Source: a virus. From it: a stretch of DNA of 48,719 nucleotides. A program made the position numbers and the translations under genes. Positions 1-48,719 of the stretch are shown here, one piece after another (the stretch's first letter is position 1; each line of letters begins with the position of its first letter). Under the pieces are notes generated by a model, which had not been told where the DNA came from, searched no databases, and worked only from the letters and a program-made list of their open reading frames with translations. The DNA lies in the IMG/VR virus record IMGVR_UViG_3300037247_001476, positions 1 to 48,719 of that record. One strand, 5' to 3'.

Positions 1-86
1 GAGCTCCGCACGATCGCGCACGCCACGTACTCGTTGTGCGGGGTCGCCCCGCCCAGACCTGCATTCACGTGTCCGCTTCCGTCCAT
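1..86 (-). CDS. Partial copy (5' end) of the 69-residue glycine-rich protein gene
   Basis: This is the repeated 5' part of the gene at 48469-48678, cut by the window edge. The ATG at 86-84 overlaps the TGA (88-86) of the gene at 86-523, giving a TGATG junction. On the circular map the gene continues from base 1 to the bases just left of 48593. Confidence 0.7.
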   Translation of the reverse strand, partial: MDGSGHVNAGLGGATPHNEYVACAIVRS

Positions 87-127
87 CAGATCACTCCTAT
101 CGGTTTGAGTCGTCCGTCGGGCATCAC
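1..127. repeat. Terminal direct repeat, left copy
   Basis: Identical base for base to 48593-48719. It shows that the sequence closes on itself. An overlap of exactly 127 bases equals a k-mer length commonly used by short-read assemblers, so it is more likely the join of a circular assembly than a true packaged terminal repeat. It contains the start region of the gene annotated in full at 48469-48678. Confidence 0.95.
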
Positions 128-523
128 TGTCGCCTTGTGGTGATTCTCCACCTGCTCGAGCTCAATCGCAAGCCGCTTGAGATCCGACTCTTGCGAGTTG
201 AGGATGGAAAGGATGGCATCGAAGGCTAGTACCTTCCCCTGCTCAATCCGCATCTCCGCGGTATCTATCGACTTGATCAGTAGGGAGTTAGCCCTGTCCC
301 TCAGCTTCACAACCTCCTGAGCGTAGCCCTTGTAGCCGGGGTGGTTCTGCACCTGCAAAATCTGTTGGCAGGCCCGCGCAAGAGAGCGCTTGGTCTGGAT
401 GTGGTGCTCCATCCGCAAGCGTTCGTGCCGCTCCTGATCCTCGATCGGTGTCTTGAGCGGGTCGATCGGCGTCCGGTGATCCAGGAAAGCCGCCATTCCC
501 GGCGGGATGCTGAGACTGGTCAC
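86..523 (-). CDS. Helical protein downstream of portal, function unknown
   Basis: A 145-residue, mostly helical protein with charged stretches that could form a coiled coil in its middle, and no recognisable catalytic motif. I chose the GTG at 523 because it overlaps the portal stop (TGA 522-520) as GTGA, the junction type used through this operon. An internal Met ten codons in is a weaker alternative. Its place directly after the portal and before the scaffold suggests a head or connector accessory role, but that is inference from position only. No family was recognised. Confidence 0.75.
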   Translation of the reverse strand: MTSLSIPPGMAAFLDHRTPIDPLKTPIEDQERHERLRMEHHIQTKRSLARACQQILQVQNHPGYKGYAQEVVKLRDRANSLLIKSIDTAEMRIEQGKVLAFDAILSILNSQESDLKRLAIELEQVENHHKATVMPDGRLKPIGVI

Positions 524-2880
524 GAGCCCCCCGGATTCGGTGCGCCCTGCGAGCCTTCGCTCTTCGCGGCCCCGTCTGCATCAGACGGCATGCCCCCTTC
601 GCGGCGATGATTCGGACTCTGTGGGTCTTGGCCGGGGCCAGCAAAACCAGTGCCACCTTGCGCACCGTTTTGCCCTTGCCCCTTCAACGCCATCATCTGG
701 TTCGCCTCCATCAGTGCGCGGCTTTGAACTTCCTGCGCGCGTGCGATCTCCTTCGCATGATCCGCGTTGTGAGCCACCGCATCCGCAAAAATGGACGGCT
801 CTTCTTGCTCCATCTCTTGCCCGTCTTCACCGTTGAGCCAATCTTCGTGCGCTTCGTAGTGCGTGACGTGATCGTCTTCCTTGCGAACCGGGGGAACCTT
901 GCCATGCCACCAGAGCTCATGCTCTTCAATCGCCGAAAGAAGCCCGGCTTCCGCCGGATCCAAAGAGAGGAAGTCAGCAACATCACGGAAGCCAAACCCC
1001 TCCCGGAAGATCTTCCCCAGCAAAGCGCGGATCTTGATGACAACGGCTCCCTCTTGTTCATTGATCGCCGGAGCACGATCCAAGAGATTGATCAGCTGTT
1101 GTGTCTGCACCATCTGCGTTGACAGACGGAAGCTCGCAACCGGGGTGATCATAAACTTCCCGGTGATATTCTCGGGCCTCACCGTGTACCGATCACGCCA
1201 AGCCAACCCCTGTGGTCCCAGCTGATTGATGACACGCGTGCGTGACAAGAACTGCTGATTGTTGGCCGCCATCTGGCGCAGCATCGGCACAAAGATCTCG
1301 TTCTCGAAGTTCTTGATCCCTCCGATCAAGCGCATGTTGGCTTCGTTGGTCTCTGACGTGTGCTGCGTCGCTGTCTTCGAACCTCCCCCTTGAGGAGACC
1401 GCGCCGCCATGAGCGGCGACGTGACACCGTGAGTCTCACGGATCTCTGTTTTGAGATCCCCCATGCACTGCAACGCTGCGTCGCTGACCTTCGGGAGAAA
1501 CAGGGGTTTGATCCCGTCCGCGGATTGCGCGCGAAGGATGAGGCCGGGTTGCGCGATCAACTGACCATCCGGCACGTTCGCGCCATCCTCAACAACAAGC
1601 ATGGGATTCGATTCCAGCTGTGTCGCGGCGTCGTAGAGGTTTCGCTTCGTATCGAGCTCGAAGGACAATCGCGCGATCGGCTCCAGAACACCGATGCCGA
1701 AGAACTCCTCATGCAGCTTGATGTAGCGCGCCACTTGGTAAGGCTTCTCGCCGTGCCAGTGCGGGTTCTGCCTCACCACCGCAACACACTTGGCCGAGTT
1801 AGGCTCGATCAAGACAAGGTTGCACGGCACCTCTGGCTCACTGGGATCCTCACTGATTCGAAAGTACCCCCACCAATCGATCAGAGTGAAGTGTGCAATG
1901 TGCGAAGCCAGCGAGGCCTGCCGACTGTCGTAGACACCGTAGCTGTACGCCTTCCTCTCCTTGAACTCGTCCCCGAAGTTCGCATCGTCATCCCCGGCCC
2001 GATCCTTGAGAACATCAAGGTTCTTGAAAATGCCCTTCCGACCGTACTCGATGATCTTGAAGGAAGGCCACAGGGATCGATCGCTACACCACTCCGCGTC
2101 CTGCACGCTGTTGGCTGTCGGTGGAGCCATCAAGTCGAAGATGGAGACGTTTCGAGCACGGTTGCCGTCGAACACGATCTCCTCTCGCTGAATCTCTCTG
2201 CGATTGATCTTCGACCGCCCCGCCTTCGTTTCATCCGGAACACGTTGCGCTCGCGCGTAGCGGACGTCCTTGATTTCCTGTTCCCAGGAAGTCTTTTGAG
2301 CACAAGTCCCGTAGATACAGAAGTCACGGAGCAAGGTGTCCGCGGTTCGGTGGTAGTCCATCTCTACCAACTGTTGCTGGCAGAGTCCTTCTTGGTTCTT
2401 GGCGGCATCGTCATCGTGCCAATCCTCCCCACGAAACCGGAAGGTTGGCTCTTGATCGAACAAGGCCTTGAACAACCGAGGATGGATTGACTCGATCGCC
2501 TTGAAAGGCTCCGGACTGTGCAGCTGCATCCTCCCGTACTGGAAGGCCGCGATCGTTTCCCCTCGGTACAGCCGATACAGGATCAGCCACTTGTTCCGAA
2601 GGAACTCCATGACGTTGTAGGTGTCACGGACCCCATCCATAACCGCAGCGTACGCGCGTGTCGCGACCTCGGGATTGCCGGCCATGTTCTCGAAGCCCAT
2701 CGCCTCCGAGTACAAGCGAGCCTGGAGCTCTGGATCTTGCTGATCATCCGGGCCTTCCTGGTACGTCGTGCGCCCAGGAATGGGTTTCGTTCCGTCGCGT
2801 GGCGTAACCGACGGGAACCGCGCCTGGGGAGAGCCTTGCCCCAGTCTGCTTGCGTTGCCAAGGCCCCAGCGGTCACTCAA
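520..2880 (-). CDS. Portal protein
   Basis: A 786-residue protein placed where a portal is expected, with terminase upstream and scaffold and capsid downstream. In podoviruses the portal is the dodecameric head vertex through which DNA is packaged and ejected. The central 450 or so residues (motifs such as RLYRGETIAAFQYG and LDTKRNLYDAATQLESNPM, and a segment ending in ETHGVTSPLMAAR) resemble the long portals of SU10- and T7-like podoviruses. The C-terminus is Gln/Gly/Pro-rich and looks disordered. The start is TTG at 2880, overlapping the stop of the preceding micro-gene as TTGA, with AAAGG upstream. The length exceeds the T7 portal (about 535) but suits the longer podoviral families. The fold is inferred from memory, not from alignment. 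Confidence 0.85.
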   Translation of the reverse strand: MSDRWGLGNASRLGQGSPQARFPSVTPRDGTKPIPGRTTYQEGPDDQQDPELQARLYSEAMGFENMAGNPEVATRAYAAVMDGVRDTYNVMEFLRNKWLILYRLYRGETIAAFQYGRMQLHSPEPFKAIESIHPRLFKALFDQEPTFRFRGEDWHDDDAAKNQEGLCQQQLVEMDYHRTADTLLRDFCIYGTCAQKTSWEQEIKDVRYARAQRVPDETKAGRSKINRREIQREEIVFDGNRARNVSIFDLMAPPTANSVQDAEWCSDRSLWPSFKIIEYGRKGIFKNLDVLKDRAGDDDANFGDEFKERKAYSYGVYDSRQASLASHIAHFTLIDWWGYFRISEDPSEPEVPCNLVLIEPNSAKCVAVVRQNPHWHGEKPYQVARYIKLHEEFFGIGVLEPIARLSFELDTKRNLYDAATQLESNPMLVVEDGANVPDGQLIAQPGLILRAQSADGIKPLFLPKVSDAALQCMGDLKTEIRETHGVTSPLMAARSPQGGGSKTATQHTSETNEANMRLIGGIKNFENEIFVPMLRQMAANNQQFLSRTRVINQLGPQGLAWRDRYTVRPENITGKFMITPVASFRLSTQMVQTQQLINLLDRAPAINEQEGAVVIKIRALLGKIFREGFGFRDVADFLSLDPAEAGLLSAIEEHELWWHGKVPPVRKEDDHVTHYEAHEDWLNGEDGQEMEQEEPSIFADAVAHNADHAKEIARAQEVQSRALMEANQMMALKGQGQNGAQGGTGFAGPGQDPQSPNHRREGGMPSDADGAAKSEGSQGAPNPGGS

Positions 2881-3020
2881 AGGTACATCGCCTTTCTCTT
2901 GGTCCGCGGTTTAGGCGTGTCAGAGAACTTGGGAACGAGCTTCTTCTTCGGGTTGGGGTGAGGCCGTTCTAGCCTCGACTTCGTAGCCCGGTCCTGCGCA
3001 CCGGAGGTTGCTTTGCCCAT
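2877..3020 (-). CDS. 47-residue basic micro-protein
   Basis: A Lys/Arg/Pro-rich 47-residue protein starting MGKATSGAQDRATKSR and ending TKRKAMYL. The ATG at 3020 is four bases after the stop of the upstream micro-gene, with GGAGGG in front. Its TGA (2879-2877) overlaps the portal TTG start. That tight fit on both sides is the main evidence that it is translated. No family was recognised. The strong positive charge would suit binding to DNA or to acidic virion surfaces, but this is inference. Confidence 0.65.
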   Translation of the reverse strand: MGKATSGAQDRATKSRLERPHPNPKKKLVPKFSDTPKPRTKRKAMYL

Positions 3021-3024
3021 CGGC

Positions 3025-3171
3025 TCACCCTCCCTTGTGGCTCCGGGTCACTGGCTTCTGTCCCGGCTTCCGGCTCGCGTTGTAGATCTTCGCGGCCTTC
3101 GTCTTGCACTTCTTCGAGCTCCCGCCCTTCTTCTTGCACTTGTTCCTGATCGCTACGTACTTCGCCGGCAC
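3025..3171 (-). CDS. 48-residue Lys-rich micro-protein with two Cys
   Basis: A 48-residue protein starting at GTG 3171 with GGAGG eight bases upstream. It reads VPAKYVAIRNKCKKKGG, then a second Cys in SSKKCKTKAAKIYNASRK, and ends in KGG. About a third of its residues are Lys or Arg. Small Lys-rich proteins with an AKIYN-like segment occur in many phages without known role. It fills the gap between the sugar-related gene at 3202-3990 and the next micro-gene. DNA binding is possible but not shown. Confidence 0.65.
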   Translation of the reverse strand: MPAKYVAIRNKCKKKGGSSKKCKTKAAKIYNASRKPGQKPVTRSHKGG

Positions 3172-3201
3172 GTGCACCACCTCCCAGTCCTAGAAGAGTT
3201 C

Positions 3202-3990
3202 TCAGGTCTGCCATGGAACCGTCACCCGCGCCTTCGGCGCATCAACCGGGAAGACATCGTAGATCGGACCCTTCCACCCCGGCAAGAGGCGGACTCTGCC
3301 AGGCCACCGTTTCTCGAGCTCCCCACACCACTCGATCGCGCGCCAGATGTTGTAGGTGGAAGCCCTCTTCGTAGCCGGGTTCGTGGACCCAAACTCATAC
3401 GCTGTCCCACTTTGCAGCGTGAATCCCATGAGGTAGATCGGGTCCGCTCCCATGAGCAAACCCCACTGCAAGGCGTAGCAAATCGAATTGGCGCCGTAGT
3501 GGAATGGCTTGTCTGCCTGATCCACGAAGTAGGGTGGCGCCGCGTTGGGGTGGTACTTGCCGTTGATCGTCCTCCCCGGCGCGCGGCGTGCATTCTGAAT
3601 CGGAAACTTGACCACCTTGAGATTGTCCCCGCCGATCGTGCGGATCTGCAGAGACAGAGGCGTCTTGCCAAACGCCCCGGCACCCAACATGCCCTGGCTC
3701 ATCAAGACGACCATGGGGGGACCTTTCTGAGAGAGCAAGGTGCGCTCGGTTGTCCAGACGTCTTTATCGACGATCTGCCAGTACGTCGGTCGTAGGGTCC
3801 GAAGAGTCCAGTTTGTTCCGAGGACGGGCTCTCCCCTTGCCTGTTGAAGTCTTGGGTGGTGAGCCACTCCCGCGGCTCCCCCAAGGATCCAAAGAGCTCT
3901 TCCTTTGTGGATGTTTTCAAGCCAACGCGGAGAAGGATCTCTGCCGCGCGGTGCTTGTACGTGTGCCGCTTCGAAATCTGGTAGGAGCAT
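3202..3990 (-). CDS. DUF115-like sugar-transfer protein
   Basis: A 262-residue protein resembling the DUF115 / glycosyltransferase-29-like group. A nucleotide-binding-type strand (GRALWILGGAAG, about residues 30-41) is followed by GTNWTLRTLRP and IVDKDVW, then a helix with GANSICYALQWGLLMGADP and IYLMGF, which matches the G-N-A-A-L-GA-I-L-G pattern of this group. Such proteins work in surface-glycan synthesis. The ATG at 3990 has GAGGTGGG upstream but lies 289 bases inside the preceding glycosyltransferase gene in another frame. The recognisable domain begins near 3905, so a later non-standard start cannot be excluded. Confidence 0.7.
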   Translation of the reverse strand: MLLPDFEAAHVQAPRGRDPSPRWLENIHKGRALWILGGAAGVAHHPRLQQARGEPVLGTNWTLRTLRPTYWQIVDKDVWTTERTLLSQKGPPMVVLMSQGMLGAGAFGKTPLSLQIRTIGGDNLKVVKFPIQNARRAPGRTINGKYHPNAAPPYFVDQADKPFHYGANSICYALQWGLLMGADPIYLMGFTLQSGTAYEFGSTNPATKRASTYNIWRAIEWCGELEKRWPGRVRLLPGWKGPIYDVFPVDAPKARVTVPWQT

Positions 3991-5057
3991 TCTTGACCCA
4001 CCTCTGCAGCTTCGTCAAGGTGATTGAGGTAGTAGAGCACAAGCTCGAGAAAGTGTTCCGGACTCTCTGCGCGCGGGGCCATCGGGAACAAACGCGCGAG
4101 CTCTCCACGCACGTTGTCATTGATCACACACGTCCCACAAGCCGCCATCTCGAAGAACCGAGGGTTGACGTGTTGCGCCGGCAGGCCATAGACGTTCCAG
4201 AATCCTGTACCTCCCCACTCTGCCGGGGGAGTCGTCATCACCTGGAGGCCCGGCCAAGACGGGTACCGCGACGCTTTCTTCACTACGAACTGCATCCACT
4301 CTGTCTTCCCAATGTGTGGATCTCGATGAACATTGAGACCCACCCCACATGACGCGTACAGATCGGCGTGAGCATCGAGACCAATCCACCGCCCTTGATG
4401 AGCTTTCGGATTGGTACTTTGCCAGTAGCGAATCTCCGTCCCTTCCACCAACTTCTCCACTGGCTTGAGCCATGGAGTCCGAGGCTTGAGATTCGCATTC
4501 CCCAAAAACAAAGCTCGAACTCTGATCTCACGTTGGTCGTACGGAACGAGCTTGAACCGCTCCGTGTTGACAGCCGGCGGGAGGTAGTAGACCTGATCGC
4601 GCGCTCCCTTCGATAGCTTGTGTGCAGCCAAGGTCCCCGGATCCATGGTGAAGATGTAGTCGAAGCGTGGTGAGTACCGGAGAGTCTCACCACACTCGTA
4701 GGGCTCATCGCACAGGTACACCGCTGTCGGAATGCCCCTCCTCTTGAGCTCGTGCTGGAACGTCTCATTCGCTGCTGCGCGACCATGGTGGCAGAAGACC
4801 AAGTCCGGTTCCCATTTATAGATGTGCTGCACCACACTCTTCGCGGTACGGTTGTTGGCAGGCACGGCGTAGGGACTCCTCCGATTCAACGCCATGTACT
4901 TGATCAGACTAATGTCGAAGACCTTGACTTCACAACCAAGAGCCTTGAATCCCCACTCCCATCCGTCGTTGAAATCGTCAGAGAACAAAAGGCCAGGCCG
5001 GGCCAGAGCAACCTTGGGCACGCCCTCCACACGCTTGCGACGGATCACGGCAGTCAT
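3702..5057 (-). CDS. Glycosyltransferase, GT-B fold (family 1/4-like)
   Basis: A 451-residue GT-B glycosyltransferase. The N-terminal half has PDLVFCHHGR and IPTAVYLCDEPYECGETLR, typical of DUF3880-like transferases. The C-terminal half has VNPRFFEMAACGTCVINDN, the R-x-FE-x-x-ACG nucleotide-sugar signature, then a closing helix YKHRAAEILLRVG. It should move a sugar from a nucleotide-sugar donor to a glycan in the cytoplasm. The ATG at 5057 overlaps the upstream stop as ATGA. After about residue 385 the sequence no longer looks like the family and overlaps the next gene in another frame, so the tail may be a read-through extension. Confidence 0.88.
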   Translation of the reverse strand: MTAVIRRKRVEGVPKVALARPGLLFSDDFNDGWEWGFKALGCEVKVFDISLIKYMALNRRSPYAVPANNRTAKSVVQHIYKWEPDLVFCHHGRAAANETFQHELKRRGIPTAVYLCDEPYECGETLRYSPRFDYIFTMDPGTLAAHKLSKGARDQVYYLPPAVNTERFKLVPYDQREIRVRALFLGNANLKPRTPWLKPVEKLVEGTEIRYWQSTNPKAHQGRWIGLDAHADLYASCGVGLNVHRDPHIGKTEWMQFVVKKASRYPSWPGLQVMTTPPAEWGGTGFWNVYGLPAQHVNPRFFEMAACGTCVINDNVRGELARLFPMAPRAESPEHFLELVLYYLNHLDEAAEVGQECSYQISKRHTYKHRAAEILLRVGLKTSTKEELFGSLGEPREWLTTQDFNRQGESPSSEQTGLFGPYDRRTGRSSIKTSGQPSAPCSLRKVPPWSS

Positions 5058-5722
5058 GCCGTGGACATCACGAACTGAGGTGTCACTTCGTCTCGATCTG
5101 TAACCTTGACACTGTCATGCAGCGCATTGGGGGACGGGTCCAAAGGCTGCGTGCGTACGGCGGGATGAATCCAGAAATGCTCGCCCATCTTGCCGACGTC
5201 TCCCTGTACCAAAAACAGCGAATCGTGCGGATGGATCTCCGGCCAGTAGCGAATCGATCCGCCCTTGATCCGTCGGAACATCGTCAGCCCACGAGTCATC
5301 TTGTTGTGGTTTCGTCCTACGTGGTAGGGAGGGTTCTGGCTCCACTTGGCTTCGTGATCGACCGTCACGCACCGGGCTCTCTGGTCCTGTCGCAGAACGG
5401 TCAACAACTTCTCGGCCCACTGATGGTCGTACACACCAAGACAGGGGTGAAAAAAGGCAATGGCCTTGGCCCGCCCGTACGAAGCTGCGATGTTGCAACA
5501 GCGCGTAAAGTAGATGCGCTTCTTGTTCACGAGGAGCGTCGAAGGAACATCTGGATTGCCCTGAATCCAACCTCGCAACACGTCCGTCATCTCCCCACCG
5601 ACGCCATCATTGATCACGGTGAGGCCGAACGGAATCTTGGTGTATTCCACCAAGCGATTCAGGCCATCAAGAACAACGTAGGGCTCACCCCACGCCGGCA
5701 GACACACGTCAACTTCAACCAC
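5054..5722 (-). CDS. Glycosyltransferase-like protein, GT-A fold
   Basis: A protein of about 222 residues whose start (VDVCLPAWGEPYVVLDGLNR, then FGLTVINDGVGG) matches the N-terminal strand, helix and aspartate pattern of family 2 glycosyltransferases. The later part has IAFFHPCLGVYDHQW and GDVGKMGEHFWIHPAV. I chose GTG 5722 because AGGAG stands six bases upstream and the start overlaps the preceding stop by eight bases. A TTG at 5758 would add a very basic KKERRRRRK leader. It is coupled (ATGA) to the next glycosyltransferase. The acceptor cannot be told from sequence. Confidence 0.7.
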   Translation of the reverse strand: MVEVDVCLPAWGEPYVVLDGLNRLVEYTKIPFGLTVINDGVGGEMTDVLRGWIQGNPDVPSTLLVNKKRIYFTRCCNIAASYGRAKAIAFFHPCLGVYDHQWAEKLLTVLRQDQRARCVTVDHEAKWSQNPPYHVGRNHNKMTRGLTMFRRIKGGSIRYWPEIHPHDSLFLVQGDVGKMGEHFWIHPAVRTQPLDPSPNALHDSVKVTDRDEVTPQFVMSTA

Positions 5723-5903
5723 TGGCTTTCTCCTGCGCCTTCTTTCCTTCTTCGGCAACCCACGTCAGATTGCATCTGCGAGAGCACCAAACAAACGTCT
5801 GCTGCCCAGCCCGACTCAAAGCTCGAGACCGATTCCGTGGGTATCGAACCACTCGGTTACATCCAAGGCACCGAAGGTGCACGACTTCGCTTGGGGGTTC
5901 CAC
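5715..5903 (-). CDS. Small zinc-finger protein
   Basis: A 62-residue protein with CLGC near the N-terminus and CSRRC near residue 43, a C-x2-C ... C-x3-C arrangement typical of a small zinc ribbon or treble clef. It starts at GTG 5903, with GGAG ten bases upstream, and overlaps the preceding gene by about 47 bases. The C-terminus is Lys/Glu-rich. It may bind nucleic acid or act as a folding or assembly adaptor. No family name is justified. Confidence 0.65.
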   Translation of the reverse strand: MEPPSEVVHLRCLGCNRVVRYPRNRSRALSRAGQQTFVWCSRRCNLTWVAEEGKKAQEKASG

Positions 5904-6216
5904 TCTTGACTACTCCTTGGTTTGCCAGCGCGACATCATCCGCCGCCCGCATGCGCGCATGAGGCGTCGCAGGCACCGCGGCTTCTTCCTGCCCCACAAG
6001 TGAGGAGGCCCGTAGTTCTTCTGCCGTCCTTGCCTCCTCCACGTACGTCAAGCCGGAGGTTGTCGGTCCAGGGGCTTCGGGAACGAACGCACTCTGCGGA
6101 TTGCTTCCATCTCCACCTGCAGCCTTGAGACCGCGGTTCACGATCATCTCGACTTGATTGAGTATGTAGTCGATGTAGGGGCTCTGCCCCAAAACGCCAA
6201 CTAGGATCGTTTCCAC
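5857..6216 (-). CDS. Hypothetical protein after the large terminase
   Basis: About 119 residues from GTG 6216, which has GAGGGAG about 12 bases upstream and overlaps the terminase stop by 16 bases. The ATG at 6291 would add a basic stretch that looks like out-of-frame terminase sequence and has no clear ribosome site. The N-terminal third (ILVGVLGQSPYIDYILNQVE) is predicted helical. The rest is Ala/Pro/Glu-rich and probably disordered. No family was recognised. Its position suggests a late structural or packaging accessory. Confidence 0.55.
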   Translation of the reverse strand: METILVGVLGQSPYIDYILNQVEMIVNRGLKAAGGDGSNPQSAFVPEAPGPTTSGLTYVEEARTAEELRASSLVGQEEAAVPATPHARMRAADDVALANQGVVKSGTPKRSRAPSVPWM

Positions 6217-7895
6217 AGCGAGGGCTGACTCCCTCGCTTGCGGTAGAGATCTTGTTGGCCTTGTTGCCCAGGGCTTGCGTTGTTTTGCCATAGAGGATCC
6301 GTCCCGGCGCGCGGCTGGAGATTCTTGATCATGTCACGCGCATCGTATCTCGCATTCGGGTTGTACTTGCCATCCACCAACGACGGCGGCTGAGTCATCG
6401 CGACGTAGGGAGTCCAGCTTGCCGGCGGGCCAGGGAAGAGCCAGCGTCCACGCTCGTCCCGCTGATCGATGTCCGAGATTGCATCGGGAACATCGTCGTT
6501 TGCTGAGAACGGCCACTCCGTCATCTCCTCGAACATCGGTTTCCACTTGCGCATCTGGTCGCGAAGGGACTGCGCAAAGTAGATCCGACCCTCACGGAAG
6601 CGAGGCTCGATCCCGTGAATCCGTGTCATCTTGATCTCATTGCTCCGGCCACCCACCTCCACGATGCGCGGGCGGATGAACGTCTTGCGGCGAAGCTCTT
6701 CCAGGTAACCTGCGATCAACTCCTTGTGCGTCGTCTTCTCGATCGCCACCGCCTTCGGCTCCCAGTGACACCACTGATCCCATAGAGCCGCCAACCTCTG
6801 CGTCGACTCAGCCGGTTTCCACCGATCGACCAACACGTCATGCACGTACGCGTACCGGTGCGTATCCAAGCTCACAACCCAAAACGCCGTTCGATCATTC
6901 TGCTCCAGGGCTGAGAACGCGAAGTCCGTCATAATGTAGGTCCAGCACGCTCGAGGGATGTCCTGGTCCGGGATCACACGGAAGTACTCGGGGAGGAAGA
7001 TCTGCTCCTCCTCGCTCATCGGCTTGTTGTGGTAGTACGCGTAGAACTGCCGAGAGGGCATGTTGCGTTTGCGCGACTCCACAAACGCACGCGTGAGTCG
7101 GCCGGGGAAGAAGAGGGTCCCTTCCGAATCGATCCACTCGTGACGAGAAATCTGCCAGTCTTTCTTGGCCTCCGGATCCTTGATGGTCTTGCACCAGAAA
7201 TCCGCGAAGTGATGGATCGTTCCACACGCCAGCAAACGCGACCCCGGATCCAGCTGCGCCATGAGCTCGCCGATCCAAGTCTTGACATTCTCAATCGCTT
7301 CCGGCGTTTTCGTGTTCTCCTGCGAGATCGGATCGTCAAGCCACCCCATGTCCCAGTGCGCGCCGGTCTGCACCTCCCCTTCACCGAAGGCAGCAAGGGT
7401 CGGATCTTTCAGGTGCGTCATCGTGCGCTGTGCTGAAACGAACCCGGAGATGTAGGACCACGCCTTGGGATCCTTGTGCACACCGAACCGCTCTTCGAAC
7501 CAAGGCGACTCGATGATCAACATGACGTTCTTGAGAAACTTGCGCGACTGCCGGCCGGTCTCTGATCCGATAAACCCACGGATGTTCGGATTCTTCGCGA
7601 TCTCCCAACACGCCAATCCCACCGTGAAGACCTGCGACTTGAAAGTCCCCCGCGGCCAAAGAACCATCTTGTTCTTGTAGAGAATGACTTCCAGATTCTC
7701 CGGGTCTGGGGTTCCTTCCCAATTCAAGATGAACTGTGCACCACGACCATGCGGCTCCCACTGCGCATCGGGCGCTGCACCGCAGTCGCGAACGAAGTCG
7801 AGAAACCCCTCGTCTGACAAGTAGTACTCGCGCTCCTCTTCGATCCGCTGCTCACGGATCTGCGCCTTCGTCAGAACTGGTTCCGTCGCGGTCAC
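6201..7895 (-). CDS. terL: Terminase large subunit
   Basis: A 564-residue packaging ATPase-nuclease that drives DNA into the prohead through the portal. The ATPase domain has a deviant Walker A, PRGTFKS (residues 81-87), a Walker B ending in GWLDD (184-188) and a coupling motif ACGT (223-226). The nuclease domain has acidic residues in MTDFAF (D324), VAIEKTT (E386) and ANDDVPDA (467-471). The GTG at 7895 overlaps the preceding stop as GTGA, with GGAAG upstream. A longer reading to 8090 would overlap the upstream gene and shows no family similarity. It sits inside a glycan-modification cassette, an unusual place for terminase. Confidence 0.95.
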   Translation of the reverse strand: MTATEPVLTKAQIREQRIEEEREYYLSDEGFLDFVRDCGAAPDAQWEPHGRGAQFILNWEGTPDPENLEVILYKNKMVLWPRGTFKSQVFTVGLACWEIAKNPNIRGFIGSETGRQSRKFLKNVMLIIESPWFEERFGVHKDPKAWSYISGFVSAQRTMTHLKDPTLAAFGEGEVQTGAHWDMGWLDDPISQENTKTPEAIENVKTWIGELMAQLDPGSRLLACGTIHHFADFWCKTIKDPEAKKDWQISRHEWIDSEGTLFFPGRLTRAFVESRKRNMPSRQFYAYYHNKPMSEEEQIFLPEYFRVIPDQDIPRACWTYIMTDFAFSALEQNDRTAFWVVSLDTHRYAYVHDVLVDRWKPAESTQRLAALWDQWCHWEPKAVAIEKTTHKELIAGYLEELRRKTFIRPRIVEVGGRSNEIKMTRIHGIEPRFREGRIYFAQSLRDQMRKWKPMFEEMTEWPFSANDDVPDAISDIDQRDERGRWLFPGPPASWTPYVAMTQPPSLVDGKYNPNARYDARDMIKNLQPRAGTDPLWQNNASPGQQGQQDLYRKRGSQPSLWKRS

Positions 7896-8626
7896 TGAAT
7901 TTGCTTCCAAGGGAAGCGGAGCACGATCCGCTCCTTGGTCAAGTACCTGCGAGCCCCCATCCTGCGCGCTTCTCGAATCTTGCGCAAGTGGAGAGATCGA
8001 TTGTGAGTGTAGCCCCTGTCCAAACTCATCACGGCCGCATCGGGAATGTGGGCCGTCGAGTAGAAGTCTGCCCAGCAGTCCTTCCACCAACGAGGCATGA
8101 TCCCAATGGTGTTGAGAGTGTGGTGCAACATCACGTCGCTAAAGCCTTTATGCCCAACATAGTCTTCGTCGTAGCCACCCACACGCCAAAAGTCATCGGT
8201 GTGGATCAGGTAGATGTTGCAGCAGCCCTCGTCCATTGCCCCCGTCGACATGTGCTTCAAAAGCATTCGGTAGCGCCCGCCCGGCGTGATCTGTGGCACG
8301 CGTGCAACGACCAACTCCATCACCTCGGCCGGGATGATCATGTCGGGATCGATCATCAGACACCAACCGTCACGCGCCGCATCCATACCCAGATTGCGAG
8401 CTCCTGGTTGGTTCCAAGCCTTGTCCTGCTCAACACGGAAAACCTGCACATCCAAACGCGTCTCCGGCATCACGAACGGATGCTTCGGTCCCGCATCATC
8501 GACCACAATGAAACGCGTGTTCCCCCTCACCTCCACAGAGTAGCTCTCCCACATCTCGATCTGCTTCGCCATCATCAACGGCTGGTCGTAGCACGCCATG
8601 ACCAAGCAGAGCCGAGGTCGTATCAC
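7892..8626 (-). CDS. Family 2 glycosyltransferase
   Basis: A 244-residue GT-A transferase. The opening strand RLCLVMACYDQPLMM is followed by RFIVVDDAG, then GARNLGMDAARDGWCLMIDPDM, which holds the D-x-D metal site that binds the nucleotide sugar. A later segment (DDFWRVGGYDEDYVGHKG) matches the acceptor-side ED-like loop. The GTG at 8626 overlaps the methyltransferase stop as GTGA, with GAGGGA four bases upstream. It lies directly before the terminase, so its expression is late. Donor and acceptor are unknown. Confidence 0.88.
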   Translation of the reverse strand: MIRPRLCLVMACYDQPLMMAKQIEMWESYSVEVRGNTRFIVVDDAGPKHPFVMPETRLDVQVFRVEQDKAWNQPGARNLGMDAARDGWCLMIDPDMIIPAEVMELVVARVPQITPGGRYRMLLKHMSTGAMDEGCCNIYLIHTDDFWRVGGYDEDYVGHKGFSDVMLHHTLNTIGIMPRWWKDCWADFYSTAHIPDAAVMSLDRGYTHNRSLHLRKIREARRMGARRYLTKERIVLRFPWKQIQ

Positions 8627-9270
8627 AGGTCCCTCGCGAAGACGTAGCTTCCTACGCTGTCTCGCCCAAACCGCTCCTCCAGACGGGAACGCTCTAACAA
8701 CTCCCACCCTTGCTCTTTGAGCCACCCGATCAGCCCCCATTCCGTGAAGTACCACAGGTGCTCACGCGGCTTGAAGTGACGACTCCGAAGCACCACTTCC
8801 GCGTTCTCGTAGATCGGCGTCGAAATGAAAAGACAGTGTGTCACCCGCGCGATGAGAGCCTTCGGATTGTTCATGTGCTCGAGGCTGTCCCACAAGGTTA
8901 CAGCCCGCACCGTCGCGTCAAACGGATCGCGCCAAAGTCCCTTCTCCTTGAGCCATGCGCGCGGAGAATCGGCCACGTCGTAGCCCTTCGTCTTCTCCAT
9001 GCCCCGTTCCATGATGAAAGCCCCACTCCCGATCCCAACATCGAGAAGGCCACCATCCCACCACGACTCGACAAACTCCACCCGCGACTCGTTGAGACGT
9101 TCCCCACGCTTGTTGCGCGAGATGACATCGAAAGCCTCGAAATAGGCGGCCGGATACTCGAACGGATGTTTCACTGGGAGATGACCGAATCCCTTCTCCG
9201 GGAACCACACAAACTCACCAGCACACCGACAGTCACGAAGCCAACGCGTACAGTCCTTGCACGTCTTCAT
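8623..9270 (-). CDS. SAM-dependent methyltransferase with N-terminal Cys cluster
   Basis: A 215-residue class I methyltransferase. Motif I is GLLDVGIGSGAF (about residues 74-85), and TLWDSLEHMNNP is the post-II/III segment common in sugar O- and C-methyltransferases. The N-terminus carries Cys at 4, 7, 14 and 16, a likely small zinc site as in the sugar methyltransferase group whose N-terminal metal domain precedes the Rossmann fold. The ATG at 9270 overlaps the radical SAM stop as ATGA. With the neighbouring transferases, methylation of a glycan is the likely role, but the substrate is not visible. Confidence 0.85.
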   Translation of the reverse strand: MKTCKDCTRWLRDCRCAGEFVWFPEKGFGHLPVKHPFEYPAAYFEAFDVISRNKRGERLNESRVEFVESWWDGGLLDVGIGSGAFIMERGMEKTKGYDVADSPRAWLKEKGLWRDPFDATVRAVTLWDSLEHMNNPKALIARVTHCLFISTPIYENAEVVLRSRHFKPREHLWYFTEWGLIGWLKEQGWELLERSRLEERFGRDSVGSYVFARDL

Positions 9271-10658
9271 CGTCGAACAAGCTCCCCGCCAAGACGGTCA
9301 TGCTGCTGGAACTTGTTCACCTTGGACAAGTGATCTCCCAGATTCACGCGCCAGTACTCACGTGCGTTGATGTACTTCTTGCTCATGTCGAAGAACGCGT
9401 TCTGAATTCGGCGGCCCAGGTTCAAGTGGATCAAGCCCTTCGTCACGACCGGGTAGAGCCATGGCCAGCGAACCACCGCGGACCAGTACTTGTGCAAGCG
9501 CTCAATCTTCTCCTTGTCCCGTAGGTTGGGCACCGAGCACTCATCAAAAAACGTCGCGTTGACAAGGTAAGTGAGCTCCTCCACCGACTTGACGACACCC
9601 TTCTTGACCAAGATGTCTGCCATCACCGTGCCCGGGTACGCCTGCAGGAGCGAACACCAAGACAGCGTGGGCTTGCATTTGATATTGAAGCGCAAGGTTT
9701 CCATCGCGTCCGCAAGCGGGTCATCGACGGGGAGGCCCAGGAGGTTCTGCATTCGGAACTTGATCTTGTACTTGTGCAGGAGAGCGACGCCCTTCTCGAT
9801 GAGCTCGTTGGACTCGCGTCGATCCAACACTTCCTTGCGTGTCTCCTCGTTACCGCTCTCGATCGCGAAGCTGGCGATATGGATGCCGGCTTGCTTGAGG
9901 AGCTTGACCCGATCTTCCGTGATCAGCTTGGGCCGCAGCTGCGCGAAGAAGGGGAACCGATACTTGCTGTAGAGATCGGTGAAGCGCTCCAACCACTGCA
10001 TGTCGATGCCGAAAATGTCATCCTGGAACGCAACAAACTTGCCACCCCAAAGCCGAAGTGTCCGCTCAATATCCTCGACCATGTACTCCGGTGAGTGTTG
10101 CCGAACACGCGCCCCCTTCGTCATGTCCTGCCACTCCTTGTTCGAATTGTAGCAGTACGTGCACTTGTAGGGGCAGCCGCGCGCCGCAAGGAAGTTGCGA
10201 ATCAGGTTGTTGCGCACATGAGGAAACCGCACGTTGTAGAAGAGCTCCCGATCCGGCGGCGCCAAGGCATCCAGATTCACGATGGGTTCCAGATCTACAT
10301 GGGAGCGCCCGTTCACTGCGTCGATCGTCGCACGCTCTCCATCACCGCGGATGATGATGTCCGCGTGCTCCTGCCCCGCCTTGGAGAAGAACAAGTAGTG
10401 CGGCCCGCCAAAGATTGTCTTCCTTCGCGGCCAGAGCTCCTTGACCCCCGCAGCCACCGCTCCCCAGCGACCCTCATCCCCTGAAAGGACTTGGAAGGCC
10501 ACAAAGTCTGCGCCCCAGTTGGCAGAAGTCAGAAGAGCTTGCGACTCAGTACACGCCAACGTCGCATGCCCGGCCCGCAGCAGCGCCGACGACACGTACT
10601 CCATCCCCAAGGGTTCCTGGCTCACGCCGTCATGGGTGACGAAGAGAATGCGCTTCAT
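9267..10658 (-). CDS. B12-binding-type radical SAM enzyme
   Basis: A 463-residue protein with an N-terminal Rossmann-like domain of the cobalamin-binding type (KRILFVTHDG start; TIFGGPHY near residue 81). I do not see the classical DxHxxG ligand motif. The radical SAM barrel has CPYKCTYC (Cys 162, 166, 169) for the 4Fe-4S cluster, then FQDDIFG, IESGNEE and a helical C-terminal part of about 130 residues. Members of this large class catalyse methylations, cyclisations and rearrangements on lipids, sugars and cofactors. The ATG at 10658 follows the previous stop by ten bases. Its neighbours suggest a sugar or glycolipid substrate. Confidence 0.9.
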   Translation of the reverse strand: MKRILFVTHDGVSQEPLGMEYVSSALLRAGHATLACTESQALLTSANWGADFVAFQVLSGDEGRWGAVAAGVKELWPRRKTIFGGPHYLFFSKAGQEHADIIIRGDGERATIDAVNGRSHVDLEPIVNLDALAPPDRELFYNVRFPHVRNNLIRNFLAARGCPYKCTYCYNSNKEWQDMTKGARVRQHSPEYMVEDIERTLRLWGGKFVAFQDDIFGIDMQWLERFTDLYSKYRFPFFAQLRPKLITEDRVKLLKQAGIHIASFAIESGNEETRKEVLDRRESNELIEKGVALLHKYKIKFRMQNLLGLPVDDPLADAMETLRFNIKCKPTLSWCSLLQAYPGTVMADILVKKGVVKSVEELTYLVNATFFDECSVPNLRDKEKIERLHKYWSAVVRWPWLYPVVTKGLIHLNLGRRIQNAFFDMSKKYINAREYWRVNLGDHLSKVNKFQQHDRLGGELVRR

Positions 10659-10668
10659 TCGTCTAGTC

Positions 10669-11580
10669 TCAGTGCCATGGTGCCGCTACGCCCCGCACCG
10701 GTCGCTGCGAACGATCTGTATTCCTTAGCCATTCCATCGCCTCATCCATGTGAAAGTTGGCCACGTCGACCGCCTTGTAGATCCCATGCTGATCGCTGGT
10801 GTTTCGCTTCTTCGGATCTACCCAGCTTGTCCAGAAGTTCTGATGGAAGTGGTTGTGCCACAGAAGCAGGGTCGGCGTGCCCAAGTGCTGCGCCAGCATG
10901 CCATTTCCGGCGGGGAAGCCGACGAAGGCACGTGCGGTACGGAACAACGCAAACAGATGATCCAGGTCTGTCTTGCCCGTCAGGTCCACCAACCATTGTC
11001 TCTCCTGCAAACTCGCGCCCATCTCAACGTCCCACTCCCGCCCCGTGATGATGATGTCGTGATCAGGGAATGCACCGTGCAGGTCGAACAGGAATCGATT
11101 GACGTTGAAGCGCTTCATCCACTCCGAGTAAAAGCCGTGCCTGCAGAAGAAGACCACGATGAACGGACTGCCGTCCATGCCCAACGCGAGCTCGTACTTC
11201 GCCTCAGCCGGCGTCCTGTTGACCGTGTAGTTCCAGTTGATCAAGCAGCCCGGCAGCGCTTCCTCCAACCGGTTGCCCAGCGCCAAGTGCTGGTTGAGAG
11301 CGATAACGTAGTCGAACCCGCAGAAGTTCTTCTTCACCATCGGGCTGCCCTTCCCGAACATCTTGTTGAAGGTGCGGATGTGTCTCTTGTCTTCCCAGAA
11401 CCCGCCGAAGTCACCAAACGGCAAGCGGCGCAGATAGCCCTCCGTACGCTTCTTCGCCATCCCAGGTTGCCACACCCAAAACTCAGGCCGGCGTCCACCG
11501 AAGAGAGCCTTCTGCATGCTCTCCATCTTGAGCATGATCCAGTGCTGGTCGCCCATCCCCGGAGGGAGGAGAACCTTCAC
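10669..11580 (-). CDS. Family 9-like glycosyltransferase (second of two)
   Basis: A 303-residue protein resembling ADP-heptose-type (GT9) transferases. It starts VKVLLPPGMGDQHWIML, with the glycine-rich first loop, and later has DHDIIITG and LVDLTGKTDLDHLFAL, then RTARAFVGFPAGNGMLAQHLG, the segment that binds the nucleotide sugar in this family. The GTG at 11580 overlaps the previous stop as GTGA. A longer reading to 11637 would lie inside the upstream gene. It is probably a paralogue, in the broad sense, of the next gene upstream. Confidence 0.8.
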   Translation of the reverse strand: MKVLLPPGMGDQHWIMLKMESMQKALFGGRRPEFWVWQPGMAKKRTEGYLRRLPFGDFGGFWEDKRHIRTFNKMFGKGSPMVKKNFCGFDYVIALNQHLALGNRLEEALPGCLINWNYTVNRTPAEAKYELALGMDGSPFIVVFFCRHGFYSEWMKRFNVNRFLFDLHGAFPDHDIIITGREWDVEMGASLQERQWLVDLTGKTDLDHLFALFRTARAFVGFPAGNGMLAQHLGTPTLLLWHNHFHQNFWTSWVDPKKRNTSDQHGIYKAVDVANFHMDEAMEWLRNTDRSQRPVRGVAAPWH

Positions 11581-12356
11581 ACGGCTGCCCAAAGCTCTTC
11601 CGCCTTTTCGATCACCAACTCTACCGACGGTTGCCATGCAGGAATCAACCTATGTGGCACCCTGAACGGGTTCCACGTTTTGCCGTAGCGAATGACGTCC
11701 TTGGGATTGGGAGACCAAGCGACGACGGGACAACCGCAGAGGAAGGCCAGGACCATGGGGCCGGAGCTCGGACCGATGACAAGCTCCGCGCGGCGCAGAA
11801 TGCCCATCTGCTCACCGAGAGAGAGAGAGCGGCAGTCCTCGCCACCGATCGCCCACGCAGCCTCTTCGGTGCCGATACACGCGACGTCAAAACAGCGACC
11901 ACTCAGGTTGGACATCAACCCACGCCAAGCATCCTCCGGCCAGTTGCGCTCCGCGTTCCACTGGCTCGCGCGCTGGTGCACGACGATTTTGTAGGTCTTG
12001 CCCGGTTCGCCCTCGAACAGAATGTGTTTTTCTGGCGCGTTCATCCGAGGCACAGGATCCCACACCACGTCAAGTTTGTGCGGGAGCAACAGCTGGTAGC
12101 CGCGAAACTCCAACATGGGCGGCGTGTAGCCGACCCGACGCTTGCCATCCAAGATGTACTGGCAGTCGGGTCGGCCCATGATCGAGGGGATCGTGTAGTA
12201 CTGCGCGAAGTCCTTGTAGATCGCGTCGTGCCCGAGCCGGCCGCACACGACCATCTTGTCGACGTCGTCTCCAGCCGCGAGCTCGCGTAGGTGGCTCTGC
12301 CAACAGAAGAGCTCCCACCCGAACTCCCCAACCCAAGGACCCGCGAGGATGTTCAT
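11577..12356 (-). CDS. Family 9-like glycosyltransferase (first of two)
   Basis: A 259-residue GT-B type protein. MNILAGPWVGEFGWELFCWQ opens the first Rossmann-like domain. The second half has YKIVVHQRASQWNAERNWP, then LSLGEQMGILRRAELVIGPS and SGPMVLAFLCGCPVVAWSP, which matches the nucleotide-binding end of heptosyltransferase-like enzymes. The ATG at 12356 overlaps the stop of the terminase small subunit candidate as ATGA, so sugar genes and packaging genes share one transcript. Its acceptor is unknown. Confidence 0.8.
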   Translation of the reverse strand: MNILAGPWVGEFGWELFCWQSHLRELAAGDDVDKMVVCGRLGHDAIYKDFAQYYTIPSIMGRPDCQYILDGKRRVGYTPPMLEFRGYQLLLPHKLDVVWDPVPRMNAPEKHILFEGEPGKTYKIVVHQRASQWNAERNWPEDAWRGLMSNLSGRCFDVACIGTEEAAWAIGGEDCRSLSLGEQMGILRRAELVIGPSSGPMVLAFLCGCPVVAWSPNPKDVIRYGKTWNPFRVPHRLIPAWQPSVELVIEKAEELWAAV

Positions 12357-13090
12357 GGTGCTACCACCACGTCCTTTCCTCCCTCGCCCTCCTGGGTTGC
12401 TTCGGGGCCGGATCCCGTGAGCGACAACTTTTTCACTTCCTGTTGTGCAAGTCTCTTCTTCTCCCTGACCGAAAGAATCGCATCAAGCTCTGTCTGTGCA
12501 GCCTCATCAAGTGACAGGGTATGCGTCACCTCTTGGCGAAAGACCGCTCTCTCGATGATGCCGAAGTCTTGCAAGGATGCGGTGTAGTCCTTCTGAATTC
12601 GCCATGCCAACGCCAGCTGTCCGCGTTGCACAGCTTGCTCGTAGAGCTCGTCGCGCCGCGCAGTAAGTTCGCCAACCACGGTCGACGCGCGAATGCCGGT
12701 TACCGTCTTCCCGAGCTCGTCCGCGTACGCGGCCCACGTGTCACGGACCACCGTCTCTGTGATGTTGAGTGCCACCGCGATGGCCGGCGGGGAGTGTCCC
12801 TTGTTCATCAGGGCACAGACCAGCGCACCCTTCTGCGTCTTGTGCAAACCGTCGAACCACTTGGCTTGGTCGGTCTGCACTTCCATGCGTTGCGCAAGGA
12901 ACTTGCCCACTTCCCCCAACGACCGCTCTTCAAGGATGTCGTGGGCTTGGTGCGACTTCGCGATTAAGCCGGAGGACACAACCGCTTCGCACATTGCGGC
13001 GGTTGACTTGAAGCCGGCGTGTTTCGCAGCAGCCTCAAGCCTGACGATCACCTGCTCATCAAACAGGGAGCTTTTGGTTCGGCGGGCCAT
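12353..13090 (-). CDS. terS: Terminase small subunit candidate (HTH protein)
   Basis: A 245-residue protein with a helix-turn-helix in the middle (GHSPPAIAVALNITETVVRD, about residues 98-117), followed by a long helical region and an acidic, Gly-rich tail. That order matches small terminases, which recognise phage DNA and hand it to the large subunit. The ATG at 13090 lies 32 bases inside the preceding gene. It is separated from terL by five sugar-related genes, which is unusual. A DNA-binding regulator is the main alternative. Confidence 0.6.
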   Translation of the reverse strand: MARRTKSSLFDEQVIVRLEAAAKHAGFKSTAAMCEAVVSSGLIAKSHQAHDILEERSLGEVGKFLAQRMEVQTDQAKWFDGLHKTQKGALVCALMNKGHSPPAIAVALNITETVVRDTWAAYADELGKTVTGIRASTVVGELTARRDELYEQAVQRGQLALAWRIQKDYTASLQDFGIIERAVFRQEVTHTLSLDEAAQTELDAILSVREKKRLAQQEVKKLSLTGSGPEATQEGEGGKDVVVAP

Positions 13091-13427
13091 GCGGCAACAA
13101 ACGCTCCCATTTCCGCCGTTCGAGTTCCTGCAGCCAGAGCTTCTTGCGTTCCGCCTTGCGTCGCCGCTTCTCGATGTGGCGGGGTGGTTCGGAGGGGAGG
13201 GGGATAGGCATGGTGTTGACGAAGATCTCCGTCCGCATCTCCCGCTCTTTCGCCATCCACTCCCTCATCCACGCGGCGCGGCATGTCTCACGGGTACAGG
13301 ACTGGTGTCCACACTTGGTTGGATCCTGTGCAGGTGCCGTACGGGGAATAGGCACCCGACGCGCGACCACACCAGCAGCCGCGCCCAAACCAAGCAACCC
13401 GAGGAAGCCGCGCCGCGAAGTCGTCAT
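13059..13427 (-). CDS. Tat-signal protein, function unknown
   Basis: A 122-residue protein beginning MTTSRRGFLGLLGLGAAAGV, a classical twin-arginine signal (S-R-R-x-F-L) with a hydrophobic core. After the signal comes a Cys/His cluster, KCGHQSCTRETC, that could bind metal, and then a long helix very rich in Arg, Lys and Glu. The ATG at 13427 overlaps the stop of the lipoprotein gene as ATGA. A product folded before export, placed in or across the inner membrane, is implied. Short Tat-signal proteins recur in phage genomes without known function. Confidence 0.75.
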   Translation of the reverse strand: MTTSRRGFLGLLGLGAAAGVVARRVPIPRTAPAQDPTKCGHQSCTRETCRAAWMREWMAKEREMRTEIFVNTMPIPLPSEPPRHIEKRRRKAERKKLWLQELERRKWERLLPHGPPNQKLPV

Positions 13428-13705
13428 TTCGATTCGGGGGGATGAACAGGCAGGGGCTCGACCGGGGGCGTGGTCGGCGGGGGAACAGGAAACAGCGCGA
13501 TGAGCTCGTTGCCGAAGGCAACGCCCCACACCGCAAACTCGCCATCCGCGACCCAGCCGTCACCGTTGGTGTCGGCCAAGATGATGGTGCGCTTGGCCGC
13601 GTCCGCGACCTTCTCTGCATCCGCGACCGGGATGCGGATGTTCTGCGACGTGGTTCCGATGCCGGAACAGCTGCAGAGCAACAGCAGGAGGATGAGGTAT
13701 TTCAT
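13424..13705 (-). CDS. Small lipoprotein with one EF-hand-like loop
   Basis: A 93-residue protein. MKYLILLLLLCSCSG is a lipoprotein signal in which LLCSC gives a lipobox. The middle holds a canonical twelve-residue calcium loop, DTNGDGWVADGE, with acidic residues at positions 1, 3, 5 and 12. The tail is Pro-rich (PVPPPTTPPVEPLPVHPP). It is coupled by ATGA on both sides. It should sit in the envelope as a lipoprotein, perhaps in lysis or superinfection control. Outer-membrane spanin is a possible reading, but no inner partner overlaps it. Confidence 0.75.
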   Translation of the reverse strand: MKYLILLLLLCSCSGIGTTSQNIRIPVADAEKVADAAKRTIILADTNGDGWVADGEFAVWGVAFGNELIALFPVPPPTTPPVEPLPVHPPESK

Positions 13706-13923
13706 AGTGAATCACAAGCGAACGCAGCATTCGCTCGCATCCTCACGTCTTCCAGATGCGTCAGCATCAGACTGTGGTTTCGTCCTGCGGGGCAGAGCTC
13801 GTTGAGATCTTTAGCAAGAGCAAAACACAAACGCGAAACAGCTTCGTAATCTTCAACACGCGCCTGATTTGGCGACGGATGGTGAGAGAACCGATGCAGG
13901 AGCTCGTCTTCGGTTGACTTCAT
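13702..13923 (-). CDS. Acb2/Tad1-like small protein, candidate cyclic-nucleotide sponge
   Basis: A 73-residue helical protein of the small phage family with the pattern F-x-H-x-P ... Y-x-x-[IV] ... CP-x-x-R-x-x-S-x-x-L-x-x-LE ... AN-A. Here this reads RFSHHPSPNQ, DYEAV, LCPAGRNHSLMLTHLED and MRANAAFACD. From memory this family is catalogued with the Acb2/Tad1 hairpin proteins, which bind signalling cyclic nucleotides and block CBASS or Thoeris defence. The ATG at 13923 and the stop at 13702 both overlap neighbours as ATGA. Family membership is likely. Sponge activity is inference, since its ligand-contact residues cannot be judged here. Confidence 0.65.
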   Translation of the reverse strand: MKSTEDELLHRFSHHPSPNQARVEDYEAVSRLCFALAKDLNELCPAGRNHSLMLTHLEDVRMRANAAFACDSL

Positions 13924-14471
13924 GATGCGGGAGTCGCCTCCTTCTCCGCCTGATCGCGGTAGTCCTCGACCGTGGTTGGCGGAGCGTCGGCCCCACACCC
14001 GGCGGCCATGTCGTCCGGTGGTTCCTTGAACGCGTCCGGAGAGTGGAGCAACGTGTACCCCTCCTCGAACGCAGCGGCCGGCGACCACGACAGGTAGCCG
14101 TCGGCGTAGTTCACGAAGTAACCACCGATGAGGCCGGAAAGATCAGCCTCTTTCGGTAGGTGCTTGACGAGGTAGTGATCGCTGACGTCGACCGTTCGAC
14201 CACCCGCAAGATGGAGCGTCGCGCCTTTATCCAATAGAGCTTCGACGCGCTCGATCTTGCCGGCCCAAACCTTCTTGTGGCTCTGGTACTGATCCATGGG
14301 CTGCGTTGCTGGCGCCACGTCGACTTCGGTGTCTTCCTGCATCTGCGTCTCCTTGGTGAGTTTCCTGATCTTGTCGAACGTTCCCGGCGCTAGCTCGTGG
14401 ATCCAATGTGTCGGTTCCGCGTTCGCATCCAGCGCCGCAAGGTGTCTGTCGAGTGCCTCATCAGAGATCAC
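13920..14471 (-). CDS. Conserved phage protein with a SHKKVWAGKI motif, function unknown
   Basis: A 183-residue protein. The second half carries DQYQSHKKVWAGKIERV, followed by GGYFVNYADGYLSWSP and AFEEGYTLL, a combination I recall from many small phage accessory proteins of unknown function. The first part is helical and acidic. The GTG at 14471 overlaps the upstream stop as GTGA. An internal ATG (start MQEDTEVDV) could make a shorter form of about 140 residues that begins near the conserved part. It is coupled to the sponge candidate by ATGA. Confidence 0.7.
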   Translation of the reverse strand: MISDEALDRHLAALDANAEPTHWIHELAPGTFDKIRKLTKETQMQEDTEVDVAPATQPMDQYQSHKKVWAGKIERVEALLDKGATLHLAGGRTVDVSDHYLVKHLPKEADLSGLIGGYFVNYADGYLSWSPAAAFEEGYTLLHSPDAFKEPPDDMAAGCGADAPPTTVEDYRDQAEKEATPAS

Positions 14472-14869
14472 CTCTCGGACTCTTCGTCGCCGATCTTGAT
14501 GCGCGGTCGTCTGGTGAACGTGACTCGAGTGGTTTTCTCCTCGGCCACACGGCCGAGCAACTTGAACTGGACGATCGCGACTTCCGATCCGTCCAGGCCT
14601 TCCTGCTGATCCAGCCACCGCTCGACGTCGCGCATGTTGCTGCACCGCGGAGCGTCATCGATCGGGCACAGTGCACCCGGATAGTGGGGATCCTCCTTCG
14701 GGATCACCCGAAGCACGGTGATGTCGTACCCGTCCGCGAAGACCGAGTACCGGTTGCCCCTGCTCGGCTGACTTGGGGCCTGTGCCTCCGGGTCGTTCCC
14801 CGGAGTTGTGACCGGAGGTTTCTCCGCCGTTGCTGCCTGATCGCCCATGTCACCGACGGTAGAGATCAT
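14468..14869 (-). CDS. Hypothetical small protein
   Basis: A 133-residue protein with a low-complexity Pro/Ala/Gln N-terminus of about 35 residues, then a compact region (RYSVFADGYDITVLRVIPKE) and an alternating charged/hydrophobic C-terminal half ending in TRVTFTRRPRIKIGDEE. The ATG at 14869 overlaps the previous stop as ATGA. An ATG seven codons later is possible. No family was recognised. It belongs to the accessory head of the late operon. Confidence 0.7.
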   Translation of the reverse strand: MISTVGDMGDQAATAEKPPVTTPGNDPEAQAPSQPSRGNRYSVFADGYDITVLRVIPKEDPHYPGALCPIDDAPRCSNMRDVERWLDQQEGLDGSEVAIVQFKLLGRVAEEKTTRVTFTRRPRIKIGDEESER

Positions 14870-15201
14870 CGGCGTCGAGTCAAGTCGAAGTCACTGAACC
14901 TCTGCAGAAGTTCACTCCCATCCAACTCGCTCATGGAGAACCCTTCCTGCCACGCCTTCTGGGCCGCTTCGTTCAACGCCCTCTCAAAACACTCGGTCAA
15001 CGGATAACCCACCGGGCTGATGTCCGAGATATCCCAGGAGAACCGGATCGTGCCGAAGTCGGACTGGTAGAAGCCCACGACCTCGATGCGGGCCGGCGGG
15101 AACGAGTAGACCTTCGTCGAGGGGAGGAGGAGCTCGGTCGGAGTGACCAGCGCGCCGGCCCCGAGCCCCATCCACTGCAGAAACCCGCGGCGTGACAGCA
15201 T
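14866..15201 (-). CDS. Tat-signal protein, first gene of the late operon
   Basis: A 111-residue protein with the twin-arginine motif LSRRGFLQWM followed by a hydrophobic core GLGAGALV, then a compact domain with VGFYQSDFGTIRFSWDISD and a helical C-terminus. It is the first gene leftward from the divergent noncoding region, starting at ATG 15201. It resembles the gene at 13059-13427 only in the signal. Export of a folded protein is implied. The role is unknown. Confidence 0.75.
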   Translation of the reverse strand: MLSRRGFLQWMGLGAGALVTPTELLLPSTKVYSFPPARIEVVGFYQSDFGTIRFSWDISDISPVGYPLTECFERALNEAAQKAWQEGFSMSELDGSELLQRFSDFDLTRRR

Positions 15202-15356
15202 GGCAGATGCCCGGTTTACCGGTTTGGCGCCGGTTTACGAGCTCGAGAGCCGGAATCTGTCCCTAGACCCCCCAAACATACCACGAACAAAAGGTGTACA
15301 TCCTCCGGGGGGTTGGATACGTGTGTGAGAAACAAATACAGAGCCGGGGAATCCCT

Positions 15357-15383
15357 CCTGATACGGTCCAACGTGCTATCAGG
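15357..15383. repeat. Inverted repeat, possible operator
   Basis: Perfect 7-base arms CCTGATA and TATCAGG separated by 13 bases, so about two helical turns centre to centre. It lies immediately beside the AT-rich island and about 155 bases upstream of the first late gene, as an operator for a dimeric regulator would. Confidence 0.5.
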
Positions 15384-15384
15384 C

Positions 15385-15410
15385 ATATATACCTATTATC
15401 CTATTTATTC
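15385..15410. promoter_or_regulatory. AT-rich island, possible late promoter or unwinding element
   Basis: A stretch of 26 bases that is almost all A/T in an otherwise GC-rich genome. On the minus strand it contains GATAAT and TATATA, both usable as -10 elements for the leftward unit, but I see no good -35 at 17 bases. It could equally be a DNA unwinding element. Confidence 0.4.
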
Positions 15411-15490
15411 TCGTACGCGGTACATAGGGGGGGGGAGGATGTACAGGGTTTGTTAGCTGTCTGTTAGGTTGATTACGGCTTGATTCAGTT

Positions 15491-15510
15491 GATTTTGCAT
15501 GATTTTGCAT
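15491..15510. repeat. Tandem 10-base repeat, iteron-like
   Basis: GATTTTGCAT occurs twice in tandem, followed directly by GATCGATC, and GATTTTGC appears a third time at 15543-15550. Short A/T-rich direct repeats next to a divergent promoter suggest an initiator or regulator binding array, though three copies are few. Confidence 0.45.
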
Positions 15511-15790
15511 GATCGATCTGCTCTCTCCCGTCGATCGAGCTCGATTTTGCTCCATTTTTGCGCGGTGGATGCGCGGGGTAAGATACGACTGCCACCCAGG
15601 GACCCGCTGCGGTCGTTCGCCCCTCGCGCTGGGCGTAAGCGACGCCAGGACACGGGCTTGCGGCGTCGCTGCGCCGCTGGGATGGGGCGAGGCCGGCTCA
15701 CTTCGCCGGTACATGGAGTCGAGACCGCGGGGTCGTAGCCCCGACAACCTGGCTCTTATGTCCCCCTCAGCCCCACTTCGAGACAATCCG

Positions 15791-15819
15791 GCTACACTGC
15801 GCCGATAGCGCGCTACACT
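15791..15819 (+). promoter_or_regulatory. Direct repeat GCTACACT, possible early promoter element
   Basis: GCTACACT occurs at 15791-15798 and 15812-15819, exactly 21 bases apart, about 60-80 bases before the first early gene. TACACT is a reasonable -10. The second copy is preceded by TAGCGCG, and a similar TAGCGCGGGCTATACT occurs at 16981-16996 before the DUF932-like gene. The shared layout suggests one phage-specific promoter or operator type. Confidence 0.4.
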
Positions 15820-15876
15820 TCTGCGCTCCTTGAGTCGATAACCTCCGCGGGGGAGCTCACTTCACAAGGGGACACA

Positions 15877-16404
15877 ATGAAAGCAGACACGATAGCAGGG
15901 TTGCTGAGGCTGGCACTGGACGCCGGAGCAAGCAACGCAGAGGCTAGGACGTCGCTCGGGCGCATCCTTGCCGCGGCCCGCAAGGGCGACGCGGAGGCCT
16001 TGTCTTGGCTCACGGGACGCAAAGTCAACACTGAGAACGGGGTGAGCCAGGCAGCCTACGATGCTGCGCTCATCCGCGCCGAAGAAGCAGACCGGCAGAA
16101 AGCTCACGCGGAGCGCGTGCTTGTGGCTATCCAGCGCGATCTCAAACGCTGGGAAGACAAGTACGCAGAGCTTGAACGCAAGCACAAGGCGCCCAAGCGG
16201 GCACCAAAGCGGGCACCAAAGCCCAAGGCTCCGCCGCGCTCAAGCGGGCGCGGAGCTCCTGACGGGGGCCGGGTGATCGTCGTTCGCTACGGTGGCAAGT
16301 GCGCTGATGGGGACTGCGGCAAGGACATTGCCAAGGGCGAGCGAGCCCGTTGGTGGGGCCGCGGGCGCCTGTACTGCCTGACGCACGACGGGGAAGCCGC
16401 ATGA
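15877..16404 (+). CDS. First early gene: helical protein with Lys-Pro linker and zinc-like C-terminus
   Basis: A 175-residue protein. The N-terminal 40 residues (TIAGLLRLALDAGASNAEAR) resemble the short helical start of DUF2786-type proteins. A coiled-coil-like helix follows, then a histone-H1-like linker of repeated KRAP/KP units (about residues 107-122). The C-terminal domain has CADGDC and a later YCLTH, a possible zinc site. The ATG has AAGGGGA seven bases upstream. As the first early gene with a basic linker it may bind DNA, but its function is unknown. Confidence 0.75.
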   Translation: MKADTIAGLLRLALDAGASNAEARTSLGRILAAARKGDAEALSWLTGRKVNTENGVSQAAYDAALIRAEEADRQKAHAERVLVAIQRDLKRWEDKYAELERKHKAPKRAPKRAPKPKAPPRSSGRGAPDGGRVIVVRYGGKCADGDCGKDIAKGERARWWGRGRLYCLTHDGEAA

Positions 16405-16652
16405 AACCACCTTGGGACAACCCAGAGAATTGGGCAACGGCCACAACCCGTGGGGAAGCCTACGGGATGGGCTGGGCCGACTGCGAAGAACGCCACCGAG
16501 AGCTTGTGGCGTCGCTGAAGGAAGCGACTGAGCTTCTAAGCTTGTTTGGTGGTGCTCGAGCCCCCGGCGCAAGCTCGGTGCCAGAGACTCGACGGTTTGA
16601 CGCTTGGATGAAAGCCAAGGCTGCCCTTACCAAGGCAGGAGTGAAGCCATGA
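16401..16652 (+). CDS. Small early protein, function unknown
   Basis: An 83-residue protein starting MKPPWDNPENWATATTRGEA, with a long amphipathic helix (ERHRELVASLKEATELLSLF) and a C-terminal Ala/Lys-rich helix. The ATG overlaps the previous stop as ATGA and its own stop overlaps the next start in the same way. No family was recognised. Early micro-genes of this kind in lytic phages often encode host-takeover factors, which is only a general expectation. Confidence 0.65.
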   Translation: MKPPWDNPENWATATTRGEAYGMGWADCEERHRELVASLKEATELLSLFGGARAPGASSVPETRRFDAWMKAKAALTKAGVKP

Positions 16653-16858
16653 CCATCCCACAACCGAAGCGGGAAGCCTTCCCATCCCGCATCCGCCCCG
16701 CGACGCCAGGTAGCCCGCGGGCTGTGATCATGGCGCGAGACCTAGCCCGCTTCCTAGCTGGCCCGCTGAGCTTGCGGCGCCGCGTTGTGGCGCCGGGCGT
16801 TTTCGTTGTCGCCATAGTAACGGGCAAAGGCCTCATTCTGGACGCGTGGCGAGAATGA
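16649..16858 (+). CDS. Small basic early protein
   Basis: A 69-residue, Arg/Pro-rich protein (about ten Arg) with a hydrophobic beta-like segment near the C-terminus (VVAPGVFVVAIVTGKGLIL). Start and stop both overlap neighbours as ATGA. No family was recognised. It may be membrane-associated, because the C-terminal segment is long enough to insert. Confidence 0.6.
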   Translation: MTIPQPKREAFPSRIRPATPGSPRAVIMARDLARFLAGPLSLRRRVVAPGVFVVAIVTGKGLILDAWRE

Positions 16859-16938
16859 CGTCTATCCTGACGTTTTTGGTCTATCTTGCCCTTGTCACGG
16901 GCGGGATACACTTCTGGCGCAAGCACTGGCGTCGCTAG
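16855..16938 (+). CDS. 27-residue single-pass membrane peptide
   Basis: A 27-residue peptide, MTSILTFLVYLALVTGGIHF followed by WRKHWRR. It is one transmembrane helix with a strongly basic C-terminal end. The ATG overlaps the previous stop as ATGA, which supports real translation of such a short frame. Peptides of this form act as small membrane modulators or toxins in other systems. Here only the topology can be argued. Confidence 0.55.
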   Translation: MTSILTFLVYLALVTGGIHFWRKHWRR

Positions 16939-16958
16939 TCCCGCCTTTGGACTTCTGA

Positions 16959-16989
16959 CCCGCGCTACTGGCGTCCTCGGTAGCGCGGG
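16959..16989. repeat. 10-base inverted repeat, terminator or operator
   Basis: Perfect arms CCCGCGCTAC (16959-16968) and GTAGCGCGGG (16980-16989) with an 11-base loop. No T-run follows. Instead TATACT starts two bases after the right arm. A hairpin ending the micro-gene cluster or an operator overlapping a promoter for the next gene are both possible. Confidence 0.5.
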
Positions 16990-17037
16990 CTATACTCTGG
17001 GCGGCGGAATGTCCCGCCATCAACCGGAGGCACTGAC

Positions 17038-17892
17038 TTGCTATACATGCACTGTGGCGCAGAGGCCGCAACCCTGGACGATCTGCGGGAGTACGTCCCG
17101 CCAACGCGTGAGGAGCTCCGCGCCAAGCTGGGCACGGAGAACGCGGGCAACCGATGGAAGCCCATGCTTCACGCAGACCTTGTCGAAACCATCCTTGCGG
17201 AAGCGACAAGGCTCAGCCTCGTGGTCCAGCGCACAGCCTACGGAATGAGCAAGGACACGCACTCCCTGTACGGGTGCATCGATTTCAAGAACAAGAACCC
17301 CGGTGCCGATCACGGCTACGCGTTGGGCTTTCGCCACGACAACTTGCAGCGGTTCAAGCTGATCGGCGTGAGCGCTGCGCGCGTGTTCGTCTGTGACAAC
17401 GGCGCGATCGTGGGGGACTTCGTGTTTGGCCACAAGCACACTCAACGCACTGAGCTTGCGCCGACCGTCAAGGAAGGGATGGTCTTGTGGGCAAATCAGA
17501 TCGCACGCTTGGCGGAAGTGTTCGATGCCATGAAGGCAACGGCCATCGATGACCGCGACGCAGAGCACTTGATGATCGAAGGCGCGCGGACGCACTACGC
17601 CGAAGAGCTCCGCACCAACGGGAAGCGACGCGTTGAGCGGGCGCCTTGCTACGCGTGGTCGCAGCTTGGCAAGATCGACCTCGAGTGGAACAACCCGCGG
17701 CATGAGGCCTTTGAACCGCGCACCCTTTGGTCTCTGTACAACGCGATCACCGAAGTCGGCAAGCGCTGGACCCCGCGCAATGTGGAACGCGGGTTGAAAG
17801 GATGGCCGGCAATGGTCGCCGACGAGTTCAACCTCGAGGCCATCCGCCCGCAGTTGCTATCGCTTGAGGCACCGGGCGTGTTCGACAAATGA
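17038..17892 (+). CDS. DUF932-like phage/plasmid protein
   Basis: A 284-residue protein resembling the DUF932 (phage/plasmid-like, TIGR03299-type) family. It has a beta-rich N-terminal half with GYALGFRHDN, VFVCDNGAIVGDFVFGHKH, and a C-terminal helical half ending with TLWSLYNAITEVGK, the usual family signature. The family is common on phages and plasmids, often near replication or defence genes, with no agreed function. I chose TTG 17038 because GGAGG stands seven bases upstream. The ATG at 17047 would be 16 bases away. Confidence 0.8.
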   Translation: MLYMHCGAEAATLDDLREYVPPTREELRAKLGTENAGNRWKPMLHADLVETILAEATRLSLVVQRTAYGMSKDTHSLYGCIDFKNKNPGADHGYALGFRHDNLQRFKLIGVSAARVFVCDNGAIVGDFVFGHKHTQRTELAPTVKEGMVLWANQIARLAEVFDAMKATAIDDRDAEHLMIEGARTHYAEELRTNGKRRVERAPCYAWSQLGKIDLEWNNPRHEAFEPRTLWSLYNAITEVGKRWTPRNVERGLKGWPAMVADEFNLEAIRPQLLSLEAPGVFDK

Positions 17893-17981
17893 GACGCGAG
17901 ACCACCCGTCGAACCCTGACGATCGTTGCTGGCCTTGCTGTGCTGGCCTGCTGGGTAGTCAACGCATGCGCTTCATCCTGA
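17889..17981 (+). CDS. 30-residue membrane or lipoprotein-like peptide
   Basis: A 30-residue peptide starting MRRETTRRTLTIVAGLAVLA, with four Arg, then one hydrophobic segment ending in CWVVNACASS. The ATG overlaps the DUF932-like stop as ATGA. The basic start and single helix predict inner-membrane insertion. The ACASS end is a weak lipobox-like site. Role unknown. Confidence 0.5.
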   Translation: MRRETTRRTLTIVAGLAVLACWVVNACASS

Positions 17982-18178
17982 CCGGCGGCGGGCCGGAGAA
18001 CGGCCACAGCTACGACGGAGACGATGATCTCAAGGAGTTCGTCTGCATCGACGAGGCTCCTGAGATCGTAGGTGCAGTCAAGGGCTACTGCTACAAGCGC
18101 ACACAGGATGTAAGTGAAGAAGGGTTTGTGGTGTTCAGACTCCACAAAATCACGCCACCAAAGGTGTGGGATACCTAG
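17966..18178 (+). CDS. Small acidic phage protein, function unknown
   Basis: A 70-residue protein starting MRFILTGGGPENGHSYDGDD, with a glycine-rich first loop and an acidic stretch, then two short beta-like segments (VKGYCYKR, GFVVFRLHKI). It overlaps the preceding micro-gene by 16 bases in another frame. Small proteins with a similar start are frequent in phage early regions and have no known role. It is followed by a strong terminator. Confidence 0.65.
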   Translation: MRFILTGGGPENGHSYDGDDDLKEFVCIDEAPEIVGAVKGYCYKRTQDVSEEGFVVFRLHKITPPKVWDT

Positions 18179-18301
18179 CCACTTGACAACCCTGGAAGTC
18201 TGGCACACACTTCGGGTGCAGTTCAGGGTCCGATGGCAAGTCGGGCGCATGGATGTGGTTCTCTTCGAAGGCGAACCAACGTCGAGAGGTGCACGGTTGA
18301 T

Positions 18302-18341
18302 CCCCCGTCAAGTTGACATGGCTTGACGGGGGTTCTTTTTT
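18302..18341 (+). terminator. Rho-independent terminator
   Basis: A perfect 11-base-pair stem, CCCCCGTCAAG (18302-18312) with CTTGACGGGGG (18322-18332), a 9-base loop and the tail TTCTTTTTT. It closes the first early block. The rest of the gap (18179-18301 and 18342-18394) shows no gene, and the part after the terminator must hold a promoter for the helicase, not clearly visible. Confidence 0.9.
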
Positions 18342-18394
18342 GTGCTCTGCTCTCTCGACACCCCCAAACTTCCTAACCTGGAAGTGGAGTGATC

Positions 18395-20212
18395 ATGCTA
18401 GCCGTCGCACTTGCCACCGACCGACCCGAGTTCCTTGTGACCGGGGGAGAACCACGTGGACACGATGCTGTCCACAACCGGCTCATCCATATCCCGGGCA
18501 TGCGACGGGAGCCGGCGAACAACAGCCCGGTCGGCCGCTACCGATTCCCGCTGTCCTACGTGGCCGCTGCCTCCCTGCTGACGCTCGAGCAAGAGTACCG
18601 GGCGCGCTGGGAGGAGCCTGCGCATCAGGCCGCAGAGGGCATGGCACGAGCTCTCCTGGCACGCGACAGCATGCTTGTGCGCGGCTGCGCCATGGATCTC
18701 ACATGGCCCACAGACCGCACCCCTCGAGTGCATCAGAAGCGAGCTCTGGCCGCCCTTCATGCGGTCAACTACCGGCAGCTGGTCACCGACGAAATGGGCG
18801 TGGGCAAGAGCCCCCTAGCCCTGTGGGCGTTCTGGGATGTCTACAACCGGCACGCGACTGGGCCGCACAGCAAGTGGGCACAGCGCATGCTGATCCTTTG
18901 CCCCGCCCCTGTGAAACGCAAATGGGTGCGTGAGGTGACTGCCACTCTGGGCATGACAGCCGTAATGATCGATGGGCCGGCCAAGAAGAGGGGCGATCAG
19001 TTCGTAGAACTGCGCGACGCGACCGTGTGCGTGATGAACTACGACCTGCTGCGCTTCCTGAGTGAAGCCCAGCGTGAGCAACTTCACCAGTGGGTCTACG
19101 ATCAGTTCGCGGTCTACGACGAGAGCCACTACCTGCGCAACCACTACAGCGGGCGCAGCAAGTTCGTGGCCGAGTTCAAGCCTCGGTATCTCCTCGAGCT
19201 CACCGGCACGCCGATCGAGAATCAGGTGGACGACCTGTACCACCAGTTGATCCTTCTGCAGCCCGGTCTCTGGCGCAACGAGTGGGAGTTCGAGAGCCGC
19301 TACCTCGAGACCTTCATGCTCAAGGTGGGCGGTGGGAAAAAGAAGGCAACCAAGAAGAAGATCGCACGCACCAAGAACCTGGATGAATTGAGCCGCGTGC
19401 AGACGTGCTACTCGTTCGGCCGCAAGCTCTGTGACGTCACAGACCTCCCGCCGGTTCAAGAGATCGAGATTCCGCTCGTGCTCGATGCCCCAGCGCGCAA
19501 GTTCTACAAGCAACTGCGCGATTGGTGGCTCCTGGAGTTCGAAGACACGCCTGACGACAATGTCTTCTCCCCGCGTGTGAAGAGCTCTTTGGAAGCTGCG
19601 CAACGCTTGCTGCAGGTAGCCGAGTCCTTCATCGGCGGGGTGCCCGAGCCCCTACTCCCCATGGTGGCTCAGCAGTCCAAGTACTGGGAGAAGATTCCAC
19701 ACAGACCGAACGAGTTGTTCGCACCGAAGGGCGTCAAGGCCTCTTGGTTGATGGAGACTGTGGAGAACCTGTGGAAACAGGACCGGCGCAGCGTGGTGTT
19801 CTGTCCCTACAACGCCCCGTTGTTCTGGTTCAAGGATCACTGGGGCGACGATGCCCGGCTTCTCCATGGCGCGTTGTCCTCTGCTGCGAAGGACGAGATC
19901 ATCGACACGTTCCTTCAAGGCTCGGGGCGCGTGCTGCTTGCGCAGCTGCGCATGGCGATTGGGTGGGATGCCTACACCGTGCAGGACTGCATCTTCTACG
20001 GATGGATGTGGGAGCCTGCCAAGAACCGGCAGGCTGTTGGTCGACTACACCGCATCGGACAGAAGGGCACGGTCAACGTGTACCACCCGTTCGTTGTGGA
20101 CACGCTGGAAGAGCGCGTACGTGAAGCCCTAGCTGCCAAAGAGGGCGACGCAGAGAAAGCGCTCGCACACTGGTCTTTCGCTGACTTGCGAGAGGCTGTT
20201 TCTTCAACATGA
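18395..20212 (+). CDS. SNF2-type (superfamily 2) DNA helicase/translocase
   Basis: A 605-residue SF2 ATPase. Motif I is EMGVGKSPLALW (Gly-Lys-Ser near residues 135-139), motif II is DESH (near 242), and motif VI is GRLHRIGQKG (near 549), the RxHRIGQ form specific to SNF2-like enzymes. ELTGTPIEN (motif III) is also present. Phages use such enzymes in replication, recombination or remodelling of bound proteins on DNA. The N-terminal 110 residues match nothing I know. I chose ATG 18395 with GGAG five bases upstream. A GTG two codons earlier is possible. It ends in ATGA with the next gene. Confidence 0.92.
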   Translation: MLAVALATDRPEFLVTGGEPRGHDAVHNRLIHIPGMRREPANNSPVGRYRFPLSYVAAASLLTLEQEYRARWEEPAHQAAEGMARALLARDSMLVRGCAMDLTWPTDRTPRVHQKRALAALHAVNYRQLVTDEMGVGKSPLALWAFWDVYNRHATGPHSKWAQRMLILCPAPVKRKWVREVTATLGMTAVMIDGPAKKRGDQFVELRDATVCVMNYDLLRFLSEAQREQLHQWVYDQFAVYDESHYLRNHYSGRSKFVAEFKPRYLLELTGTPIENQVDDLYHQLILLQPGLWRNEWEFESRYLETFMLKVGGGKKKATKKKIARTKNLDELSRVQTCYSFGRKLCDVTDLPPVQEIEIPLVLDAPARKFYKQLRDWWLLEFEDTPDDNVFSPRVKSSLEAAQRLLQVAESFIGGVPEPLLPMVAQQSKYWEKIPHRPNELFAPKGVKASWLMETVENLWKQDRRSVVFCPYNAPLFWFKDHWGDDARLLHGALSSAAKDEIIDTFLQGSGRVLLAQLRMAIGWDAYTVQDCIFYGWMWEPAKNRQAVGRLHRIGQKGTVNVYHPFVVDTLEERVREALAAKEGDAEKALAHWSFADLREAVSST

Positions 20213-20667
20213 ATGATCCTTGGTCTAGTCATGTCCGCGGAGTTGCCCTCCGTCTTGCCTTGAAGAAATGCGGCATCTCTATCGACAATCTATCAGCAGC
20301 AAGAATTTACGACGAGTCCATGATGCGTTCGCTACGTTTCTTTCGATGGAAGAAACGCTTCGCAGGAAGATGTGAAGGGTTACCTGCATACAAAACTGTT
20401 TCACCTAAAGGATTTGCTCGGATGAAATCCTTGCGTCGAGAAAAGCAGTTGTTTGGAGCGAAACTTTCGTACTCCAAGATTGCGTTCGTTCTGAACGGTG
20501 AAGGATTTTGCATGCAAAACGGCAATCCATTTTGCAAAGGAAGCGTTCATCGAATCCTGACTCAACGGCAACCACGAAAAAAGAAACCCCTGTTCTCTCA
20601 CAAGGAAACCACATGGAAAAAGCTGACCGAAAAATTGCTAAAGCAAACCCGCGCTGTCTCGCAATAG
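20209..20667 (+). CDS. HTH protein with recombinase-like DNA-binding segment
   Basis: A 152-residue basic protein. Residues about 75-120 (LFGAKLSYSKIAFVLNGEG, then KGSVHRILTQR) follow the pattern of the DNA-binding part of large serine recombinases: S-x-x-x-IA-x-x-LN-x-x-G ... V-x-x-IL. No catalytic domain is present. Base composition is clearly richer in A/T than its neighbours and codon choice differs, suggesting recent acquisition. It could be a regulator or a remnant of a homing or recombination enzyme. The ATG overlaps the helicase stop. Confidence 0.6.
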   Translation: MNDPWSSHVRGVALRLALKKCGISIDNLSAARIYDESMMRSLRFFRWKKRFAGRCEGLPAYKTVSPKGFARMKSLRREKQLFGAKLSYSKIAFVLNGEGFCMQNGNPFCKGSVHRILTQRQPRKKKPLFSHKETTWKKLTEKLLKQTRAVSQ

Positions 20668-20879
20668 CTCAAAAGGGCATTCATACAGACATGGATTTTG
20701 CTCAATGCATGTCTGCCATGATCTCTGACTTGATCGAAGATAAAATCAACCACCGTATCGGCAATGCTGTTTGCAACGCAGCTGGCAAGTTGCTCAAGCT
20801 GCACGAGCTCCGCCATAAATACGGAACTGTTGATGCCTCCGGAAATCGCATCCTCGAACTTGCTCCGAAGGCAGGATGA
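20613..20879 (+). CDS. Small helical early protein
   Basis: An 88-residue protein starting MEKADRKIAKANPRCLAIAQ, largely helical (DLIEDKINHRIGNAVCNAAG, then LLKLHELRHKYG). The ATG has AAGGAA upstream and lies 55 bases inside the preceding gene in another frame. No family was recognised. It overlaps the next gene as ATGA. Confidence 0.65.
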   Translation: MEKADRKIAKANPRCLAIAQKGIHTDMDFAQCMSAMISDLIEDKINHRIGNAVCNAAGKLLKLHELRHKYGTVDASGNRILELAPKAG

Positions 20880-21148
20880 GCCTCAAGAAGAAGCTCACCG
20901 AAGTCGCGACCGCAGCTGCCCAAGAGGCAACGCACACCGAGCGTGGTCGCTGTCTCTGGGTGCTGTCCCGCGTGATTGCAGAGCTCAAGGAAGACTTCGA
21001 GAAGAAGCTCCTGGCTGAATCTCAACGCGAACTTGCACGCATCAAGATGAGCATTGCCGCTGGCATCTTCAAGCGCGCACGCCGGCACATCGTTGCTGGC
21101 ACGCGTCCTCCCGTCGTGCACCGAGACGACAACGGCGAAGAGCCGTGA
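20876..21148 (+). CDS. Small helical early protein
   Basis: A 90-residue, strongly helical, Lys/Glu-rich protein (MSLKKKLTEVATAAAQEATH at the start, a long central amphipathic helix, a disordered acidic tail). The start overlaps the previous stop as ATGA. No motif is visible. Coiled-coil pairing with the following gene product, also helical, is conceivable but not shown. Confidence 0.65.
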   Translation: MSLKKKLTEVATAAAQEATHTERGRCLWVLSRVIAELKEDFEKKLLAESQRELARIKMSIAAGIFKRARRHIVAGTRPPVVHRDDNGEEP

Positions 21149-21462
21149 TGGTGATGGGCAGCAACAGTCGCGAGGCCCTCATTGAGCGCATCGCCGCCCT
21201 CACCAAGGAGCTGGCCGAGGCGCGGGCGGTCATCGCTGGCGACCCTCCGGCAGAGGTTGCCGACTACCTTCGCGGGCATAAAGAAGCCGACCAGAAGAAG
21301 TTGGACCTGATTGAGAAGCAAGCCAACCGCCTAACCCTCGCCACGAAGGTCATCGGCAGCATCACCATCGAGCAGGAGTGGAGTAGCTGGGCCCAGAAGA
21401 ACATCGACACCTACGACCTTGACGGAGACGCCCTCGACGACTGGCGGAAGGATGAGGCGTGA
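21148..21462 (+). CDS. Small coiled-coil early protein
   Basis: A 104-residue helical protein from ATG 21148, which overlaps the previous stop as TGATG. A GTG one codon upstream is also possible. Residues 10-35 (IERIAALTKELAEARAVIAG) and 55-75 have heptad-like spacing. The C-terminus is acidic with two Trp. No family was recognised. Confidence 0.6.
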   Translation: MVMGSNSREALIERIAALTKELAEARAVIAGDPPAEVADYLRGHKEADQKKLDLIEKQANRLTLATKVIGSITIEQEWSSWAQKNIDTYDLDGDALDDWRKDEA

Positions 21463-21665
21463 TGAGGAACAAAGAAGAAGCAGTCGAGGTGCTTGGCTTG
21501 CTTGCGATCATCCTCTTTTGTTGTTGCCTAGGTTGCATTATCACGTTGCGACCAACCCAATCCGGTCCGTGGATCTGTGCAGACTGTCACAAGACGCGCG
21601 CTGAACTTCGACCCTGTTGTCCTTGGTGCAACAGTCTTCTTGTCAAACTCACACCTGGGGGCTGA
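21462..21665 (+). CDS. Membrane-anchored zinc-ribbon micro-protein
   Basis: A 67-residue protein from ATG 21462 (TGATG overlap). A transmembrane helix, VLGLLAIILFCCCLGCIITL, is followed by a zinc-ribbon-like CADC ... CPWC (two Cys pairs about 14 residues apart). A domain of this type held at the membrane could act as an adaptor or sensor. The helix is notably Cys-rich. Role unknown. Confidence 0.65.
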   Translation: MRNKEEAVEVLGLLAIILFCCCLGCIITLRPTQSGPWICADCHKTRAELRPCCPWCNSLLVKLTPGG

Positions 21666-21740
21666 TCCATTGGTTTTTTCTTCTTCAACACCTGTCGAAG
21701 CGTTCGAGAACCTGATGCTTGTTTTGCTGGATCAGCCCCC
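21657..21740 (+). repeat. 13-base perfect inverted repeat enclosing 58 bases
   Basis: GGGGGCTGATCCA (21657-21669) pairs perfectly with TGGATCAGCCCCC (21728-21740), followed by TTTCTC. The left arm overlaps the last codons and stop of the upstream gene. The loop contains TCGAAGCGTTCGA, a smaller hairpin. It could act as a terminator, an RNA-stability element or a processed small RNA. It ends about 11 bases before the ribosome site of the next gene. Confidence 0.7.
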
Positions 21741-21761
21741 TTTCTCAACCGGGGAGGCGCC

Positions 21762-22172
21762 ATGAGTGAGGGTGACTTCTACTACTTGCACACCAACGGC
21801 GAGCTGATATTCAAGCGGTTCCGCCCCGAGAATGACTCGCCTTTCGTGCGGCGCGTGTGGGCGCTCGACCTCGAAGACCGTGGCACCGCGTGGCTCCTCG
21901 TGATTGAGGCACTGGCGCTCGGGGCAAGACGCGAACGCATCGACGAACTGGCTGCCAAGTGGGGCCTGACGGATGACGACGCCCTCCGCTTCGTTGACCA
22001 AGCCAAGGCCAACGGCAAACCCGCGTTCCGCCTGTTCCGTGATGGAGACCAGTGGTGCGCGACGTTCGGGGACTTCGTGAACGTTCAGGAGAGTCAGTGC
22101 GGCTTCGGCACAATAGCACTTGACGCGCTTGCTGAACTTGCAAGGCCAGGACTGATGGAAAAAATCCTATGA
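21762..22172 (+). CDS. Conserved phage protein, function unknown
   Basis: A 136-residue protein with the signature FYYLHTNGELIFKRFRPEND, then RRVWALDLEDRGTAWLLVIEALALGA and a winged-helix-like segment (RIDELAAKWGLTDDDALRF). I recall this pattern from many phage proteins near replication genes, with no assigned role. GGGGAGG stands six bases before the ATG. The HTH-like centre is the only functional hint. Confidence 0.7.
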   Translation: MSEGDFYYLHTNGELIFKRFRPENDSPFVRRVWALDLEDRGTAWLLVIEALALGARRERIDELAAKWGLTDDDALRFVDQAKANGKPAFRLFRDGDQWCATFGDFVNVQESQCGFGTIALDALAELARPGLMEKIL

Positions 22173-22267
22173 CCGAGTACCCCTACTACCTCGAGCGCGA
22201 GCTCAAACTCTTCGGGCAAGCGTGGCCCCCAGCGCCAGCCCTTTACAACCCGAAACGGAGACGACGA

Positions 22268-22720
22268 ATGCGAACTCTTTTAGCACTCGTAGCACTTCTG
22301 CTATTCCCTGCGCCCGCTGATGCGGCCGTGGTCAATCTGCCTTTTTCCTGCGTGATCGCAGCGCAGCAGGATGGGGGGCCTGGTTCTACCGGTGGCTGGG
22401 TGACGCTGCCCAACAGCCATTACGTGTTCTGGAGCACGAATGGCACGCCTTGCGGCCCTTGGCTCAAGGGTGAGCACACATACTGGATGCACGTAACGTC
22501 GCTATTGCCCGTGCAGCTGGCCGTACAAGGTCCAACGGTTGGGCCTGAGACAGTGCGCACACGTCCGGAGTACCGAACGAAGTGGACTGACGTTTCGGGT
22601 GCAGAGCACACAGTGATCACGCCACAGCGAGGTGACCGCTCACTACGCCAACACCTCCGAGACGTGCGTGTGTTCCAGGAAGCCTTCCCTCCGGTGCTGC
22701 CTCCTCCAACTAGCGGCTGA
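22268..22720 (+). CDS. Secreted protein, function unknown
   Basis: A 150-residue protein with a textbook signal peptide, MRTLLALVALLLFPAPADA, and likely cleavage after ADA. The mature part has two Cys (SCVIAAQQDGG, NGTPCGPW), a beta-rich middle and a Pro-rich tail. I chose ATG 22268 because GGAG stands seven bases upstream and the signal begins there. The frame is open back to ATG 22169 (overlapping the previous stop as ATGA), which would add 33 residues. Export to the envelope during early infection suggests superinfection exclusion or a lysis role, both speculative. Confidence 0.65.
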   Translation: MRTLLALVALLLFPAPADAAVVNLPFSCVIAAQQDGGPGSTGGWVTLPNSHYVFWSTNGTPCGPWLKGEHTYWMHVTSLLPVQLAVQGPTVGPETVRTRPEYRTKWTDVSGAEHTVITPQRGDRSLRQHLRDVRVFQEAFPPVLPPPTSG

Positions 22721-22727
22721 TCTCTTT

Positions 22728-22918
22728 GAGCCAGGCTCGGTGCCCGGTGTAGGGCAGGCCGCACCCCTATTCTTCCCTGGGGTGAGCAAACCTGCCGGGT
22801 CTGGCTCGTTTCTACTCGATTGCGGACGTGACTAACCCGCGCGCAACCTCACGCGGGGCGGAAATGCCCCAAGAAGTCCCCCATAGGGGGCGATGGGTGA
22901 CGGCTCGGAGAGACGAGC
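22728..22918 (+). ncRNA. Candidate structured RNA leader (nested stem-loop plus three hairpins)
   Basis: The 205-base gap at 22721-22925 has no gene but dense base pairing. GAGCCAG (22728) pairs with CTGGCTC (22801), CCC (22743) with GGG (22797), GGCAGG (22753) with CCTGCC (22791) and CACCCC (22762) with GGGGTG (22779), all nested and perfect. Three small hairpins follow: GGGGC/GCCCC (22855-22870), CCCCC/GGGGG (22878-22890) and GCTCG/CGAGC (22903-22918), the last presenting GGAGAG in its loop 13 bases before the next start. It matches no riboswitch class I know. Confidence 0.55.
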
Positions 22919-22925
22919 ACTCATC

Positions 22926-23306
22926 ATGGAACTACAAAAAGCAATCGAATCCATCCAGCGCTACGTGCTGCATGGGGTCCCTACCGGTGGCTTTCTTTGT
23001 GCCGTTCTCACCAACGACCTGATGGAAGCACTGGTACGTGCGGACCCCACAAGCCGCTTCATCCTCTCCGAGCTCTGCACCTACATCTACAAAAACGTTC
23101 CAATGGAGGCCAGAGGCAGCCGAAAAAACATTCAACAGTGGTGTAGCGATCGCAACTACCGAGACAAAATCAACAACGCAAGGAAGGAACTAGGTTATGG
23201 GACTGGAAGAACTGGTGGACGTGTACATCTGGGCGAAGCGGAAGCAAGAGAAGCTGAAACGCCACAAGGCAGGAGCGGAGGTGGAGTTCCGCCAAGCGGA
23301 GAGTGA
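22926..23306 (+). CDS. Conserved phage protein (FLCAVLTNDLMEA type), function unknown
   Basis: A 126-residue protein. Its first 85 residues follow a pattern common in phage early regions: YVLHGVPTGGFLCAVLTNDL, then ALVRADPTSRFILSELCTYI and YKNVP. After about residue 90 the sequence is Gly/Arg/Glu-rich and overlaps the next gene by 110 bases, so the tail is probably disordered. The ribosome site GGAGAG lies in the loop of the last hairpin of the leader, which suggests translational control. Function unknown. Confidence 0.7.
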   Translation: MELQKAIESIQRYVLHGVPTGGFLCAVLTNDLMEALVRADPTSRFILSELCTYIYKNVPMEARGSRKNIQQWCSDRNYRDKINNARKELGYGTGRTGGRVHLGEAEAREAETPQGRSGGGVPPSGE

Positions 23307-23661
23307 GCTCGCCAAGTTCTTCGTTGACGACAACACAGACGTCGTACGCAAGGCAAGCGAGGGAGCCCCGTCGTACCGGCGCGGCGCACTCTTCTCTCTG
23401 GCGCAGAAGTTCCAGATCTCTCTCACCGAAGCGAACACCGAAGCGATCATCGAGTGGATCGTGGGGCGCGGGTGTGAGAAAGCCGACTACGTCAAGGACA
23501 AGCTGGTGTACCGCCCCACCAAAGCACTGCTTCACACGGTCTACAAGGACGAGGGCGAGTTTGCCCTACCTGGCGGAAGCGGTGACATGATCAACCTCAG
23601 CACCGTCCCCGGAATCTCTGTCACTGGCTGGAACGAACACTACAAGGAGATCGACGATTGA
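23197..23661 (+). CDS. Helical protein upstream of candidate ssDNA-binding protein
   Basis: A 154-residue protein with an N-terminal coiled-coil-like region (YIWAKRKQEKLKRHKAGAEV) and a C-terminal domain (SLTEANTEAIIEWIVGRG, YVKDKLVYRPTKALLHTVYK). The ATG lies inside the previous gene. The stop overlaps the next start as TTGA. Placement before the ssDNA-binding candidate and the primase-helicase argues for a replication or recombination accessory role. No family was recognised. Confidence 0.65.
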   Translation: MGLEELVDVYIWAKRKQEKLKRHKAGAEVEFRQAESELAKFFVDDNTDVVRKASEGAPSYRRGALFSLAQKFQISLTEANTEAIIEWIVGRGCEKADYVKDKLVYRPTKALLHTVYKDEGEFALPGGSGDMINLSTVPGISVTGWNEHYKEIDD

Positions 23662-24422
23662 CTACCGACCTAGCAGTCTGGGAACGGCAGGAAGACATCC
23701 CCTGCACGGACCTCATCCCGAAGCCCGACGAGTTCACGATTGGGCTTCCCAAGCCAAAGAGTCTCCAGACCATGGACGACTCAGATCTGATCCTGCCTGT
23801 CCTGGATCTGCTGCAGAGCACGAGCAAGCCTGTCCAGAACGGAGTAGAGGGAGCCAAGCCTGGCTTGTTCTTCCTGTCCACGACCGAACAGGTTTACGAG
23901 CCACCACTTCGGTTGTTCTTGGTCTTCTTCCACCCGGGCCGGTTCAAGCCAGAAGGCGAGCCGAAGGGTAGCCCGATGTGCATGAGCAAGGATGGCATCA
24001 CCGGTACAAGATTTGGTGCCTGCGACGCTTGCGAACACAAGGACTGGCGCGTGGAAAAAGAAGACAACGTGCGGGACTGTTCCGACACAAGGTCTTTCTA
24101 CGCACTTCTCCCGAACGGGTCTCCGGCGATCATCCGGTTCTACCGGAAGCGGTTCAAGACCGCACTGGAGTTCCTGACCCGCGCCCGAACAGAAGGCAAA
24201 AATCTGTGGGCGCACCCGGCGATCATTCGGGTCCAGCAATCGACGAACCCAGCAAAAGGCAACGCAGTCTACTACACTGCGACGCTCACTTGGGACGTCC
24301 GTGACATCACGCCGCCCGACTGGCAAGAGGCCGCCGAACGCGTGTACGACGAGCTCTTCAAAGGTTGGGAAGCAGGCCGACTTGAAGCCGACAGCGATGC
24401 AGACCTTGCTGGACAAGCCTGA
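23658..24422 (+). CDS. Candidate ssDNA-binding protein with zinc-like Cys cluster
   Basis: A 254-residue protein. A beta-rich core (LRLFLVFFHPGRF, FYALLPNGSPAIIRFYRKRF, AVYYTATLTWDV) resembles an OB-like fold. A Cys cluster, CMSKDG followed by GACDACEHKDW, recalls the Cys-rich loop in several phage ssDNA-binding proteins. The C-terminus is acidic (EADSDADLAGQA), as is usual for such proteins. The TTG start overlaps the previous stop as TTGA. The place just before the primase-helicase supports the assignment. Confidence 0.55.
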   Translation: MTTDLAVWERQEDIPCTDLIPKPDEFTIGLPKPKSLQTMDDSDLILPVLDLLQSTSKPVQNGVEGAKPGLFFLSTTEQVYEPPLRLFLVFFHPGRFKPEGEPKGSPMCMSKDGITGTRFGACDACEHKDWRVEKEDNVRDCSDTRSFYALLPNGSPAIIRFYRKRFKTALEFLTRARTEGKNLWAHPAIIRVQQSTNPAKGNAVYYTATLTWDVRDITPPDWQEAAERVYDELFKGWEAGRLEADSDADLAGQA

Positions 24423-24445
24423 CGCACACGTCCCTCATGCAAAAG

Positions 24446-24475
24446 AAGCGGCCGGCGTTGTAGCGCCGGCCGCTT
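24446..24475 (+). terminator. Strong hairpin, partial terminator
   Basis: A perfect 12-base-pair stem, AAGCGGCCGGCG with CGCCGGCCGCTT, and a 6-base loop, followed by TCATTTCATC. The T-run is weak, so it probably attenuates rather than stops transcription between the ssDNA-binding candidate and the primase-helicase. Confidence 0.7.
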
Positions 24476-24500
24476 TCATTTCATCCGAGGGAGGTAGGAC

Positions 24501-27500
24501 GTGGACCTGTGGACTCGGGCGAGGAATGCCTTCGTCGAAGCGCTCGATGCGAACCTCAGAAGCCTCAACATCAAGACACTCACCCGCACAGGGGATTGGC
24601 AAAGTGTAGTTTGCCCGCTCTGTGACGACAAGGGTGGCTCCTGCTCGGTCTCCATCAACAGTGCGCACCTGAAATGTCACCAGTGCGGCGAGAGTCTCCG
24701 ACTGTTCGATTGGTATGCGCGCTTCAAGGGACTCGGTGAAGATTGCTGGGCTGCGTGCAAGGCCATCGCAGCCGACCATGGCATCGAAATTCAGCGGCAG
24801 GCACGGCGGGGAAGGCCACGAAGGGAGCTCGGGCCGGATGGGCTGGAACAAGCGATCCAAGATCTCTGGGAGGATCCAGCTGCCGAGCCGTTCCGTCTGC
24901 AACTCAAGAAGCGCGGCTTCACCCAACTCGAGTGCGCCGACTATTACCTTGGCTTCCGTGACGGCAAGCTGATCTTTCCGCAGGTCAGACCCGACGGCAC
25001 GGTGCGCCCTCGGCATCACTGCTGGCTCGGGCCATGGTCGCAGAAGTACAAGTGGTGCTGGAACGCGGGCAAGGACGATCCGAACTGCTTCTGGCCGCTA
25101 CACATTTTGCCGGGGAAGGACGACATCATCTTCCTCACCGAAGGCGAGTGGGATGGGATGATCGGAGGGAAGAAGCTCGCTTGGCCCGGCTACACGTTCT
25201 ACTGCTGGACGGGTGGAGTCACATCCCCGCTCAAGTGGGGCCACATCCCCGATTGGTTGCGTGGCCGCCGTGTGATCTTCTGTCCGGACAACGACACCTG
25301 GCAAGGGTTGGACGTCGAGCACTACTTCGCTCCCGACGAGAAGAAACTGCGGGAGGCCTTCGTTCGTCGCAAGAAAGCCTTGGAGACCTGCCACGTCATG
25401 GACCGCATGGGCTGCAGGGTGCAGCTGGCACAGGTACCCATCAAGCCAGAGGAGAAGTGGGGCGGAGACCTGCGCGATTGGTACGAGGCCGGCGGGAGGA
25501 GTCTCAACGAGCTCCTCTTGACCGACTACGACGACATCAAGAAGCAGCGCCCCCATGCTGAGAGCGTGACGCTGTCGGAAGCGATGACGAGGCCAGGGAA
25601 GCAGGTGAAGTACGAGGCCGCCATGCTGTCGGCGGACTTCGAACCCAAGTGGATCCCTGACTACACCACGGTTACTTGCGACATGGGGCAACACGCCTTC
25701 TGCGACAAGTGCCGCATCCCGAAGGAGTTTCCGGAGGGCGTGATACACCACGACGAGAACCGCGACCTGCAGGCACAGTGCATCATTGCCCGCGACCCGG
25801 AACGCGCGATGGAGGAGAAGGTGCTCGGCATCCCGCGCAGCTGCAACTTCCACCGCCTCGATCCAAGCGACGAAGGGCACCTCGGCGGGGTGTGGCTAGC
25901 CAAAGGCTTCGCCGAGAAGAGCGAGGTTGACGAGTGCCTTGTCCTGTCGACCACCATGCCCGACGTGTCCGGTGGTGTGGAGGTTGAGGGGAAGATGCTA
26001 CACAGCTTCTCCAGAAGCCAAGTGTTCTGTCGTGCTGACGAAGTGCACGTTGCACAGGCCGAGCCCGTCGACCTGCAACCCTTTATGGTTGATCTGATGG
26101 GCGAGTGCCCCTGGGACACCGAGGACCCAGACCGCATCACCGCCTACATGGAGAGGCGAACGAACGACCTGACTGCCAACGTGACACGGGTGTTCGGGCA
26201 GTCTCGAGTGCAGATGGCTTTTGACCTGCTCATGCACAGCGCGTTGTGGATGACCGTAGAAGATCGAAAGCGCCGCGCCTGGCTAGACGTCTGCGTCATG
26301 GGCGTCACCCGGTCAGGCAAGAGCGAAATCACCAGACAGCTCAACACGCACTACGGAGAGCTCGGTCGGGTGGTATCGACACAAGACAACTTTTCGCTGG
26401 CGGGTCTCGTGGCCGGCAACGTGCGGGGTCGAGACGGAAACTACCGAGTCAAGCCGGGCCTGTTGCCGATCAACAACAGGAGAGCTCTCGTGCTTGACGA
26501 GTTCCACACCATGCGGGGAGAGCGTGAGCGCTCCCTACTGGAATCCCTGCAGGAATGCAGAGACGTAGGCTTCGTCCAGACCGTGAAAGTCGCTGGGAAT
26601 CTGCGTCTCCCTGCGGCCGTACGTCTGTTGACGGTGGCGAACCCGCCAGCGGATTTCTCCCTCTACCGGTACCAGTGTGAGATGCTCCTGGACCTGTACG
26701 TGTCACCGGAGTCTCTTGCGCGGCTGGACTTCGGCGTGATCATCACGGAGGAGATGCACGAGAAGGCCTTGCAGTTGAAGCCCTTCACGAGCAAGGAGTT
26801 CTGGCATCCCGACATCTCCAACGCACTGGTGAAGCGCGCCTGGGAGCTCGAGCCCGAACAGGTGATGTTCGGGGAAGGAGTCATGGATCTGTCCCATCGG
26901 GTTCTAAAAGAGTGGTCTTCGGTTCTAACCACGGAGCTCCCCCTCTTCACGGGGCCAGAGAAACGGCTCTCCCTGCTCCGGGTAGCCATCGCCATCGCCA
27001 ACCTGACGTTCTCACACCCGAAGGGCGAGCCGATGGTGTGCATGGTACGCCGCGCACACGTGACCTGGGCGCGCGAATGGTTCGAACTGATGTGGAACGA
27101 GAGTGGCTACGGGGACTTGTGCGCCGGCAGTCCGAAACGGAAGCTGGTGAGCAAGCCGCTGCTCGTCGAGTGGCTCTTTGTCAAGCATTTCCCCGAAGCC
27201 GACGACGCCGCGACGGCACTGACCCACTTCTTCAAAAGACTTGCGCGTGCCGAGATCCAAAGCCTGCTGGGCATCGAGATTCGTGACGTGGACAAGTGGA
27301 CCCGTGACGTTCTCGCCAACAACGCCTTGGACTTGTCACGGCAGAAGGGACACTTCACTGCGTTCCAGCCGACCGACGGGGGAGTGCGGATCTTGCGCAG
27401 GATTGTCGAGATGGCAGAGACAGACCCAGAGGAGTACGTCAGCCGGAGAATCAAGCTTGACTACTGGATGGGGAACCAAGGGAACGGCTTGCCGCTGGGA

Positions 27501-27551
27501 AGCGAGCCAGAACTAGAACCGTTGACCGAGGAAGTGGAGTGTCCATTCTGA
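24501..27551 (+). CDS. Primase-helicase: zinc finger, TOPRIM and MCM-like AAA+ domain
   Basis: A 1016-residue replication protein. The N-terminal zinc finger has Cys 38, 41, 59 and 62. A TOPRIM-like domain follows, with FLTEGEWDGM (near 212) and FCPDNDTW (near 258). A middle Cys cluster (CDMGQHAFCDKC) and an OB-like part precede an AAA+ domain with Walker A GVTRSGKS (601-608), Walker B LVLDEF (D666, E667) and SLARLDFGV (near 740) in the arginine-finger position. The insert layout (GNYRVKPGLLPINNRRALVL, TVANPPADFS) is MCM-like, not RecA/DnaB-like as in T7 gp4. It should unwind DNA and make primers for the host polymerase. The GTG has GGGAGG upstream. Confidence 0.88.
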   Translation: MDLWTRARNAFVEALDANLRSLNIKTLTRTGDWQSVVCPLCDDKGGSCSVSINSAHLKCHQCGESLRLFDWYARFKGLGEDCWAACKAIAADHGIEIQRQARRGRPRRELGPDGLEQAIQDLWEDPAAEPFRLQLKKRGFTQLECADYYLGFRDGKLIFPQVRPDGTVRPRHHCWLGPWSQKYKWCWNAGKDDPNCFWPLHILPGKDDIIFLTEGEWDGMIGGKKLAWPGYTFYCWTGGVTSPLKWGHIPDWLRGRRVIFCPDNDTWQGLDVEHYFAPDEKKLREAFVRRKKALETCHVMDRMGCRVQLAQVPIKPEEKWGGDLRDWYEAGGRSLNELLLTDYDDIKKQRPHAESVTLSEAMTRPGKQVKYEAAMLSADFEPKWIPDYTTVTCDMGQHAFCDKCRIPKEFPEGVIHHDENRDLQAQCIIARDPERAMEEKVLGIPRSCNFHRLDPSDEGHLGGVWLAKGFAEKSEVDECLVLSTTMPDVSGGVEVEGKMLHSFSRSQVFCRADEVHVAQAEPVDLQPFMVDLMGECPWDTEDPDRITAYMERRTNDLTANVTRVFGQSRVQMAFDLLMHSALWMTVEDRKRRAWLDVCVMGVTRSGKSEITRQLNTHYGELGRVVSTQDNFSLAGLVAGNVRGRDGNYRVKPGLLPINNRRALVLDEFHTMRGERERSLLESLQECRDVGFVQTVKVAGNLRLPAAVRLLTVANPPADFSLYRYQCEMLLDLYVSPESLARLDFGVIITEEMHEKALQLKPFTSKEFWHPDISNALVKRAWELEPEQVMFGEGVMDLSHRVLKEWSSVLTTELPLFTGPEKRLSLLRVAIAIANLTFSHPKGEPMVCMVRRAHVTWAREWFELMWNESGYGDLCAGSPKRKLVSKPLLVEWLFVKHFPEADDAATALTHFFKRLARAEIQSLLGIEIRDVDKWTRDVLANNALDLSRQKGHFTAFQPTDGGVRILRRIVEMAETDPEEYVSRRIKLDYWMGNQGNGLPLGSEPELEPLTEEVECPF

Positions 27552-27733
27552 ATCCTTCGCTCCGCGATCCCTTCACCACCTTCGACGTGGGCACCGGCAA
27601 CCGAGAAGACCTGCTCGACATCATCTGCAACGGTGATGATGAGGACGAATTCAAGGGCTGTGGTCTCAAGTGGTTGTGGAGGATCTGTCCCTGCCGAGAC
27701 TGCAAGGAGTACCGTCGTGAACGCAACCGCTAA
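27539..27733 (+). CDS. 64-residue protein carrying a copy of the capsid N-terminal segment
   Basis: Residues 15-29 (FDVGTGNREDLLDII) are identical to residues 12-26 of the major capsid protein encoded at 46220-47242 on the other strand. Over those 45 bases 41 match, and all four differences are silent third-position changes. The C-terminus is unrelated and Cys-rich (GCGLKWLWRICPCRDC). The GTG start has GAGGAAG upstream and overlaps the primase stop by 13 bases. It may be a decoy or regulator of capsid assembly, or a remnant of capsid gene duplication. The silent-only changes favour a translated, selected product. Confidence 0.75.
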   Translation: MSILNPSLRDPFTTFDVGTGNREDLLDIICNGDDEDEFKGCGLKWLWRICPCRDCKEYRRERNR

Positions 27734-28037
27734 AGCTCTGCTGGCCGGCGTCGTCAAGCAGATCGAGAAGATCTATGAAAATCGACCGGGCCTTTTTCTT
27801 GACATCAAGTTGACTTCGGAATGGCTGGTCAAAGAGGATGAGCTCGTCAAGAATGTAAGAAACGCGAAGGGTGCCACGCAGATGCGTGTGCACACCCGGA
27901 AGTTCGTCACGGAATTCAAGGCGGCATGTTCGAGGTTCAAGAAGGTTGAAAAGCCCCGCCTCAACAGGGCGGGGGACCCAGCTGGAACGATCTATCCGAT
28001 CGACGGCGGACCTTCTCGAACAGCACCAACGCGCTAG
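27717..28037 (+). CDS. Small helical protein between capsid-arm copy and resolvase
   Basis: A 106-residue basic protein starting at GTG 27717, overlapping the previous gene by 17 bases. It begins NATAKALLAGVVKQIEKIYE, with further helices and a central QMRVHTRKFVTEFKAACSRF segment. Its 3' end overlaps the proposed start of the resolvase. No family was recognised. The surrounding genes suggest DNA metabolism. Confidence 0.6.
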   Translation: MNATAKALLAGVVKQIEKIYENRPGLFLDIKLTSEWLVKEDELVKNVRNAKGATQMRVHTRKFVTEFKAACSRFKKVEKPRLNRAGDPAGTIYPIDGGPSRTAPTR

Positions 28038-28458
28038 ACTGTGGAAGTGGCCCAACGATCTCCGTTTGATCGGCGGGAATAAGGTCGTGTACGGGGAGAA
28101 GACCGGCTGTGACTTCTTCGGCTACGACTGTAGCGCTCGCGCCATCATGGTCGAGTGCAAGATGCGCGAAAAGACGTCTCTTGGCATCGGCCCCAAAAGC
28201 GACATCAAGCCGCACCAGTGGAACGAGCTCATGTTCTGCCACAATGCCGGCGGGGTCGCGCTGATCGTCTGGCAGCGCGGCGAAGAGGTTGCCGTCTTCG
28301 ACATGGACATTGCCCAGCGCTTGAGCATTGCGGAGGATCGCGTCTCCATCCCATGGAAGCAGATCCCAAAGCTCTACAAGCACCACGAGAGCGAGAAGTA
28401 CCGACTGCTCGATCCCTACTTGGTCATCCCGCTTGGCCAGCTTTCGTCTCGAGGATAA
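27946..28458 (+). CDS. RecU-like Holliday junction resolvase / PD-(D/E)xK nuclease
   Basis: About 170 residues with a PD-(D/E)xK core: GCDFFGYD (D56) and IMVECKM (E70, K72), preceded by GRGTQLERSIRSTADLLEQH, matching the RecU N-terminal helix, and followed by IKPHQWNELMF and GVALIVW. RecU-type enzymes cut four-way DNA junctions made during replication and packaging. The start is uncertain: TTG 27946 has GAGG 11 bases upstream and keeps the whole recognisable domain. A GTG at 27871 would add an Arg/Ser-rich stretch that reads as out-of-frame sequence. It overlaps the last late gene at its 3' end. Confidence 0.82.
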   Translation: MKSPASTGRGTQLERSIRSTADLLEQHQRARLWKWPNDLRLIGGNKVVYGEKTGCDFFGYDCSARAIMVECKMREKTSLGIGPKSDIKPHQWNELMFCHNAGGVALIVWQRGEEVAVFDMDIAQRLSIAEDRVSIPWKQIPKLYKHHESEKYRLLDPYLVIPLGQLSSRG

Positions 28459-28657
28459 GTACGCGGCGATCAAGGTCGTCCGTGCGCGCGTCCTGATGAT
28501 CCAGTGCGGAACGTAGCCGGCCCACCTCTTGGGTAAGGTGCGTGATCGCCTGCCGAAGCAAGTTGGTGTCCCCGCGAATCTTCGACACCGCCCACACCAC
28601 CGTTCCGCAACCGAAGAGAAGAGTGAAGACAAGGCCAATAAGCGCAAGAATGTCCAT
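28424..28657 (-). CDS. Single-pass membrane protein, holin- or spanin-like
   Basis: A 77-residue protein: an N-terminal transmembrane helix (DILALIGLVFTLLFGCGTVV) and a coiled-coil-like soluble part (ITHLTQEVGRLRSALDHQ, then DDLDRRVLILETKA). That topology fits an inner-membrane spanin or a single-helix holin-like protein. It is the last gene of the late unit, where lysis genes often sit. The ATG directly follows the preceding TAA. Its 3' end overlaps the resolvase gene by 35 bases on the other strand. Confidence 0.7.
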   Translation of the reverse strand: MDILALIGLVFTLLFGCGTVVWAVSKIRGDTNLLRQAITHLTQEVGRLRSALDHQDARTDDLDRRVLILETKAGQAG

Positions 28658-29251
28658 TTACGCAACCTCATAGCCCTGGAAGTGGAAGAACTGTTCATTC
28701 AAACCTGTCATATCGTCGTTGAGAATGAACGCTAGTCGCTGTCCAGAGACCAGCCGAATTGCCTTGCCAGATCTTTCGAAAGTCCATCTACAAGACAGAT
28801 AGGAGTCTCCACCTCCCAAGCTAAGAAGTTGCACATCGTAACTGTAGCGACTCCAGTCACCATTCGTCTTGATCGTGATTCCGTCAGTAAGGTCGAGGAT
28901 TACTGTTGACGGTCCGGTCCGAATTTGAACAGCAATTCCGGTTCCCAGGGCAGGCCCACCACCGTATCCAGATGTCATGAAAGACCCCATGTCACGGATG
29001 GTTAGAATCATCCTATTTACAACCATCACCCCGTCACCAGATGGCTGAATGAAAAACTCTTCCTCAGCCCCGGAATAGTCTCCATTCGCATTCTTTGTCC
29101 CCGCCCCATCTCCACCCGTATCAGCAAATCGGAAAAAAGGCAGGATCGATGGAGGTGCATCGGCCTCAGTTGAGACGAGTTGCCTACCAGAAAGAACGCG
29201 GGCTACCTCATTCCTCCTGAACGGGTCGACGGTGGTCTGTGACTCAGGCAT
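28658..29251 (-). CDS. Beta-rich structural protein near the end of the late unit
   Basis: A 197-residue protein with a Pro/Ser-rich start and a beta-rich body (VVNRMILTIRDMGSF, GIAVQIRTGPSTVILDLTDG, SYLSCRWTFERSGKAIRLVSG) ending in NEQFFHFQGYEVA. The ATG at 29251 is preceded by AAGGGGA, and the upstream stop is two bases away. It looks like a jelly-roll or similar virion surface protein, perhaps a receptor-binding or decoration protein. No family is certain. Base composition is a little richer in A/T than its neighbours. Confidence 0.65.
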   Translation of the reverse strand: MPESQTTVDPFRRNEVARVLSGRQLVSTEADAPPSILPFFRFADTGGDGAGTKNANGDYSGAEEEFFIQPSGDGVMVVNRMILTIRDMGSFMTSGYGGGPALGTGIAVQIRTGPSTVILDLTDGITIKTNGDWSRYSYDVQLLSLGGGDSYLSCRWTFERSGKAIRLVSGQRLAFILNDDMTGLNEQFFHFQGYEVA

Positions 29252-29252
29252 C

Positions 29253-29543
29253 TCAGTCCCCTTTGAGAATCTTGATGCGGCGCTCGATAGGTTCGGAGAT
29301 CCACACTGGAACCGTGTCCGCACCCCTAGAAACCGACATGTGAATCTCTTCCAAGAGATCCTTCAACACAAGCAGCGCAAGACTCTCGCTCTCGCGGCAG
29401 TGCTTCGCCAGCTGCATCAAGTCTTCCATCGAGATCGACGCTTTCTGCTGCGCCATCTTTTGCCCGCTGTCCTGAGCGGCGGCAACCGCGCGAAACTGTT
29501 GCAGCATGCGCACTTCATCCGGTGTCACTTCCTCGGTTGTCAT
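29253..29543 (-). CDS. Small helical late protein
   Basis: A 96-residue helical protein (MTTEEVTPDEVRMLQQFRAV, then a central helix SMEDLMQLAKHCRESESLAL and a C-terminal VWISEPIERRIKIL). The ATG overlaps the stop of the giant ejection protein as ATGA. It could be a virion cement or chaperone for the next gene, which follows after two bases. No family was recognised. Confidence 0.65.
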   Translation of the reverse strand: MTTEEVTPDEVRMLQQFRAVAAAQDSGQKMAQQKASISMEDLMQLAKHCRESESLALLVLKDLLEEIHMSVSRGADTVPVWISEPIERRIKILKGD

Positions 29544-32500
29544 CGTCCCTCCAGAATGTCAAGCAGGACTTCGGCCTGCTGGGTCTTGCTGAGTTGGTAG
29601 AACTTCGGCGAAAGGATACCTCCGGACTGGATGACTTCACGCTTCTTGAGCTCGCGCTCCGCGGCGGCCTGCATTCTGGCGATCACATGAATTTTGGAGA
29701 GCCCGGCAAGCTCGAGCTCGTCACCCACCTCGTTCCACACGTTCTCGATAGACTGTTGCATCTGCCCAGCGTCCGCGCTGACAAGCCCCGCCATGAACCG
29801 CGGCATGTTGTTCTGGATCGACGAGCTCAGCTGTGCTCCCCGCCGCTGCACACGACCGGCCAAGTGTTCCGCATGTAGCATGCTCCCAGGCAAGCCGCGG
29901 GTGACGTCCACGTAGCCCACGAACGGGGCGTACTTCATCCACCGTTCTCCCGTGCTCCGGTCTCGTTGACCTGTGTTCGTGATAGCCTGGGCATCCGCAA
30001 GCGGGCGGAACGAAGTCATAATGTCTGTCGTGAACGTGTTTTCTGCCCGCTCACCCAGAGACTCGTACTTGCTCTTGTACGTCGTACCGAACACCCCTCG
30101 GATCCATGGCGCTGTCCAGTTGTTGAGCGCTTGCTTAGCATTGTCAAGAATCCGAACCGGCTCTCGAGCCAGCACCGATTCAGACCCATGCCCGAACGCG
30201 TACTGGTACATGTCCTGCGCCAACGTGTTCATCCCGAGCATACGTGACGCCTCACCAAAGGTATCCTCGAAGCTCACCACAAACGGGTTGCCGAACTCAT
30301 CCCTCATCCAAGGCAGAATCAAATGACTGCGACCAGCGATCAACGGGTGGCTGTTCCAAAGCCTTTCTTCCTCTTCTCGGGCGAACATCATGTTCCAGAT
30401 GACGGCAGGAGCCATGTAGAGTCCGTAGCGCGCGGCCTGCTTACCTGGGTGACGCACAAGCTGCCCAAGACTCCGCGCGAAGTTCCCCTTGACCCAGGTG
30501 TAGAAGGGAAACAACAGTCCGTTCAGAGCCACTCTCTCCCCGGGAGTGAGATGGTTGTAGTTGACCAACACCTCGCCCGTTTTGATGTGCGCGTCTTGTG
30601 CGGAAAGGTACTCGGCGTCGGGGTGACCCTGGAGCTCGTTGAATCGAGCGAACCTCTCCCGGAGGAAGTAGGCAGCGCGGAGAATGTTCTCCGAGTAATC
30701 GTCCACTCCCTTTGCCCACTTGAAATCGCCGCGCGCAGCCATGCTGATGGTTTCCAGCAACCGGTTACTTTCTGGCATAACCTTTTGGATCCACTGGCGC
30801 TCCGTTTCCGAGTCGCGGGCGAACTCGGCACCGCGGACCATCTCCTGCATAGTCCCGAAGTAGCGCATCTCCTCAAGCATGGACTTCTCGTAGTTTGTGA
30901 GCTTGGAATCATCCCCGGTGGTGTGGGCACGCACGATTCGATGCGCCTCGCGCAGCTGGCCGAGGCTCTCTCGGAGGGCTTTTGTTCCGTCACCCGTTTT
31001 GAAAAACAGCGCCGTCGTATCGCTTACGAGGTTGCGCGCCACACGGAATGGTGTTGCCAACCCTCCGATCCCTCGGAGTGCTGGTCCCTTGAACCATTTC
31101 CCTATGATTCGGTTGATCGAATTCAGCAAGGGAGACTTGTACCACCCGCTCGGAGTCCGAGCTTCGCGCAAGAACTCGTACGCCTTCTTGGTCACCAAGT
31201 AGCGGCCTCGGGCCGCATCGGGCCGAAAGAACCCACCGATCACCGCCTCCGGGATGATGGGAAGTCCAGTCTTTGCAGCTATGTCCGACATCACGCGTTG
31301 CGTCACGTGGTCTCGTTCAAGGGTTCGTTCCCCGACGCGGCCACCTTGCACGTCGATCACAATAAGCCCCCGATCGCGCTCCAAGTGCTCGTAGAGCTGG
31401 CCCCACTCTTCGTCGGACATCTGTTCCACGGTGGTAGGGTCAATTTCGATGCCCTCTTGCGCCAGTTCATCCACTAGCCGTTCCTGAATGCGCCAGCCGA
31501 CTTCGTTCGCGTAGTCGTGCCACGCGTTGTCGACGCGCACCCGCGTCAAGTAGTCGGTGAGTGCATCAAGCGAAATGTCGGGAAGCCGCTCGCTGCCCTT
31601 GCGCTGCTTCAAGTAGCCGCGAATCGGCTCGCGTACCGGCGGGCGCTGTGACCCGGGACCAAGGGCGTCAAAGATGTCGTTCCAGTCCTTGATCCGCCGC
31701 GGGAAGTAGTCCGGCAGTCTGTCCTCCGCCTTGACAAGCCCTCGGTGCGCCATCGACATCCACGCGTCATCCAGGATGCCACGCATGCGTTCGTACGCAG
31801 CAACCACGTGCAGCGACTGTCCCGACTCGAGCTCCTTGATCTTGGCTTGGATCGCTTCGATCGTGGTGCCGAAAGGGAGCTCGGACATCACCTCGATTGT
31901 CTCTCCATTGGGGAGACGCTTCTGGCGAACGTAATTGGCCTGCAGGTCGCGCAGCACCGCGTAGCGAATTGTGTCGTCGATCAACGTCCGTCGCCGCTCT
32001 GGCTTCAAGTCCGGATCGCTGAGCATCGGTTCGAACATCTCGGCGCGATCAACGCGCGTGCGTTCCGGCGCGCGGCGCACCTCGGCGCGCACCCGATCCG
32101 TCTGTGCCAACACCAAGGCCTCGTCCTGCTCCAGCTTGAGAAAGGCCCTCCGGTAGCCCAGCGTCTCCAGCCGCTTAGCAAGCTCCTCCCGGTACGCGTC
32201 GTCCTTGAAGAAGCGCCCCAACCGATCGGCGAAGGACCCTGCCGCCCTCTTGGCGCGCTGGTACATCTTCTGGGGCGTGTCCCGCGACCCGCCCTCCAGC
32301 ATCTTCTCCACGGCTTCGGTTCCACGTGGAACGGCACCAGCCTCAAGACGGCCCAGATCACCCATCTCCTGGGACGACGGGGCTCGAGACTCAGGCTCGA
32401 ATCGCTCGCTCTTCTGGCCCGGGAAGCCCCCGCCCTTTTCAGGAAAGGGCTCTGAGGGGCGATCACTGGGGGTGGGCTCCGGAGAGTCGAAGCCCGCCGC

Positions 32501-35422
32501 CCGGTCGAGTGCCCGGACCGACTGCATGTCGCGCGCCATCTCACCCACGCCGCGCCCGAAATACTCTTCGGCCCGGCGCAAGAAGGCATGGATCTCCCCC
32601 TGCTTGGGGAGCGGAGTTTGTCGACCCGGGAGGGAACCGCCGATTGGCCCTAGTTGCTCCCTGGCCCGCCTGTACTCGCCCTGCTGGCTCGGTGTGATCG
32701 GGACCATCTCCGGGTCCTCTCCGGCCCTCTCAGCGTAGTGGGCGCGAGCCTCCGCTTCGTGGCGTCCTTCTGCGGCCGGCCCGAAGGTACCCGTCTCCAT
32801 GTAGCCGGCCCAGCTGCGCTGGAGCTCCTGGGGGGTCAGGAACAAGACATCCATTCCCACCTCACGCCCGGCCGTCTTGATGAACTCGACGTAGGCCTCG
32901 TGCACGTCGCGCGCCGCCTCACGCTGCCCTCTCTCGAGACGCTTGCCCTGGAAGAAGCTCTTGAAGGCCCGCGCTACCTCCACCGGTTCCATACCACGCT
33001 CGGCTGCGACCCGTTTCGCCACGGCCGGCGCCAGAGTCTTCGTCCACCGCTCCCGGTGCTCACCGAGCTCTGCCACCTTGCCCAAGCTGACCGTGTCCGT
33101 AGGCTCCCCGGTCTTCTTGATCAAGTAGGCGCCCTCTGGTCCGACCACCAAATCCGGCACATCACCTCCGGACTTGAACAGGTACTGCCGAAGATCCGCG
33201 ATGCTCGGCGGGTCCCCGCCCGGGTGAGTGTGGGTGCTGAGCACGCGCCCCTCACGGACGGCAGCGTCGAACTCCTCCGGCCCCAACCGCTTCCTCAGCC
33301 TATCCATGGCCGGCTTGGGGTCAAACTCAGCAGCACCGCCCTTGCCCGGAATGACGATTGTCTGCTTCCCGACACGCGCGCTCACGACGCCAACCTCTGT
33401 CGGCTTCTTGCCAAGACGCCGTCGGGTCAACATCACCAAGCGGCCCATCAGATTCTCGGTGCCCTTCTGAACGTAGCCCTCCGGGCCAGGCTCGACCGTG
33501 CGCCCTGACTCCTGCATCTGCTGCTCGAGCTCGCCCTGCTGCCTCAGACGCCGCCCTGCCTCTCTGTAGCCCTCCCTGGCTTCCTGGGGGAGCACCTCGG
33601 ACAGATCCTCGGCCTGCGGACCGGTGACATCCTCCGGCTCGACGTCGTACTCAACCCGCGTCTCGTCCTGCTCTTTGCGACGGGTCGAAGCCGCCTCACG
33701 CTGCATCATTTGCTGCCGACCGAACATGGCGCGTTGCACCATGGAGCCGAGCACCATCTCCCCGACGTAGTTCAAGTAGTCCCGCCACCCCTCGTCGGTG
33801 GGGTCCTTCATCAGCGCCCACAGGGACTTGCCTTCGGGGCTCTGCGAGCCGAACAGCGGGAACGGGGTCTGGCCCGTGATCAGATCCCCGCCGAGGTAGA
33901 CCGACCCCTCCATCATCCCGCCGAGCGAGCGCGCCAGCCACGCCGGCATGTTCTTGCGCCGGAGGAAGACCTCGCCGCGCCCCGCCACACCGTCTGCCAC
34001 GCGCAAGATCGGCGCCATCACCGCGCCGTGCGTGAAGCTGTTCAAAAACCCTTGGTGGTGCCCGTACACCAGCATGTCGTGGGTGCCCAATGCACCGGAT
34101 GTCCCCAGCGTCTCCAGAGCCATGGTGCGCAGCTTGTTCGCTCGAGCGCTGTTGCTGCCGAACATCCACGCAGTCCCGCGGACCACGGCATCCCGGTTGG
34201 CCAGCCACTCGCCGCCCTTGGCGCCGGCCCCCATGACCTGCCCGCCGGTTGCGGTGAAGCCGCGGAAGCTCGCGACCCACGTAGCGATCGAATTGATCAT
34301 CCCCTGTGCCGTCAGATCGCCGAAGGACTCCTGCCGCCCGTGCGCTTCACGGAACGACGCCATGGACTCGATCACCTCTTCCTTGGTGAGTGCACCGACG
34401 ACCAGCCCCGCGATCTCCGGCATCGAGAACCGACCGCCCTCCAGCGGGATGACGTTGCCGTTCTCGTCCTGCGTGAAGAAGTTCGTCGGGACCCAGCTGG
34501 ACTCCTGCCCGGTCATTTGCTCTTCGATGAACGACGCCAACCGGGTTGTCCCGTCGTAGGCAGCCACACCGATCGATCCCGCGATTGCTGCCACGCCATC
34601 GAGAGCATTGTACGCGATCGATGCACCGCGACCGACGGGAGCGCTGATCCAGTCGGGGATGTAGTCCTGCAGGACGTCGGGAACGTACGCGTTGTACTCG
34701 ACGCCGGGATCTGTTCTGCCGAAGTAGCCGCGCAAGGACGGACCGACAGTGCGCGTGAGGATGTGTGCCAGCTTCGCCGTGCGGGGATGCGTGTAGATGT
34801 TGAAGTTGGGATCGATCGCTTTGGCTGCACGGTTGATCTCAGACAGCTCGTTGGTCAGCGAGGTGTAGAACGCGTCATCCACCATGAGCGGCTTGAGTGC
34901 CATGATGCGCGCGGTGCGCGTCGCTTCCGGATCGTTGGGATCCAGCTGCGAAAGAGGCTGCTCGTTGATGTCTCGGTACTGCTCGAGCAAGCCGTTCAGC
35001 GTTCCTTCCAACGCTGAAACACGCTCAGCAACCACCGGGTTGTTGACCATGAACTCAAGCTGGTTCAGCTTCTTGTCCATGACCACGGCCATCCGGTTCA
35101 TCACCAGTTCCGGATCAAGGCCTTCGGTACCACCCCACTCTTGCATCGGGTCGACGCCCGTCATGGTGGCGCTGACCCACTGCTTCAACATCTCATAGTT
35201 CTGCTCGCCGTACAGACGGGTAGCTCTCTCCGAGTCTCCTTGGCGGAGTGCTTCGGTGTGGCTTCGCCTCAGACGATCGAGCGTGTCACGGTGCTCTTGT
35301 TCGAGAGCGTCCGTGAGAACAGGAAGCTCAGCGTTAGCGTTTCCGGCGCTCGGCCTCTCTTCGCTCAGCGGGGGTGAGCCTGCGCTGGCGGACGGACCGA
35401 GTGACGGGCTTTCCGCTTGCAT
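29540..35422 (-). CDS. Giant ejection-type virion protein with JAMM-like metallopeptidase motif
   Basis: About 1960 residues, third in the 14-15-16-like order of T7-type ejection proteins. An N-terminal helical part has hydrophobic stretches near residue 270. A JAMM/MPN-type site follows: TEVGVV (E676), HTHP (H731, H733), S740 and D743, spaced as in RadC- and deubiquitinase-like peptidases. The C-terminal third (PDYFPRR, LLFPFYTWVKGNFARSL) resembles the large polyvalent proteins of other phages. Such proteins are carried in the head and enter the cell with the DNA. The start is ATG 35422 (weak ribosome site). TTG 35539 would add 39 residues overlapping the previous gene. Confidence 0.85.
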   Translation of the reverse strand: MQAESPSLGPSASAGSPPLSEERPSAGNANAELPVLTDALEQEHRDTLDRLRRSHTEALRQGDSERATRLYGEQNYEMLKQWVSATMTGVDPMQEWGGTEGLDPELVMNRMAVVMDKKLNQLEFMVNNPVVAERVSALEGTLNGLLEQYRDINEQPLSQLDPNDPEATRTARIMALKPLMVDDAFYTSLTNELSEINRAAKAIDPNFNIYTHPRTAKLAHILTRTVGPSLRGYFGRTDPGVEYNAYVPDVLQDYIPDWISAPVGRGASIAYNALDGVAAIAGSIGVAAYDGTTRLASFIEEQMTGQESSWVPTNFFTQDENGNVIPLEGGRFSMPEIAGLVVGALTKEEVIESMASFREAHGRQESFGDLTAQGMINSIATWVASFRGFTATGGQVMGAGAKGGEWLANRDAVVRGTAWMFGSNSARANKLRTMALETLGTSGALGTHDMLVYGHHQGFLNSFTHGAVMAPILRVADGVAGRGEVFLRRKNMPAWLARSLGGMMEGSVYLGGDLITGQTPFPLFGSQSPEGKSLWALMKDPTDEGWRDYLNYVGEMVLGSMVQRAMFGRQQMMQREAASTRRKEQDETRVEYDVEPEDVTGPQAEDLSEVLPQEAREGYREAGRRLRQQGELEQQMQESGRTVEPGPEGYVQKGTENLMGRLVMLTRRRLGKKPTEVGVVSARVGKQTIVIPGKGGAAEFDPKPAMDRLRKRLGPEEFDAAVREGRVLSTHTHPGGDPPSIADLRQYLFKSGGDVPDLVVGPEGAYLIKKTGEPTDTVSLGKVAELGEHRERWTKTLAPAVAKRVAAERGMEPVEVARAFKSFFQGKRLERGQREAARDVHEAYVEFIKTAGREVGMDVLFLTPQELQRSWAGYMETGTFGPAAEGRHEAEARAHYAERAGEDPEMVPITPSQQGEYRRAREQLGPIGGSLPGRQTPLPKQGEIHAFLRRAEEYFGRGVGEMARDMQSVRALDRAAGFDSPEPTPSDRPSEPFPEKGGGFPGQKSERFEPESRAPSSQEMGDLGRLEAGAVPRGTEAVEKMLEGGSRDTPQKMYQRAKRAAGSFADRLGRFFKDDAYREELAKRLETLGYRRAFLKLEQDEALVLAQTDRVRAEVRRAPERTRVDRAEMFEPMLSDPDLKPERRRTLIDDTIRYAVLRDLQANYVRQKRLPNGETIEVMSELPFGTTIEAIQAKIKELESGQSLHVVAAYERMRGILDDAWMSMAHRGLVKAEDRLPDYFPRRIKDWNDIFDALGPGSQRPPVREPIRGYLKQRKGSERLPDISLDALTDYLTRVRVDNAWHDYANEVGWRIQERLVDELAQEGIEIDPTTVEQMSDEEWGQLYEHLERDRGLIVIDVQGGRVGERTLERDHVTQRVMSDIAAKTGLPIIPEAVIGGFFRPDAARGRYLVTKKAYEFLREARTPSGWYKSPLLNSINRIIGKWFKGPALRGIGGLATPFRVARNLVSDTTALFFKTGDGTKALRESLGQLREAHRIVRAHTTGDDSKLTNYEKSMLEEMRYFGTMQEMVRGAEFARDSETERQWIQKVMPESNRLLETISMAARGDFKWAKGVDDYSENILRAAYFLRERFARFNELQGHPDAEYLSAQDAHIKTGEVLVNYNHLTPGERVALNGLLFPFYTWVKGNFARSLGQLVRHPGKQAARYGLYMAPAVIWNMMFAREEEERLWNSHPLIAGRSHLILPWMRDEFGNPFVVSFEDTFGEASRMLGMNTLAQDMYQYAFGHGSESVLAREPVRILDNAKQALNNWTAPWIRGVFGTTYKSKYESLGERAENTFTTDIMTSFRPLADAQAITNTGQRDRSTGERWMKYAPFVGYVDVTRGLPGSMLHAEHLAGRVQRRGAQLSSSIQNNMPRFMAGLVSADAGQMQQSIENVWNEVGDELELAGLSKIHVIARMQAAAERELKKREVIQSGGILSPKFYQLSKTQQAEVLLDILEGR

Positions 35423-36725
35423 CTCTACCGCGCCTGGTGTCGAGCTCGGAATCTGGGGTAGGGGTCCCTTCCCTTGAAGCTCGGGACCTTCCAACGGCTC
35501 CAGCGATGTCAAATGCTCCTCCCATGCCGGCGGCACCAAACTGCTGGCTCATCGGCCGGCTGTAGGTGTCGCCAGACTGTTCGTTTTCTGCTTGGGTCAT
35601 GCCTCCGCCCTGACCGCCACCGGTCACTGCGGGTTGTGCTCCACCCGTGTCAACTTGGCTCTGGTTAGATTCAAGCGTTGCGCCCAAAGCGGCACGCATC
35701 GCGTTGAGGCCTTCCATGTTCTGGAAGAGCTCCGCCGACATTCGGTTGAGCATCCGTTCGCGGCCTTCTACATCTCCGCCCCACATCTGCATTCCGCCCT
35801 TGGCGCTCTGCCCGGCTGCCTGCATGGCGCGCATCTGCCCCGTTACGATGTTGTTGAGGCTTCCCTTGGTGAGCGCACGGAAGTTCATGTACCGCTTCAT
35901 CACAGGCGTATCGAAGTCGATCGTCTTGACCAAGCCTGTCTTGGCGGCCAGGCCAATGATCTCCATGTCTTTCTCTGCCTGGAGAGACTGAATCATCCGG
36001 CCGTAGTCCTCTTCTGATCCCGACCCAGCGTTGATCCTCTCAACCGTTTTTGCGTACTCCGGATTGGACTGCATCAACATCTGCTGCAGCGGAGAATTGG
36101 TTGCCTCCCTCGCGTCAAGCTCCTTGAACTTCACACGATCAAGCCGGGCATCGATGCTCTTGATGCGCGCGTGCGCCTTGTCCTCGATCTTGGTCTGTGC
36201 TGTCTGATAATCCTGCTGCGACTTGAGGCGAGCTGTCTGGAGGAGACGAGTCTCCGCCATCCGGTTGGTGACCTGGTTCTCGTAGGCGATGTTTGTCTTC
36301 TTCGATTGGAGCTCTGTGGTTTGGGCAAACTGCTGCTTCTGCGCTTGAAACTTCTTCGTCTCCAAACCGAGCTTTGCATCGGCCCGCTGGTCCGCTTTCT
36401 GTGCAAGACCGCTTTGTGCCTTGATCGCTCCTGTCTGTGCAGACTCACGATCTTCTCGAGCCTGAGTTGGCCGGTAGATCTTCTTGTCGGGATCAAATTC
36501 CAACCCGCGATCGGCGGCCGTAAGAGCGGCACGCTTCTCTTCCTGCCCCTCTTGCTGGAGCATGCCTAGACCCTTGCCCAACATCTGTTGACCTTGGGCT
36601 TCCTGTTGTCTCAGACCCGCTTGCTCATGTGCAGTCCGTTGTGCCTCGGCCTCAAGCGGGGCTCGCGCTGACGAACTCAGCACACGCGCCGCAGCTCTAC
36701 TTCCTGGCTCTTTTCGTTGTGGCAT
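35334..36725 (-). CDS. Ejection-type protein, long coiled coil (gp15-like position)
   Basis: A 463-residue protein, mostly helical and rich in Gln, Ala and Lys, with long coiled-coil-like stretches (ETKKFQAQKQQFAQTTELQ, QDYQTAQTKIEDKAHARIKS). A Gly/Gln-rich segment near residue 365 precedes an Arg-rich C-terminus (TPAERREAERRKR). No catalytic motif is visible. Its place between a glycine-zipper protein and the giant protein matches the middle ejection protein of T7-like phages. The 3' end overlaps the giant gene by about 89 bases. Confidence 0.7.
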   Translation of the reverse strand: MPQRKEPGSRAAARVLSSSARAPLEAEAQRTAHEQAGLRQQEAQGQQMLGKGLGMLQQEGQEEKRAALTAADRGLEFDPDKKIYRPTQAREDRESAQTGAIKAQSGLAQKADQRADAKLGLETKKFQAQKQQFAQTTELQSKKTNIAYENQVTNRMAETRLLQTARLKSQQDYQTAQTKIEDKAHARIKSIDARLDRVKFKELDAREATNSPLQQMLMQSNPEYAKTVERINAGSGSEEDYGRMIQSLQAEKDMEIIGLAAKTGLVKTIDFDTPVMKRYMNFRALTKGSLNNIVTGQMRAMQAAGQSAKGGMQMWGGDVEGRERMLNRMSAELFQNMEGLNAMRAALGATLESNQSQVDTGGAQPAVTGGGQGGGMTQAENEQSGDTYSRPMSQQFGAAGMGGAFDIAGAVGRSRASREGTPTPDSELDTRRGRDASGKPVTRSVRQRRLTPAERREAERRKR

Positions 36726-36734
36726 TTCAGACTC

Positions 36735-37553
36735 CTAGAAAGCTCCTGATGACCCCGCTCCAGAACCAATCCCGTACCCCACAGCGGCACCCGCAGGACC
36801 CGCAATCACGAAGCCCACAACACCGCCGATGATTCCTCCAACCATTCCACTCTTCTTGGCCTTCTTGGCTTGCCGTCTCGCTTCTTGCTGAATCCTCTCG
36901 GCTCGCTGCAACTGCTCGCTCTGGATCATCAACGTGTAGTCGGCCTGCTGAAACTCTTGGTTGGCGTAGAGGCTAGCGAGGTTTTCGTACATCCCGCTTT
37001 GCATGGCCGCCAACGACCCACGCCCCCGCTGCCGCACCAAACCCATCCCCGCTGTCTGCGCTGCAACACCGCGCGCATGTGACTCCTGAGTCTGCCGATT
37101 GTAGATCGCATCGGAGATCATCTGCAGCTTCATCATCTCCTCTTCGTTTTTCGGCTGGTACGTGATGTTGCCGTACTCGTCGACCATCGATCCGCTGCCG
37201 ATCGGGAGGCCGTAGGAGCGCGCCAACTGCTGCGCCATGTTGTTGAGACTGCCTGCTCCACCGCCAGTACCAGGAGAGATGGACTGTGCCCCGGGCGCAG
37301 CCCGGCCGGTCTGCATTCCCATCTGCCCTTCCACGGCAGACAATCCCGCTCCCTGCGCGATGATTCCGCGTTGGTTCTGCAGGCGACGGGCCTGCAGCTG
37401 TTGCATCAGGCCGGTCTGCATTCCCGCCGGGGCCGCGCCCATTCCGCCGCCGCCAGGGGGAGGTGGAGCTCCGCCGCCAGAAGCAGGTGGCATTCCACCG
37501 CCAGGGGGAGGAGGTGTTCCACCGCCGCCAGGGGGTTGGTACTGAGTCGTCAT
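36735..37553 (-). CDS. Glycine-zipper ejection-type protein (gp14-like position)
   Basis: A 272-residue protein. The N-terminus is a Pro/Gly repeat region (PPGGGG and PPPPGGG units). The middle is helical, with QQADYTLMIQSEQLQRAERI. After AKKAKKSG the C-terminus is a glycine-zipper membrane segment, MVGGIIGGVVGFVIAGPAGA. Membrane-inserting glycine zippers are seen in proteins that form the DNA-ejection channel. The ATG at 37553 has GGAGGG nine bases upstream. It is first in the triad of ejection-type proteins. Confidence 0.72.
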   Translation of the reverse strand: MTTQYQPPGGGGTPPPPGGGMPPASGGGAPPPPGGGGMGAAPAGMQTGLMQQLQARRLQNQRGIIAQGAGLSAVEGQMGMQTGRAAPGAQSISPGTGGGAGSLNNMAQQLARSYGLPIGSGSMVDEYGNITYQPKNEEEMMKLQMISDAIYNRQTQESHARGVAAQTAGMGLVRQRGRGSLAAMQSGMYENLASLYANQEFQQADYTLMIQSEQLQRAERIQQEARRQAKKAKKSGMVGGIIGGVVGFVIAGPAGAAVGYGIGSGAGSSGAF

Positions 37554-37554
37554 G

Positions 37555-37770
37555 TTATTCACCCTCCGCAAGATCGATCAAGGTCATCGTAGCTGCAATC
37601 TGCTGTGCCTCCGTCGATCTAGGATTTCTGAGAATGGTTTCCGCACTTGTCAATGATCGTTGCTTCGGTCCAGGAACACTGATCCTGGATCGAATCTTTG
37701 CAAGAAGACGCGACTCGGTTCTCTCAAGATCCGCAAGGATCACAGACGCTCTGTCACTGACTCCACTCAT
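37555..37770 (-). CDS. Small helical late protein
   Basis: A 71-residue protein (MSGVSDRASVILADLERTES, then Arg/Lys-rich and a C-terminal helix IAATMTLIDLAEGE). Its ATG overlaps the upstream stop as ATGA and its stop lies one base from the next ATG. No family was recognised. Its place suggests a virion or assembly accessory. Confidence 0.65.
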   Translation of the reverse strand: MSGVSDRASVILADLERTESRLLAKIRSRISVPGPKQRSLTSAETILRNPRSTEAQQIAATMTLIDLAEGE

Positions 37771-38219
37771 CTCAATTCCACGTCAACAGCGAGACGAAGT
37801 CTCGGATTCACGATCGATGGTGCGAAAAGAAGTCTAGGTCGCCAGATCTGACACTTGTCCAGGAGAACGGAGATGTTGTCGCAAGCACAAAAAAGTTGTT
37901 CTGCGGGTATATCCGGCAAAATCAAAGAGTCATCTACGGTGAAGCTGTCTGGAGTGCATGCGCCAACAGGGGATCCTACCCCGAATTCAAGCGTGGCAAC
38001 GACTATGACACCCGTTGCGTGAGAAGCATGAAGAGAGAACCTGACGAGTCTGCACGCTCTCGGAGTCAGCAGCGGGAGAGTTGTTGTTGGAAGTGTGTTC
38101 TGGCGCAGGATCCCATCAGAGTTTGCGAACGTGCCGTTCTGGAAGATCGCAAAGTCCAACTGGAAGTTAGAGATGAGTGATTGCCGATTCTGAAACGGCG
38201 CGTTGCTCTGTCCGCTCAC
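37767..38219 (-). CDS. Late structural protein, function unknown
   Basis: A 150-residue protein with beta-rich segments (FQLDFAIFQNGTFANSDG, ATGVIVVATLEFGVG, LRLAVDVELR) and several Cys. I chose GTG 38219 because it overlaps the upstream stop as GTGA and has GGAGAGGG nine bases upstream. A longer reading to 38255 would overlap by 39 bases. It lies among tail and surface proteins, so a minor virion component is likely. Confidence 0.65.
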   Translation of the reverse strand: MSGQSNAPFQNRQSLISNFQLDFAIFQNGTFANSDGILRQNTLPTTTLPLLTPRACRLVRFSLHASHATGVIVVATLEFGVGSPVGACTPDSFTVDDSLILPDIPAEQLFCACDNISVLLDKCQIWRPRLLFAPSIVNPRLRLAVDVELR

Positions 38220-38992
38220 GGGTTTACCCTCTCCACGCGACCGAAAACATCGCATGTTGCTGTTGCCGTGACCGCTGTAACCACAAGCCCAGGATCGAGA
38301 GGCATGTCAATCACGATCGACACCGTCTCTGCAGCCGGGAGGAAGAACTCCAACGGGGTGCCACCACCAAACGTCAGGAACAACGCATCGTCAGCTGTGT
38401 TCGGGTTGCTGCAGAAGATCGTGATTCGATCCCGGATCACCGGGGCCGCTGGAACCGTGTGGATCGTTGTCGGGCCGGCTACCGGAATCGCGATCGGCGT
38501 TCCGTCAGCAGCACCGCCCGTGAGTACCTCCGTCGTGATGTTCTCGCCCATGGTGACGCGCAGCCTACCGAACGAATCGGTGCGAATGTTTGTGTAGGTC
38601 CCGTTCGCTTGCGGAACAGTCGAGGGGACGTCCGTCCTCACTGCGCCAGCAACGAACGCTGGATCCAAGCCTGTCGTTACGTTGCTGATTCGGACTACTG
38701 ATGTGACAGCGAGAGCACGGAAGCCAAGGATGCCGTCCACGACCACGGCTGCCGTAAGACCCGAAGCGTTGTCCGTGATCGTGACAGGAAGCGCATTCAC
38801 AACGCTGACATCTGCATTCCCATGCTGTGCATTCGCGTTGCAGTTGAGGAGATCATGGACTGGTTGCTCTACCAAAATCGGCCCAGTGCCAGCGGCAAGA
38901 ATCGCGTCAACCCAGAGCCGACGACCACGGACGTTCGCCACCTCTTGGTGATTGAACTCGTCAGTTACATAGATCCGCCCGCCTTGACCCAT
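38216..38992 (-). CDS. Beta-rich tail or surface protein
   Basis: A 258-residue protein starting MGQGGRIYVTDEFNHQEVAN, with many short beta strands rich in Val, Thr and Asn (VVDGILGFRALAVTSVVRIS, FLPAAETVSIVIDMPL). No enzyme motif is visible. The ATG overlaps the upstream stop by one base. It sits directly after the nozzle and a small helical gene, a common place for tail-tip or fibre-attachment proteins. Receptor binding is possible but not shown. Confidence 0.65.
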   Translation of the reverse strand: MGQGGRIYVTDEFNHQEVANVRGRRLWVDAILAAGTGPILVEQPVHDLLNCNANAQHGNADVSVVNALPVTITDNASGLTAAVVVDGILGFRALAVTSVVRISNVTTGLDPAFVAGAVRTDVPSTVPQANGTYTNIRTDSFGRLRVTMGENITTEVLTGGAADGTPIAIPVAGPTTIHTVPAAPVIRDRITIFCSNPNTADDALFLTFGGGTPLEFFLPAAETVSIVIDMPLDPGLVVTAVTATATCDVFGRVERVNP

Positions 38993-39180
38993 CAGATAGG
39001 ATTCTCCAAATCCAAGAGACGATCTTCGATGTCTCGAAGGTCCGTACACAGCGCATCATGCAAGCGACGTAGATACGCCTCCACTTCTTGACGAATGATC
39101 TCGATGTCATCACCCTGCGAAGCAGGCTGGGGCGTCGCTGAACCAGAGAACAGCGGAAGATCACAAGTGGTCGTGCTCAT
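38992..39180 (-). CDS. Small helical protein between nozzle and surface protein
   Basis: A 62-residue protein whose second half is an acidic amphipathic helix (DDIEIIRQEVEAYLRRLHDA, CTDLRDIEDRLLDLENP). The ATG overlaps the nozzle stop as ATGA. A trimeric or dimeric coiled-coil connector or chaperone is plausible. No family was recognised. Confidence 0.65.
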   Translation of the reverse strand: MSTTTCDLPLFSGSATPQPASQGDDIEIIRQEVEAYLRRLHDALCTDLRDIEDRLLDLENPI

Positions 39181-42100
39181 CGGCTGGTCCTCGGATCCAC
39201 CTCCATGAAGTGGTTGATGATTCGGATTGGTTCTTCTGGAGCGTGGTTGGTCAGCCTCACACCCATATAGACGTGCACAATCTTCTCGACCTTGCGCGTC
39301 TGCCTCCCAAGCGCAAAGTCCATGTTGAACGTCCGTCCAGTGTCCTCTTGTTCATCATCCGAAAGGATGTCTCCCTCGAACTGATCGACGTCGGAGAAGT
39401 CTGGCAAGAGCTCGACAAGCACCTCACTGGCCGCTTCCTCGATCACGTGCACCAGTCCATGCTTCCAATGCCGCTTGGTGAGATCCTCGCTGCCCATATT
39501 GGTGGGCTTGAAGACAGCTTCGAAGCGGATGGGGCCAAGCATGTACTCCCAACCTGCTTGTGGACGGAGGCCCGATTCCGCTGATGCCCAAGCCGGCGTC
39601 ACGAATACCTCTGTCGACGTCGAAAGCCAAATGGTCCGGATGATCCAAGGCTTCGTCTTGTCTTCACGCACCGCGATGCACGCACCAGCCATCCCGAGAT
39701 TGGCTCCGCCGAACGACGGGGTGACACCCTCCAGGTTGGCACCGGAAACACCACCGAGCTCGGGGAGACCGCCAACGATGAACGTGGCATTCGTGTCCTC
39801 GATGAACGAAGCACCCGTGGCCAGACCGATCCCGCCGTCGGTCATTATCCCCCTGACGGTCCCCGTGTTGCCCGGCGTGCCTACGCCGTCCGTGTCCCCG
39901 ATATCGAAGGACCACACAAATCCGTTGGTGTCGCCAAGGTAGACCCTCTCGTCACCGTTGGTGTCGCGGCCCACCACCATCGATTGGAACTCCTGACAAA
40001 ACTCCAAGATGGTGATGTTGCGCTGCTTGGTGTCCCAGACCACCATCAGGTTCGCACCGCGGGCTGTCTGCACGGTCGGCAAGAGGAGCAAGTACTGCTC
40101 ACGCTTGGGGTAGAAGACCGCCACCGCGTCAACCACGATGGAGTTAGCGTTGCGCCGCACGTAGCGCGGGTTGTCCGGATCCACGAACAGATCGTTGATG
40201 TCAACCGACTCTGGAACGTGCATCACAGATCGACCGTCGTAGACGGCGATGCCGCGCTCTGCCAACCATGCTGTCCCACTCTCGATCTGAGCGAACGTCC
40301 GCGGCCCCATGCACCCGATGTCCGAAGAGATCCGTGCCGGTACGTTGATCTCCAAGAATGGGTTGTCACCGAACGCAAGAATGTAAGTCTTGCGACGCTT
40401 GCAGATCCCTAGCCGATCGAAGTTGGAAAACAGACCCGTAATCCGATCCCCGTCGCCAGGCTCGATGTCCAGGAAGTTGACCACTGGCCAGAACTCCGGC
40501 TCGAGAGGCTCCGTCCCGAAGAGACGGTTCGGCCGACCACAGATGAGGAAGTTGGATCCGACGTTATCTTCTCCCTCGTACGGCTCCACCAGCTTGAGGC
40601 GAGCGAGCGGCGGGGAAAGCCCGAACTGCGGAGGGAGGACTTGATCGATCTCGTACCCGCGGCAGTCTCCCTCGATGAAGATGAACCGGCCAGGCATGCA
40701 CTGGTCAAACTCCACGTCACCATCGCCATCGATGAACATGGATCCGTTGAGCGCTCCGACCGTGCCGTCCGGTGACAGATCCGGGATGTCGCCGGCACCG
40801 AAGACGCGGTTCCGGTACTCCGCGACATAGGGTACGCATGGCATAGGAGCGTTGAACTCCGACAACGGATCGTTGAGGAAGTCCAGCTGCGTGTCATCGA
40901 GATCGTCGATGAAGAGCTCGGTATCCAGAGGATCGAAGCACCCGACCTTCGCCATCACCGGGAAGGCTCCGCCCACAACCGTCCGGTACACACAGATCTC
41001 GCAGATCTCATCTTCCTGGAAGGTGCCAGGTACGCGGATGCCAGCAAATGAAAGGGTGACCTTGCCCTTGGCTCCACCGCCCACAGAGACCGTCACCTCA
41101 ACATCATCGAAAGACGGGTCGCTCTCCCTGCCTGTGCAGCAGTTGCGGAAGGTGTAGCGGTACTTGTAGGTCCCGTTGACCAACCCCAGACCTTCCGGAG
41201 AGCTCGCCGTCTCCTCAACAATGAACGTCGGGTTCTCTCCACAGAACGGAGGGATGAGACCGACGGGGTTGACCGTCCTTGCGTTCGCATTGAAGCGAAC
41301 CGGGCGCACCGATCCGTTGGTGATGATCAAAACACCCGGGTCCCCCAACCCTGCCGAAGTGGCTGCACACCCGACGGGGTTGAAGGGACTCAGGTCGAAC
41401 AGGTCACCGAGCTCCGGAACATCCGAAGGTGGAACAAGGTGAGCAAATTGAATTCCAAGTTGGAGGACAGGAAAACCGGCACCCGACCACACACCCGAGC
41501 TCGGAGAGCGCATGTAGAGCTTGCGCGGACCAACCAAGAGACGCGGGTTATTCTGATCGATGTCGTTCTCTTGCCACTGAACTTCGTTGAGCCGACCTCC
41601 CGATCCGGTGATCTGGGGCTCCGTGTCCAGGGCCAATGGGTCATTCGCTGGCTGGTCATCCCGTGCGACAAAATCAAGCGACGACCGGAGCTTGTAGCGT
41701 TCTGCGTTGATCGCCCCCTGCACCGTGACACTGCCGTAGATGCGGTTGGAGAGGACACTAGACTCGGGGTACGACTGAAAGAAGATCGGGTCCCAGTAGT
41801 TGACACCGGTTCCGATCTGTGGCGATTGGTTGAAGGGAGGAGCTTCGTTGAAGTCGGTAGACCAATCGTGTTCCTTCCCCACGTCGCAGTAATGCACGGT
41901 CTTGGTGCAGTTGGCTTGGGTGATCTCGAGCCACGAATTCCAAAAGATCGCCGTCCCACCAGCCCCGCTGTAGTGCCAGTCCGAACTGTAGAGAGCTCCA
42001 TCCTCCAACGAGGGAAGAAGTTCTGTGCTCCGAACGTAGACGTGCCCATTTCCAGAATTGAGACCCGAGAACGTCTGCTCGTAGATCACCGTCTCCGTGT

Positions 42101-43025
42101 TGTTCGGATTGATCTTGTAGACCTTGAAGAGCAGGTCGTCGGCATCCGAAATCTCGCCCGTCAGGACCGCGGTAACTGACGTGATCCCATCCCACTCTCC
42201 CGCTCGATACCGCCAACGGTGACGCCCTCCGTCATCGTTACCAAGAAGGTCGTAGCCTGACTTCTTGATCGCCGCAAAATTAGCAACTGCCGTGTTGTGG
42301 CCGATCCCCAGCTTCGTACACGTGTTGTTGTTCGGGTTGGGCGCCTGAATCATCCAGAGGCCACACCCCATGATGTCAACCGAATCGTTGTGCCCCGCAG
42401 TGTACGTGGCCATGTCGATCTTCAAGGCGACCGAAAACCCCATGTAGTTGTCAACACCTCCTGTCGCAATCGTCGCCAAGTCACTCCAAAAGTCCTGGTG
42501 TCCTGGATCGAAGAAATCAAACTCCACTATCAAGATCTGAACGTCTCGATCCCCACGAAACGCATCGTTGTGCCCGATGATCGTGGTCATCGGGCCAAGC
42601 TGGTTGTAGTGCATCAAGCCGGAGTCAAATCCGGCCTGACCGCTGTTGGGAAAAAACTGCCAAGGCCACCCACCAGTCCTTTTTAGAAGTCCGCCCGGCA
42701 ACAGCTCTAGGCCCTCTACAACCTTGACCGTGTCGTCACTTGAACCCGCTCCGACTATGAGTTGAGCATCGAACGATTGCGTGTCATCGTCTCGATTGAA
42801 CTTCACGGCTAGCCAAAAGATTGCCTTGCGCGGATTCGAGTACCGAGCAGGAGCAAGCTCAACCGCCCACCTCCAACCAACATTCCACCATGTCCGCCCC
42901 GAAGCCGAAGGAGCAACCAAGGTCCCGTTCCCTGTCGACGGACGACCTGCGGAAGTGAGATTGGCTGCCGTCTGCACGGCCTTCCGGGTTTGCTTCGCGT
43001 AGCGAAGCGGAAGAACACTAGGCAA
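39177..43025 (-). CDS. Tail nozzle, C-terminal part, with lectin-like N-terminal insert
   Basis: A 1282-residue protein. The C-terminal half (ITGLFSNFDRLGICKRR, GCMGPRTFAQIESGTAWL, ERGIAVYDGRSVMHVP, MVVWDTKQRNITILEF) matches the beta-propeller part of podoviral nozzle proteins (T7 gp12 / tail tubular B type). The N-terminal 450 or so residues look like one or more jelly-roll, lectin-like domains (GWRWAVELAP, VQILIVEFDFFDPGHQDFW, GGTAIFWNSWLEIT). The nozzle N-terminus is missing here and is found in the preceding gene. The start is TTG 43025 with GGAGGA five bases upstream, overlapping the previous stop. Confidence 0.8.
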   Translation of the reverse strand: MPSVLPLRYAKQTRKAVQTAANLTSAGRPSTGNGTLVAPSASGRTWWNVGWRWAVELAPARYSNPRKAIFWLAVKFNRDDDTQSFDAQLIVGAGSSDDTVKVVEGLELLPGGLLKRTGGWPWQFFPNSGQAGFDSGLMHYNQLGPMTTIIGHNDAFRGDRDVQILIVEFDFFDPGHQDFWSDLATIATGGVDNYMGFSVALKIDMATYTAGHNDSVDIMGCGLWMIQAPNPNNNTCTKLGIGHNTAVANFAAIKKSGYDLLGNDDGGRHRWRYRAGEWDGITSVTAVLTGEISDADDLLFKVYKINPNNTETVIYEQTFSGLNSGNGHVYVRSTELLPSLEDGALYSSDWHYSGAGGTAIFWNSWLEITQANCTKTVHYCDVGKEHDWSTDFNEAPPFNQSPQIGTGVNYWDPIFFQSYPESSVLSNRIYGSVTVQGAINAERYKLRSSLDFVARDDQPANDPLALDTEPQITGSGGRLNEVQWQENDIDQNNPRLLVGPRKLYMRSPSSGVWSGAGFPVLQLGIQFAHLVPPSDVPELGDLFDLSPFNPVGCAATSAGLGDPGVLIITNGSVRPVRFNANARTVNPVGLIPPFCGENPTFIVEETASSPEGLGLVNGTYKYRYTFRNCCTGRESDPSFDDVEVTVSVGGGAKGKVTLSFAGIRVPGTFQEDEICEICVYRTVVGGAFPVMAKVGCFDPLDTELFIDDLDDTQLDFLNDPLSEFNAPMPCVPYVAEYRNRVFGAGDIPDLSPDGTVGALNGSMFIDGDGDVEFDQCMPGRFIFIEGDCRGYEIDQVLPPQFGLSPPLARLKLVEPYEGEDNVGSNFLICGRPNRLFGTEPLEPEFWPVVNFLDIEPGDGDRITGLFSNFDRLGICKRRKTYILAFGDNPFLEINVPARISSDIGCMGPRTFAQIESGTAWLAERGIAVYDGRSVMHVPESVDINDLFVDPDNPRYVRRNANSIVVDAVAVFYPKREQYLLLLPTVQTARGANLMVVWDTKQRNITILEFCQEFQSMVVGRDTNGDERVYLGDTNGFVWSFDIGDTDGVGTPGNTGTVRGIMTDGGIGLATGASFIEDTNATFIVGGLPELGGVSGANLEGVTPSFGGANLGMAGACIAVREDKTKPWIIRTIWLSTSTEVFVTPAWASAESGLRPQAGWEYMLGPIRFEAVFKPTNMGSEDLTKRHWKHGLVHVIEEAASEVLVELLPDFSDVDQFEGDILSDDEQEDTGRTFNMDFALGRQTRKVEKIVHVYMGVRLTNHAPEEPIRIINHFMEVDPRTSR

Positions 43026-43962
43026 GGCTTCCTCCGCTCACATTGAGAACTGAGTTGTCGTTGCTCGGCGTCCCACCCGTGGTGAACGAGATTCCGATTG
43101 CAGACACAAGGCCAAGGTCCAAGTCGTCAATCGTCGTCAGCAGCGACGAAACCAACGAGACCGAGGCCCCTCCGCCGACTGTCAGCAAGACACTTGCGCG
43201 CCGTGTCGTGCTGTCGTAGCCGAACTTGAAAAAACCAGAAGGGTTGCCGGCGATCCCGGTTTGGCTCTGAATTTCGTTGATCTGCCCGCCACCCTTTCGG
43301 TGAAAAATCTTGAGCCTGTAGATGACTGGAGAAGTGCAGAACTCTAGCGTCGCGTACAGCACGGCCCCAGTAGACAAGTCCCCCGATCCGCGAAGCACGA
43401 TGATGTGCTTCTGCTTCCCCAGACATGGATCCGAGAACTTGTACTGCGTCAAAACTTCGTAGCGCGTGCTGCAGGCATCCTTGAACCAACGAAGAGCTCC
43501 GTTGAGAGCAGCCTCATCCGAATCGTCATCGGCAACAGCTACCGCCACTTGGACGAGAGCGTTGTCTTGGATCTCGTATCCGCCTGTGTTCCGCCAATCA
43601 TCCACGTTGATCGCATCACCATCGTCGCCGTCGAATCCGTCCGACGGGTAGCAGTCCGCGACCGTGAATACGGGAAGGAGAAACGGCGTACGGATCTTGA
43701 TGCCCTCGGTGTCCGCGACGAGAACGAACTCTTGTCCACAACCGTCCGTGTAGGAGAACAGGCCACACACAGGCCCTTCAAACTGTTCGTCGAAGGCCCG
43801 GATGATGCCCTTGCGCTTCGAGAGAACGTCACCCCGGTTGATGATGACATTGGTGCAGTCCGACATCTCCCCCGGCAGAACCATAACCCTTCCGGAGCGG
43901 GTCTTGAGACCCGGCCACGATTGTCCCGCTGCGCGCATCGGCCATTCTTGCGGGTTCGCCAT
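43018..43962 (-). CDS. Tail nozzle, N-terminal part, fused to lectin-like domain
   Basis: A 314-residue protein. The first 95 residues (GLKTRSGRVMVLPGEMSDCT, RKGIIRAFDEQFEGPVCGLF, then EFVLVADTEGIKIRTPF) match the start of podoviral nozzle proteins. The rest (VDDWRNTGGYEIQDNALVQV and an alternating beta pattern) looks like a laminin-G or concanavalin-like jelly roll. The ATG at 43962 overlaps the adaptor stop by one base. It ends at TAG 43018, eight bases inside the next gene. It and the next gene together make up one nozzle. Confidence 0.75.
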   Translation of the reverse strand: MANPQEWPMRAAGQSWPGLKTRSGRVMVLPGEMSDCTNVIINRGDVLSKRKGIIRAFDEQFEGPVCGLFSYTDGCGQEFVLVADTEGIKIRTPFLLPVFTVADCYPSDGFDGDDGDAINVDDWRNTGGYEIQDNALVQVAVAVADDDSDEAALNGALRWFKDACSTRYEVLTQYKFSDPCLGKQKHIIVLRGSGDLSTGAVLYATLEFCTSPVIYRLKIFHRKGGGQINEIQSQTGIAGNPSGFFKFGYDSTTRRASVLLTVGGGASVSLVSSLLTTIDDLDLGLVSAIGISFTTGGTPSNDNSVLNVSGGSLA

Positions 43963-45608
43963 TACAGTAGGAGGTTGTCAAGCTGCGTGACGCGAAGCTG
44001 CGGAATGCGATGGTGAACATCACCCTTGAACACGTCCGAAGCGGACCGCATCACCGTGGTCCTGCCGCCGTACTTGCGATTGTTCTCCCGGACCATGGAC
44101 GCAATCTTCTGCGTTGCGATGGCCTGCACGGCCTGCTGGTTGTCGATGTCCGTGTCAAGAAGCAGAGCTTCCGATGCCGCCTTGTAGATCAAGGCATCAA
44201 CAAACTCCTGCGGCACGAAGGGCACTTGGCTCTCCGGATGGATCGGTTCCAGGTGACGGGTGTAGAACTTGATGTGCAAGAACTGAGCATCCTGCCCGGC
44301 CGCTGCAGCAACAGGCACCGGGAACACCTCAATCCGTTTGCGCAGATTCGGCCCCGGCTCGATGTACCGGAACAATCGAGGCCGGCCCGATCCAGTAGCG
44401 AACCCTGTCAAGATGCGCGCGTACTCCGTGGACTCCACTTCGGCCAACGGAGGCGCCGACCAGTTGCCCGGCGAGATAGAGATTGCCTCACCCAAGTTCT
44501 CGGGAAGCTCGTAGATCCTCTGATCCCCCTCGAGAAAGACGTCGCCTTCTCGCAACAGCCATCGCCAGAATCCCTCGATGCGAAGGATTTCCTTTTCTGC
44601 CCAGTAGATGAAGTCCCGGAAGACGGCCAGCTTGGTCTGCCCGTTGAAACTCGCGGTGTACTTCGCGTCGCCCTGCTTCTCCGCAATCAAGATGGCTCCC
44701 TGCGCACACCGATCGTAGGTCCACCGGTTCGACGGGTGAGCAACGCGAGACGGAGCGATGTCCCGCGTGGTCTCCACTTCGAACAAGTGGCAGGCCATCA
44801 ACGTCACGGCTTCCAAGTTGAACGGTGACGTTGCTACTTGGGTGGTCTTCGCTGCCGAGATGAACTCGAATCCAGGAGCTCCGGGGGCGCCCCACAGAGG
44901 GTTGCTAAAATCCTCGAAGGACATGACCGGCGTGTTGAGGTTCCGATCGTTGAGGTAGGCATCGAGCAACACCTTGTCATCGGCGCGTCGAATTCGGAAG
45001 CGCATCGACTGGTAGAAGCCTTGGTACTGGATGTCTCCCTCTCCATCCCAGTCCGGATCCACAGCCAAGTTCTCGGTCGCTAGCGTCTTCGTCGCGAGAA
45101 CAACGGCCTGATCGACTTCCAAGGTCACCGCAGCAGGGATCCCGGGAGGCAAGACGACCGGTGTGTACTTGATGAACTTGAGGATCGGCGCCGAACCATC
45201 GCGCGGACACGTCACGCGCAACCCGTAGCCCTGATCAAAGCAAAGAGGCTCTTCGTCTCCACCAAGATCCACAAGGAGCGGATCCTTGGTCATCCGCGCC
45301 ATCAGAGTAAACGCGGGATCGTTTTGCGTTTCTGTCAGCAGCGTCGCGATCCCGATGAAGTCTTGCAAGTGAGACCAGACCGCGCGCACTGCGTAGTCAG
45401 GCCCATCAAGATCATCTGCCGTGAAGAGAACCTGGGTCTTCTGTTCGGTCGTCGAATCAAGAACGGGTGATCCAACCTGCGCGGCCTGCACATCGACGGG
45501 AAGGATGCTCTCGTCGAACAGCTCTACCGCCCCACAGGGAACCGTGTAGTTGACACCGATTCCACCGTCAGCCCGATCGAACTTGTCCAAGAACCGTTGG
45601 GTGGTCAT
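43962..45608 (-). CDS. Head-to-tail adaptor with N-terminal lectin-like domain
   Basis: A 548-residue protein. It opens with FLDKFDRADGGIGVNYT, the start pattern of concanavalin/laminin-G-like jelly rolls, which spans about 300 residues. The C-terminal 230 residues (GFWRWLLREGDVFLEGDQRI, YARILTGFATGSGRPRLFRY, VPFVPQEFVDALIYKAASEA) match the helical adaptor of podoviruses (T7 gp11 / P22 gp4 type) that seals the portal to the tail. The usual adaptor is about 200 residues, so the N-terminal domain is an addition. The ATG overlaps the previous stop as ATGA. Confidence 0.78.
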   Translation of the reverse strand: MTTQRFLDKFDRADGGIGVNYTVPCGAVELFDESILPVDVQAAQVGSPVLDSTTEQKTQVLFTADDLDGPDYAVRAVWSHLQDFIGIATLLTETQNDPAFTLMARMTKDPLLVDLGGDEEPLCFDQGYGLRVTCPRDGSAPILKFIKYTPVVLPPGIPAAVTLEVDQAVVLATKTLATENLAVDPDWDGEGDIQYQGFYQSMRFRIRRADDKVLLDAYLNDRNLNTPVMSFEDFSNPLWGAPGAPGFEFISAAKTTQVATSPFNLEAVTLMACHLFEVETTRDIAPSRVAHPSNRWTYDRCAQGAILIAEKQGDAKYTASFNGQTKLAVFRDFIYWAEKEILRIEGFWRWLLREGDVFLEGDQRIYELPENLGEAISISPGNWSAPPLAEVESTEYARILTGFATGSGRPRLFRYIEPGPNLRKRIEVFPVPVAAAAGQDAQFLHIKFYTRHLEPIHPESQVPFVPQEFVDALIYKAASEALLLDTDIDNQQAVQAIATQKIASMVRENNRKYGGRTTVMRSASDVFKGDVHHRIPQLRVTQLDNLLL

Positions 45609-46042
45609 GTGATCCTCGAGACGCTGTCATGCCGCGCCGCATTCTTCGGGTCTTCCCAGTAGTGCTTGTCTCCCGTCTGTCGGATCTTCCCGTGCCACAG
45701 GTGGGCCGGGTAGGAGTGCGTCTTGCCGATCGTCTTCCCTTGGCCGAGGCCTTCACGCGCCGCGCGACGTTGGTTGTGCAGGTTTCGCGCGTAGGCTCGC
45801 TCCATCTTGAGAGCTTTGGCCTTGGTCGTCCCCTTCAAGGGGTTGTTCGTCACCGCGAACTGAGGAGGGATCTCGTTGACGTCCTGGCTACAACCGGTCG
45901 TGATGATGTGAACAGGACGCCACACCTTCTCAAAAAGCCCGCCGCATTCACATGCCCACGGTTGAGGTGGCCCCTTGTGCATGCTTACGTCGACTACCTC
46001 CGTAGCCTCGCACTTTCCACATTCGAAGTCGTGTCTTGGCAT
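45605..46042 (-). CDS. FmdB-like zinc-ribbon late protein
   Basis: A 145-residue protein. MPRHDFECGKCEATEVVDVS and PWACECGG form two Cys pairs like the FmdB-type zinc ribbon. The rest is basic (KALKMERAYARNLHNQRRAA) with a Trp-rich end. I chose ATG 46042 with GGGAG eight bases upstream. A GTG at 46057 would add five residues. Small zinc-ribbon proteins are frequent beside head genes of phages. The role is unknown. Confidence 0.7.
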   Translation of the reverse strand: MPRHDFECGKCEATEVVDVSMHKGPPQPWACECGGLFEKVWRPVHIITTGCSQDVNEIPPQFAVTNNPLKGTTKAKALKMERAYARNLHNQRRAAREGLGQGKTIGKTHSYPAHLWHGKIRQTGDKHYWEDPKNAARHDSVSRIT

Positions 46043-46085
46043 CCCTTGATCTCCCACCCACCTGGGCCGGGCTCTTGCACTTTCG

Positions 46086-46220
46086 TCAACCCGTACCCTT
46101 GCGTGCGTAGAACTTCTCGTAACTCCATCGGCACGCAGGGTTCGAGCAGGTGAAGCGCGCGAGTTTCCCCGCGCGCTCCGTCAGCATCACGCTGCCGCAT
46201 TTCCGGCAGGGTCGTTGCAT
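46086..46220 (-). CDS. 44-residue zinc-finger protein coupled to the capsid gene
   Basis: A 44-residue protein: MQRPCRKCGSVMLTERAGKL, then FTCSNPACRWSYEKF. The C-x2-C ... C-x4-C arrangement predicts one zinc site. The ATG at 46220 overlaps the capsid stop as TGATG, so it is translated together with the major capsid protein. Small Com-like zinc proteins of this size regulate translation in phage Mu. Here binding to the capsid mRNA or to the capsid is a guess. Confidence 0.65.
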   Translation of the reverse strand: MQRPCRKCGSVMLTERAGKLARFTCSNPACRWSYEKFYARKGTG

Positions 46221-47242
46221 CAGCAGCCAGCAACTCCAGTGCAAAGGCTGTCGATGATTCCCGTGGCGTTGGGGGCCAGAACTTCCAGCGTCCCTTCCCA
46301 CTCGACCATTCCCTTGGTCGAAGAGCCAACCTTGGCAAGCTCCACAGCCAAGACCGGCCGGAGCACCGCAACACGGATCTTGTTGATCTCCATGGTCGCG
46401 ATGTTGGCGGTCGGCTGGTAGCGGTGCAGAAGCACGCGCTGTGTGCCGAAGTCGCTCTGGTAGTAGTCGACGGTGTTGATCACCGTCTTCTCATCCACAT
46501 TGATGTTGTACCGAACCTGAGAGTTCGGGTTCAACGTGAAGTTGGACATGGACCGCTTCTGCTCCGCGTTCGCGAAGATCGTGTCGGTCATTGCCCCCTT
46601 CTCCCACATGGCCTGCAGGTGGTCGTTGAGCAAACACTCGTCGATGCAGTTGGCCGGGGAAACCCCCGAAGCCGACGTCACCGTGCCAAGCTCGTCCGTG
46701 CTCAGCCCCAGCGTGGTTGCACACGTCGGGTCGGTTGCCTGCGCAAACTCCAGGTAGCCATCCATCTTGCGAGGCGCCGCGCCAGCCGCGTTGCCTTGAG
46801 CTACCTGTGACTGCCGCGCCGAGTGCCAGATCGCAAACTCGATGAATCGAGCGAGCTCCATGGACGCCTTGCGCAGCTGGTACACGTACTCGTCCCGGAT
46901 CCCAGCCGTGTTGATGTCACGCTGGGTGTCCGACACGTCGAACGTGCGCCGGATGATGTGGGTGAAGTTACAGAGACGCTTCCTCGGAACGAGGGCGTCG
47001 AATGCCGCGTCCGAACCTTCGGGCGTGGCCTGCACGTCAGCGTCACCCACGTCGGGATCGCCAAACGATGCGAGGGTATCCACGAGCCATTCGTGGATGA
47101 TGTTGCTCGCCGGCACCTTCTCCCACATGGAGAGGCCGAGAGTGTCCATCGGCGAGATGTTGGTGATGATGTCGAGCAGGTCTTCTCGGTTACCTGTCCC
47201 CACATCGAAGGAGTTCAGGACTCCTACCGATTCCGTAAACAT
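46220..47242 (-). CDS. Major capsid protein, SU10-type (DUF5309-like)
   Basis: A 340-residue protein with the SU10-type head protein pattern: NREDLLDIITNISPMDT near the N-terminus, NIIHEWLVDTL, NFTHIIRRTFDVSDTQ, then YVYQLRKASMELARFIEFAI and a C-terminal beta region (NKIRVAVLRPVLAVELAKVG). It forms the icosahedral or elongated head shell. The ATG has GGAG seven bases upstream, 36 bases after the scaffold stop. Its N-terminal segment is copied in the small gene at 27539-27733 on the opposite strand. Confidence 0.9.
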   Translation of the reverse strand: MFTESVGVLNSFDVGTGNREDLLDIITNISPMDTLGLSMWEKVPASNIIHEWLVDTLASFGDPDVGDADVQATPEGSDAAFDALVPRKRLCNFTHIIRRTFDVSDTQRDINTAGIRDEYVYQLRKASMELARFIEFAIWHSARQSQVAQGNAAGAAPRKMDGYLEFAQATDPTCATTLGLSTDELGTVTSASGVSPANCIDECLLNDHLQAMWEKGAMTDTIFANAEQKRSMSNFTLNPNSQVRYNINVDEKTVINTVDYYQSDFGTQRVLLHRYQPTANIATMEINKIRVAVLRPVLAVELAKVGSSTKGMVEWEGTLEVLAPNATGIIDSLCTGVAGC

Positions 47243-47278
47243 TCGAGCTCCGTTGGTTAGGCGGAGCCCCTCGAGTGT

Positions 47279-48277
47279 CTACCTCAGCCGATTCATCAGG
47301 TGTTGGTGCAGCATTCGGTCCGCAGTGCGCTTGTCGGCGGGATCCATCGAGCGGGCTTTCTTCGCCCATTCATCCCGTTCGTCGACAAGCCCACGCTGTT
47401 GACGTTCGTCTTGAGTCTCCGTCGTTGCCGGAGCGAAGCGTGCTGTGCCACCTGTTCCACGTGGAGGTATAACCGTAGGGACCCGCGGGTTGCGGGGCCG
47501 ATGGGTTACCGACAATTCTTCGTCGGTCGCGATGACGCGGAACGCTTGCTCTGGGTTGAGACCGTTGGATTCCATGACCGTTTGGATCTTCGACGGATGA
47601 ATCTCCGCGTCGAATCCTGCGTACTTGCCTGCGAGCCCAACCATGGCCTGGGTAAAGCTGTGCTCTCGAACCTCTCGCAACGCAGGGCCAACCTCACCCA
47701 TCACTTCCTCACGGATCGTGGATGCTTGCTGGCGTGCGTTCATGTCCGAAAGCACTCTTGCCCGGTCCTCTGGTTCCAAACTCTCCAGCTGTGCTTCCTG
47801 GATGCTCTGGATCTGACCCGCAAGGGCGTGGTTCGCGGTCCGCAACTCCTCAATGTCCCGATTCTGTTGGGCCGAAGTCGCTTGTAGCTCCCCGTTCGTA
47901 CGCTCCAATTCTCGCCTCTGTCCCGCCAACTCTCGAATGCGTTCTTGCGCTCTCGGTGACGTTTGGTCTGTCGGCTGCCCGTTCTCAACAGGTGGTTGCG
48001 GTGGCTGCTGCGCGATCTGTTCGTGGAACTCTACCCCTACGTGCTCGTCCGGGAGAGGCGCCGGCCCGCCTTGGGCCTGCATGTCCTCTGCACGGCGCTG
48101 CGCTTGCTCCTCACGTTGAGCCGCGCGCTGCTGAGCAATGTAGCTTGTCGCCGGGGGTTCGGGACCCTGCGCTGCTGCATCACCGTCGACCTTCACAGAT
48201 GGAAGGCCCATGGTGGCTTTCAACCGTTCCGCCGCTGAGTCGGCCCTTTGTTCAAATCCTGGGGGAATTGCTGACAT
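47279..48277 (-). CDS. Scaffolding / capsid assembly protein
   Basis: A 332-residue protein with a Gln/Ala/Pro-rich, probably disordered first third, a long coiled coil (RIRELAGQRRELERTNGELQ, NRDIEELRTANHALAGQIQS), a helical middle (MVGLAGKYAGFDAEIHPSKI) and a basic C-terminus. This layout and the place directly before the capsid gene are those of scaffolding proteins, which form the core for head assembly and then leave. The ATG has GGGAG about ten bases upstream. Confidence 0.85.
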   Translation of the reverse strand: MSAIPPGFEQRADSAAERLKATMGLPSVKVDGDAAAQGPEPPATSYIAQQRAAQREEQAQRRAEDMQAQGGPAPLPDEHVGVEFHEQIAQQPPQPPVENGQPTDQTSPRAQERIRELAGQRRELERTNGELQATSAQQNRDIEELRTANHALAGQIQSIQEAQLESLEPEDRARVLSDMNARQQASTIREEVMGEVGPALREVREHSFTQAMVGLAGKYAGFDAEIHPSKIQTVMESNGLNPEQAFRVIATDEELSVTHRPRNPRVPTVIPPRGTGGTARFAPATTETQDERQQRGLVDERDEWAKKARSMDPADKRTADRMLHQHLMNRLR

Positions 48278-48404
48278 AGATCCGGTCTCCCGGTTGCCGG
48301 TGCGCGACTCCGACTACCTCCGCGCAGACACCGTCACGATCTCGGCTACGTGGGCCGACGCTCTGCTTGGCAGGCTCTTGTTTCCCCCCTAGGTTGCCAG
48401 CCAT
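48252..48404 (-). CDS. Possible 50-residue protein before the scaffold gene
   Basis: A 50-residue frame, MAGNLGGKQEPAKQSVGPRS and onward to GDRIYVSNSPRI. It starts at ATG 48404 with AAAAGG upstream and overlaps the scaffold start by 26 bases. The second half (VCAEVVGVAHRQPGDRIYVS) has a beta-like pattern. It fills what would otherwise be a 190-base gap. A longer reading in the same frame back to 48656 overlaps another gene and is Arg/Thr-rich, so I reject it. Moderate support only. Confidence 0.45.
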   Translation of the reverse strand: MAGNLGGKQEPAKQSVGPRSRDRDGVCAEVVGVAHRQPGDRIYVSNSPRI

Positions 48405-48448
48405 GGGGCCTTTTACCGGAAGAGCTTCAAGGCAGAGCATCGACCCAC

Positions 48449-48462
48449 GGGGCCGAAGCCCC
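48449..48462 (-). terminator. UUCG-loop hairpin, stability or attenuation element
   Basis: On the minus strand GGGGC-TTCG-GCCCC forms a 5-pair stem with the very stable UUCG tetraloop, six bases after the stop of the 69-residue gene. No T-run follows, so it is more likely a 3'-end stabiliser, a processing point or an attenuator ahead of the scaffold-capsid block than a full terminator. Confidence 0.5.
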
Positions 48463-48468
48463 TGGATC

Positions 48469-48678
48469 TCAGCGGTTGACGTTCCCGCCCCAACCCGAGC
48501 CGGCGTCCTGGTAGTGGTAGTTCGGAGGGCTCGACGGGTGGTGTGGGGAGCGCGTCTTGCTGTCCATCGCAGTCTGCGTCTTGCCGTCACCCGAGCTCCG
48601 CACGATCGCGCACGCCACGTACTCGTTGTGCGGGGTCGCCCCGCCCAGACCTGCATTCACGTGTCCGCTTCCGTCCAT
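48469..48678 (-). CDS. 69-residue glycine-rich late protein
   Basis: A small protein starting MDGSGHVNAGLGGATPHNEY, followed by a short hydrophobic strand (VACAIVRSS) and a Ser/Pro/His/Gly-rich tail (HHPSSPPNYHYQDAGSGW). The ATG overlaps the preceding stop as TGATG across the circular join (position 86 in the left copy). No family was recognised. It sits between the helical protein after the portal and the scaffold, so it is expressed with the head genes. Confidence 0.6.
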   Translation of the reverse strand: MDGSGHVNAGLGGATPHNEYVACAIVRSSGDGKTQTAMDSKTRSPHHPSSPPNYHYQDAGSGWGGNVNR

Positions 48679-48719
48679 CAGATCACTCCTATCGGTTTGA
48701 GTCGTCCGTCGGGCATCAC
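48593..48719. repeat. Terminal direct repeat, right copy
   Basis: Identical to 1-127, showing that the map closes into a circle of 48592 bases. Confidence 0.95.

Follow-up and report, generated by a model that had tools for sequence, protein, structure and literature searches.

Organisation of the genome around the small ORF

The locus analysed here raises the question of why a small open reading frame (ORF) lying among the replication genes of a phage contains a piece of the major capsid protein of that same phage, and of what the resulting protein might do. The window, meaning the whole 48,719-nt stretch of DNA analysed, was found to be the complete genome of a phage, carrying a direct terminal repeat of 127 bp. 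The same virus was represented by a second assembly (L031), identical over the 13.4 kb compared and joined across the terminal repeat, so that the genome maps as circular; this second assembly ends short of the small ORF. The genes were arranged in a + strand block devoted to replication (SNF2-type helicase, primase with an MCM-like ATPase and RecU-type resolvase) and a − strand block of SU10-type head genes (portal, adaptor, capsid and terminase). The small ORF sits in the former, in the interval between the primase and the resolvase, while the capsid gene belongs to the latter (Table 1). As for the primase itself, the Zn ribbon region and the ATPase were found in a single chain of 1016 aa, the Zn ribbon match being below the Pfam cut-off. 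A family match was also sought for the putative scaffolding protein and was not found.

Table 1. Features of the window related to the capsid-arm copy and its source
Feature	Coordinates	Strand	Basis or remarks
Primase, DnaG-type Zn ribbon and MCM-like P-loop ATPase	24501..27551	+	Stop codon overlaps the start of the small ORF
64-codon ORF	27539..27733	+	GTG start; encodes VSILNPSLRDPFTTFDVGTGNREDLLDIICNGDDEDEFKGCGLKWLWRICPCRDCKEYRRERNR
Parts of the small ORF, in order			Linker VSILNPSLRDPFTT; capsid N-arm copy FDVGTGNREDLLDII(C)N; acidic NGDDEDE; Cys-rich basic tail
Extra ~165 bp from the primase stop to the next gene	27552..27716	+	Absent from the relatives' junctions
10-mer GGTGATGATG, directly after the arm copy	27632..27641	+	Elsewhere on the + strand only at 47162-47171
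Next gene, ~106 aa	27717..28037	+	GTG start with a perfect AAGGAG upstream; counterpart, by position, of the relatives' 77-121 aa gene after the primase
RecU-type Holliday junction resolvase	27871..28458	+	ORF as listed; real start probably further in
Major capsid protein, SU10_MCP (PF17236), source of the copy	46220..47242	−	Profile match
Source segment, capsid residues 12-26 (N-terminal arm), FDVGTGNREDLLDII	47165..47209	−	Sequence; arm assigned by the SU10 capsid
Putative scaffolding protein	47279..48277	−	Position only, directly upstream of the capsid gene

A segment of the capsid gene is repeated in the small ORF

A comparison of the whole genome with itself confirmed the original prediction that 15 consecutive residues are identical in the small ORF and in the capsid protein, with 41 out of 45 bases matching (27581-27625 on the + strand against 47209-47165 on the − strand), the last 27 of which are identical in a row. 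At its full extent, the match covered 53 nt (27579-27631 against 47211-47159), 47 of them identical, with a blastn E-value of about 1e−14 in the whole-genome search, which rules out a chance similarity between the ORF and the capsid segment. It was the sole non-terminal repeat of the window at an E-value of 1e−5 or lower, and in six near-complete relatives the repeats were all terminal, local or self-palindromic, none of them joining distant genes. The copies had also been said to differ by silent changes only. This is true of the 45-nt core, where all four differences are silent third positions within the first six codons, but the codon that follows, also covered by the match, differs by two non-silent changes (T to C), which makes four silent differences out of six; the block had earlier been bounded at the end of the amino-acid identity. 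Similarly, the weak similarity pointed out upstream of the core (CTGAA-TCCTTCG against CTGAACTCCTTCG) is genuine, although marginal, being equalled by 145 of 5000 shuffles and by 2 of 46 real sites. The DNA match is confined to a part of the gene, and the flanks show no further convincing similarity, as corresponds to a partial duplication that has given a chimeric gene.

The source of the copy was identified as the N-terminal arm of the capsid protein. This protein belongs to the SU10_MCP family, with a score of 229.7 bits (cut-off of 24.1) over residues 16-332, and it matched by sequence the solved chains 9ny2 and 7z45. In the capsid protein of SU10, an N-terminal arm accompanies the HK97 fold (PMC9509320); the part of the arm that was copied includes the helical motif NREDLLDII. 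Moreover, the copied segment was 98% conserved in an alignment of 23 capsid sequences, which places it with the least variable parts of the protein. The origin of the copy in the capsid arm is supported by these comparisons. The structure of the capsid protein was predicted from an alignment of 17 rows with a mean pLDDT of 31, and it was left out of the analysis.

Coding features of the small ORF

The earlier description of a 64-residue + strand product, encoded in the replication operon and provided with a new Cys-rich tail (C41, C50, C52 and C55), proved right, and its frame was coding-like. A GAGGA motif was found 6 nt upstream of the GTG start. Furthermore, the tail, to which the capsid gene makes no contribution, scored 0.126 in the codon model of this genome, in which coding windows have a mean of 0.25 and 95% of the non-coding windows are below 0.076, while the other two forward frames over the tail scored −0.25 and −0.56. 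Together, the start context and the codon score of the tail support the translation of the small ORF, short of proof.

No Pfam match was obtained for the small protein up to E = 1, which leaves it outside the SU10_MCP family, and none was obtained with PADLOC. The AlphaFold prediction from its single sequence was of low confidence (mean pLDDT of 54). Regarding its orthologues, none was confirmed by tblastn of viral_contigs or genome_contigs, the GenBank phages gave nothing beyond noise at E = 8, and searches with degenerate patterns of the arm-Cys junction and of the Cys tail retrieved none; an origin of the tail was sought elsewhere in this genome and in the relatives, with nothing convincing. 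As the gene is present in one genome and an orthologue was not found, a dN/dS between orthologues has no pair on which to be computed.

The insertion is specific to this lineage

The relatives were fetched by means of their capsid proteins (73-82% identical), nine of them covering the end of the primase gene, and three more contigs were added via a primase profile. The primase sequence as a query for close relatives and the resolvase as a bait for relatives retrieved none. In all 12 homologous primase junctions (11 distinct, two being identical in sequence), the primase and the following gene abut or briefly overlap and the small ORF is missing, which makes its presence the derived state. In the genome under study, the ORF fills the gap of ~165 bp and overlaps both of its neighbouring genes. 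The proposed search of related phages for the same ORF-capsid pair did not find it in the sampled relatives, and a second copy of the capsid arm, also sought in them, was not found. Relatives lacking the small frame had been named as an outcome that would speak against the original prediction. Such a lack holds at all the relatives' junctions, but it indicates that the ORF is lineage-specific and is no demonstration that it lacks a function. The small ORF is regarded as a real, unusual and lineage-specific chimera, for which a function is plausible.

What the silent differences indicate

The silent differences had been taken to suggest selection on the peptide. However, the capsid genes of the relatives that keep the peptide presented between 2 and 9 silent changes with respect to this capsid gene over the same 15 codons, and the differences among those genes over the segment were almost only silent. 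The silent-only pattern is weaker evidence of selection than had been stated, because a capsid-gene fragment of diverged origin would show the same pattern through selection on the donor capsid gene, with none on the small protein. The codons of the present-day relatives were tabulated as well: codon 3 is GTG both in the copy and in the capsid gene of this genome, and GTC, GTA or GTT in the other sampled capsid haplotypes, while the 27-nt block was present in just one other sampled capsid gene (L013). The shared GTG codon favours a copy taken from the phage's own lineage. Under this model, the neutral probability of the 15-codon identical run was 0.002-0.004 (six changes in 51 nt, with the choice of the boundary allowed for), and a low omega was preferred over omega = 1 by about 17-fold if the adjacent changed codon was included (0.0101 vs. 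0.00059) and by about 50- to 100-fold if it was not. Given a copy from its own lineage, neutral drift appears unlikely and selection in place would be the better reading. Nevertheless, the changes are unevenly spread, all those of the core falling in the first six codons, and a mosaic origin could also produce such a distribution.

The possibility of a signal shared at the nucleotide level was also considered, in which the 27-nt block would be a binding site of a regulator or an enzyme kept twice in the genome. The 27 consecutive identical bases agree with it, but the silent diversity of the segment in the capsid genes was the one expected from the amino acids (0.322 vs. 0.322), the RNA folds of the two flanked segments were ordinary (z of 0.46 and −0.93, with −1.63 for the isolated 27-mer) and Rfam gave no match. 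The unsuppressed silent variation, the lack of an RNA family and the ordinary flanked folds disfavour a regulatory DNA or RNA element, which is considered very improbable.

Moreover, the 10-mer GGTGATGATG that follows the arm copy corresponds, at its other + strand occurrence, to the antisense strand of the copied capsid segment, and it pairs as a hairpin with the CATCATC located just upstream, at the end of the copy. This 10-mer could have been left behind by a template switch.

A possible mimic of the capsid arm and its alternatives

The reading tentatively preferred, although with somewhat less than an even chance of being correct, is that of a lineage-specific chimeric gene encoding a soluble mimic of the capsid arm, perhaps a decoy. 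According to it, a part of the lineage's own capsid gene, namely that of the N-terminal arm, would have been copied into an insertion between the primase and the following gene, where it would have ended up within a new 64-residue protein made alongside the replication genes. Of this, the existence and source of the copy, the coding-like frame and the restriction of the insertion to this lineage are established; the remainder is inference. The small protein would be made early, ahead of the capsid protein, and its retention would be due to its presenting the arm detached from the rest of the capsid protein. By mimicry, the free arm would occupy whatever partner binds the arm of the capsid, the candidates being a host sensor of the capsid protein, in which case the small protein would be a decoy, or else the scaffold or a neighbouring capsid subunit, with consequences for the timing of assembly or interference with co-infecting phages. 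The choice between these partners is a guess; the decoy is preferred on account of the position of the gene with the presumably early genes and of the copied stretch itself, one of the least variable regions of the capsid protein. Capsid proteins are known to trigger CapRel (PMC9712102) and Thoeris (PMC11312562), and in the Gol/Lit system of T4 it is the Gol region, the best conserved stretch of gp23, that binds EF-Tu (PMC3014915). In its most specific form, that of a self-derived decoy in which the most invariant capsid peptide, made as a separate early protein, blinds a host capsid sensor before there are capsids, the proposal is rather improbable.

Neutral capture is a serious and close rival of the arm mimic, and it is judged a real possibility, if a somewhat doubtful one. 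It states that an illegitimate recombination or a template switch placed a capsid fragment, from the own lineage or from a close relative, beside the primase, the silent differences having arisen in the capsid genes and the ORF being functionless or a passenger. The almost exclusively silent variation of the capsid genes over the segment agrees with it, as do the lineage-specific character of an ORF for which no orthologue was found, the possible hairpin or antisense trace adjoining the copy, and the grouping of the differences in the first six codons, as a mosaic origin would yield. It is opposed by the GTG codon, found among the sampled capsid genes in this genome's own alone, and by a 27-nt block otherwise present in L013 only, as well as by the open frame with a coding-like tail foreign to the capsid and by the fit of the ORF to its neighbours, with a plausible start and overlapping ends. 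An assembly artefact, in which metagenomic reads from the capsid gene would have been wrongly joined beside the primase, would be compatible with the fact that the site is covered by a single assembly, L031 stopping short of it. Yet the copy and the capsid gene differ at 6 of 53 bases, and the flanks of the copy are unique, coding-like and in keeping with the operon, so that such a misjoin is scarcely credible.

The remaining alternative is an assembly factor, in which the free arm would bind the scaffold or a capsid subunit of its own phage, delaying or shaping the heads. The satellite-encoded proteins CpmB and Ccm act in this way on their helper phages. In heads of the HK97 fold, the arm meets both the scaffold and the neighbouring subunits. 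In particular, the scaffold of 80alpha and CpmB contact the helix of the capsid N-arm (PMC5644958), the competition between CpmB and scaffold at the N-arm site being discussed in a study of D3 (PMC12749128), while the arms of phi12 contact the P-domain of the adjacent subunit, with resistance mutations located within the contact patch (PMC8569155). However, the gene lies among the replication genes, away from the head genes, and relatives with capsid proteins ~80% identical manage without it, so this role seems unlikely.

Bacterial immunity is repeatedly triggered by capsid proteins, and the capsid arms are points at which head assembly is controlled. If the preferred reading of an arm mimic is true, a free copy of the arm among the replication genes would serve naturally as a dominant-negative agent or a decoy, and it would demonstrate fragment capture as a route by which these mimics arise. 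The ORF-capsid pair is directly testable, as it consists of one small gene and one peptide with two obvious classes of partners.

Comparison with known systems

The closest described cases share some of the features of the small protein. Ccm of SaPIbov5, a satellite-encoded homologue of the capsid protein of the helper phage (PMC8569155), likewise derives from a capsid protein, is the product of a second gene and can interfere via capsid-capsid contacts at an interface where the N-arm matters. In contrast, Ccm is a satellite product, a full-length protein with an HK97 fold that assembles into pentamers, whereas the small gene is within the phage itself and its product of 64 aa shares ~15-17 residues with the capsid protein, without the full fold that defines a protein of the Ccm type. 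CpmB of SaPI1, an alternative internal scaffold (PMC5644958), is also small and would act, as is expected of the small protein, at the contact between the capsid N-arm and the scaffold, but CpmB binds the N-arm while the small protein copies it. Similarly, Gol of T4 gp23, with Lit (PMC3014915), is a short and highly conserved capsid peptide that acts alone in a host-phage conflict; unlike the small protein, which is the product of a separate gene, Gol is part of gp23 itself. Finally, the SU10-type capsid proteins (PF17236; 7z45 and 9ny2) are the source of the peptide, of whose fold the small protein has nothing beyond part of the arm.

Other features of the genome

Some further observations were made outside the locus. 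On the − strand, a radical SAM protein with a weak match to a B12-binding domain is encoded at 9267-10658, and a protein of 1999 aa, for which PHROGs gave no match, at 29540-35539. Moreover, three tandem units of 24 nt, similar to CCGCCGCCAGGGGGAGGTGGAGCT, were found at 37447-37526, in the 5′ end of the − strand gene located at 36735-37571.
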